42,866 bases of DNA, from the NCBI RefSeq assembly GCF_024102715.1, contig NZ_JAGFJM010000080.1, positions 1 to 42,866 on the forward strand, written 5' to 3'. Below the pieces are notes generated by a model that made no database searches, was not told the origin of the DNA, and saw nothing but the letters and a program-made list of their open reading frames with translations. The DNA is from Nitrosomonas communis. Lineage in GTDB: Bacteria; Pseudomonadota; Gammaproteobacteria; Burkholderiales; Nitrosomonadaceae. This document shows positions 1 to 42,866 of this stretch, in pieces. Each line of letters begins with the position of its first letter. The stretch's first letter is position 1. The position numbers and the translations under genes were made by a program.

Positions 1-585
1 GTGGCGATCATGGGAGATTCGGGGGTAGGGAAATCAACGCTGTTGAATCTGATCGCTGGTTTGGATGTACCCGATAGCGGCGAGATTCGTATCAATGGCA
101 TTGTACTATCAGCAGGTGATGACGATGCCGTCACTTATTTGCGGCGGCGCCATTTTGGTTTTGTCTTTCAGGCATTTCACGTCCTGCCTCACTTGACCTT
201 GCTGCAGAATATTGCTTTGCCGCTGTTGCTCAATCGTTTGCCGCTCGAGCGCGCCGAACAAATGCTGGTTGCGGTCGGGTTAGAAGGACGGGGGCAGGAT
301 TTCCCGCGGCAGCTATCGGGCGGGGAGCTGCAGCGTGTCGCCATTGCGCGCGCGCTGGTGCATCGCCCGCGCTTGATTCTGGCCGATGAGCCGACAGGCA
401 ACCTCGATCCGGATACCGCGCAGGAAGTGCTGCAGTTAATGCGCAGCGAAATCAAAGCCAATGGCGCGGCAGGTATTATCGTCACCCACTCGCAGGCGGC
501 CGCAGCCACGGCAGACCATATCCTGCTGCTGACCAAGACTGGCTTACAACCCCTCGATACTAATAGGTCAGGCTCGTTCAGATGA
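1..585 (+). CDS. ABC transporter ATP-binding protein, AttE/LolD-like (5' truncated by window edge)
   Basis: This is the ATPase of a MacB/LolD-type ABC transporter; it would power the FtsX-like permease encoded next. Visible motifs are Walker [10 protein letters not shown] at residues 5-13, Q-loop Q57, the signature LSGGE at 105-109 and Walker B LILADE at 125-130. The reading frame begins at the first base of the window with Walker A only five residues in. Family members normally have about 30 residues before it, so the true start lies outside the window. The stop overlaps the next start (ATGA at 582-585), indicating one operon. The AttE assignment rests on the neighbours (fused permease plus AttH-like protein), since LolD, MacB and AttE ATPases look alike. 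Confidence 0.9.
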
Positions 586-3131
586 AGCGTAATCTGTTGT
601 CCCGCTGGCTGCTGTTGGGCGAGTGGCAGGCGCATCGGCTGCAAATCGTGGTTGCGGTTATTGCGATTGCACTGGGGATCGCCATGGGGTTTTCGATCCA
701 TTTGATCAATAGCGCGGCAGTCAATGAGTTCTCTGCGGCGGTCAAAAGCTTGTCCGGTCAGTCTGATTTGCAGGTACGCGCCACGCAGCCAACTTTTGAC
801 GAAATGCTCTATCCACTGTTGGCGCAGCATGACGGGGTGGCGGTCGCAAGTCCGGTGCTGGAAATCCAGGCTGCCATCCCTGGTAAGCCAGGAGATGACA
901 GAAGCAATACCTTGAAAATTCTCGGTGTTGACGTGTACCGCGCCGTTGCCATGACACCCGATTTAGTCGGGGTGCCTGCAGAAGGTCGCGTGTTCGATGT
1001 GCTGGCAGACGATGCCATTTTCCTGTCGCCTGCCGCGATGGAGTGGCTGGCAGTCAGACAGGGTGACAGGCTGCCGCTGCGGCTGGGCACCAAAACTGTG
1101 ACATTGCGGGTGGCGGGCGGGCTGGTCAGAGCACATGCTGGACAGCGCATCGCAGTCATGGATATTGGCGCGGCGCAGTGGCATTTTGATCATGTCGGCG
1201 TGCTGTCGCGCATCGATCTCAAATTAAAACCAGGCATCCAGCGTGCTGCCTTCAAAGCAGCCCTGGCAAAGGCATTGCCCGCGCAATACCAGGTCACTGA
1301 AACTGCTGATCAGGAAAGGCGCGTTCATAACATGTCGCGTGCCTATCGCATCAATCTGAACGTGCTGGCGCTGGTGGCATTGTTTACTGGCATGTTTCTG
1401 GTATTTTCCACGCAGGTGCTGTCCACGCTGCGGCGGCGCCCGCAGTTTGCGCTGCTGCGCGTGCTCGGATTGACGCGCAGCCAAATCCTGCGGCAGATCC
1501 TGCGCGAAAGCAGTCTGCTCGGCATGCTCGGCTCCCTGCTGGGACTTGGGCTGGGTTACGCGCTGGCAGCGACAGCATTGCATGTTTATGGCGGAGAGCT
1601 CGGAGGCGGATTCTTTCCCGAGATCAAGCCGAGCATTCAGTTGAGTCCGTTGGCGGCGCTACTCTTTTTTCTGCTGGGTGTCAGCGCGACCTTGCTCGGC
1701 AGCCTGATGCCTGCCTGGGAAGCTGCGCGGGCTCATCCCGCGCCCGCGCTCAAATCGGGCAGCGAGGAGATGGCGCTGGCAGGATTGCGTACTCCCTGGC
1801 CTGCATTGGTCTGCTTAGTGCTGGCGATCATCCTGACGCAACTGCCGCCTGTAGTTGGATTGCCCATTTTTGGTTATTTCGCGGTGGCGTTGCTACTGAT
1901 CGGCGGCATCGCCTGGATGCCGTCCCTGGCGGCATGGTTTTTTGCGGGATTGTCTCGCGCGGGCAATCGCCTGACAGCAGGTGTGCTGGCGACTCTCGCT
2001 TTGACCAGACTGACGAATGCGCCGCAACAGGCTGCGATTGCGCTGGGGGGCGTGCTGGCCAGCTTCAGTCTGATGGTGGCGATGGCAATCATGGTGGCCA
2101 GTTTCCGTATCTCGATCGAAGACTGGCTGACGCATATTCTGCCTGCCGATCTCTATATGCGCACCGAGGTGCGCCAAGATGCGATTGGCTTCACACCGCA
2201 GGAGCAGCAGGCGATCGCGGCAGCAGCGGGCATCGGACGCCTCGATTTGATCCGCTCACTGCAGATTACCCTGGATGCAGGCTGGCCAACGGTGACACTG
2301 ATTGCCCGGCCGATCGATATGTCTGATCCAGCCAATACCCTGCCGCTGACAGACGATGCGCTGTCCCCCGCAGAAATTCCGCTGGATGCGGTCCCCATCT
2401 GGGTCTCGGAAGCGATGGTCGATCTTTACGATTACCAGGTGGGCAAACGGGTGGCCTTGCCGTTGAGCGAGGTGCCGCAGGATTATGTCGTTGCCGGGGT
2501 GTGGCGCGATTATGGACGCCAGTTTGGCGCCATCCAGATGCAATTGAGCGATTATCAAAGGATATCGGGTGAATGGCAGGTCAATGAAGCAGCGCTGTGG
2601 CTACAGGATAGCATCACGCCTCAGCAGCTCATGGCCGCACTGAAAGCGCTGCCTTTCGGTGAGTCGCTGACATTCTGGCAGCCAAACGAAATCCGCGCCA
2701 TCAGCCTGAAGATTTTTGACCGCAGTTTTGCCGTGACCTATTTACTGGAATTGATTGCAGTGGGCGTGGGCTTGCTTGGTGTAGCCGCCAGTTTTTCAGC
2801 ACAGGCGCTGAGGCGTATCAAGGAATTTGGCATGTTGCGCCATATCGGTGTGACACGTGGCCAGATCTACCGCATGCTGGCGTTGGAGGGGGGATTGCTG
2901 GCAGGGTTTGGCATCAGTATCGGCTTTATCCTGGGCTGGAGCATCAGCCTGATCCTCATTTTCATCGTCAACCCGCAGTCATTCCACTGGACCATGCAGC
3001 TTCATCTGCCCTGGCCATGGCTGGCTATCATGGCGCTCGCCATGCTGCTGGCGGCAGCATTGACTGCGCTGGTCGCTGGGCGCCAGGCGGTGTCGGGCAG
3101 TGTGATACGTGCGGTCAAAGAGGATTGGTAA
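582..3131 (+). CDS. FtsX-like ABC transporter permease, AttF/AttG-like fused
   Basis: Inner-membrane permease of 849 residues with the two-module FtsX layout. There is one N-terminal membrane segment (about 19-40), a large extracytoplasmic domain, three helices (about 258-380), further hydrophobic segments in the middle, a second extracytoplasmic domain (about 500-700) and three final helices (about 722-840). It follows its ATPase with an ATGA overlap and precedes an AttH-like secreted protein by 12 bases. This matches the AttEFGH arrangement, with AttF and AttG apparently joined in one chain. Such systems are thought to move lipid-like or lipoprotein cargo; the substrate here cannot be read from sequence. 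Confidence 0.88.
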
Positions 3132-3143
3132 GGAGAAGAGGTA

Positions 3144-4211
3144 ATGCGCAAGCTGTTAACGCTACTTTTATGGCTGACGCCGCTGGGGATGTTGCTGGCA
3201 GCGCCGCCGGTGTATACGCCCGTGACGCCGAGAGCGCTGGTTTTCCCGGAGGACTTTGGCGCGCACGAAAATTTCCGCAATGAATGGTGGTATATGACGG
3301 GCTGGCTGGAAACGCCCGACCGGCAGCCGCTGGGTTTTCAAGTCACTTTTTTTCGTCCGACCACGGAACATGACGAAGATAATCCCAGCCGTTTTGCCCC
3401 CAAACGATTAATTATCGGCCATGCGGCGCTGTCCGATCCCAAGGCCGGAAAACTGCTGCATGAGGAGAAAAGCATGCGCGAAGGCTTTGGCCTGGCTTAT
3501 GCCAAAGCAGGCAATAGCGAGGTGAAACTGGATGAGTGGTATTTTGTCCGCGAAGCGGACGGCCGTTATCGTACCTATGTTGAAGGAGATGACTTTGCCC
3601 TGGAGCTGTCGTTAACGCCAACGCAACCGCTCATGCTGCAAGGTTTGGATGGTTTTCTCCGCAAAGGGTCAAAGCCGGGGCTGGCCAGTTATTACTACAG
3701 CGAACCGCATTTGCAAGTCAGCGGTACCGTGACGCGTGATCATCGGGCCATAGCAGTTAAAGGCAGTGCCTGGCTCGATCACGAGTGGTTTTCGGAGTAT
3801 CTCGATCCGAACGCGGAAGGGTGGGACTGGACCGGCATCAATCTCGACGACGGCTCCGCATTGATGGCCTTTCAGATGCGCGGCAAGGACGGTGGCAGAA
3901 TCTGGGCGTATGCCGGTTTGCGCGATCCCTCGGGCCACATGACGATTTTTTCGCCAGATGAAGTCAGCTTTCATCCGGTGCGCACTTGGCGCTCATCCCG
4001 GACAGACGCAGTTTATCCGATCGCCATGCGCATCAGAACGGGGAATATCGAATGGCAGCTCGAACCGATGATAGATGACCAGGAACTCGATTCACGCTTT
4101 TCCGCCGCTACTATTTACTGGGAAGGGGCCGTGACCGTGACGCGCGATGGCCAGCCCGCAGGACGCGGCTACCTGGAATTGACCGGCTATGACAAACCGT
4201 TGTCGATGTAG
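3144..4211 (+). CDS. AttH-like/CrtC-like secreted lipocalin-fold protein
   Basis: This 355-residue exported protein belongs to the AttH / CrtC (hydroxyneurosporene synthase-like, lipocalin-related) family. It has a short signal peptide (about residues 1-19, leucine-rich, ending around LLAA). The family hallmark NEWWYMTGWL follows (about 46-55), and later come WLDHEWFSEYL and GWDWTGINLDDGSALM, the conserved core of the second lipocalin-like half. A purine-rich ribosome site (aaggagaagagg) precedes the ATG. It is the last gene of the ATPase-permease operon and probably the periplasmic partner handling the exported compound. Whether it is enzymatic or only ligand binding is unknown for most members. 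Confidence 0.87.
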   Translation: MRKLLTLLLWLTPLGMLLAAPPVYTPVTPRALVFPEDFGAHENFRNEWWYMTGWLETPDRQPLGFQVTFFRPTTEHDEDNPSRFAPKRLIIGHAALSDPKAGKLLHEEKSMREGFGLAYAKAGNSEVKLDEWYFVREADGRYRTYVEGDDFALELSLTPTQPLMLQGLDGFLRKGSKPGLASYYYSEPHLQVSGTVTRDHRAIAVKGSAWLDHEWFSEYLDPNAEGWDWTGINLDDGSALMAFQMRGKDGGRIWAYAGLRDPSGHMTIFSPDEVSFHPVRTWRSSRTDAVYPIAMRIRTGNIEWQLEPMIDDQELDSRFSAATIYWEGAVTVTRDGQPAGRGYLELTGYDKPLSM

Positions 4212-4235
4212 TAGGCAGACAAAATAAGATTCAGT

Positions 4236-4591
4236 GTTTTTCGCAGGACACCATCGCTAATGCGGAAGCGACGCTCAAGGATAAGAACGGCGTGATCACG
4301 CGCAAGCAACTGACCCGGTACTGGATTGACTACTGGTCAGTGGATTTCGATTTTGAGAACAAGCATGAGATTATCCGTGTGCAAAGCTTGGAAATCGATG
4401 AATAGGAAGAGCAGTGGACGGGCGATTACATTTTCGAAAACAAGTGGCAAAGCTTCCGCACCAAAAAGGACCGTTCGCTGGAATTGATCAGCGTATTCCA
4501 GGAAGTCATGCCGGGGCGACGCAAGATCGCAGTGAAGGTGGTGGATATTTTTGGCAATGACACTATGACGATTGTGGAGGTAAGGGTGTGA
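4236..4591 (+). pseudogene. 3' remnant of a type III-like adenine-specific DNA methyltransferase (mod)
   Basis: No long ORF exists here, but one frame reads as a clear protein tail: ITRKQLTRYWIDYWSVDFDF, then an in-frame TAG at 4403-4405, then FENKWQSFRTKKDRSLELIS and KIAVKVVDIFGNDTMTIVEV up to TGA at 4589-4591. This WIDYW...SFRTKK...VKVVDIFGNDT pattern is what I recall at the C-terminus of methyltransferases paired with the type III-like helicase-nuclease found downstream at 6573. Only about 115 codons remain and the catalytic DPPY part is absent, so the modification enzyme is lost. The remnant's stop still overlaps the next gene's GTG start (GTGA), a trace of the original operon. Identity is from memory of the family. 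Confidence 0.6.
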
Positions 4592-5460
4592 AGGTTACGT
4601 TGCCGGAGATTCGGCATGACTATTCAGGCTTTAATGGACTGGTGCGCTTAGCAGCAGAAACGAAGGATTGTTTTTTGGAAGATATCGATGTCGATATGGC
4701 TGCAACTACTTGGTTTGATGCGGATATGTGTGCGGCTTTTGGGGCAATTCTTCATAGATTGGGTGAAGGTTTAAATACGGTCAATTTGATTAACCTCCGA
4801 CCCGGGGTCGAAAAAATCTTGTCAAAAAATGGTTTCCTCAGTCATTATGGTCGGGAAAGAATACCTGATCGGTGGGGAACGACCATTCCCTATCAGCGTT
4901 TTGATGTCAAAGACGATCGCTATTTTGCTGACTATATTGAGAATGAGTTGATTCACCGTTCCGAGATGCCTGCTATGTCAGCAGGACTACTGAAGAAATT
5001 TCGTGAAAGTATTTTTGAAATTTTCAGCAATGCTGTGCTGCATTCGCGCACTGAGCAGGGAATTTTTAGTTGTGGGCAATTCTTCCCGGTACGGCACCGG
5101 CTCGATTTTTCTGTTGCTGATTTGGGAATAGGTATGCGCCAGAACATCCAGGATAATATCGGACTAAATCTTTCACCAGAAGATGCGATTGACTGGGCGA
5201 CTCAGGGGCGTAATACCACCAAGCGAGGTCGTGTGCCAGGCGGATTGGGTCTCAAGCTGCTCAGCGAGTTTATTGATCGGAATGGCGGTTGTATTCAGAT
5301 TGTATCGGATGCGGGTTACTGGCGAAGGGAAAATAAAAGAACTATCACTGCACCGTTAAGCCAACCATTCCCGGGAACGGTTGTAACAGTGGAAATCAAT
5401 ACGGCTGATACAAATTCATATAAGCTTGCTTCCGAGATAAGCGGGACAGATATTTTTTAG
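4588..5460 (+). CDS. GHKL (HATPase) ATP-binding protein, R-M associated
   Basis: A 290-residue protein with a GHKL ATPase module: N-box around E140-N148 (ESIFEIFSN), G1 box DLGIG at 178-182 and G2 box GGLGL at 218-222. The first 100 residues resemble a STAS-like fold (WFDADMCAAFGAILHRLGEG, then a short helix after NLINLRPG). No histidine-kinase phosphoacceptor or membrane segment is seen. It starts with GTG overlapping the stop of the methyltransferase remnant and is followed 9 bases later by a STAS-like protein. ATPase/STAS-like pairs recall anti-sigma-factor switches but here sit inside a restriction locus. The role is unknown; a regulatory or sensing function for the locus is inference. 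Confidence 0.75.
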   Translation: MKVTLPEIRHDYSGFNGLVRLAAETKDCFLEDIDVDMAATTWFDADMCAAFGAILHRLGEGLNTVNLINLRPGVEKILSKNGFLSHYGRERIPDRWGTTIPYQRFDVKDDRYFADYIENELIHRSEMPAMSAGLLKKFRESIFEIFSNAVLHSRTEQGIFSCGQFFPVRHRLDFSVADLGIGMRQNIQDNIGLNLSPEDAIDWATQGRNTTKRGRVPGGLGLKLLSEFIDRNGGCIQIVSDAGYWRRENKRTITAPLSQPFPGTVVTVEINTADTNSYKLASEISGTDIF

Positions 5461-5469
5461 GATAGCAGA

Positions 5470-5835
5470 ATGCAAAAAGATATTACGATATCCATATTTG
5501 AAGTGGTGGGGAGCCCACTTTGTGTCGCCTCAAGTGATGGGCAGAAGGTTTATGAGCGTCTTGCCAAGGTGATTAAAGAGGGCGCAAATGTGATTCTCTC
5601 TTTTTACAATGTTTCTACGTTGACTTCTGCTTTCCTGAATGCTGCTATTGGCCAGTTGTATGGTGAATTCAGCGAAGAACAAATTCGGTCCTCGCTTAAG
5701 GTAAAGGACATACAGCCGGATGATCTGGCCTTGCTGAAGCGGGTGGTGGAAACGGCCAAGCAATATTTCAAAGACCCTCAGAGATTCGATCAAGCAGTTC
5801 AGGATACATTGGGAGATGAAGATAGTGGCTTGTGA
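5470..5835 (+). CDS. STAS-like domain protein (DUF4325 family)
   Basis: A 121-residue protein matching the DUF4325 STAS-like family by its core ILSFYNVSTLTSAFLNAAIG (about 41-60), followed by LYGEF and a helical C-terminus with DDLALLKRVVETAKQYF. Such proteins usually lie next to a GHKL ATPase, as here (gap 9 bases), and probably bind it. The next gene starts inside its 3' end (20-base overlap), so the three genes look translationally linked. No catalytic residues are expected. The family assignment is confident; the function in a restriction locus is not established. Confidence 0.78.
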   Translation: MQKDITISIFEVVGSPLCVASSDGQKVYERLAKVIKEGANVILSFYNVSTLTSAFLNAAIGQLYGEFSEEQIRSSLKVKDIQPDDLALLKRVVETAKQYFKDPQRFDQAVQDTLGDEDSGL

Positions 5836-6364
5836 GATATTGCCAATAGATAACTATAACTTTACACCAGATGATGAGCTATTGCTGGATACCAATATCT
5901 GGCTGTATATCTATGGCCCGCAAAAACCAAGGGATGCGAGAGTAGCAGCCTATTCGCAGGCACTAACAAAAATTCTTACTGCACAATGCCGTATCTATAT
6001 TGATGTACTGATTGTCTCGGAATTTATTAACACCTATGCCCGGCTGAAATGGGACGTTATGGGCAAGCCTCATGGGAAGTTCAAGTTATTTCGTAAAAGC
6101 CCCGATTTTAAGCCATTGGCGCAGGATATTGCTGCCGATATCAAGCGTGTACTTAGTCATTGCATACGAATCGAAAGCAGATTTGACACATTGGATATCA
6201 ATGAATTGATTGTTGAGTATGCTGCAGGAGATGCCGATTTCAACGACCAGATTATTGTGGCGATGTGCAAGGAACGGAGATTGAAGCTCCTCACTCATGA
6301 CAGTGATTTTTGTAATCAGGGAATTCCAGTTGTGACTGCGAATAAGCGATTACTATCATCATGA
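5816..6364 (+). CDS. PIN domain protein
   Basis: A 182-residue PIN-fold putative ribonuclease. It shows the first acidic motif LLLDTNIWLYIYG (D25), a mid acidic residue in VSEFINTYARL and the C-terminal cluster GDADFNDQIIVAMC followed by LLTHDSDF, the usual PIN active-site layout. The start overlaps the STAS-like gene by 20 bases; gggag lies just before the ATG. Unlike VapC it has no small DNA-binding antitoxin gene beside it; instead it travels with the ATPase and STAS-like genes. It could be the effector of that three-gene cassette, which is inference. Its stop overlaps an ATG (ATGA at 6361-6364). Confidence 0.75.
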   Translation: MKIVACEILPIDNYNFTPDDELLLDTNIWLYIYGPQKPRDARVAAYSQALTKILTAQCRIYIDVLIVSEFINTYARLKWDVMGKPHGKFKLFRKSPDFKPLAQDIAADIKRVLSHCIRIESRFDTLDINELIVEYAAGDADFNDQIIVAMCKERRLKLLTHDSDFCNQGIPVVTANKRLLSS

Positions 6365-6396
6365 GTGATTATTTTGTTCACAGCGATTGGGTGTGA
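6361..6396 (+). other. 11-codon mini-ORF linking PIN gene and 56-aa ORF
   Basis: ATG at 6361 overlaps the PIN stop (ATGA) and reads MSDYFVHSDWV before TGA at 6394-6396, which overlaps the GTG start of the next small ORF. It may be a coupling leader, or the detached N-terminus of the downstream small protein separated by a frameshift. It is too short to judge as a gene by itself. Confidence 0.3.
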
Positions 6397-6563
6397 CTGA
6401 GACTCAACGACTAGCACAACAAGCCAAAGAGGTATTGCAGCGCGCAGTTGCCGAGGCATTGGACAAGAAGCGGCGTTTGGGACAGTATGCGGTCGTTTAT
6501 CAGAATGGCAAGCTTGTGCGTCTGGAGCCGGAACAAATTGCCGAGCAACTAAGAAAACATTGA
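6393..6563 (+). CDS. small hypothetical protein (56 aa) upstream of res
   Basis: GTG start at 6393, stop TGA at 6561-6563, giving 56 residues that begin TETQRLAQQAKEVLQRAVAE and end QNGKLVRLEPEQIAEQLRKH. It is an amphipathic helix followed by a short strand-like segment (YAVVYQNGKLVRL). The composition looks like a real protein and it lies 9 bases before the restriction gene. No named family is recognised. Its N-terminus may have been the 11-codon ORF at 6361 before a frameshift. Confidence 0.5.
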   Translation: MTETQRLAQQAKEVLQRAVAEALDKKRRLGQYAVVYQNGKLVRLEPEQIAEQLRKH

Positions 6564-6572
6564 GCGCTGAGC

Positions 6573-9276
6573 ATGGCCCTTCACCCCGATTTCCCCGATT
6601 CCCCGCACGCCATTCTTGATCCGGCTATCCGCTGGTTTCCGGCAGATGAGGCATTGCGCGAAACCAGCATGGATAAGCTTATGCCGCCGCTGGTGCCGCA
6701 GTTACGGCGCAAGGTAAAAGCATTCCGCGACAGTGGCTATATAGGTGCAACCCGCACTAGTCAGAGTTTGCTCAAATGGTGGTTCCAGGAGCCGCACTTG
6801 CAGCCCCAAGTTGATGGTGCCATGGTTGAGTTTCAATACTTTTTCGCGCAACGCGAGGCGTTGGAAACGATCATTTATTTGTATGACGTGGTCGGTGTGA
6901 AAGATAAATTTGATCTGATGCGTTTCGATAGCAGTGGTTCAGTGTCAGCCAGCCTGTTCGACGAGACCTGGCGGCGCTTGGTGGTGAAAATGGCAACCGG
7001 CAGCGGCAAGACCAAGGTGATGAGTCTGGCGCTGGCATGGAGTTTCTTTCATAAGCTGTACAAAGCAGATTCCGGGCTTTCCCGTAATTTTCTGGTGATC
7101 GCGCCCAATATCATCGTGCTGGATCGCATTTACAAGGATTTTCAGGGACTGCGTATTTTCTTTGATGATCCGGTAGTGCCCGACAACGGTTTTGAGGGTC
7201 AGAACTGGCGCGATGATTTTCAGCTCACGCTGCACTTGCAAGATGAGGTACGCGTGACGCACCCCACCGGCAATATCTTTCTGACCAATATGCATCGCGT
7301 GTATGCCGGAGAGGATATCCCGCCTTCGCCGGAGGATGACAATACCATGGACTATTTTCTGGGCAAGCGCCCCACGGGCGCGACCACGGATTCAAAGGTG
7401 GATTTGGGCATGATCGTGCGCGACATCGATGAGCTGATGGTGCTCAACGATGAGGCGCACCATATCCATGATGCGAGGCTTGCCTGGTTCCAGTCGATTG
7501 AGGATATTCATCACCGGCTGCTGCAGAAGGGCGGCTCCTTGAGCTTGCAACTGGATGTGACGGCTACGCCCAAACACAATAATGGCGCGATTTTCGTGCA
7601 GACGGTGGCGGATTATCCGCTGGTGGAGGCGATTTGGCAGAATGTGGTCAAGCACCCTGTGCTGCCGGATGCAGCCAGTCGTGGCAAGCTTTGCGAGCGG
7701 CAAAGCTCCAAGTATACCGAGAAATATGCGGATTATATCGACCTGGGGGTGATCGAGTGGCGCAAAGCCTACGAGGAACACCAGAAGCTCGATAAAAAAG
7801 CTATTTTGTTCGTGATGACGGGATGACACCAAAAACTGTGATGACGTGGCAGCGTATCTGGAAGGCCATTATCCTGAGTTGAAAGGGGCCGTATTGGTGA
7901 TTCATACCAAGAACAATGGTGAGGTTTCCGAAGCAGCGACCGGCAAGGCTAAAGAAGAATTGGAGCGGTTACGCAAGCAGGCCAATGAGATCGATACTCT
8001 GGCAAGCCCCTACAAGGCGATCGTGTCGGTGCTGATGCTCAAGGAAGGCTGGGATGTGCGCAATGTGACGACCATTGTCGGCTTGCGTGCCTACTCTGCC
8101 AAAAGCAATATCCTGCCGGAACAAACATTGGGGCGTGGCTTGCGCAAGATGTATCCCGGCGGGGTGGAGGAATATGTCAGCGTGATCGGTACCGATGCCT
8201 TCATGGAATTTGTCGAATCCATCCAGGCCGAAGGGGTGGTGCTGGAACGCAAGGCGATGGGCGCGGGTACCCAGGCCAAAACACCGTTGGTCATCGAGAT
8301 TGATCACGATAACAAGCAAAAAAATATCGATGCCTTGGATATCGAAATTCCGGTGCTGGCGCCGCGAGTCTATCGTGAATACAAGCATCTCAGCGACCTG
8401 GATATGAGTATTATGGCGTTCCAACCGGTGGTCTACCAGCAATTCAGCGAGGAAGAGCAACGAGAGATTGTTTTCAGGGACATTACAACCGGTGAAATCA
8501 CGCATGCCACGCTACTGGATACCGCTGGCGTTGCCGATTACCGCAGCGTGATCGGCTACTTCGCTCAAACGGTGATGAAAGAATTGCGCCTGGTCAGCGG
8601 CTACGACGTGTTATACGGCAAGATCAAAGCATTTATCCGGAATGAGCTTTTTGCTCAGACGGTCGATCTGGAATCGCCCAATACCTTGCGCAATTTATCG
8701 GAACTGGCTGCCACTAAAACCGTGTTGGAGGTTTTTAAAAAGGCGATTAACGCATTAACGGTACAAACCAAAGGGGGCGCAGAAATCCGTGACACCCTCA
8801 AATTGCGGCAGACTCGCCCCTTTATCGTGAAGGAGCAGGGTTATCTGATGCCCAAGAAAAGTGTATTCAATCGCGTGGTTGGCGATAGTCATTTCGAACT
8901 GCAGTTTGCCAGTTTCCTGGAAAATTGCGGCGATGTGCTGTCTTTTGCCAAAAATTATCTGGCCGTACATTTCAAACTGGATTACGTCAATACGGCTGGC
9001 GATATCGCCAACTACTATCCGGATTTTTTGGTGAAGCTGTCTCCTGAACGGGTTGTGGTGGTTGAAACCAAAGGACGGGAAGACTTGGACGTGCCCTTGA
9101 AAATGCGACGGTTGCGTCAGTGGTGTGAGGATATCAACGCGCTGCAGGCAGAGATAAATTATGATTTTGTTTATGTGGATGAAGCGGGATTCAAACAGTA
9201 CGCTCCCAAATCCTTTGCGGAATTACTGGCTGGATTTCGTGAGTATAGGGATGGTTGGTCTGCGATATCCCGGTAA
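6573..9276 (+). pseudogene. Type III-like restriction helicase-nuclease (res), frameshifted
   Basis: An SF2 helicase-nuclease of about 900 residues split by one frameshift. The first part (6573-7826) has Walker A MATGSGKT at about 141-148 and LNDEAHH (about 292-297). It ends after ILFVMTG, whereas the next frame continues directly as DDTKNCDDVAAYLEGHYPEL. One extra G in the GGG run at 7820-7822 explains the break. The second part (to 9276) holds the helicase motif TLGRGLRKMYPGG and a C-terminal PD-(D/E)XK nuclease (YYPDFLV...VVVVETKG, around 9016-9078). It resembles the BPTD_3080-type restriction family. With its methyltransferase gone, an inactive nuclease is what one would expect. A sequencing error in the G run is the alternative. 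Confidence 0.85.
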
Positions 9277-9291
9277 GCCGGAGGCGGTGTG

Positions 9292-9705
9292 GTGAGCAGT
9301 ACGGAGCAGTTGGTGAAGCTGATCCTGGATGCCTGGCCGGAGACGCAGGCGATTTACCTGTTTGGGTCCTGGGGGACAGAATATGAACGACCCGAAAGCG
9401 ATCTGGATGTCGCCATCCTGTTGCCACCCAAGCAGGCAAAAGGAACCGGTTCACTTTTATTCAGCGAACTGCATCAAACGCTGCAGGTGGCATTCAACCG
9501 GGATGTGGATTTGATCAACCTGCGTCTGGCGCCGACCGTGTTGCAAAAAGAGATTATCATGAGTGGGCGAAGGTTTTTTCAGGCTCCTGGAACGGTTGCC
9601 GATGAATTCGAAATGCTGGTACTTTCGCTGTATCAGAAGCTCAACGAGGAGCGGGCGGCTATTTTGAATGAAGGCTTGCGCAGTGGAAAATTCTACGACC
9701 CATGA
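9292..9705 (+). CDS. mntA: MntA-like antitoxin, minimal nucleotidyltransferase
   Basis: A nucleotidyltransferase of about 137 residues carrying the defining GSx10DxD motif (GSWGTEYERPESDLD). In HepT/MntA (type VII) systems this enzyme AMPylates the HepT toxin to neutralise it. GTG codons at 9289 and 9292 could both initiate; 9292 is chosen but the difference is one residue. Its stop overlaps the next gene's ATG (ATGA at 9702-9705), the usual operon layout. It follows the frameshifted restriction gene by 15 bases, so the pair sits at the end of that locus. Confidence 0.87.
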   Translation: MSSTEQLVKLILDAWPETQAIYLFGSWGTEYERPESDLDVAILLPPKQAKGTGSLLFSELHQTLQVAFNRDVDLINLRLAPTVLQKEIIMSGRRFFQAPGTVADEFEMLVLSLYQKLNEERAAILNEGLRSGKFYDP

Positions 9706-10109
9706 ATGACATTATTCTCAGCAAGAAAGTCAGCATTGAACGCTGCCTCAAGCAAATTGAAAAGTATTATCGGATGGAAACAGGGTTACCTTTTGTGAAG
9801 GATCAGCTTCGTCTGGATGCGGTGGCGATGAATCTACAGCGTGCTGCAGAATTAACCATTGATATCGCCAATCATCTGGTGAGAATCCGCAAGCTTGGAT
9901 TGCCACGCGATAGCCGTGAATCCTTTACCTTGCTAGCGCAAGCCGGCGTGATTGACGAAGAAATGATGCGTAAACTGCAAGGAATGGTTGGATTTCGTAA
10001 TATTCTGGTGCATGAATATCAGGATATGCAAATTTTGATCGACGTGATCGAACACCGTACCCGGGATCTGCTTGAATTTGCTACCCAGGCACTACGCTGC
10101 ACAGATTGA
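9702..10109 (+). CDS. hepT: HepT-like ribonuclease toxin (HEPN, DUF86)
   Basis: A 135-residue all-helical HEPN/DUF86 protein. The catalytic Rx4HxY motif is intact as RNILVHEY near residues 105-112. It is the ribonuclease toxin partner of the MntA-like enzyme immediately upstream, with which it overlaps by 4 bases. The toxin is silenced when its motif tyrosine is AMPylated. Both partners look intact, so the pair may stabilise the decayed restriction locus. Confidence 0.88.
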   Translation: MNDIILSKKVSIERCLKQIEKYYRMETGLPFVKDQLRLDAVAMNLQRAAELTIDIANHLVRIRKLGLPRDSRESFTLLAQAGVIDEEMMRKLQGMVGFRNILVHEYQDMQILIDVIEHRTRDLLEFATQALRCTD

Positions 10110-10197
10110 ACTCCAATTGATGATCTGATTTTCAGTTTTTATTTTGCTGCAGCGATTGCACGAATCTGGAGGTTTTTTGCTTCGACGATAGGGATTC

Positions 10198-10226
10198 TTG
10201 GATCGGATCGTTTTCTAGTTTATAAA
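10198..10226 (+). promoter_or_regulatory. candidate sigma70 promoter for the ankyrin-repeat gene
   Basis: TTGGAT (10198-10203) and TATAAA (10221-10226) are separated by 17 bases, matching four and five of six consensus positions. The predicted start lies 35-75 bases before the possible ATG codons. No experimental support. Confidence 0.45.
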
Positions 10227-10307
10227 AAATAACACGGCTAAAAATAGGGTGCGTTATACTTGGCCACCATGACAAATAACGTTATTTCAGGCAAATTAAA
10301 GAAAGAT

Positions 10308-11279
10308 ATGAAATTTTTGTTCGAATCGCAATTCAAGCGTTTATTCTTTATGGCGATAGTCGCCATGCTGTTTATTCAGCCATTGCTGAGTTTTGCCAAC
10401 GAGGAAGCGGATTTTTCCAAAGAAAAAGATTTTCTCAAGGCAGCCTTGACGGGTGATGTTGCAACTGTCGAGAAGCTGCTGCAAGAGGGCGTAAAAATCG
10501 ATTTGCAGAATCCCGATGGGTTTACCGCGCTGGCGGTTGCTTCGCAGAATGGCCATACTGCTGTGGTGAATTTGCTGCTGGAAAAGAACGCAGCCTTTGA
10601 TCTGCAGAATGTTCAAGGCGGGACGGCATTGTTGCTGGCGTCTAAAAATGGCCATGAAGCCATCGTCGAGGCTTTGCTGGCAAAAGGTGCCAAGCCGGAT
10701 CTGCAAAGCAAGAATGGCTTGTCGCCTCTGATAATTGCCGCAGCACTCGGTCATACGGCGATCGTCAATACTTTGCTGGCAAAAGGTGCCAGCCCAGATC
10801 TGCAAGATGAAAGCCAGACGACTGCGCTTCATCTGGCTGCGCAGAACGGTCACTTGGAAATTGTCAAAGCCCTGCTGGCAAAGGGAGCCAAGCCTGATGT
10901 GCAGGACGTCAACGGCGCTTCTGCGCTGATTCTGGCTGCTTTGTCTGGTCACCAGGCAATAGTCGAAACATTGCTGGCTAGTGGCGCCCAGCCTGACTTA
11001 AAGGCTAGTAATGATTTTACCGCGTTGATATTGGCTGCTCAGAATGGGCATATAGCTGTCGTTGAGACCTTGTTGGCAAAAGGAGCGAGTATCGACCAGC
11101 ATAATCAGGACGGTATCACTGCATTGATGTGGGCAGCGCTCCATGAGCATGAAGATATGGTCAAATTGTTGTTAGCGAAAGGTGCCAATCCCACGCTCAA
11201 GAGTGTGAGTGGCAAGACCGCGCTGGAAATTGCCAATAATCCGGCGATCATTGAATTGCTTAAAGCTGCAAAAAATTAA
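10308..11279 (+). CDS. Secreted ankyrin-repeat protein
   Basis: An exported protein of about 323 residues built from nine ankyrin repeats of 33 residues (consensus TALxLAAxNGHxxIVxxLLAKGAxPDLQ), the last a partial cap ending in AIIELLKAAKN. The signal peptide is KFLFESQFKRLFFMAIVAML plus a hydrophobic run to LLSFA, so it is probably periplasmic. I prefer ATG 10308 because it places the basic region and hydrophobic core at the N-terminus; in-frame ATG 10269 is the alternative. Ankyrin repeats mediate protein binding and the partner is unknown. The repeats are near-identical in places (LLAKGAKPD), suggesting recent internal duplication. Confidence 0.85.
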   Translation: MKFLFESQFKRLFFMAIVAMLFIQPLLSFANEEADFSKEKDFLKAALTGDVATVEKLLQEGVKIDLQNPDGFTALAVASQNGHTAVVNLLLEKNAAFDLQNVQGGTALLLASKNGHEAIVEALLAKGAKPDLQSKNGLSPLIIAAALGHTAIVNTLLAKGASPDLQDESQTTALHLAAQNGHLEIVKALLAKGAKPDVQDVNGASALILAALSGHQAIVETLLASGAQPDLKASNDFTALILAAQNGHIAVVETLLAKGASIDQHNQDGITALMWAALHEHEDMVKLLLAKGANPTLKSVSGKTALEIANNPAIIELLKAAKN

Positions 11280-11283
11280 GCAG

Positions 11284-11405
11284 GCTTTTCTGATTCAGGA
11301 AAGCGGGCTGAATCTGTGACAACACAGTTTCGCCAGAAAATTGGCGTCACTTGCTTATGATCTGGTGCTTTGCAATAACGGGCTATTTCACCAGCTCATA
11401 AGCAA
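11284..11405. other. cluster of hairpins between ankyrin gene and ftsK
   Basis: Four inverted repeats follow each other: gcttttct/aggaaagc (about 11284-11304), ctgtg/cacag (loop acaa), cgcca/tggcg (loop gaaaat), and a 17-base pair of arms at 11351-11367 and 11389-11405 that pair at 16 of 17 positions around a 21-base loop. No T-run follows, so a classical intrinsic terminator is not supported. It could be an ftsK leader, a structured RNA or a dispersed palindrome. The remaining sequence to 11497 is AT-rich with a TATAAT at 11445-11450 but no convincing -35. Confidence 0.5.
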
Positions 11406-11497
11406 ATCAACCGATAACGGCAAGAGCTTGCCTGGGAATTTCTATATAATCTTCATAATATTAAACTCGTTTTTGTTGCTATATTCCTGATATTTGC

Positions 11498-13828
11498 ATG
11501 AGTGCTGTCAATAAACCGATGGCGAGGAAAGTGAATAGCAATCCTCTGCCTCCGAGAATCACCAAATTATTACGAGAAGCTGCTTGCCTGATATTGAGTG
11601 GTGTCGCGCTTTATCTGATATTAATTTTTATGAGCTTTGACCGCGCTGATCCTGGCTGGTCACATAGCGATCATAGCGATCAAATCGGTAATGCCGGGGG
11701 CAGAGCGGGTGCCTGGCTGGCTGATTTGCTGCTTTATCTGTTTGGTGCTTCTGCCTGGTGGTGGGTGGTTTTTTTCCTCTCGGCAGTGCTGTGGAGTTAC
11801 CGCCGCATCGATATTGCCAGCATTTTTGATCCACGTGCGCTGCTTATTTCGCTGATGGGCTTCATGATGCTGCTTACTGCCAGCAGTGGCTTTGAGTCGC
11901 TTCGTTTCCATACAATTAACATATCGCTACCCTTGGTGCCGGGAGGCGTGCTGGGTGAAATTCTGGGCAAAAATCTTTCCCTGATACTCGGCTTTACTGG
12001 CGCATCGCTCGGGCTGGTCATTTTGATGGCAATCGGTTTCAGTCTTTTTTCGGGATTGTCCTGGGTGCGTATTACTGAAAAAATAGGCGAGGCCATTGAA
12101 GAATCCTGCTTTTCTCTGTGGGATCGTTTGATCATGTTGCGAGACCGCCGTGCCGAGGTAGCAGCTTCTTCTTCGTTGATGCCTTTCCAGGAAGAAAAGA
12201 AACCAGCGACTAAAGAGGATTATCGCAAGCCTGTTGAACCTGCTTCTGCTTTGCGGATAGAACTGCCTGAGTCTGTTATTCAGAAACCTGCGCGCGTTGT
12301 CAAAGAAAAGCCGGCGTCTTCTGTCTTTACCGATTCTTCTGATGCACTTCTGCCGCCACTCGATTTGCTGGATGAGCCGCAAAAAAATGTTGAACTGCTG
12401 TCCAGCGACACGCTGGAATTTACCTCGCGCTTGATTGAACGCAGGCTGCAGGAGTTTGGTGTGGAAGTCAAAGTGGTGTCAGCTCATCCTGGCCCGGTCA
12501 TTACCCGCTATGAAATAGAGCCTGCAGTCGGAGTTAAAGGCAATCAGATCATCAATCTGGTCAAGGATTTGGCGCGTGCGCTGTCCGTTGCAAGCATCCG
12601 CGTGGTCGAGACCATTCCCGGGAAAACCACCATGGGTTTGGAGATTCCCAATCCCAAGCGGCAAATGGTGCGTTTGCATGAAATCCTGAGTTCCCAGCCC
12701 TACGCTGATATGGCATCACCGTTGACTATTGCACTCGGCAAGGATATCAGCGGACGTCCGATCGTCTCTGATCTCGCTAAAATGCCGCATGCGCTGGTAG
12801 CGGGAACAACTGGTTCCGGAAAGTCGGTTGCGATCAATGCAGTCATCCTGAGCCTGATTTACAAAGCCACACCTGAACAAGTCCGCTTGATTCTGATCGA
12901 CCCGAAAATGCTGGAGCTTTCTGTGTATGAAGGGATTCCCCACCTGCTGACATCGGTGGTGACAGATATGCGCGAAGCGGCGAGCGCGCTCAACTGGTGC
13001 GTAGCTGAAATGGAGCGGCGTTATAAGCTGATGTCTTCCTTGGGAGTGCGTAATCTTGCCGGCTATAACCAGAAAGTCCGTGATGCCATAAAGAATGAGG
13101 AATTATTGATCAATCCGCTTACTGCGGCAGCCGATACGCCTACGCAATTGGAAGAAATGCCATTGATCGTCGTGGTGATCGATGAGTTGGCTGATCTGAT
13201 GATGATCATGGGCAAAAAAGTCGAGAAGTTGATTGCGCGGCTTGCGCAGAAAGCGCGTGCAGCCGGGATACATCTGTTGCTGGCAACGCAGCGCCCTTCC
13301 GTTGATGTCATCACGGGCCTGATCAAAGCCAATATTCCGACACGGATTGCTTTTCAGGTTTCCAGCAAAATCGACTCACGGACCATCCTGGATCAAATGG
13401 GTGCAGAAGCCTTGCTCGGCCAGGGCGATATGCTTTATCTACCGCCGGGCAGCGGCTACCCGCAGCGCGTCCACGGTGCATTCGTGGCTGATCATGAAGT
13501 ACACAAAGTGGTGGAATATCTCAAGGAACACGGTGAACCGCGCTATGTCGAGGAAGTGCTCAGGGCGGGTGATGAAGAGAGCGAGCTTGCTGGCGAGAAT
13601 GGTGAAACGGGCAGGCAGGCTGGGGGCGAGACGGATCCATTGTATGATGAAGCAGTGGCTATTGTGGTTAAATCGCGCCGTGCTTCGATTTCACTGGTGC
13701 AGAGACAACTGCGCATTGGCTACAACCGCGCAGCGCGCTTAATCGAAGAAATGGAACGCGCTGGTCTTGTTTCCGCCATGCAAAGTAATGGTAATCGGGA
13801 AGTATTGGCACCTAACCGGGATGACTAA
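11498..13828 (+). CDS. ftsK: DNA translocase FtsK
   Basis: The 776-residue DNA translocase that couples chromosome dimer resolution to septation. The N-terminal domain has about four membrane helices (residues 25-190). A short charged linker (about 200-300) leads to the motor: alpha/beta domains with Walker A GTTGSGKS at 436-443 and Walker [12 protein letters not shown] (D562/E563). A winged-helix gamma domain (from about residue 712, [20 protein letters not shown]) recognises KOPS sites. Length and linker are typical of betaproteobacterial FtsK rather than the long E. coli form. It heads an ftsK-lolA-rarA block seen in many proteobacteria. Confidence 0.96.
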
Positions 13829-13863
13829 TCAATGCTTCCTTGCATGAATAAGGATCAGGTTGA

Positions 13864-14541
13864 ATGAATAACAAAAACATATGCAACACTACCGGCTCCA
13901 TCCAGATATTCTTGGTGAGAAGCAGCGTGACCCGATTGAGCCTGTTTTTGTTACTTTGCCTACTTCCCCTGGTTGCGCAGGCTGCCGCCATCGAGAGCCT
14001 CAGGACATTCGTTCAGCGCACACACACTTTCAAGGCTGTATTTGCCCAAACGTTGCTGGATAAAAACCTGCAGATTGTGCAGGAAGCCAGCGGTGTCATG
14101 ATGTTCGAGCGGCCAGGCAAATTCCGCTGGACCTATGACAAACCCTACCAGCAATTGATTGTCGGGGATGGTGCAAAAGTATGGTTTTATGATCAGGATC
14201 TCAATCAGGTCACGGTGCGTCAACTGGATCTAGCGATCGGCAGCAGTCCAGCTGCCTTGCTGGCCGGCAGCAGTACCATCGAACGGAATTTTGAGCTTAA
14301 AGAAATCGAGGTGCAGGATGAGATGGAGTGGCTGGAAGCTATCCCCAAGGCCAAAGAAAGCACCTTTGAGCTGATCCGCATGGGATTTTCGCGGAAGGGC
14401 GAATTGCGCGAAATGGTGCTGCGCGACAACTTCGGGCAATTTACTTTATTGGTATTTACTGATCTCGCTGCCAATCCTGTGCTCGCGCCTGATTTATTTC
14501 AGTTCTCCCCGCCGGAAGGGGCTGATGTGATCAGTGACTGA
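13864..14541 (+). CDS. lolA: Outer-membrane lipoprotein carrier protein LolA
   Basis: Periplasmic chaperone that takes lipoproteins from LolCDE to LolB at the outer membrane. A signal peptide ([17 protein letters not shown]) is followed by a mature domain with [17 protein letters not shown], the LolA signature [20 protein letters not shown] and a C-terminal [13 protein letters not shown]. The start is uncertain: ATG 13864 gives a long, polar 20-residue extension before the signal peptide, while GTG 13915 would give a conventional one. The stop overlaps the rarA GTG start by 8 bases. Position between ftsK and rarA is the usual one. Confidence 0.93.
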
Positions 14542-15856
14542 TCTGTTTGCACCGCAAAAACCCGCTGCCCCGCTGGCGGAACGCCTACGCCCCCAATCGC
14601 TGGATGAAATCATCGGTCAGGCGCATCTGTTAGGCGCTGGCAAACCCCTGCGGCTTGCTTTTGAATCCGGCAAACCGCACTCCATGATTTTGTGGGGACC
14701 GCCAGGCAGCGGAAAAACTACTCTGGCACGCCTGATGGCGCGCGTGTTTGAGGCTGAGTTTATTGCGTTGTCAGCAGTCCTGTCAGGCGTAAAGGATATT
14801 CGTGATGCGATCGAACGGGCGCAGCGCGTGCTGCAGCAATCAGGCCGCCACACCATTTTGTTCGTGGATGAAGTGCACCGCTTTAACAAGGCGCAACAGG
14901 ACGCTTTTCTGCCTTATGTCGAGCAGGGATTGATCACCTTTATCGGCGCCACTACGGAAAACCCTTCGTTTGAAGTCAATCGCGCACTGCTTTCACGTTC
15001 CCAAGTGTATGCGTTAAGCCCCTTATCTGAAGAGGAGCTAAAGCTTCTGTTTGAGCGCGCCTGTCAATCGGGTTTGCCAAAGCTGCATTTTTCCGAGGAA
15101 GCAAGAAATCTGCTGACCACCTTTGCTGATGGCGATGCGCGGCGTTTACTCAACTTGCTTGAGCAGGCAAATATCGCTGCCGAGACCGAAGGGGTGCGCG
15201 AGATCGATGTGGATTATCTGCGCAATATACTGTCGCGCAGCATGTGCCAGTTTGACAAAGGCGGCGATGAGTTTTACGACCAGATTTCAGCGTTGCACAA
15301 ATCGATCCGCGGTTCCTCTCCGGATGCCGCGCTTTACTGGATGTGCCGCATGCTCGATGGCGGCACCGATCCGCTTTATATCGGCCGGCGACTGATTCGT
15401 GCTGCGACGGAAGATATCGGCCTGGCCGATCCGCGCGCACTTACCATCACCCTCGATGCCTGTCATGCTTATGAACGCCTTGGCAGCCCGGAAGGCGAGC
15501 TCGCGCTGGCGCAGGCAGCGCTCTACCTGGCCTGCGCACCGAAAAGCAATGCGGCTTACCTTGCTTACAAAAAAGCCCGCGCCTTGGTCGAACACGATCA
15601 ATCGCGCCGCGTACCGATTCATTTGCGCAATGCGCCCACCAAACTCATGAAAGACATGGATTTCGGTAAAAATTACCGCTATGCGCATGATGAACCGGAA
15701 GCCTACGCCGCTGGTGAAAATTATTTTCCGGACGACATGCCGCCTACGGATTTCTATCAGCCTACTGCCTATGGACTGGAGGCAAAAATCGCCGAAAAAC
15801 TGACTCATCTGCGTCAATTGGACGCGCAGGCGAAGAAGCATAATCAGAAGAAATAA
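14534..15856 (+). CDS. rarA: Replication-associated recombination protein RarA (MgsA)
   Basis: An AAA+ ATPase of 440 residues related to clamp loaders and RuvB that acts at stalled replication forks. It shows Walker A GPPGSGKT (55-62), Walker [11 protein letters not shown] (about 108-117), sensor 1 in [14 protein letters not shown], arginine-finger region ALLSRSQVY, and the C-terminal MgsA tetramerisation domain ([31 protein letters not shown]). It starts at GTG 14534 inside the end of lolA. It ends 7 bases from the convergent CapA-like gene. Confidence 0.95.
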
Positions 15857-15863
15857 CCGTAGC

Positions 15864-17075
15864 CTAGTATACTGCCTTCAGCATCTGATCTGAGGTGAGT
15901 TCAATATGGCAATTAAATCTGCGGCTCTGTTCGTTTAGGGTATGTTGCAGCCAGCTTGCATCATCTTGTGAGGCACGGTTCAATTTAAAGCGTTTGATTT
16001 GCATTGGCGCCATTTCCAGTCCAGCCAGTTTGCCGGTAGCAGGCGCGATACTGGCAAAATACATCAGGGATAAATCGCCACGATAATATTCATGGCCGCC
16101 GATACCTTCATAATCATTCAGGAAATCACCGCAGCCGTACAGGATGAGCTTTCCCTTATACACTTCCAGGCCAAGAGGATGGTGGGAGGAATGGCCATGC
16201 AGGATGTCCACGCTGGCAGAGTCGATCAGCATATGGGCAAGCTCGATGTGTTCCTGGGGAATCTCATAGCCCCAGTTACCGCCCCAGTGGATGGAAAGCA
16301 CGGCAACATCACCAGGACGCTTGGATTGATGCACGATCGTTGCGATGTAATCAACCATCCTGCGGGATAAATCGGTTAACAAGTAGACGCCCGCTTTTCT
16401 GCTCTGCGCAGCCCATTCGCTTGAAATGCCGCTGGATATTGTGCCACAGGCAATGACAATGACTCGTCCTTTGGACGGAGCATCCAGAATGGCTGGGGAT
16501 TGCGCTTGCTGCAGGGTCGCGCCGGCCCCCGCGGTTTTGATGCCGGCGCTTGTTAATGCGTGCAGCGTTTCTGTCAAACCGGCATAGCCCCAGTCCAGTA
16601 TGTGATTGTTCGCCAGCACACAGCAATCTATTTTTGCGGCGGTGAGGCAGGCGATATTTTTGGGATGCATGCGGTAATTTATGCCTTTGTAGGGCCAATA
16701 GTTGTTGCTCGCAGTAACGCTCGTTTCTAAATTGATGATGCGCACGTCCGGCGCTGCTTGTTCTAGCCTGGACAGCGCATCGCCCCAGATGTAATCGAAA
16801 CTGACCGGTTTGGCGATCGTGCCATTGATTTCTTCGCCCAACTCGACATAGCGTTGCGCATTGCGGATATAGGGTTCATACAGTTGCGGCTCACTTGGAT
16901 GAGGTAATAATTGATCGATTCCTCTGCCCGTCATGACATCGCCACACAAAAACAGCGTGATAGGTGTTTCCATTGTAGGTTCTTCAGGATTGGTGGTTGA
17001 CATAGCTTGTTCCATACCGCTTGCCAGCGCCAGCAGCGTTGCTGATGATTGGAGCAGAAAATCTCGCCGTTTCAT
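15864..17075 (-). CDS. CapA-family metallophosphoesterase-like protein with Tat-type leader
   Basis: A 403-residue protein of the CapA/PgsA family (calcineurin-like fold, often tied to poly-gamma-glutamate synthesis but widespread in organisms without it). Metal-site motifs are present in order: LFLCGDVMTGRGID, IINLETSVT, VLANNHILDWGYAGL, SIHWGGNWGYE and LHGHSSHHPLGLEVY. The N-terminus KRRDFLLQ plus a hydrophobic stretch resembles a twin-arginine signal. A 121-bp inverted-repeat element begins 15 bases upstream of its start, so its promoter may lie in that repeat. No capBC genes are nearby, so the substrate is unknown. Confidence 0.85.
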   Translation of the reverse strand: MKRRDFLLQSSATLLALASGMEQAMSTTNPEEPTMETPITLFLCGDVMTGRGIDQLLPHPSEPQLYEPYIRNAQRYVELGEEINGTIAKPVSFDYIWGDALSRLEQAAPDVRIINLETSVTASNNYWPYKGINYRMHPKNIACLTAAKIDCCVLANNHILDWGYAGLTETLHALTSAGIKTAGAGATLQQAQSPAILDAPSKGRVIVIACGTISSGISSEWAAQSRKAGVYLLTDLSRRMVDYIATIVHQSKRPGDVAVLSIHWGGNWGYEIPQEHIELAHMLIDSASVDILHGHSSHHPLGLEVYKGKLILYGCGDFLNDYEGIGGHEYYRGDLSLMYFASIAPATGKLAGLEMAPMQIKRFKLNRASQDDASWLQHTLNEQSRRFNCHIELTSDQMLKAVY

Positions 17076-17089
17076 TGGGGCTAGCTAGT

Positions 17090-17210
17090 GGATCATTTCA
17101 GTAAAACCTCTGCTATTCGCAGTGAGATTCGAACTGCTAAGCAACTGACATTGACCTTCGACAGGCTCAGGCCGAGCGACATCTTGGTAAATATTTTACT
17201 GAAAAGATCC
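17090..17210. repeat. 121-bp MITE-like element, copy A
   Basis: The 17-base ends (17090-17106 and 17194-17210) are inverted repeats matching at 16 of 17 positions. The interior contains ttgaccttcgacaggctcag, a sequence type common in dispersed bacterial palindromes. A diverged copy in the opposite orientation lies at 38612-38734. No transposase gene is present. Confidence 0.7.
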
Positions 17211-17226
17211 GCCATCTCATGCTGAA

Positions 17227-17766
17227 TCAATTCAGTTTCAAAAAAGGATAACGCTTGCGCTGATCACGGCTCCATAGTGACAGACCTGCCTGCTGCGCGA
17301 CGATTTCAACATCCAGAATCACATCAGGATCATCGAAGGTGACTTTACCTGCTGCCCCTTGTGACCGTAGTTGTTCATCCAGATAGTCGCCAAGCAATCC
17401 AGCTTCATCCTGGCTTTTTATCGTGCCATGGAAACCACGGCGATGCATGCGCACATGAAAGCTGCGATGAGCCAATTGGGGCAAGAATGACTGGATGCAC
17501 TGCTTGGCTTTTTCCTCGAATGTTGCGACTGTTTGGAAAAAAAAGCCATGGGTGCAGGGGATGACGCGGCAGAACACATGCATATAAACCGGATCTGTTT
17601 GCATGTCTTGCCGGAAAGACTCGAGGAATGTTTCGATATCCGCAACCTTGAGGGTCAGCACATTATAAAAGGGTGTCTTGTCGACATGACCATAATTCGA
17701 CAGCAGCGCAAAGCCGTCCTTGAAGCGGTTTTCTGCGACAGTGACCACAACATTCCAGTCTTTCAT
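17227..17766 (-). CDS. Stand-alone THUMP-domain protein
   Basis: A 179-residue protein whose C-terminal half fits the THUMP RNA-binding domain: HVRMHRRGFHGTIKSQDEAG, then KVTFDDPDVILDVEIVAQQA with the typical (N/D)PD-hydrophobic strand, ending GLSLWSRDQRKRYPFLKLN. The N-terminal half (NVVVTVAENRFKDGFALLSN) resembles the domain that precedes THUMP in related proteins. THUMP domains usually deliver tRNA to a fused modifying enzyme, but no catalytic domain is fused here. It may act as an adaptor; the enzyme partner is not visible nearby. Confidence 0.72.
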   Translation of the reverse strand: MKDWNVVVTVAENRFKDGFALLSNYGHVDKTPFYNVLTLKVADIETFLESFRQDMQTDPVYMHVFCRVIPCTHGFFFQTVATFEEKAKQCIQSFLPQLAHRSFHVRMHRRGFHGTIKSQDEAGLLGDYLDEQLRSQGAAGKVTFDDPDVILDVEIVAQQAGLSLWSRDQRKRYPFLKLN

Positions 17767-18176
17767 GATGATTCACCTTCGCTCAGTATGTAATGAATGT
17801 TTGGCTTGATTATATGGAAAGGCACCGTCCTTCGGCACCCAATCATTGGAATGCCTGTATGTCCTGATGGTTCCTAAACTTCGATGTCATAGGTTGAAGG
17901 GGCATACATGATGTTGGCCGATAACGTTTTCCGGGCAAAGCAAAGGATGAGAAACAAATAGCTGTCTTTCGAACATGATCGACACCATGCCAAACGCGCG
18001 CGTCATTCTGAATATTTGTCGCAAAGACTAACAGGATCGGTGATAAGCTAGTTATTCCCATGAATTTCCCAAGGGTATGGAAATCGGGGGAAGGTGTTTA
18101 ACCTCACTGTCTCATTTTACTGATGAGATTCTGATTTCATGTCAACAACAATTCTTTTCATGAAGGAGTGTAAGTG
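17767..18176. other. 410-bp intergenic region
   Basis: It separates the divergent THUMP and DUF2780 genes. I see no conserved reading frame, no strong promoter pair and no convincing hairpin. A purine-rich aaggag at 18163-18168 is the ribosome site of the next gene. The 72-codon minus frame at 17843-18061 has no protein-like features. Confidence 0.5.
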
Positions 18177-18695
18177 ATGAAAACAATCAGATTGTTAAAC
18201 GTAAGTTTTGCATTAAGTATCGCGCTATTCCTGAGCAGTCATGTGCATGCGATTGATTTAGGCGATCTTTCAGGCGCAACTGATACCTTGCAACAAGGCA
18301 CACAGATGCTGGAAGGTGGCGGAACGGCCACAACAGCGGTGCCAGCAGCGGCTTCTAGCAGTGGATTGACCGGGTTATTGATGCAGCAATTAGGTGTAAC
18401 CCAGCCGCAAGCAGAAGGGGGGGCAGGGGCGCTGTTTCAGCTAGCCAAATCCAGAATGTCAAGCGGTGATTTTACAGCACTGAGCAATTCAGTTCCGGAG
18501 ATGCAAGGTTTATTGGCGGCTGCACCTGCCGCAAGCCCTCTCGGGGGTGGCGGTATGGCAGCTACTTTCCTGCAAATTGGCTTAAAGCCAGAGATGGTAC
18601 AGAAATTCGTACCCATCATGGTGCAGTACGTTGAAGGCAGTGGCGGCGGCACCGTTGCAGCCGCACTTAAATCAGCACTGATGGGTGGTATGTAG
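18177..18695 (+). CDS. DUF2780-family exported protein
   Basis: A 172-residue protein with a signal peptide (MKTIRLLNVSFALSIALFLS, cleavage near HVHA) and a low-complexity Gly/Ala/Ser linker. It then has the DUF2780 (VcgC/VcgE-like) core: LTGLLMQQLGVTQPQAEGGA, GALFQLAKSRMSSGDFTALS and a helical end with GLKPEMVQKFVPIMVQYVEG. ATG 18177 is chosen because aaggag lies 8 bases upstream; a GTG immediately before it is not needed. Function is unknown. It appears monocistronic, with a hairpin terminator 49 bases downstream. Confidence 0.8.
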   Translation: MKTIRLLNVSFALSIALFLSSHVHAIDLGDLSGATDTLQQGTQMLEGGGTATTAVPAAASSSGLTGLLMQQLGVTQPQAEGGAGALFQLAKSRMSSGDFTALSNSVPEMQGLLAAAPAASPLGGGGMAATFLQIGLKPEMVQKFVPIMVQYVEGSGGGTVAAALKSALMGGM

Positions 18696-18743
18696 TTTTT
18701 CGCTATGAAAAAGGGAGAACTTGTCAGGCTTGATAAGCATACT

Positions 18744-18770
18744 GAAGCGAGTCGGGTGGATACTCGCTTC
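18744..18770 (+). terminator. intrinsic terminator after the DUF2780 gene
   Basis: Perfect 9-bp stem gaagcgagt/actcgcttc with a 9-base loop, followed by ttcttta. It sits 49 bases after the stop codon, facing the same way as the gene. Confidence 0.7.
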
Positions 18771-18845
18771 TTCTTTATACGAATTTTTTTAGGATGAATT
18801 TTTGCAGGATATTTGGTGGCGCGCAGTTGATGCAGATGGAAAGCT

Positions 18846-20738
18846 ATGCTAACAAATGAGCAAGTCCTGATCATCGGCATATTATGTGCCACTGTGATTA
18901 TGTTTTTTTGGGGGCGCTGGCGTCATGATATGGTGGCGGTTAGCGCCCTGTTAGCTTGTGTGATAACCGGTCTAGTGCCCATTGCGGAAACATTCGCAGG
19001 CTTCAGCCATCCAGCTGTCATTACTGTGGCGTGTGTGCTGGTATTGAGTTATGCCCTTCAGAACACAGGTGCGGTTGACTGGTTGACGCGGTTTGTTTTG
19101 CCAACCAAGGCTGGTCCCACTTTGACTATTGTTTCGCTCATTAGCCTGGCGGCGATATTGTCTGGATTTATGAACAATGTCGGCACGCTGGCTTTGCTGA
19201 TGCCGGTAGCGCTGCAAACTGCGCTGCGTCTGGAGATGCCGCCTGGCCGATTGCTGATGCCGCTTGCCTTCAGTTCTATTCTTGGCGGCATGATCACCCT
19301 GATTGGTACACCGCCTAATCTAATTGTTTCGGGAGTACGCGCTGAAATAGGCTTGGGAAATTTCTCCATGTTTGACTTCACTCCTGTGGGATTTGTGGTT
19401 GCAGTAATCGGAATCTTGTTCATTTCTTTGTTTGGTTGGCGACTGGTGCCGATACGCAAACAGGTAAGTAGTGAAGGTTTCGATACCAGTGCTTACCTCA
19501 CTGAGGCACGTGCGCAGGATGGTAGCAAGGCTGTAGGTATGCGGCTGCGTGAAATCGAGGCTATACTTAACGAAATAGATGCGCAGGTTGTTGGTTTGGT
19601 GCACAACGATGTGCGCATGGCTGTGCCGTATTTAGGCCGAGTCATACATGCTGGTGATATTCTGATCATTGAAGCTGAAGCAGGGTCACTTGCGAATGTA
19701 TTATCCAGTCTTGGTCTGGAGCTAGAAGAGGCAAAATCCGGGATAGAAAAAGAAGATAACGAGGAGTCTTCACCAGCAGAACGAGAAAATAGCAAAAAGG
19801 CAAAAGTAATCCCCCCAGGGGAGGGAAATGATGCAAAAGCTGAGCCTTCCCTGGCAGAGAAAAAAGACATTTCTTTGGATGAAATTGTACTAATGGAGCT
19901 TGCGATTTTGCCGGCATCCGATCTGGTCGGCCGTTCACCCAGCGACATCCTGTTACGCACCCGTTATGGGATCAATTTGCTTGCTTTATCGCGCAAAGGA
20001 CAGCGATCCATTGCACGCTTGCGGGCGATCAGATTCAAGGCAGGAGATGTGCTACTTTTGCAAGGTTCACCTGAGGCTATTGCTGGATTTGCTGATAACA
20101 CAGGTTGTGTGCCTCTGGCAGAAAGGCAGTTACATATTCCTGACAAACGCAAGGCGATCGTTTCTGCTGCGATTATGGTGATAGCCGTAGGTACTGCTGC
20201 TTTCGGTTTGCTGCCACCCGCAATTTCCTTTACGTTTGGAGTGCTTGTGTCGATGATTTTTCATACTGTGCCATCGCGATCGCTTTATCAAGTGATCGAC
20301 TGGCCAGTTATTGTATTGCTTGCGGCACTGATACCAGTCGCGAGTGTCATGCAAAGCACAGGTACTGCTGACCTGATCGCACGCGGTTTGCTGGCAACGA
20401 GCATGGCACAAGAAAATGCAATGATCGCGCTTGGTTTGATCTTGATTGTGACCATGACACTTTCCGATCTGATGAATAATACCGCTACTGCGGCAGTAAT
20501 GTGTCCTATTGCGCTTAGCACGGCAAATCAGCTTGGCGTTAATCCGGATACATTTCTGATGGCGGTGGCAGTGGGTGCTTCCTGCGCTTTTTTAACGCCT
20601 ATCGGCCATCAGAATAATACCCTTATTCTTGGTCCAGGCGGATTCCAATTCGGTGATTACTGGCGACTGGGTGGACCACTGGAACTCCTGATCTTCGCGG
20701 TGAGCATACCTATGCTGTTATGGGTATGGCCATTGTGA
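18846..20738 (+). CDS. SLC13-family transporter with two RCK_C (TrkA-C) domains
   Basis: A 630-residue inner-membrane permease. N-terminal helices contain the SLC13/DASS motif SGFMNNVGTLALLMPVA and the GGMITLIGTPPNLIVSG signature. Two cytoplasmic RCK_C domains follow (about 210-285 and 345-420), then a second membrane half with LSDLMNNTATAAVMCPIALS and a repeated pore signature CAFLTPIGHQNNTLILGPGG. Related proteins carry anions such as sulfate or dicarboxylates. A charged, lysine/glutamate-rich linker (about 286-340, KEDNEESSPAERENSKKAKV) lies between the two RCK_C domains and looks unusual. Substrate is not predictable. Confidence 0.88.
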   Translation: MLTNEQVLIIGILCATVIMFFWGRWRHDMVAVSALLACVITGLVPIAETFAGFSHPAVITVACVLVLSYALQNTGAVDWLTRFVLPTKAGPTLTIVSLISLAAILSGFMNNVGTLALLMPVALQTALRLEMPPGRLLMPLAFSSILGGMITLIGTPPNLIVSGVRAEIGLGNFSMFDFTPVGFVVAVIGILFISLFGWRLVPIRKQVSSEGFDTSAYLTEARAQDGSKAVGMRLREIEAILNEIDAQVVGLVHNDVRMAVPYLGRVIHAGDILIIEAEAGSLANVLSSLGLELEEAKSGIEKEDNEESSPAERENSKKAKVIPPGEGNDAKAEPSLAEKKDISLDEIVLMELAILPASDLVGRSPSDILLRTRYGINLLALSRKGQRSIARLRAIRFKAGDVLLLQGSPEAIAGFADNTGCVPLAERQLHIPDKRKAIVSAAIMVIAVGTAAFGLLPPAISFTFGVLVSMIFHTVPSRSLYQVIDWPVIVLLAALIPVASVMQSTGTADLIARGLLATSMAQENAMIALGLILIVTMTLSDLMNNTATAAVMCPIALSTANQLGVNPDTFLMAVAVGASCAFLTPIGHQNNTLILGPGGFQFGDYWRLGGPLELLIFAVSIPMLLWVWPL

Positions 20739-20951
20739 ATAATACAGATATGCACGTAATCATGATCAGGTTTGTGTTTGTGTATGATGGTGTTGGTTTT
20801 TGCTGCTATTGCGGCAATTTATGCGTGAGAAGTATAGAAAAGGTAACAAGATAAAGCATTTATGATGCTGAAAATTGAATTCCTTGCTCATTTACTGCTC
20901 TTACTAATTACCTTGACCAAGATACATATTATTTGCGAGGAGATGAGAATA

Positions 20952-22272
20952 ATGTTATTGAGTCGACGGCAATTTCTTAGCCTGAGTGGTGCAACTGCCC
21001 TGATAGCGACTTGCTCACCCCAGGCGATGTTGGGTCAATCCCTGTTCAATCGTCCACAGCAGGCTTCTTCTGCAATACTAGAAGGTATGCAAGGGCTGCC
21101 GCAGCAGAAAAATATGATAGGGGTATCCGATCAATATGACTACCCCACCAGAGGAATTTTTCGCCTGGCGCCAGGAGCTATTTGCTGTTGGTCTGGATCA
21201 GTTTAGTTTTAACAATGTAGGCAATCCTTATCATCATAGCCACATTCCTTTTAACAGCCATTTATTTGAAAAAGAGCTGATAAACCGGTTTGGCACGGTG
21301 TATGGTTTTTCATCAGACAATATCTGGGGCTTCCTTACCAATAGCGGTACCGACAGCAATATGCACGGACTGTATATGGGCCGCACCCTTCTTAAAAGCC
21401 AGACAGGGGTGATGCCTAAAATTTATTTCACCCAGGAGGCGCATTATTCGATCCAGATTCTGAGGGATTTACTGAATCTGGAATGGGTAGTGGTAGCGAC
21501 TCATCAAGATGGCAGCATGGATACCGATGATCTGGAACGGCAAATGGATGCAAATTCCAATTACCCAGCCTTGGTGGTGGCAACGATAGGCACCACCTTC
21601 AAAGGTGCAGTTGATTCCATTGATGGCATTCAGGCAAAGCTTAAAAATCGAGCCTCTTATCTTCATCTGGATGCGGCATTGTTCGGTGGCTATCTGCCTC
21701 ATACCTCATTTGCCAGTGATCTTTGGCATGAGATTCCCGACCAGGGAACGGGGAAAAAGGTAAAGCGCTACGATTCCATTGCCGTCTCATGCCATAAATT
21801 TTTTGGATTTCCTTCACCGGCAGGCTTGTTCATCACGCCCCGGACAAATTTTGAGGCATTTCACGCGCAGTTTGGTCAGGTTCATGAATCTGAGTATATT
21901 TTGCAAGTGCCAGGCACCATTACCTGTTCGCGTGATGCGGTAAAACCGGCTGAGTTTTATTTCTTTAGCTCAGCGTCGTCATTTACAAAGCAGGCTGCTG
22001 ATGCCAGGGCCATGCTGGACAATGCAGCGTATCTGCTAAAGGAGATGGTGACCCATTATGGCCATTTACATCCTGTGAGAGTCAATCCCCAATCCAATAT
22101 CATTTATTTCAGAAAACCGAGCGATGCCGTGGTGAATCGTTATAACCTGGCGACCATGGGATTGACTATCGATGGGCAGCAAGCGCCTTGTGCACATGTG
22201 GTGGTGATGCCGCATGCCAGCAAGGGAATCCTGGATCGATTTTTGACTGATCTGGGTAAAAATGAGGTGTGA
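20952..22272 (+). pseudogene. Histidine-decarboxylase-like PLP enzyme with Tat leader, frameshifted
   Basis: A group II PLP decarboxylase of about 440 residues, closest in motifs to histidine decarboxylase. The 5' part starts at ATG 20952 (aggag 9 bases upstream) with a Tat-type leader LLSRRQFLSLSGATALIA. It stays in frame to QYDYP near 21142, where the protein continues as PEEFFAWRQELF in the next frame. The later part keeps TNSGTDSNMHGLYMGR, the stacking His in QEAHYS, the PLP Asp in HLDAALFGGYLP and the Schiff-base Lys in DSIAVSCHKFFG. Two lost bases (or one gained) in the ccccaccag stretch would explain the break. Otherwise the gene is intact, so the frameshift is recent or a sequencing error. 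Confidence 0.82.
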
Positions 22273-22289
22273 TTTTTCCGATTGTTGGG

Positions 22290-22622
22290 TTAGTGTGAGA
22301 TCGTTCTGGAAAAAACATTGATGACCATGACCCCTGCAACGATCAGTAATAAGCCTATGATTGCCGGCATATCCAGCGATTGCCCCAGGAAAAGCCAACC
22401 GGCCAGCGCAATGAGCACAACACCTGCACCTGACCAGATAGCATAGGCTATGCCCACGGGGATTGTTTTAAGCGTGAGCGATAGAAAGTAAAAAGCCAGC
22501 AAATATCCGGCTAGGACGATCAGCGAAGGCCAAAAGCGGCTAAATCCTTCAGCCGCCTTGAGGGATGAGGTGGCAATCACTTCGCTCAGGATAGCGATCG
22601 AGAGAAAAATCCACTGCTGCAT
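22290..22622 (-). CDS. emrE: SMR-family multidrug efflux protein, EmrE-like
   Basis: A 110-residue proton-coupled small multidrug exporter with four membrane helices. The essential Glu14 lies in FLSIAILSEVIATSSLKAAE, and the GxAYAIWSGAG helix-3 motif and GWLFLGQSLDMPAIIGLLLI are present. AGGAG precedes the ATG by about 9 bases. It is convergent with the decarboxylase-like gene, 17 bases apart. EmrE and Gdx (guanidinium exporter) subtypes are close; I favour EmrE but did not find a guanidine riboswitch upstream. Confidence 0.87.
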   Translation of the reverse strand: MQQWIFLSIAILSEVIATSSLKAAEGFSRFWPSLIVLAGYLLAFYFLSLTLKTIPVGIAYAIWSGAGVVLIALAGWLFLGQSLDMPAIIGLLLIVAGVMVINVFSRTISH

Positions 22623-22953
22623 TGATGTAACTCCTATAAGAATGAGAAAACAGTTTTACTTGATTAAGTCAAACCCAGTCAAATTGCCGGACTATCCTGT
22701 GCCTACATCCTTTCACCGTGCGGTGGCTAATGGTATTTCTGCAGCATGACGCTATCTAAAATCAAGGGCTGGTAAGATGGCCTTAAATCTAATCCGGATT
22801 CAATCACGAAATTTGAGTTGATTGTTTTTGTGATGATGATAACGAGTATAATTTTACGGAAATGAAGGAAGAATGTTTTGATGATTGATTAAACTGACTT
22901 CATAGATGTTGATTGTTAAACTTGGTTTATCTACTAACTAAAAAGGAGACATT
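22623..22953. promoter_or_regulatory. divergent intergenic region with candidate peroxiredoxin promoter
   Basis: 331 bases between divergent emrE-like and peroxiredoxin genes. TATAAT at 22847-22852 has only a weak TTGTTT (22822-22827, 19-base spacing) upstream and would leave a leader of about 95 bases. aaaaggaga at 22940-22948 is the peroxiredoxin ribosome site. No OxyR-type palindrome or riboswitch is evident by eye. Confidence 0.35.
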
Positions 22954-23556
22954 ATGTCTGTACTCGTCACACGACCTGCACCTGATTTTACTAAGCCTGC
23001 GGTGTTGCCTAATGGCAGTTTCGATGAAAATTTCAACCTTCATACGCATATTCGCGACAAGTATGCAGTGCTGTTCTTTTATCCGCTGGATTTTACCTTT
23101 GTCTGTCCCTCGGAAATCATTGCGCACTCCCATCGGGCAAAGGATTTCCGCGAACGCAATGTGGAAGTGATCGGTATCTCAGTCGATTCCCAATTCACGC
23201 ACTACGCCTGGCGTAACACCCCTGTCACCAAAGGCGGGCTCGGCCCGATCGATATCACGCTGGTGGCTGATTTAGGTGGTGAAATAATGAATGCCTATGG
23301 CGTGGCCCATCCTAACCATGTTGCGCTGCGCGGCTCATTCCTGATTGACAGACAGGGTATCGTGCGCCATCAGGTGGTTAATGATTTGCCACTCGGACGC
23401 GATGTCGACGAGATGCTGCGCATGGTTGACGCGCTGCGTTTCCATGAGGAACATGGTGAAGTATGCCCGGCTGGCTGGAAAAGCGGACAACCCGGCATGA
23501 AGGCAAGCCCGGAAGGGGTGGCAGAATATCTCAGCAGCCACGCAGACAAATTGTAA
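22954..23556 (+). CDS. 2-Cys peroxiredoxin (AhpC/Prx1 type)
   Basis: A 200-residue cytosolic peroxidase reducing hydrogen peroxide and organic hydroperoxides. The peroxidatic Cys51 is in YPLDFTFVCPSEI and the resolving Cys171 in HGEVCPAGWKSG. The GGLG and C-terminal YL elements linked to overoxidation sensitivity are also visible (TKGGLGPIDITL; VAEYLSSH). A strong aaggag precedes the ATG. A ferritin-like gene follows 56 bases later, consistent with joint oxidative and iron stress control. Confidence 0.95.
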   Translation: MSVLVTRPAPDFTKPAVLPNGSFDENFNLHTHIRDKYAVLFFYPLDFTFVCPSEIIAHSHRAKDFRERNVEVIGISVDSQFTHYAWRNTPVTKGGLGPIDITLVADLGGEIMNAYGVAHPNHVALRGSFLIDRQGIVRHQVVNDLPLGRDVDEMLRMVDALRFHEEHGEVCPAGWKSGQPGMKASPEGVAEYLSSHADKL

Positions 23557-23612
23557 AGAGCTGGAACAACTCTGCTTCACTGGCTTTCTAACCAAGCTGA
23601 AAGGAGAAACAC

Positions 23613-24080
23613 ATGAACCTAGATAAAGATAAAGCAGTCGCATTATTGAATCAGATCATGGAATTCGAATTGGCTGGGGTAGTGCGTTATACCCACTATG
23701 CTCTGATGGTATACGGCTATAACCGCATACCCATCGTCGAATGGTTAAATAAACAAGCTCAGGAAGGATTGTTGCATGCGCAAAAGGCAGGCGAGCTGGT
23801 CACCCTGTTAGGAGGACATCCCTCGCTTGCCATCGGTCCATTGCTGGAGACGCATGTGCATGATACCGACTTAGTCTGCTCGGTTCCCGTTGGCGACATC
23901 CTGCGGGAGTCGCTTGCATATGAAAACGAGGCGCTCAAGATCTATTACCAATTATTGGAGTTAGCCCAGGGTAAATCAGTAGTGCTGGAAGATTATGCAC
24001 GCGGCCAGATTGTAGCGGAGGAGATGCATGCCGATGCGGTCAGGAAAATGCTGCGTCAACCCTGTGAAGAAGGGAAGTAA
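23613..24080 (+). CDS. Bacterioferritin/ferritin-like iron protein
   Basis: A 155-residue four-helix di-iron protein of the ferritin-like superfamily. The helix-1 Glu is in QIMEFELAGVVRYTHYAL and the helix-2 ExxxH is in QAQEGLLHAQKAG (E51, H55). Later Glu residues are in RESLAYENEALKIYYQLL and IVAEEMHADAVRKML. It is close to bacterioferritin, but the haem-binding Met is not evident, so a DPS/ferritin-like relative is possible. It has its own ribosome site (aaggaga) and lies downstream of the peroxiredoxin. Confidence 0.85.
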   Translation: MNLDKDKAVALLNQIMEFELAGVVRYTHYALMVYGYNRIPIVEWLNKQAQEGLLHAQKAGELVTLLGGHPSLAIGPLLETHVHDTDLVCSVPVGDILRESLAYENEALKIYYQLLELAQGKSVVLEDYARGQIVAEEMHADAVRKMLRQPCEEGK

Positions 24081-24100
24081 ATACAATTTGTTAGCATGAA

Positions 24101-24164
24101 AGGCATGATCTCGATGAAATTTGCTGGAGTGCTGTAGCGGCAGAATCGCGTCGAGGTCATGCCT
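24101..24164. repeat. 14-bp inverted repeat between ferritin gene and hsdR
   Basis: Arms at 24101-24114 (aggcatgatctcga) and 24151-24164 pair at 13 of 14 positions, the odd one being G-T, around a 36-base loop. It lies between convergent genes. Neither side has a T-run, so a terminator role is possible but not shown. Confidence 0.5.
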
Positions 24165-24250
24165 GTATCAGTCAAGGATTTGTAAATTTTACTGATGAAG
24201 GTTTTCTTGCATAAGGTTTTTATTGGCCATCTGTGAATATACTGATGCCA

Positions 24251-27200
24251 TCACACTCCTGATTGCGCACTAAAATAGGGTGAAGGCAAGGTCGGGTAAA
24301 CCCGGTAAATGTGCCGGAACACTTCCATCGCCTTTTCCTCCACATCCTCTTCTGCAAAGGCTTCTACCGGCAGTCCTGTGCGCTCATCCCAAAGATAATC
24401 CCGAATGGTTACCCGCACCGCGTCGCGGGTGGCTTCCTTATCACGCCAATGATCTACTCGCAGCTTTTCTGCCTTCAGCTTTTCGAGCAACTGTACCGCG
24501 ACCAGCTTGATACGCTTGATCTCTGCCGGTTTGAGATCTGGTTTTCTGAGCAGATCAAAAATCGCGAGGGATTCTTCGTCCAGCCCTTCACGCACTGCAT
24601 GCTGCGCTTCCTCGTCAAGCTCTTGAGCGAATTTGAACAAGGTCTCGAAGGTTTTTTCAATCGTTAGTCGGTCTTTCTCCCGATTGTATTCGGAAACGAT
24701 GTGTTCGTAGTGCTGTTGGAAGTCGGTGCGCAGTGGATTTTGCAGCAAGAGACGTTGTAATCGCTGCTCCACAGCCTCACGCAGGTTCTGTACGGTGGTG
24801 TTTTTTCTGGGGCTGCGCGCAAACTCCTTGCGCAGTCGTTCAAAATCGATCTTGCTGATATCGAACGGGGATGGATTGTATTTGCCACTCTTCGGTTTAA
24901 CTGCTATTGCATCCTCCACCACCGAATGCAATTGCCGGATGATATCGGCAATATCTGCCTGCTCGCGATCCTGCTGCAGGCTCCTGTAGACGATATTGAT
25001 CGCATCCCGCTCGGGCCGGTGCGTATTTGCTCCTGAGATATTGATACAGGCCTTGAACTTCTTGAACACTTCACGGCACATCACTTCAAAGCGCTTGCGG
25101 CTTTCGTCGTTTTCGTTGACAGCTTCCTTGCAAGCCATGATCGCGGCGTTCTGGGCAAAGCCGGTCTGGTGCATGACGTTCTCCAATGATGCACGGCGGT
25201 CTGCGAGGAATGCGCGTACCAGGGAAATCGCTTCAGCCAGATCCGCCAGCAATTCCTCGTTAGGACGGGCCGGATCGGTTTCGCTGTTATCGCCTTCAGA
25301 CTGCGTGCCGGCAAAGGTCGCAAGCGCCTGGCGCAGATGCTTGAGGATACCGCAGTAATCCACGATCAGGCCGTTGTTCTTGCCTTCATGCACGCGATTG
25401 GCACGGGCGATGGCCTGCATCAGGGTGTGCGCCTTGAGCGGTTTGTCGAGGTAAAGCGTGGACAGGCTCGGCACATCAAAACCGGTCAGCCACATGGCGC
25501 AGACGATGGCCACACGCAGCGGGTGCTCTTCTGCCTTGAAAGCGTCATCCAATGCCATGTTTTGCAGGTGACGGTACTCAGGCTTCATGCGCATCGCTGC
25601 GGGCAGATCGATGCCTTCCTTCATCAGTTTACGGTGCGGAATAATGTCCAACCCCCATCTGCGAAACTTGTCCACTTCACCTTGTTCTTCACTCACCACC
25701 ACTGCCATGCGGGTTTCGCGCATCCAGTCGAGCTGACGTTGACGGAATAGTTCGTCCTGATCGTCGCTGACCGCTGCCAGCTCCTTCTCCAGCTCGCGAA
25801 TGCGTTCTTGCCAGTAAAACGCAATCAAGCGATGCATGCGCACGCACGTCACCTTGTCGATGCACACCAGCATCGCCTTGCCGGTCTCCCATGCAGTTGA
25901 GTAATGCTGCACGAAATCCCTGGCGACCTGATCGAGACGCTTGCCCGCAGTGATGATGTGATAATCGCGCTTGAGCTCTTTCTCCAGCCGCTGTTCGACA
26001 TCGATATCATCGGTCTCTAATTGCTCCAGCTTTTCCGCAATGCGTTCATTGAGGTCACCAATTGCCACCCCCAGCTTCTCCCCACGCGCATCGTAATAGA
26101 GTGGCACCGTAGCGCGGTCATCTACCGCGCGCTGGAAGTCATAGGTGGAAACATATTCGCCGAATACCCGACGCGTGATTTCGTCATCCTTGAACAGCGG
26201 TGTGCCGGTAAAGCCGAGGTAACTCGCATGAGGTAAGGCATTGCGCAGGTTGAGCGCCAGCGTGCCATATTGGGTGCGGTGCGCCTCGTCGGTGATGACG
26301 ATGATATCATCGCGAAGTGAAATAGCCATTTCGCGACCCTCACCCCCAACCCCTCTCCCATTGGGAGAGGGTGGCTGCAGGACGGGTGAGGGCGTCGCTT
26401 TTAGCGATGTGAATTTTTGTATCAGTGAAAAAATGTGAGTCTTGTGCTGGCTCAGCAATTCATTCAGGTGCTGGCCGCTGGCAGCCCGGCAGGGTTCACG
26501 GTCATGATCCACCACGCCGCAGTGGGCAAAGGTCTTGTAAATCTGGCTATCGAGATCATCACGGTCGGTCAGTATCAGAAAAGTGAAGTTGCCGCCCAGC
26601 TTGCGGTGCACCTTGCGCGTGAACATCACCATCGAATAGCTCTTGCCTGAACCCTGGGTGTGCCAGAAGACACCTAGACGACTTAAGCTATCTGTCGTCC
26701 CTCCCTCACCCCCAACCCCTCTCCCCGAGGGCGAAGGGGATTGAAGCCTTGAGTTGCTCATTACTTGTTGCCCCTCTCCCGATGGGAGAGGCTGGGTGAG
26801 GGTCGCGGCTCGGTAGCGCCGAGCTACCGCCGCGATAGCACGGTTGACACCAAGAAATTGATGGTTGCGGGCAAGGATCTTTCTGGGCTCACCCGCAGAT
26901 TCATCGAACAGAATGAAATTTTCCACCAGATCGAGCAGGTTACGGCGGTCGCATACGCCCTTGAGCAGTGTTTCCATATCCACCGCACCGGGCACCTCCT
27001 CGGCCAGGCGCTTCCATTCGCTGAAATGCTCCCAGCGGCTGGTGATAGAGCCGATCCTGGCCTGTGCGCCATTGCCGAACAGGACGAAGGCGTTATGGTG
27101 AAACAGGTGCGGCACGGTGTCGCGGTAATCAGAAAAATTCTGCTCAAAGGCGGTTCTCAGGTTGCGATGAATGTTTTTGCACTCGATGAACAGCAGCGGC

Positions 27201-27667
27201 AAGCCGTTGACGAAACCGATGATGTCCGCCCGCCGCCGGTAGAGATCCCCCTTCACCCACAGCTCGCGCACACAAAGAAATTCGTTGTTATCGGGATGAT
27301 CGAAATCCAGCACCCGTAGCCGCTGCCGTTCCAGTTCGCCTTGTCGATTGCGAAAGGAGACCTGTACGCCGTCGCGGAGTTGTTCATACTTCTCGCGATT
27401 GGTCGCTACCAAAGTTTGTGAGGCTAGGGTAGCGTTAATCTGCCGCACGGCATCGTCATAGGCTGCATCCGGCAGGCCCGGATTCAATGTCATCAGCCTA
27501 GCGCGCAGCGGGCGCGTCAGCACCACCTCGCGTTCGGAAGCGCGGCCCAGCAGGCTGTCCGGCCCGAAATCCTCATGATTATGGGTATACACTGATTGCC
27601 AACCGAGCTGCTGTGCCAAATAGTCGGCGGTGGTCTGCTGCACCAGCGTGTCTTCGGTATAAGCCAT
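24251..27667 (-). CDS. hsdR: Type I restriction enzyme, R subunit (HsdR)
   Basis: The 1138-residue motor and nuclease of a type I restriction system. The PD-(D/E)xK nuclease is near the N-terminus (RRRADIIGF D148; FIECK E162/K164). The SF2 motor has Walker A HTQGSGKS (336-343), DEAH (460-463), GFTGTPLF and the later motif LMQAIARANRV. A long helical C-terminus binds the other subunits. Two in-frame insertions stand out: residues about 287-326, six residues before the Walker A block, and about 424-446, just before the DEAH strand. Both are encoded by palindromic repeats and are Pro/Gly/Ser-rich. It is the last gene of the minus-strand island, 25 bases after vapC. The motifs are intact, so activity is possible. 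Confidence 0.93.
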   Translation of the reverse strand: MAYTEDTLVQQTTADYLAQQLGWQSVYTHNHEDFGPDSLLGRASEREVVLTRPLRARLMTLNPGLPDAAYDDAVRQINATLASQTLVATNREKYEQLRDGVQVSFRNRQGELERQRLRVLDFDHPDNNEFLCVRELWVKGDLYRRRADIIGFVNGLPLLFIECKNIHRNLRTAFEQNFSDYRDTVPHLFHHNAFVLFGNGAQARIGSITSRWEHFSEWKRLAEEVPGAVDMETLLKGVCDRRNLLDLVENFILFDESAGEPRKILARNHQFLGVNRAIAAVARRYRAATLTQPLPSGEGQQVMSNSRLQSPSPSGRGVGGEGGTTDSLSRLGVFWHTQGSGKSYSMVMFTRKVHRKLGGNFTFLILTDRDDLDSQIYKTFAHCGVVDHDREPCRAASGQHLNELLSQHKTHIFSLIQKFTSLKATPSPVLQPPSPNGRGVGGEGREMAISLRDDIIVITDEAHRTQYGTLALNLRNALPHASYLGFTGTPLFKDDEITRRVFGEYVSTYDFQRAVDDRATVPLYYDARGEKLGVAIGDLNERIAEKLEQLETDDIDVEQRLEKELKRDYHIITAGKRLDQVARDFVQHYSTAWETGKAMLVCIDKVTCVRMHRLIAFYWQERIRELEKELAAVSDDQDELFRQRQLDWMRETRMAVVVSEEQGEVDKFRRWGLDIIPHRKLMKEGIDLPAAMRMKPEYRHLQNMALDDAFKAEEHPLRVAIVCAMWLTGFDVPSLSTLYLDKPLKAHTLMQAIARANRVHEGKNNGLIVDYCGILKHLRQALATFAGTQSEGDNSETDPARPNEELLADLAEAISLVRAFLADRRASLENVMHQTGFAQNAAIMACKEAVNENDESRKRFEVMCREVFKKFKACINISGANTHRPERDAINIVYRSLQQDREQADIADIIRQLHSVVEDAIAVKPKSGKYNPSPFDISKIDFERLRKEFARSPRKNTTVQNLREAVEQRLQRLLLQNPLRTDFQQHYEHIVSEYNREKDRLTIEKTFETLFKFAQELDEEAQHAVREGLDEESLAIFDLLRKPDLKPAEIKRIKLVAVQLLEKLKAEKLRVDHWRDKEATRDAVRVTIRDYLWDERTGLPVEAFAEEDVEEKAMEVFRHIYRVYPTLPSPYFSAQSGV
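26337..26392. repeat. palindromic element inside hsdR, copy near DEAH box
   Basis: Outer arms ccctcaccc (26337-26345) and gggtgaggg (26384-26392) enclose a perfect hairpin ccctctccc/gggagaggg (26351-26359, 26363-26371, 3-base loop). Translated in frame on the minus strand as part of residues 424-446 of HsdR. Confidence 0.85.
26703..26802. repeat. double palindromic element inside hsdR, copy near Walker A
   Basis: Outer arms ccctcaccc (26703-26711) and gggtgaggg (26794-26802) enclose an imperfect hairpin and a perfect 8-bp one (26773-26780, 26784-26791). It looks like two fused units of the family at 26337. Translated as part of residues 287-326 of HsdR. Confidence 0.82.
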
Positions 27668-27692
27668 GATCTGTTTAGGGGTTCACGCTTTG

Positions 27693-28061
27693 CTATATTT
27701 TGCTATAGGCCAGCGCCAGCGATTCGGCTACCCCGCACAGCCGCTTGTCGCGCGTCCAAAGCTGAACGCCATCAGCCAGCACCACGGCAGCCAGCAAATG
27801 GGCGTCCACATAGCCGATACCCTTGCCCATCAAAGCATGGCGCTCGATGAAGTACAGCACTTCATCGTCGGTAGCCACCTTGATACTAGGCATGTCTTTC
27901 AACAGGGAAAGCACCTCTGCACGCTGTTTTAAGTTGCCACAAGCCAGCTCACCCAGTACAAAGGGATGGATCAGCACCTGTAAGGAATTAAGCAGCACGA
28001 CAAGTTCTGCATCCCCGCTTCGCAGGTGATCGACCCATACCGAACTATCCACCAAAATCAT
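27693..28061 (-). CDS. vapC: VapC-type PIN-domain toxin
   Basis: A 122-residue PIN ribonuclease. The first acidic motif is MILVDSSVWVDHL (D5), the mid Glu is in FVLGELACGNLK, and the C-terminal acidic site is in GYVDAHLLAAVVL with TRDKRL. The start overlaps the vapB stop by 4 bases. It lies inside the type I operon, 25 bases before hsdR, and probably stabilises the island. Confidence 0.9.
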   Translation of the reverse strand: MILVDSSVWVDHLRSGDAELVVLLNSLQVLIHPFVLGELACGNLKQRAEVLSLLKDMPSIKVATDDEVLYFIERHALMGKGIGYVDAHLLAAVVLADGVQLWTRDKRLCGVAESLALAYSKI

Positions 28062-28255
28062 ACAGAATCGGCTTGCCGTCGGGATATCGGCACCAGCTGC
28101 GGCTCCGAACCACCAAGTTTGGCCAGTCGTCGGGCGCTCTCGCGCTCAATCAAGGCGCGCAATCCTTCTCTTACCAGGGCGGCCTTCTCAGTCACGCCGG
28201 TGATACGCTGCGCCTCCATCAGCAAGTCGTCATCAATATTCAGCGTTGTACGCAT
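28058..28255 (-). CDS. vapB: VapB-type antitoxin (ribbon-helix-helix)
   Basis: A 65-residue antitoxin whose N-terminus RTTLNIDDDLLMEAQRITGV is the ribbon-helix-helix DNA-binding fold of the type II VapB (DUF2191) family, with a helical tail that would mask VapC. Start ATG 28255 is chosen because the family begins MRTTLNI; five upstream codons are probably untranslated. An imperfect inverted repeat (catcatat/atgtgatg, about 28285-28308) upstream may be its operator. Confidence 0.88.
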   Translation of the reverse strand: MRTTLNIDDDLLMEAQRITGVTEKAALVREGLRALIERESARRLAKLGGSEPQLVPISRRQADSV

Positions 28256-28330
28256 AGCCAATATTTCCACAAAAGTTTAGAGACATCATATAGTACATCA
28301 TGTGATGCCTATTGTCGTGCCTAAACTTAC

Positions 28331-28621
28331 TCATAGCTCTATCGCTTCCTTTAATACTTGCTCGCGGATATGACGGTTCAATTCATGTTCGGGGATCAGC
28401 TCCACCCGGCGATGGAGTAAATCTGCCAACCGCTCAGTTAGCGGGATGCGCTGCTTAAACAGATCGTAACCCCGTGGAAAATCCACCAGAAAATCGACAT
28501 CACTGTCGGATTGCTCTTCGCCCCGGGCGACAGAACCAAACACGCGAATGCGTCGTGCGCCGTACTGACTACACAGTGCCATGATGACATCTTTTTGGCT
28601 GCGCAATTTATCTAATAACAT
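28331..28621 (-). CDS. MNT-type nucleotidyltransferase without HepT partner
   Basis: A 96-residue minimal nucleotidyltransferase with a complete GSx10DxD motif (GSVARGEEQSDSDVD) and the following DFLVDFPRGYDLF segment. Such proteins normally pair with a HEPN toxin (HepT), but the next gene is vapB and no HEPN gene is adjacent. It sits 108 bases after the Argonaute gene. It may be an orphan antitoxin or modify another protein of the island. A gagag ribosome site precedes the ATG. Confidence 0.85.
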   Translation of the reverse strand: MLLDKLRSQKDVIMALCSQYGARRIRVFGSVARGEEQSDSDVDFLVDFPRGYDLFKQRIPLTERLADLLHRRVELIPEHELNRHIREQVLKEAIEL

Positions 28622-28729
28622 TGTGGTCTCTCTTGCTTTATTACGAACCCCGGTCCAGCATAATATATATGAAACAAATATTAAGGTTGGGTCAGGAATA
28701 ATCGTTTGATTTTTTATTTGTTATCTTAG

Positions 28730-30154
28730 CTACATAAAAAATCTATAATCATAGACATCGTTCTTGATCTCAGGTGTTAGTTTGACTACTTCAGCAAAGA
28801 GGTGTGAATAGCCAATAGTCACAGGCATCGTCTTGTACAGTGTATTGTTATTCCAATCAACTTTTGTAAGAGCGAGAATGCTCGCGCAGGTGTCATGCCA
28901 TCCTCCCTCACCAGAAAAGCGGCGCAGGATTATCGGAGCGGGAAGCGGTTTCAGAGCAGCTTCCTTAAAAACCGGTTTATTTGTGTTTTGTTGATTGACG
29001 TTTAATACACTGCCTTGTGTCCATAATAGACATTCCGAACTTGTTAAAGGTTGATATAGACCGCGATCTATCGGGTAACCGGCAGGAGTTGTGCTCTTAT
29101 TGGTGCCTTGTGGGCCATCAACTTTAAGACCATACCAGTTTGTATTCCGTATAATTTGAACAAGCTCGACTTCAGTTTTACTGCCGAAGGCGTCGAGCGT
29201 GCCTTGAATTTCTTCCTCTGTGAAATGCGTTGATTTGTGGACGAATATTTTGCGAGGAATTCGACCGTTATGACTATTCTGGTATAGGTGCAAGCTTTTT
29301 GAGAGAACCGATTGCATTTCCTGATAGCTGAGATATGGATTACCTTTCCGATCGGTTGTATATTCTCGTGTATCATAGGCAATAAACTCAAAACCGGTGC
29401 CGTCTGGATCAAAGACCTGGCTGCAACAAGTTGTGTAATCATTTCCTTCCGACTGCTTCTTGATAGCATAGCTCAGGCCAATATAGGCTTCGTCCTTGTC
29501 CCATTCCGCAAGCTTCCATGGGATACCGCCAGCCTTTGCATAAAGGGCAACACTGATGCCCCACATTACATTTGCACGGCAATTACGGGTAAAAGCCGTT
29601 TCGTTGATTATTTGTATTGGTAGATTGTGTAAGGCAGTTTTTGCTTTGATCCTATCATGCAGATTGAAACCTTCATACTCGAAACACTGCTTCCAGTTCT
29701 GCGGTAAATAAATGAGAACCACATCAAAGTTATTCTTCTGCCTTAGCAGATTGGTCATCGACTGGAAAATGTTCTCAGAGAGAACAGTCCCATTTCTTGA
29801 ATCAGCAAGCACGTCACACTCTTTAGGCATAGCGCATTTAAGTACTTCTGTTGGCGGAACCAATGGAGCGCGAAACACGGTTTCAAACCCAGGATATTGA
29901 ATATAGTAATTAAGGGCTTCTTTCGCTACGGCAGCATTGCTGAGTTCTGATACAAGACTGTCTAGTTTGCCCATATATGTTGCTGGTGCCAGATAGGCCA
30001 ATCTCACGTGGTGGAGCAGACCTAAACCAGCGCTGTACGGACCATACCGTACGAGACCACGAAGTGGATGTGTGTCTGTTTTGCTTTCCTGAAACAAGAG
30101 ATGAGGTTCTGGCAAGATGGAATATGCAGGAAGACTAGAAAGTTTAGCGTTCAT
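28730..30154 (-). CDS. Short prokaryotic Argonaute (MID-PIWI), SPARSA subunit
   Basis: A short pAgo of 474 residues with MID and PIWI domains only. The MID-like region (about 140-215) contains [20 protein letters not shown] and [16 protein letters not shown], with the Lys and Gln expected to hold the guide 5' phosphate. In PIWI, the strand that holds the first catalytic Asp reads AYIGLSYAI, and the second site reads [12 protein letters not shown], so the catalytic Asp residues are missing: it binds but should not cut. I chose ATG 30154, which overlaps the SIR2-APAZ stop by 11 bases; an upstream ATG at 30235 would add 27 residues inside that gene. In known SPARSA pairs the guide-loaded pAgo senses invading DNA and switches on the SIR2 NADase. 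Confidence 0.88.
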
Positions 30155-31904
30155 GGCCACACTTCCGGCTGTATGCAGTTCGGGTTCCAATCTTGAATTC
30201 CGCGCTGTATTCAGTATCCTGAAAACAGGATACATTGACTGTATCTCCAGATCCTACTTTGCCGAGCAATATTTCAATCCACATATCTAAAAGCTGATAG
30301 GATTGCTTGTTATATCGTTTCAGACATCGCTGACGCAGAAAGCTGCGTGCTTCCTGTCTTTTTGAGAGTGGCTTGATCCAGATGTCCGGCCTAAGCATAA
30401 CCCATAAATTTCCACCACGTTCTTCTAAATGGATTGAAGCACTTTCCGCCCAAGTTACATCCTTCAATTCTGGTACGTTTCCTGTGATATCACCAAGCTC
30501 ATTCCGCATTCGTGAAAATAGCTTGTCATTTGCAGCTAAATTTTTTACTACGGCATAATATGTTTTGTCTTTGCTACGACGCAGAAACAGCGGTTTACTT
30601 TGACAAAGAGCTGTAGCAAGTGCCTCTTCGAAAAAGGCTCTTATGATGGTAGATTCAGATGTGAGCTTTAACCCTTCCTCAATGTCATAAGATTTAATCG
30701 TTCTAACTTTATTTGCAGCAAGTAATTTAACGATTTCTTTGCTATTTCCCCAGAACAATATTTTGTCAGTATAAGTTAGAACAGCATTTGGCGATATTTC
30801 AATAATTTTTTTCTTGATATCTCCAAATGTGATAGAGTCGTTTAATTCAACCATGCCACATCGAAGTGGAAGCATAAGTACAGGCAGTGCATTGGTACGT
30901 AGGATTGGATACTGCTTGCCCGGTGCAGGAAGTGGAATAGAAAAATTTGTAGCACGTGCTGTTCTAATTTTGTTATCAAGTGCTTGAGGCTTACCTTCTA
31001 CTTGACGCCATATTTTTGAGAGCATTTCATCGAAAGTTCCGATTTCAATAACGTGTGCGTCCACGCTTTTCTTCTTTGCATCTGCGATAAGTTCCCACAC
31101 CCCATCTTCTACACTGGTTGTTTTTGGGGTTGCCCAGAACAATCCATATGGAAACGCATTGTTTTGATTAATTGCTTCACGAAACATCGTCATAACATTC
31201 CTATCACGACCACTATAGCCTGATACCACTAGTCCATATCTTGTTGTAGCTGCCAGAAAACATTTCTGAATTTCTCTATCGTTGTTTTGCAAATCTTCTG
31301 GTAAGTTCTTGATGCTCCGGTAGCGAAAATCACCATGGATTTTTGCATAAAGTGGGTATATATCTTTATTTAAAGCATCCAATGCAGCATAAGAGCCTTC
31401 CAAATGATAGGTTGACAGGTTTTTGCTGGTGACTTCTGCAAAAGCGTTTTCTATAACTTCGTCAAAGTTTGTCGTGTAGACGATTCTTGCTTTACCCATC
31501 GCCATTAAGCCAGCTAATATGCGGTGGCCTATATTCAGGGAAATTTTGTCGCTTGAAAGAGCCTCATGGATATATTGTTGCTGGGCTTGATAGTCATTAC
31601 CAAACATTAAATCAAAATAAAATGAATATTCTTCTGGACTCCAGCGAGCCGGAAATCCTCTACTATCCATGTATGTTTGAATCTTATGCTTTATGGCATT
31701 GTTGTTAATGTCGTGTAATTGCAAATCTTGATTTTCATGCCGACAGTAATAGCGACGCTTTAAATCCCAGATAATATCGATTGCAGTAGGTAGACCTGCT
31801 GAACGTGAAGTACCTGCACCTAGGAACCACATTAGATAAGAGGCGTTTTGAACATAGTGTTGTAAGAATTTGCTTGCTGAAATTTGATTGATCTCATTGC
31901 TCAT
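30144..31904 (-). CDS. SIR2-APAZ NADase subunit of a SPARSA short-Argonaute system
   Basis: A 586-residue effector. The N-terminal SIR2 domain has the NAD-binding [11 protein letters not shown] (29-39), TTNFDEVIE (N146, D148), catalytic His190 in YAKIHGD and GYSGRD (229-234). The C-terminal half (about 330-586) fits an APAZ domain, which mimics the N/L1/L2 parts missing from short pAgos and binds the adjacent Argonaute. In characterised SIR2-APAZ/Ago pairs, plasmid or phage recognition triggers NAD depletion and cell death. The start overlaps the hsdS stop (ATGA at 31901-31904) and the end overlaps the pAgo start. This stretch is visibly more AT-rich than hsdR or hsdM. Confidence 0.9.
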
Positions 31905-33100
31905 ACCGCTAGCGCTCCATTCATTAAACGTGGTAACAGCAAGTCTCTCGCTTGTATAAGCTTACGTGTTTCTGTAGAAAGGATGTCTATCTGCTTAAGT
32001 ATCGGTTTTGTATGCTCAGTAAATGTTTGAATTAGATTCCTTTCGGGAGCTACAAAGGGTATAAGCTTGAATGTGTCGCGGATGATAGCATCAAACACTG
32101 CGCCCACCGCTCGGCTGCGGAAATGCTCAACGCCATCAATGAGTGCGAAATAGAGGTAATACTGATTGAGGGGAGGTTTTGCGATTAATGCGTAACACGA
32201 TTGATTCATAGCCATCGTAGTCTGGGCGAGATTGATCTTTCCTACCGTTCCACGTGCCGTAATAAACACAGTGTCTTTGGGGTAAAGTTTACTATTGCAG
32301 TTCTTAATCCCCAGATCAGTCAAATGCTTTTCTGTTACAAAAACGTAAGCATAATCTGTTGTGTCTTTTGGCGTAAAAAATGGAATATCTCCATTCCAGT
32401 ATTCCGGTACATTTGTTTTTGGTGTTCCTCCACTGAGAATATCCATTACCTCAAATGCTGTTTTCCTCTCCCAACCCTCCGGCACGCCATCGATGATTTT
32501 GGTGTGTTCGTGGCCGGGGAAGCGGAGGTGGACGAACCATTCCTTGTAGAGCAGCCGTGCCGCCTGTTCCAGCAACTGTATCCGCCGCCGGTTGTTTTCG
32601 ATCAGGTCGTCGTAGGCGGAGAGAATGGAGGCGATCCTCTTTTGCTCGCTCACATTTGGGATCGGAAACTCAATTGAAAGCAGTTTTTCTTGACTGAGGT
32701 TGTCTTGAGCAGCTCCTTGTGTGAATTGCTTAACACGCCTTTTGATTGTCGCATCGAACAGGTACTTTACGAAGCGAGCATCAGCTTTCTTTTCATCGGC
32801 AATGAAGCCAATAACACTATCTGGGAAGCAAGCATCTATTCCGAGTATTGCGGTATCGGCGATGTTGGCAGCGATTGTAATGCAAAGCGTTCCTGCAGGC
32901 CAAAGCTTGCTTTGCTGAAGACCAGCATCGTTGTAAGTCTGTTTATACTCAGTTATATAGAGGCCGGCGTGCTTAACGTCGCTGGTCTGTATAAAAGGAT
33001 AGGGTCCACCATAGAGGTGAGCGGCATCACGTGGGCGGTGTCGAGAACGACCGCGTGAAAGGTACCCAAGTTGATCCAACCTCTGTGGCATCCAACTCAT
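31901..33100 (-). CDS. hsdS: Type I restriction enzyme, specificity subunit (HsdS)
   Basis: The 399-residue DNA-recognition subunit. Two target-recognition domains (about 1-150 and 205-350) are each followed by a conserved coiled-coil: SEQKRIASILSAYDDLIENN in the centre and FTEHTKPILKQIDILSTETR at the end. The second half begins PEGWERKTAFEVMDILSGGT, typical of HsdS. The start ATGA overlaps the stop of a 45-codon ORF that copies the hsdM tail; its own stop overlaps the SIR2-APAZ start. TRD sequences differ quickly, so the target site cannot be read. Confidence 0.93.
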   Translation of the reverse strand: MSWMPQRLDQLGYLSRGRSRHRPRDAAHLYGGPYPFIQTSDVKHAGLYITEYKQTYNDAGLQQSKLWPAGTLCITIAANIADTAILGIDACFPDSVIGFIADEKKADARFVKYLFDATIKRRVKQFTQGAAQDNLSQEKLLSIEFPIPNVSEQKRIASILSAYDDLIENNRRRIQLLEQAARLLYKEWFVHLRFPGHEHTKIIDGVPEGWERKTAFEVMDILSGGTPKTNVPEYWNGDIPFFTPKDTTDYAYVFVTEKHLTDLGIKNCNSKLYPKDTVFITARGTVGKINLAQTTMAMNQSCYALIAKPPLNQYYLYFALIDGVEHFRSRAVGAVFDAIIRDTFKLIPFVAPERNLIQTFTEHTKPILKQIDILSTETRKLIQARDLLLPRLMNGALAV

Positions 33101-33234
33101 TTCCCCAACTCCTCAAAATTATTTTTGATGGTTGTGGCGAGTTGAATCACCTCGACATTCAGATCTTCCAGTCCAACAATGATGTCAGCCTCCCTTGCAC
33201 AACTAGCGAAACAGCCTGTTTCACAATTTCTCAT
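33097..33234 (-). CDS. 45-aa ORF repeating the HsdM C-terminus
   Basis: ATG at 33234, overlapping the AlbA_2 gene stop, to TGA at 33099-33097, overlapping the hsdS start. The last 30 residues, GLEDLNVEVIQLATTIKNNF then EELGK, match the end of HsdM in this window (ELEDLNTEAVQLAATIKKNF then EELGI). The first 15 residues (RNCETGCFASCAREAD) contain three Cys and have no match there. It is either a leftover of an older hsdM whose body was replaced, or a mini-gene that keeps translational coupling into hsdS. No other function can be claimed. Confidence 0.65.
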   Translation of the reverse strand: MRNCETGCFASCAREADIIVGLEDLNVEVIQLATTIKNNFEELGK

Positions 33235-34661
33235 ACTCTATCCCCCAGCGCATTTTTCCCTTTTTCGGTCAGGCGATACTTCTGCAGGCGGCTTTGGGGT
33301 TTGTTGGGAATGGTGCGCTCGATGAAGCCTGCTTCCAGCAAAGGGTTGAGATAATTACTCTGAAAGGTTTTCCAGTGTTTCAGGCCGAGCATCTCCATGA
33401 TCTCTCTGGCGGAACGCGGTTCCCGGCAGAACTCACCGACTTGTGCGGTGACTTGTGCGGTGACTTGTGCGATGACTTGTGCTCCTGACTGTGGATGTGG
33501 AACTTCCGCTGTTTTGATCATTTCAGCTAACGGAAAAATAAAACGCACGCGCAGGCCCAGTTCGACGATGGATGGGGTGGGAAAACCCGCCGCTGCGGTT
33601 TCCCGGAAGATACGAGGGACTCCCGATCCCCATTGTTCGATCAGTTTCAATTCCCTGAATACACGGGCGATCACGGGATTGCGGATTTTGGAAACACCCT
33701 GGCGCATGTCTGCCACCGTCATGCCCGGTGGCAGAATGCCTGGGTTTTCTATTTCGATGCGGTCGTCGAAGAAAGCAACCCGAACAGGTCCGCCGCGCTG
33801 AGACCAGTCAGCATGGACCAGGGCATTGATGGCCGCTTCGCGCAGGGCTTCCAGAGGAATGCTCCAGATATCCCGTCGCCGTACTTCGGAAAAATCCGCG
33901 CCACGCATGGCGTGTTTTTTGAGAAAAAGCATGATGCTGTCCACCAGTACCGATAGGGGTTCCTCCAGCTCGATATGGTCAAAGATCCTGGCCTTGTCTG
34001 TGCCGATGAACCGGCCGCATTGCACCCAGCAATCGGGGAATTGCGCAACCCGGTTACGCCCGAAGAGGAGCACGCCGCCCCGGGTCGGCACGCTTTTGCC
34101 CTGTTCCTTAACCAGCAGTCTCAGGGTGAGCAGCGCCTGCTCATCGATTTCGCGAATACCGGCAAAGGCGCGTTTGATCGCGTCGATCGCGAGATCATCC
34201 ATGGAGAGTTGCGGCATGGGCAGTTCATCAAACGAGACTCCCTCAACGGACCGGCGCAGTTCGCCGATCAGCTCCCGGTCGGCCTGGCGGTTGGTGGAAC
34301 CGAGCCGGACATACACCCCGCTTTCCGGCCCCTCGGAACGTAGGTAGTGGGGACGGGAATTGCTCAGGAAAATCTCGATCACCAGCAGGGTTTTGCCGTC
34401 GACCGTGGTCATTTCGACATTGGGTACCAGGCGGGGGCTGATGGCGTCGGCGATCAGGTTGCAGAGCCGTTCTTCCTCATCCAGCGGATTGTCGATCCCG
34501 ACTGGCTCCCGTGTCTTGTCTGCCACGCCAATGATGATCCTGCCGCCGGCAGTATTGGCAAAGGCCACCAGCGTCTTGAGGAGGTTGCGCGGGGAGGAGA
34601 GATCCCGTTTGAACTCCAGAGTCTTGCCTTCGTCGGCCTTGAGCAGTTCGGCGATGCTCAT
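33231..34661 (-). CDS. AlbA_2/Schlafen-like ATP-binding protein within hsd operon
   Basis: A 476-residue protein. The N-terminal AlbA_2 (Schlafen-like) nucleic-acid domain has LEFKRDLSSPRNLLKTLVAF and GGRIIIGVADK (about 8-130). A RecG-related HATPase_c_4 module follows with LREAAINALVHADWSQRGG (273-291) and IRNPVIARVFRELKLIEQWG. A winged helix ends it (about 412-476). An Ala-Gln-Val repeat at 394-408 is encoded by 12-base tandem repeats. It starts inside the hsdM stop (ATGA) and ends in another ATGA with the hsdM-tail ORF. Such genes are common guests in type I operons; the role may be regulatory, but none is established here. Confidence 0.83.
   Translation of the reverse strand: MSIAELLKADEGKTLEFKRDLSSPRNLLKTLVAFANTAGGRIIIGVADKTREPVGIDNPLDEEERLCNLIADAISPRLVPNVEMTTVDGKTLLVIEIFLSNSRPHYLRSEGPESGVYVRLGSTNRQADRELIGELRRSVEGVSFDELPMPQLSMDDLAIDAIKRAFAGIREIDEQALLTLRLLVKEQGKSVPTRGGVLLFGRNRVAQFPDCWVQCGRFIGTDKARIFDHIELEEPLSVLVDSIMLFLKKHAMRGADFSEVRRRDIWSIPLEALREAAINALVHADWSQRGGPVRVAFFDDRIEIENPGILPPGMTVADMRQGVSKIRNPVIARVFRELKLIEQWGSGVPRIFRETAAAGFPTPSIVELGLRVRFIFPLAEMIKTAEVPHPQSGAQVIAQVTAQVTAQVGEFCREPRSAREIMEMLGLKHWKTFQSNYLNPLLEAGFIERTIPNKPQSRLQKYRLTEKGKNALGDRV
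33438..33485. repeat. four 12-bp tandem repeats in the AlbA_2 gene
   Basis: Units of gacttgtgcggt at 33438, 33450, 33462 and 33474, the last two slightly diverged. They encode the Ala-Gln-Val-x repeat on the minus strand. Unit changes keep the frame (12 = 4 codons), so copy number can vary linker length. Confidence 0.85.
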
Positions 34662-37249
34662 ATCCCCAGCTCCTCGAAGTTCTTCTTGATGGTCGCAGCC
34701 AGTTGCACGGCCTCGGTGTTCAGGTCCTCCAATTCGACGTGAATTTCGCGCAGGGCCTCTTCGAAATCAAAGTCTTCATCGAGTTCTTCAGGTGCCACGC
34801 CGACATAGCGGCCGGGGGTAAGACTCCAGTCATTGGCTGCGATTTCTTGAAGCGTTACCAGTTTGACCAGTCCTTGCACATCGCGCAGTTCAGCCTCGGG
34901 AAAGCGTTCGGCGAGCCAGCGGGCCTGCTTCCAGAAATAGCGCACCTGCTTGAGCTGTTCCACAGCCTGGGCGCGAGCCTTATCGGCGGCCTTGCGGGCG
35001 CGGGTAATGTCGCGATTGGCCCAGGCATCGCTGTCGCGGGCTTCACACTCATTCTCGCAGGTGTCGATTAGGCGGGTAGCGAGTTTATAGATCAGGTCAG
35101 TTTGCATGATCAGATCGCGACTCGCTTCAGCCAAGGGTGCAAGGATATCTACGGCATGGCTGAGCGTCTTGGCTGCATCGGAAGCTGAGGTATTGTCGGC
35201 GTCTGATTGTCGGGTTACGCCCTGCGGGCTAACCCAACCACCATTTTTCTCGATATGTTGACGGAATTGTTCGATATCCTGTTCGAACAGTATGCTCTCC
35301 TTCTCCAGTTCTTGCAGCACTTCCGCCTGCGGGCCGGTTTCAGGCTGGTTGTTCAGGAAAGGCGACATCGTGCTGCGCAATGCGCTCAGTGCTTCAGTAT
35401 AAGCGTGTAATGGACGCACGACGTGCCCCGGTTCATCTTTTAGCTCAAAGCAGGCGTGCGCTTGTTCGACCGTGTTGCTGAGGTATTGCGCGAGCAGTTG
35501 CAGGTAACGCTCAGTTTCACCCCTATAGAGCCAGACGATGGCGAGCAGATTCTGCTGCTGTTCGGGGGAAAAGTCGTAGATTTTGCGCGTGACCTTGCGG
35601 TAGATGTTGCGTGCATCAATCATCAAGACATTGCCTTTTTGATTATAGGCAATGGCTCCCTCACCCCTGGCCCCTCTCCGAGAGGGAGAGGGGAGCTGCT
35701 CAGCAATTTTTTGCAGGGTTTGTTCAGGGAATTCGAGCAATTCATTATTGGCGATACGGATTACGTTTATTCCATGTGATTGTAAATAAGCATCACGTTT
35801 ACGGTCTTTATCCTTTCGATCGTCGTGAACGGGACCATCCAGCTCTAGGGCAATACGTGCTTCGTGGCAGTAAAAATCGAGAATGTAATCGCCAGCCTGA
35901 TGTTGCCGGCGAAACTTGAGACCCAGGAAGCGGCGATCACGCACCAATTCCCAGAATATCTCCTCCGCTGGTGTCTGCTTCTTGCGTAGTTCCCGCGCAC
36001 GTTCAACCAGTCCGCTGAAATCGTATCCTCCTCGATAATGATTCCCTTCTCCCGCTGGGAGAAGGGTTGGGGATGAGGGTCGATCGGGCTTGCCCCGATC
36101 AATAAACCATAGTTCACAAGGCACAGTACGCGTGTAAAAGAAATTGGAGCGAATGGCGATCATGATGTCCACCTCGCCTGTTTCGACCAGTTTCTGCCTG
36201 ACCTTGGCTTCGCCGCCCCCTGCACTGGAAGCCTGTGAGGACATGACGAAACCGGCACGGCCTTTGTCGTTCAGATAGCTGTAGAAGTAACTGATCCACA
36301 CATAATTGCCGTTGCTGACTTTGTCCTTTTTGTTGATGCCGGGCAGACCGAATGGCAGGCGCGGGTCGCGCTTGATCTTGTCGGCGTCGATCTCGTCCAC
36401 GTTGAACGGCGGATTGGCCATGACATAATCGGCACGACCGACCAGTTCATGCGGATCTTCGTAGTAGGTGATGGCCTTCTGGATGTCGCCTTCCAGGCCG
36501 TGTACCGCCAGGTTCATCTTGGCCAGGCGCAGGGTGGTGGCGTTTTTCTCCAGGCCGCGGAAGGTGAGTTTCTCCGTCGGGCTTTGCCCATGCTCCTCGA
36601 CAATGCGTGCGCTTTGCACGAACATGCCGCCAGAGCCGCAGGCGGGATCGAGCACCGTACCCTGTTTCGGGTCGAGTACATGGGCGATCAACGACACCAG
36701 TGAAATGGGCGTGAAAAACTCGCCGCCGTCGTGCGCTTTCTGGTCGGCGAACTGGGTGAGGAAGTATTCGTAGATGCGGCCAAACACGTCGCCGGATACT
36801 TTTTTCAGCTCGTCGGGATTGAGCGTGCGCAGCAACTGACCGAGCACCTGGTTATCCAGTTCCTGATATTCGCTCTTGGGCAGCACGCCGCGCAGACTTT
36901 CGTAATCGGCTTCAATCGATTCCATTGCCTCGATGATGGCATGTGCACGGTCTGCGCTGTCAGGCAGAGCCACAAGCGTGTCGAACTGCGCTTTGGGGTG
37001 CAGAAAGATGGCGCTTTGCTGGGAAAAATCCTCCTTGGTCAGCGGGCGCGTCTTGCCACCACGGCTGGGCAGGTTGGGTTCGATCTTTTCCTTGACCGTC
37101 AGATAGCGGCTGTAGGCATGGCGCAGGAATACCAGGCCCATGACAGGCAGAAAATATTCGTTGCTGGCGTAGTTGGAATTGGCACGCAGCGTATCGGCTG
37201 CAGTCCAGAGACGTTTTTCGATGGCTTCAATGTGTTCGAGTTGACGCAT
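34658..37249 (-). CDS. hsdM: Type I restriction enzyme, methylase subunit (HsdM) with inserted DUF559 nuclease domain
   Basis: An 863-residue N6-adenine methyltransferase. N-terminal helical domain, SAM-binding motif I TVLDPACGSGGMF (198-210) and catalytic motif NPPF (279-282) are intact, and a long helical C-terminus ends VQLAATIKKNFEELGI. After CELWFIDRGKP (residue 388) the normal sequence is interrupted by about 145 residues and resumes as GNVLMIDARNIYRKVTRKI (from about 539). The insert is a DUF559 domain flanked by repeat-encoded Pro/Gly/Ser tracts. Without it the chain would be about 720 residues, normal for this HsdM type. It is the first gene of the island. A candidate promoter lies 46 bases upstream. 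Confidence 0.93.
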   Translation of the reverse strand: MRQLEHIEAIEKRLWTAADTLRANSNYASNEYFLPVMGLVFLRHAYSRYLTVKEKIEPNLPSRGGKTRPLTKEDFSQQSAIFLHPKAQFDTLVALPDSADRAHAIIEAMESIEADYESLRGVLPKSEYQELDNQVLGQLLRTLNPDELKKVSGDVFGRIYEYFLTQFADQKAHDGGEFFTPISLVSLIAHVLDPKQGTVLDPACGSGGMFVQSARIVEEHGQSPTEKLTFRGLEKNATTLRLAKMNLAVHGLEGDIQKAITYYEDPHELVGRADYVMANPPFNVDEIDADKIKRDPRLPFGLPGINKKDKVSNGNYVWISYFYSYLNDKGRAGFVMSSQASSAGGGEAKVRQKLVETGEVDIMIAIRSNFFYTRTVPCELWFIDRGKPDRPSSPTLLPAGEGNHYRGGYDFSGLVERARELRKKQTPAEEIFWELVRDRRFLGLKFRRQHQAGDYILDFYCHEARIALELDGPVHDDRKDKDRKRDAYLQSHGINVIRIANNELLEFPEQTLQKIAEQLPSPSRRGARGEGAIAYNQKGNVLMIDARNIYRKVTRKIYDFSPEQQQNLLAIVWLYRGETERYLQLLAQYLSNTVEQAHACFELKDEPGHVVRPLHAYTEALSALRSTMSPFLNNQPETGPQAEVLQELEKESILFEQDIEQFRQHIEKNGGWVSPQGVTRQSDADNTSASDAAKTLSHAVDILAPLAEASRDLIMQTDLIYKLATRLIDTCENECEARDSDAWANRDITRARKAADKARAQAVEQLKQVRYFWKQARWLAERFPEAELRDVQGLVKLVTLQEIAANDWSLTPGRYVGVAPEELDEDFDFEEALREIHVELEDLNTEAVQLAATIKKNFEELGI
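35658..36079 (-). mobile_element. DUF559 (Vsr-like) nuclease cassette bounded by palindromes, in frame within hsdM
   Basis: The 422-bp insert has outer arms ccctcaccc (35658-35666) and ggatgaggg (36071-36079). Each end carries a hairpin: cccctctcc/ggagagggg (35671-35679, 35685-35693) and cccttctccc/gggagaaggg (36044-36053, 36057-36066). Between them, on the minus strand, HsdM residues about 409-519 form a DUF559 domain: LVERARELRKKQTPAEEIFW, FLGLKFRRQHQAGDYILDFY and ARIALELDGPVHDD, with D458, E469 and D471 as likely active-site acids. DUF559 proteins are Vsr/PD-(D/E)xK-like endonucleases usually encoded alone. The same repeat family occurs twice in hsdR. Mobility is inferred. Confidence 0.75.
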
Positions 37250-37294
37250 TCAGTTTTTATTGTTGTTGGTTGTAGCCGGTTATCAGTGACCCAG

Positions 37295-37322
37295 ATTGTA
37301 CTGTGTTGCAGAGAGGATTCAA
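37295..37322 (-). promoter_or_regulatory. candidate promoter of the hsd/SPARSA operon
   Basis: On the minus strand TTGAAT (37322-37317) and TACAAT (37300-37295) are 16 bases apart, about 46 bases upstream of the hsdM ATG. It matches four and five of six consensus positions. It is the only plausible promoter I see before hsdM. Confidence 0.45.
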
Positions 37323-37333
37323 TAATGCGATGA

Positions 37334-38578
37334 CTAACGCAGGGTAGAATTCTTCAACACCCAGCCATCAATCAATTCACGTAGTTCGTCAGGATGAGTG
37401 GCGGGCAGCCAGTGTTCAGAATCAACTGTAGCAAATTCCACTTGCGGCAATACTTGCAACAGGTTTTTGGTGCGCTCTGGATCGGTGATGCTGTGTCCAC
37501 CTGACTGGATGACCAAGGCAGGGCACTGCACTTCAGCAAGGGGCAGGGGGCGCATGATTTCGATCAGGTTGCTGATGTATTGTGCTGTTGGGATCACTTT
37601 GAGATCATGCTTGGGTTTGCCGTAATCTGCCAGCATTGTTTCCAACTCAGCAGGACTGGCCTCATGCACGCGCCGATCCAGTAGCTGCAGGTCCAAAGTA
37701 CCAAGTTTGCGCCGATAGAGGCTAAGCCGGTTGAGCAGTTTGATCAGCGCTACAGTAACACGCAGCAGCGGAATAAATGGCCGCAGCCGGGCGAGCACGC
37801 CCGTGACAGCTTCAGGGGCCATCGGCTCGATCAGTACCAGTCCAGCGCAGCGATCGGGATAGCGTGCGGCAAAGTTGAGCGCGATGTTGGCGCCGAGACA
37901 GTGGCCGACGATAATCGCGTGCGATTGCTGCTCGTGCTGCAGCAACTCAGCGATATCTTGACGCCATTCCTCGATGCGTGCCGGACCGCGCCAAATCGAT
38001 TCGCCATGGCCGCGCAGATCCGGGCGCAGCAGCAGCCGGTCGGCTGCTAGCTGGCTGTGCTGAGTGAAATACCACCAGCGGGTGGAATTACTGGCTGCGC
38101 CATGCAGCAGTACCAGGGGTGGGGATTGTTCGTTTTGCGGGGGTGTCCATCGCCGGTAGGTGAGCGTGACGCCGTCTTTACTCTGGAAATGCCGCTTTTC
38201 ATCCATGTGCAGCCGCCCCGTTCGTTGCAAGCGCTGCTGGACCATGCGGTGGTACAGTGACGACAACAGGGGCCGAAGCAGCGGTAAACCGATTAGCCAG
38301 GCCAGCGGTTTGAGTAACGGCACTCGCGACATCAACACAATATAGGCATCCAGTTCGGACACGACCTGTTGCTGTTCGTCCTGGACATGCAGCTCGCTCA
38401 AGGCTTTGCGCGGATCAATGCCAATCTCGCGCAGATGTTCGTCCTGCCCGCTAATGTCGAACCAGCATACTTCTTCTCCGCTTTTTCCTGCCAGTTTTTC
38501 ATAGTTCTGCCGATCCTTGATGCAACTGGGGCAGGCACCATCGTAATAGACGGTGATCTTTTTCTTTTGCTCGCTCAT
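37334..38578 (-). CDS. DCC-domain / alpha-beta hydrolase fusion protein
   Basis: A 414-residue two-domain protein. Residues 1-125 are a DCC (DUF393) thioredoxin-like domain with YYDGACPSCIKD (CxxC). From about 128 an alpha/beta hydrolase follows (LVLLHGAASNSTRWW, LRPDLRGHGES, catalytic His in DSEHWLP). The nucleophile elbow reads VGHCLGAN, so Cys replaces the usual Ser, as in dienelactone-hydrolase-like enzymes. Start ATG 38578 (agagggg about 8 bases upstream) gives the DCC start; a longer frame to 38677 would run into a repeat element. Substrate unknown. Confidence 0.83.
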   Translation of the reverse strand: MSEQKKKITVYYDGACPSCIKDRQNYEKLAGKSGEEVCWFDISGQDEHLREIGIDPRKALSELHVQDEQQQVVSELDAYIVLMSRVPLLKPLAWLIGLPLLRPLLSSLYHRMVQQRLQRTGRLHMDEKRHFQSKDGVTLTYRRWTPPQNEQSPPLVLLHGAASNSTRWWYFTQHSQLAADRLLLRPDLRGHGESIWRGPARIEEWRQDIAELLQHEQQSHAIIVGHCLGANIALNFAARYPDRCAGLVLIEPMAPEAVTGVLARLRPFIPLLRVTVALIKLLNRLSLYRRKLGTLDLQLLDRRVHEASPAELETMLADYGKPKHDLKVIPTAQYISNLIEIMRPLPLAEVQCPALVIQSGGHSITDPERTKNLLQVLPQVEFATVDSEHWLPATHPDELRELIDGWVLKNSTLR

Positions 38579-38611
38579 TATCAACCCCTCTGGTGAAAAG
38601 TCATCACTAAT

Positions 38612-38734
38612 AGACCGTTTCAGCATAACATTGACAAGAACGACAGTTGGTCTGAACCTGCCGAAGGTCAATGCCAATTGCCTGGCAGTGCGACAAGCTC
38701 ACCGCAAGCGGTAAAGGTTTTACTGGAACGATCC
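38612..38734. repeat. MITE-like element, copy B (inverted relative to copy A)
   Basis: On the minus strand it reads like copy A at 17090: ggatcgttccagtaaaacct at one end, an internal ggcattgaccttcggcaggt, and a degraded far end (agaccgtttcagcata at 38612-38627 on the plus strand). Length 123 bp against 121 for copy A. Like copy A it lies just upstream of a minus-strand gene. Confidence 0.65.
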
Positions 38735-38757
38735 GTTTGTGAGTCATGAAAACAGTT

Positions 38758-38927
38758 TTAACCCGAATATTTCATAAATTCGCGTGATGATCACGCAGGA
38801 TTTTGATTAATAGGGAAGTTTTGAGAAGGAGTGGTGTAGTGATTCATACACCCGACTGAGCAAAATCTTTCTTATTAATCAAAAGACAAGTGAGGGCACG
38901 TGCCAATTTATGAAATATTCGGGTTAA
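38758..38927. repeat. 170-bp MITE-like palindrome with perfect 23-bp terminal inverted repeats
   Basis: The ends 38758-38780 and 38905-38927 are perfect inverted repeats beginning ttaacccgaatatttc. Inside, 38801-38823 and 38861-38884 pair again almost fully (ttttgattaata core), and ggtgta/tacacc closes the centre. The whole element can fold into one long hairpin. No ORF or transposase is inside. The source IS is not identified. Confidence 0.85.
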
Positions 38928-39016
38928 GGCAAGTTTCCTGGAAAGAAAGTCATTTGTTACCATAACATGGTTCAAATAGGAAGGCGGAAAAAAGAATTTC
39001 TGGCGTTCTGGCTACC

Positions 39017-39123
39017 TTATTCCATTTCTAAATCAAAACTGACATTGTCGGCTTCACCTTGCCGTATTATTTATACTGTCTGCGGCTCGCCTTCGCGTCA
39101 TTTTTGATTTGGAAATGGAATTA
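39017..39123. repeat. 107-bp palindromic element with 27-bp inverted ends
   Basis: Arms 39017-39043 and 39097-39123 pair at 24 of 27 positions (attccattt and aaatcaaaa blocks), with a centre holding gccgtattatttatactg and gcggctcgcc. It is a third, unrelated palindrome in the same 500-bp gap. The rest of the gap up to 39208 has only the amidase ribosome site (gaggaggt). Confidence 0.75.
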
Positions 39124-39208
39124 GAAGAGAAAAGCCACCAATTTTGTTTGATCAAGCGGTACCATTTGCTGAATCCGTCACTTCATCGAAACGAATGAGG
39201 AGGTAATC

Positions 39209-40726
39209 ATGGCTGTTCCCTTACCCAATGCAGAGCAGATTCGTGAGGCCGCAAAAGAAGTAGGTGTTGTGCTGACAGACGAGGATATGAGGTCCTACAT
39301 AGGCCTCATCGCGCCTCATATTAATGCATATAATCTGGTTGATGCCCTGCCCGATGATCTGCCACAAGTCAAATATCCTCGTACCCCGGGTCATTTTCCT
39401 CCAGCGGAGGAAAATTCACGCAATGCCTGGTATGTCAGGACTGTCATTAAGGGTGCATCCACTGGTCCCTTAAAAGGCAAGAAAGTCGCGGTCAAGGATA
39501 ATGTCATGGTGGCTGGCGTACCCATGATGAATGGCTGTTCCATTCTCGAGGGTTATGTGCCAGATGTTGATGCAACGGTCGTTACCCGCTTGCTTGATGC
39601 GGGTGCTGAGATCATTGGCAAAACGCATTGCGAGTCTTATTGCATTTCTGGTGGAAGTCATACGTGTGCCAAGGGGCCAGTCCATAATCCGCACAAGAGG
39701 GGATACTCCGCTGGCGGATCTTCTTCCGGCAGCGCAGCAGTGGTGGCGCTGGGGGAAGCTGACATGGCCATCGGCGGAGACCAGGGTGGCTCGGTCCGGA
39801 TGCCTGCTGCCTGGTCGGGTATCTACGGCATGAAACCAACCTACGGTCTCGTGCCTTACACCGGCATTATGCCGATTGAGATTTTTGTCGATCATGCCGG
39901 CCCAATGACAGCAAACGTGGCGGATAACGCGCTGATGCTGGAGGTGATCGCAGGTAGGGATGGTTACGATTCCCGCCAATCTGCTACAGCGGAGCGGATC
40001 GCGTATTCACAGAGGCTTGATGGCGGCGTCAAAGGCATGAAAATTGCCATGGTGAAGGAAGGATTTGCTCGGCCGGAGTCAGAAGCAGCATCGGATGCAA
40101 AAGTGAAAAAAGCGGCTGAATTGCTGCAAAAACTGGGCGCCCAAATAGATGAAGTATCGATTCCCAGCCATCTGATTGCACCTGCGATATGGACGCCGAT
40201 TGGCGTGGAGGGAATTACGCAGACCATGATGTTTGGCAATGGTTATGGTCTGTCACGCTCGGATTTGTATGTCACCAGCTTAATCGACAAACTGCATGGC
40301 TGGCAGCAACGCGCTGATGAATTGTCCGAAACAACCAAATTATTGACTGTGCTTGGCAGCTATATTAAGAAATATCATGGCACGCATTATTATGGTAAGG
40401 CCATTAACCTGACGCGCCGGCTGACGGCTGCTTATGATGCTGTGCTGAATGAGTATGATTTGCTGCTGATGCCAACCATGCCCATGAAAGCAACAAAACT
40501 GCCATCTGCCGAGGCGAGCCGGGAAGAATATGTAGCCAGAGCAATAGAGCAAATTGGCAATACCTGCCCCTTTAACATTAGCCACCATCCAGCAATGAGC
40601 ATACCGTGCGGCATGGTGGAGGGCTTGCCAATCGGCTTGATGCTGATTGGCAAGCATTTTGACGAAGTGACGATCTATCAGGCGGCTTATGCATTCGAAC
40701 AAGCCGCTGACTGGAAAGAAATGTGA
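39209..40726 (+). CDS. Amidase (amidase-signature family)
   Basis: A 505-residue Ser-Ser-Lys amidohydrolase of the amidase-signature family. The catalytic Lys96 is in KKVAVKDNVM, the cis-Ser is in RGYSAGGSSSGSAAVVA (S171/S172) and the nucleophile Ser195 is in IGGDQGGSVRMPAAW. The N-terminal AEQIREAAKEVGVVLTDEDM and the C-terminal NISHHPAMSIPCGMVEGLPI resemble acetamidase/nitrile-pathway amidases. No signal peptide. gaggaggt lies before the ATG. Nitrile hydratase genes are not in the window, so the amide substrate is unknown. Upstream is a repeat-packed gap; downstream a 276-bp gap. Confidence 0.92.
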   Translation: MAVPLPNAEQIREAAKEVGVVLTDEDMRSYIGLIAPHINAYNLVDALPDDLPQVKYPRTPGHFPPAEENSRNAWYVRTVIKGASTGPLKGKKVAVKDNVMVAGVPMMNGCSILEGYVPDVDATVVTRLLDAGAEIIGKTHCESYCISGGSHTCAKGPVHNPHKRGYSAGGSSSGSAAVVALGEADMAIGGDQGGSVRMPAAWSGIYGMKPTYGLVPYTGIMPIEIFVDHAGPMTANVADNALMLEVIAGRDGYDSRQSATAERIAYSQRLDGGVKGMKIAMVKEGFARPESEAASDAKVKKAAELLQKLGAQIDEVSIPSHLIAPAIWTPIGVEGITQTMMFGNGYGLSRSDLYVTSLIDKLHGWQQRADELSETTKLLTVLGSYIKKYHGTHYYGKAINLTRRLTAAYDAVLNEYDLLLMPTMPMKATKLPSAEASREEYVARAIEQIGNTCPFNISHHPAMSIPCGMVEGLPIGLMLIGKHFDEVTIYQAAYAFEQAADWKEM

Positions 40727-41002
40727 TGATTTGTCGACTTCATAGATCATCAGGCCTGCAAAAAGCAAGAAATGCAATTTATGGGTGGTTTGATCCAGAA
40801 GAGATAAAAATTGTATGCATTTGCATTATTGCCCGTCCATGTATTATTTCCTAGCATCATGAGGTAAGTGCGCTAGATTGGTTTGATTCAGTCAATTGCA
40901 GCGAACGGGCATTAAAGGTGCCGTGCTTTTCATGCGCGCCCTTGATGGTCATGTGCGCAAGCTGCGTGATTATGGCAAATAGGCAAGCAAGGAGGAAAGA
41001 TG
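40727..41002. other. 276-bp intergenic with a possible gene remnant
   Basis: The frame 40887-40982 reads LQRTGIKGAVLFMRALDGHV then RKLRDYGK before TAG. This looks protein-like (helical, no rare composition) but is only 31 codons and lacks a start. It could be the 3' end of a lost gene. ggagg at 40991-40995 is the ribosome site of the next gene. No promoter or terminator is clear. Confidence 0.3.
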
Positions 41003-42319
41003 ATGTCTGTGACGCGCCGTGAATTTTTGCTGAGTGCCGGCTGGACTGCCGTTGCCGGTGCTGCGCTGCCGTTGGCTGCAACGGGCAGTAACCATGCAGC
41101 CAGTGCATTCGACTCTCATGATTGGGCTTCCGTGCGCGCGCAATTCAACTTATCGCCTGACTATATTCATCTAGCCAGTTTCTACATTGCTTCGCATCCG
41201 CGGCCAGTGCGCGAAGCCATCGAAAAATACCGTAAAGCGATAGACGAGAATCCATACCTGATGGTGAAGCAAGGAAGATTTGAGATGGCCGCACGGATTT
41301 GTGAAGCGGCAGCTGCGTACTCGGGCGGCAAAGCGGGTGAATACGCAATTACACCCAATACTACCACCGGCCTTGCGCTGGTTTATAACGGCCTGCTGCT
41401 CAAGCGTGGCCAGGAAATTCTCACCACGGTGCATGACCATTATGCGCACCACGAATCCATCCGCTTTGCTGCAGAAAAGAACGGCACCTCCTGGCGGCGT
41501 ATTGCATTGTTCGAGCAATCTTCTGCCGCAACGGAGGATGAGATCGTCGGCCGTCTGGTGAAAGCCGTTCAGGCAAATACTCGCGTGGTCGGCATTACCT
41601 GGGTGCATTCCAGCAGCGGCATACGCCTGCCGGTGCGCAAGATCGCGGATGCGCTCGGAGAAATGAATCGCCATCGTGATGAAGTTGACCGCATTCTGCT
41701 GGTAGTTGATGGGGTGCATGGCTATGGCGCGGTGGATGAATCTCTGCCAGAGTTAGGCTGTGATTTTTTGGCGGCTGGCACACACAAATGGCTACTGGCG
41801 CCGCGCGGTACCGGCATTGTCTGGGCACGTGATGCTGCCTGGGCTCAAATCCGCCCGACGGTGCCAAGCTTTATCAGCCACGAACTCATGGAGGCGTGGT
41901 TGAAAGGCGAAGTGCTCAAGGGTCCCACCCGGGCGGAGTGGGTTTCACCCGGCGGATTTTTTGCTTATGAACATCAGTGGGCGATGGCGGATGCCTTCCA
42001 GTTCCATAAAACTATTGGCCGCGTGCGTATCGCTGCGCGCATTGCTGAACTTAACAGCCTATGCAGGGAAGGACTGGCGAAAATCCCGCGCGTGACGTTG
42101 CACACGCCACGCGACAGCCAGCTTGCCGCGGGCATCATCTGCTTTGAGGTTGCCGGCATTACAGCGGAAGCGGTAGTCGACAAACTGCTTGAACGGCATA
42201 TCATTGCAAGCGTTTCACCGTACGCGACGCCATATGCACGCATTGCATTTGGCATCATGAATACCCCTGAGGAAGTGTCGGTTGCTTTGCGGGCGATTGC
42301 AGATTTGAGCGGCAAATGA
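41003..42319 (+). CDS. Class-V aminotransferase-fold protein with Tat leader (isopenicillin-N-epimerase-like)
   Basis: A 438-residue PLP enzyme of the class-V aminotransferase / isopenicillin N epimerase group. The leader SVTRREFLLSAGWTAVAGAA is a twin-arginine type signal, suggesting export after folding with PLP. Core motifs: ITPNTTTGLALVYNGL, DHYAHHESIR, VHSSSGIRLPV, the PLP Asp/His in VVDGVHGYG and the Schiff-base Lys262 in LAAGTHKWLLAPRG. ATG 41003 is preferred to 41000 because ggagg is then 7 bases away. The substrate is not predictable. Confidence 0.87.
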   Translation: MSVTRREFLLSAGWTAVAGAALPLAATGSNHAASAFDSHDWASVRAQFNLSPDYIHLASFYIASHPRPVREAIEKYRKAIDENPYLMVKQGRFEMAARICEAAAAYSGGKAGEYAITPNTTTGLALVYNGLLLKRGQEILTTVHDHYAHHESIRFAAEKNGTSWRRIALFEQSSAATEDEIVGRLVKAVQANTRVVGITWVHSSSGIRLPVRKIADALGEMNRHRDEVDRILLVVDGVHGYGAVDESLPELGCDFLAAGTHKWLLAPRGTGIVWARDAAWAQIRPTVPSFISHELMEAWLKGEVLKGPTRAEWVSPGGFFAYEHQWAMADAFQFHKTIGRVRIAARIAELNSLCREGLAKIPRVTLHTPRDSQLAAGIICFEVAGITAEAVVDKLLERHIIASVSPYATPYARIAFGIMNTPEEVSVALRAIADLSGK

Positions 42320-42415
42320 TAGAGCAGTAGCCATTCCCGCTTATATCCCACTGGTGACCAACGACAGATACAGAAATATGTAAAAGCACTACGTTGGTGC
42401 CATAGCTCAGAAATG

Positions 42416-42866
42416 CTAAACAGTTTCTGCGCTGTCGAGCACGATTAGTTCGCGTGTTGCGCGTGTCATGGCGACGTATAACAGGCATGCTTCTTCTTCA
42501 TCGCTCATGCCTGCGTCAACCTGCATGTTTGCTCTGGGAATGGCGACCAGGGGAAATTCGAGTCCTTTGCTGCTATGGAAAGTGAGCAGTCTGACGGTGT
42601 CCTGTTTTTCACTAAATTGAATAGTGTCTTTCCGGCTAAAAGGAATTCCTGCGCCTGTAAGCGCATTATTGATAGTTTTGCCTATTGGATCCCAGTGACG
42701 ATATAGTACCGCCATATCCTTCCAGGCCATTCCGTCTTGATGGGCTGCTTTCAATTGCTGCGCGATGTATCTTGCCTGTTGCGCAAGGCTGGGGAGCTTG
42801 ATCAGCAACGGTTTAGGACCTTGCCGTCCGGCAGAAACCGGCATCAGCCGCGGTGCGCTGTCTTCG
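42416..42866 (-). CDS. UvrD-like helicase, C-terminal part (5' end beyond window)
   Basis: The last 150 or so residues of an SF1A (UvrD/Rep/PcrA-like) DNA helicase. Visible: AVLYRHWDPIGKTINNAL, motif V region VRLLTFHSSKGLEFPLVAIP and motif VI LLYVAMTRATRELIVLD. The frame stays open to the window edge (reading EDSAPRLMPVSAG), so the ATG at 42844 is unlikely to be the start and the ATPase half lies outside. The protein ends soon after motif VI, as in short UvrD-like helicases. It is convergent with the aminotransferase-like gene. Confidence 0.87.
   Translation of the reverse strand, partial: EDSAPRLMPVSAGRQGPKPLLIKLPSLAQQARYIAQQLKAAHQDGMAWKDMAVLYRHWDPIGKTINNALTGAGIPFSRKDTIQFSEKQDTVRLLTFHSSKGLEFPLVAIPRANMQVDAGMSDEEEACLLYVAMTRATRELIVLDSAETV

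Follow-up and report, generated by a model that had tools for sequence, protein, structure and literature searches.

A SPARSA short-Argonaute pair within a type I restriction operon of Nitrosomonas communis

Gene content of the locus

The window analysed here is a stretch of 42,866 nucleotides from Nitrosomonas communis (contig NZ_JAGFJM010000080.1). On its minus strand lie, in this order, hsdM, an AlbA/HATPase gene, hsdS, SIR2-APAZ, a short pAgo gene, an MNT gene, a VapBC-like pair, and hsdR (Table 1). HsdM, HsdS with two TRDs, and HsdR with nuclease and helicase domains make up a type I restriction-modification system, and the hsdS-hsdR gap holds unrelated defence genes on the same strand. 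The AlbA/HATPase gene overlaps hsdM by 4 bases and contains a stretch that is 74% identical in the related locus L009. HsdM carries an in-frame DUF559 insert and hsdR has two palindromic inserts, both in-frame, which leave the restriction activity of this system a prediction.

The preliminary description placed the SIR2-APAZ and short pAgo genes between hsdS and hsdR on one strand, and both the open reading frames and the protein families confirm this. Immediate contact between pAgo and hsdR, on the other hand, does not hold, as the MNT gene and the toxin-antitoxin pair occupy the approximately 1.06 kb that separate them. No HEPN-sized open reading frame adjoins the MNT gene.

Table 1 Features of the type I locus, in the order of the minus strand
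Feature	Position	Strand	Description
hsdM	34658..37249	-	N6 methylase; motifs DPACGSG and NPPF
hsdM insert	residues ~390-537 of HsdM		DUF559, in-frame
SLFN_AlbA_2 - HATPase_c_4 - Fic-like_C gene	33231..34661	-	between hsdM and hsdS
hsdS	31901..33100	-	two TRDs flanking a conserved central region
hsdS C-terminal end			LLPR-L-type
hsdS 3' end	31901..31918	-	GGAG at 31918-31915, in codons of the conserved C-terminus, then ATGA at 31904-31901
SIR2-APAZ	30144..31904	-	
Short pAgo (MID-PIWI)	28730..30154	-	
MNT-type nucleotidyltransferase	28331..28621	-	PADLOC PDC-S09
VapB-like antitoxin	28058..28255	-	65 aa; by reading of the sequence, without a family-library scan
PIN-domain toxin (VapC-like)	27693..28061	-	
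hsdR	24251..27667	-	final gene of the locus

The SIR2-APAZ protein consists of a SIR2 domain fused to APAZ and matches the solved Geobacter protein nearly end to end, and the adjoining short pAgo matches the solved SPARSA partner (phmmer against Geobacter sulfurreducens SPARSA, PDB 8in8, 8k87 and others, 805 and 812 bits for the two proteins). Asn146 and His190 correspond to N142 and H186 of the Geobacter protein, so that the catalytic residues are kept. Among 84 aligned SIR2-APAZ rows, the Asn is kept in 77 (7 gaps) and the His in 78 (5 gaps, 1 Arg). The solved relative requires a guide RNA and a target DNA, according to the accessible part of the paper that names these residues (PMC10781750), and the pair in the window is predicted to be a guide-dependent NADase with anti-phage activity. 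The open reading frame listed for the short pAgo could open as early as 30235. Initiation at the ATG at 30154 agrees with the solved relative and gives an 11-base overlap with the SIR2-APAZ stop.

The junction between hsdS and SIR2-APAZ

The 4-base overlap previously reported between the hsdS stop and the SIR2-APAZ start is real and has the sequence ATGA. No in-frame ATG, GTG, or TTG precedes it in the SIR2-APAZ reading frame and the next in-frame ATG (M25) falls within the SIR2 core, which leaves the overlap start as the sole usable one. The GGAG in the 3' end of hsdS is a putative ribosome site: in all eight loci with an LLPR-L-type hsdS end (the window, L008, L009, L011, L116, L117, L118, and L144), a GGAG or GGGGA run, identified by eye, lies 8-10 bases 5' of the start. 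Conserved codons produce this Shine-Dalgarno-like run, which may be incidental, and overlaps of 4 bases are very common between operon genes. A weak scan (7 sites versus 11.1 in shuffles) gave no promoter-like site just upstream of SIR2-APAZ, and the same scan gave 10 terminator-like sites where 10.5 were expected. Translation of SIR2-APAZ is probably tied to that of hsdS.

Recurrence of the arrangement and the hsdS-hsdR gap

The best 80 of at least 521 confirmed matches were retained as SPARSA relatives, and 63 were usable after removal of one without a SIR2 open reading frame and 16 with no more than 1.2 kb of upstream sequence. In 4 of these 63, which belong to the Binatota, the Fermentibacteraceae, the "Deltaproteobacteria", and the Chlorobiaceae, hsdS lies directly 5' of SIR2-APAZ. 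Two other candidates, L010 and L048, were discarded, as Pfam gave DUF3427 and BsuBI/PstI instead. Because the junction is found in four further genomes, the arrangement is neither unique to this strain nor the product of a chimeric assembly. An ATGA or GTGA overlap is present in L008, L009, L011, and L023. Given that 84 of the 150 genomes sampled from the window's phylum contain Methylase_S and that bacterial genomes hold thousands of genes each, chance adjacency of hsdS and SIR2-APAZ would be far rarer than what we see. The association thus exceeds random expectation, with the reservation that defence genes cluster anyway.

SIR2-APAZ was matched in 2 of 101 relatives (the genome of the window itself and another at 29% identity). 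Across the order, 4 of 399 genomes had a match, counting that of the window, and the phyla of L011, L009, and L008 gave 1/198, 1/282, and 1/42, respectively, in each case the starting genome. Viral contigs contain nine matching loci at 24-38% identity, save one 68% fragment, and neither annotation nor profiles revealed hsd genes in the neighbourhoods of three plasmid matches.

Only 10 of the 63 usable relatives are located among recognised type I hsd genes or immediately next to them. SPARSA neighbours elsewhere include BsuBI/PstI, GmrSD, AbiEii, DUF3427, and HamA/helicase genes, as would be expected if SPARSA and type I genes had merely moved together into a defence island, with SPARSA under its own promoter and the overlap playing no role in expression. 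The GC content of the SPARSA genes (40-44%, versus 55-58% for hsdM, the AlbA gene, and hsdR) is also in line with such passive clustering. Nevertheless, the same contrast recurs in L011, L023, and L015, and TRD2 of hsdS is likewise AT-rich; low GC may be characteristic of SPARSA genes. Passive clustering also fits poorly with the lack of a promoter-like site in the weak scan and with an overlap that stays constant in the window, L008, L009, and L011, even though the SIR2-APAZ proteins of these three relatives are only 63-67% identical to that of the window. We consider passive clustering unlikely.

In the HsdR and HsdM trees, the window and L011 (Binatota) are sisters, with supports of 100 and 99. 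The Chlorobiaceae copy belongs to an unrelated type I family, and 0% of 200 bootstrap trees recover a single origin including L023. L005 and L006, whose pAgos are nearest in tree path, were not seen in type I operons, and the hsdS-next label requires four changes on the 84-row pAgo tree, which indicates that the linkage of SPARSA to hsdS is loose. The label for all 11 type I-linked rows requires nine changes; in both counts, the other rows were treated as lacking the label.

The neighbouring type I parts have decayed in some relatives. The hsdS of L011 has a stop codon 20 codons ahead of its end, and in L008 a broken remnant of hsdM is all that adjoins the hsdS-SIR2-pAgo genes, and the 21 kb of sequence there contain no recognised hsdR. 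The earlier proposal that a failure of restriction sets off NAD depletion is not supported. A close variant is that the HsdM/S/R complex silences SPARSA and that a phage block of restriction frees it, by analogy with PrrC, which is encoded with a type I system whose enzyme keeps it silent until an anti-restriction peptide of a phage activates it, as reported in the accessible part of PMC2610378. A guard of this type should be invariably linked to type I genes, as PrrC is, and 53 of the 63 relatives are neither within nor immediately next to any that we recognise. The state of L008 also argues against it, even if a separate hsdM-like gene elsewhere in that genome (39% identity) could act in trans, as does the fact that the TRDs of the window and L011 are unrelated despite their shared SPARSA; silencing by the restriction complex therefore appears highly improbable. 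Still less credible is a hand-off in which restriction by HsdR yields DNA ends or single strands as SPARSA guides or targets. Co-localisation and likely co-expression are all that point to it, and the SPARSA catalytic residues are kept across relatives, most of which have no recognised type I neighbours.

The hsdS-hsdR gap also holds genes other than SPARSA. Among 17 related type I loci, it carries other genes in 11 (Fic, Zeta-toxin-like, YhcG, CBASS-like, and ATPases) and is empty in 6, and the ATGA junction after hsdS opens into Fic, Zeta-toxin-like, or hsdR itself. L117 and L118 form a mosaic, 95-96% alike as loci, yet different in both TRDs and in cargo. The preliminary description tied SPARSA expression to HsdS: a probable translation link survives, but a link special to SPARSA is not supported, since the same junction precedes these other genes. 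The coupling to hsdS seems to belong to the slot, in which SPARSA is apparently one of several interchangeable defence modules.

We propose, with a probability of roughly two in three, that an ordinary SPARSA pair is the cargo of a type I operon at the hsdS-hsdR interval, with the hsdS 3' end as a socket, and that the two systems act in layers and independently. The last codons of hsdS would hold the purine-rich ribosome site and its stop would overlap the start of the next gene, which would couple translation of the first cargo gene to that of hsdS. The restriction enzyme would cleave unmodified DNA, while SPARSA would act alone, its guide-bearing pAgo sensing invader DNA before the SIR2 domain depletes NAD+. 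The two layers would share expression, and SPARSA would need no signal from the restriction enzyme. A more tentative idea, which we regard as possible but rather doubtful, is that hsdS in this type I family carries a third exchangeable cassette. Its conserved last ~66 bases would at once anchor recombination, supply the ribosome site, and form the stop/start overlap; suicide modules such as SPARSA, Fic, and Zeta-toxin-like ones would be exchanged behind it much like TRDs inside it, and would be translated in step with hsdS.

Comparison with known systems

Modules embedded in type I operons have already been published, namely PrrC, DarTG2, and TgvAB; in the open-licence literature searched, we found no description of SPARSA in the hsdS-hsdR gap. 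The available part of Ryazansky et al. 2018 (PMC6299218) lists an HsdS orthogroup (og_11) and AlbA_2 (og_37) among the DNA-binding proteins of pAgo operons, and does not describe the arrangement, the overlap, or the exchange of cargo. With the present locus, these modules come to include an Argonaute system predicted to deplete NAD under the direction of a guide, and the composite is found in distant phyla. Should the socket idea be correct, restriction loci could gain abortive-infection genes without new promoters, and further embedded modules could be located by a sequence rule.

The pair resembles SPARSA of Geobacter sulfurreducens in both proteins, with nearly full-length matches and the catalytic Asn and His; in the window it is embedded between hsdS and hsdR. 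From the portions of the sources available to us, DarTG2 and TgvAB are parallels in position. DarTG2, in the RptR island of enteropathogenic E. coli (PMC12255303), is likewise a toxic module in the hsdS-hsdR slot of a type I operon, at a site termed a potential recombination hotspot by its authors. Its effector is different and the RptR repressor gene comes first there, whereas in the window the abhydrolase gene and hsdM are 85 bases apart, with no open reading frame of at least 80 aa between them. TgvAB, in the type I operon of VPI-2 of Vibrio cholerae (PMC11411939), is also a two-gene defence set between hsdR and hsdS; it is a type IV restriction system, as opposed to the NADase/pAgo module of the window, and its protection is independent of HsdR restriction activity. 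PrrC and RloC are likewise suicide effectors, encoded in type I or III loci always (PrrC, invariably with type Ic systems) or rarely (RloC), as far as the available text of PMC2610378 describes them. They differ from the present module in being tRNA nucleases and, in the case of PrrC, in a silencing by the type I enzyme of which we see no sign in the window.

Gene order and the hsdS junction

As the preliminary description had it, the two genes of the SPARSA suicide defence, SIR2-APAZ and short pAgo, lie between hsdS and hsdR, all on one strand. The island sits among ordinary genes, a peroxiredoxin and a ferritin-like gene to one side and an abhydrolase/DCC1 gene plus an amidase to the other. 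The MNT nucleotidyltransferase gene, which adjoins a VapBC-like pair and has no HEPN-sized ORF beside it, is possibly a remnant of another cargo module.

Genes of the restriction island in the window
Gene	Position	Strand	Basis
hsdM	37249-34658	minus	ORF + family search
AlbA/HATPase gene	34661-33231	minus	ORF + family search
hsdS	33100-31901	minus	ORF + family search
SIR2-APAZ	31904-30144	minus	ORF + family search
short pAgo	30154-28730	minus	ORF + family search
MNT nucleotidyltransferase	28621-28331	minus	ORF + family search
VapB-like/PIN pair	28255-27693	minus	
hsdR	27667-24251	minus	ORF + family search

The Geobacter SPARSA chains were matched almost end to end (SIR2-APAZ, 805 bits; pAgo, 812 bits), and N146 and H190 of the window SIR2-APAZ are the counterparts of N142 and H186, the Geobacter dyad probed by mutation according to the available text of PMC10781750. 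In five of six loci measured (the exception is L006), the SPARSA genes have a lower GC content than the neighbours compared, and the GC contrast in the window is therefore not in itself a sign of recent arrival.

The proposed 4-base overlap was borne out, ATGA (31904-31901) holding both the stop codon of hsdS and the start codon of SIR2-APAZ. Translation of SIR2-APAZ most likely starts there, because its frame holds no ATG, GTG or TTG upstream of the overlap and its next in-frame ATG falls within the SIR2 core. By reading, a GGAG run was located inside the hsdS codons, 10 bases ahead of the overlap. A promoter scan gave 7 promoter-like sites, below the 11.1 obtained from shuffled sequence, so the lack of one just ahead of SIR2-APAZ counts for little.

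Recurrence and history of the arrangement

A pAgo alignment was scanned against GTDB genomes, which gave at least 521 confirmed relatives, and the best 80 of these were taken; 63 were usable after removal of one without a SIR2-APAZ ORF and 16 with at most 1.2 kb upstream. Among these best relatives the arrangement recurs beyond this strain, hsdS standing immediately 5' of SIR2-APAZ with a 4-base overlap in 4/63, namely in the fetched loci L008 (Fermentibacteraceae), L009 ("Deltaproteobacteria"), L011 (Binatota, with a stop in the hsdS frame 20 codons short of its end) and L023 (Chlorobiaceae). In L009, hsdS is fused with the AlbA/HATPase gene in a single 863-aa open frame (local coordinates 148-2739), the two being separate genes in the window. 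SIR2-APAZ directly follows hsdR in another four (L025, L038, L062, L071) and lies elsewhere in a type I operon in two (L060, L080), although these labels, assigned with profiles built on proteins of the window itself and with Pfam on 20 upstream neighbours, may miss some. Methylase_S was present in 84 of the 150 genomes sampled from the window's phylum, and a genome holds a few thousand genes, which makes chance adjacency in 4/63 very unlikely; defence genes cluster in any case, however, and the four cases are not all independent. Other defence genes also directly adjoin SPARSA: HamA and a helicase (L007, 4140-8433), BsuBI/PstI restriction genes, downstream of which lies a helicase gene (L048, 5306-16035), GmrSD (L019, 765-2609) and AbiEii (L030, 7301-8179).

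The pAgo tree places the window together with L008, L009 and L011 in one 9-row clade (SH-aLRT 97), the window pairing with L011 (support 85) and L023 lying outside. No hsdS was seen directly upstream in the remaining five rows (L005, L006, L007, L010, L065), three of which (L005, L007, L010) have less than 1 kb upstream. HsdR and HsdM trees were built from 20 chosen rows each, leaving out L008 and L009, for which only fragments of HsdM were available; the window and L011 are sisters in both (100/99). One common origin that takes in L023 appeared in 0% of 200 bootstrap trees. Window and L011 proteins are 82% and 56% identical in two segments of HsdM, 71% in HsdR, 74% in pAgo and 63% in SIR2-APAZ, and in hsdS 87% in the central region against 15% and 19% in its target recognition domains TRD1 and TRD2. 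These comparisons are most simply read as transfer of the whole composite locus between phyla, its specificity changing while SPARSA stayed, and as acquisition of SPARSA at the same place by an unrelated type I family.

Cargo between hsdS and hsdR

HsdR matches were found in 39/398 genomes of the phylum and HsdM matches in 18/399 genomes of the order. Thirteen of the best other HsdR loci and six of the best other HsdM loci were compared; hsdS and hsdR occur together in 17 of these 19. The interval between them is empty in six (L119, L120, L121, L144, L148, L149) and filled in eleven, by Fic with a HicB-like gene (L118, and putatively L116, judged by DNA similarity to L118), a Zeta-toxin-like with a HicB-like gene (L117), an SMC/AAA ATPase (L122), YhcG (L123, L125, L126), a CBASS-like pair of SMODS synthetase and S_4TM effector (L128, 10795-12596), AAA_13 with a HATPase gene (L145), AAA_15 with an RNA ligase (L147), or one gene of no assigned family (L127). 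The empty L144 groups differently in the two trees, each time weakly: HsdM places it with the window and L011 (81/77), HsdR with the Fic/Zeta loci (82/84).

Eight loci (the window, L008, L009, L011, L116, L117, L118, L144) share an hsdS end of the LLPR-L type with a start overlap behind it, all with GGAG or GGGGA 8-10 bases ahead of the start. Coupling to hsdS looks like a property of the interval, because the same end precedes SIR2-APAZ (four), Fic or Fic-like DNA (two), a Zeta-toxin-like gene (one) or hsdR itself (one).

The match between L117 and L118 is 95% from hsdM into the opening bases of hsdS, 92% across 184 bases of its central region, 95% over its last 66 bases and 96% from within the HicB-like gene through hsdR, whereas the cargo in between is unlike and TRD1 and TRD2 are 25% and 14% identical as protein. 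This one pair is consistent with recombinational exchange between conserved anchors, the hsdS 3' end among them; we infer that the same may hold generally.

Relation of SPARSA to the restriction enzyme

Both HsdM and HsdR carry inserts, so the restriction activity of this type I enzyme is a putative one. An in-frame DUF559 insert in hsdM (about 35634-36085), absent from L011 and L144, is edged by GC-rich palindromes, one found by search and the second by reading; elsewhere in the genome there is one further PF04480 match. A GC-rich palindromic repeat has three in-frame copies, at 36056-36079 in hsdM and at 26337-26360 and 26703-26726 in hsdR, where one lies shortly ahead of the Walker A motif and one ahead of the DEAH box. 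No further copy with up to 3 mismatches was found in the 3-Mb genome, and HsdR of L011, L117 and L144 lacks the inserts.

On the strength of sequence comparison, we consider the best explanation as a whole, with a probability of roughly two in three, to be that the type I enzyme would restrict, that SPARSA would independently deplete NAD+ upon guide-directed recognition of invader DNA, and that the hsdS end would couple translation of hsdS and SIR2-APAZ. The earlier suggestion that NAD depletion is a second line triggered by failed restriction is not supported, 53/63 relatives being neither in nor directly beside recognised type I genes. The same count argues against a guard, in which SPARSA would be silenced by HsdM/S/R and freed once a phage blocks restriction, as do the freedom of the TRDs to change and L008, which keeps the hsdS-SIR2-pAgo run beside a broken hsdM remnant only, with hsdR unrecognised within the fetched 21 kb, although an hsdM-like gene elsewhere in that genome (39% identity) could act in trans. 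PrrC, as presented in the available part of PMC2610378, is the counter-example of an embedded effector functionally linked to its type I enzyme; we regard such a link here as quite improbable.

Independent action has a parallel in TgvAB, which is embedded in a Vibrio cholerae operon and, in the accessible portion of PMC11411939, protects without HsdR restriction activity. SPARSA in the hsdS-hsdR gap was not found in the literature searched. What is new here is the reading of the hsdS 3' end as a socket, a ribosome site with a stop/start overlap, for exchangeable cassettes; the SPARSA pair itself joins an already known kind of module.
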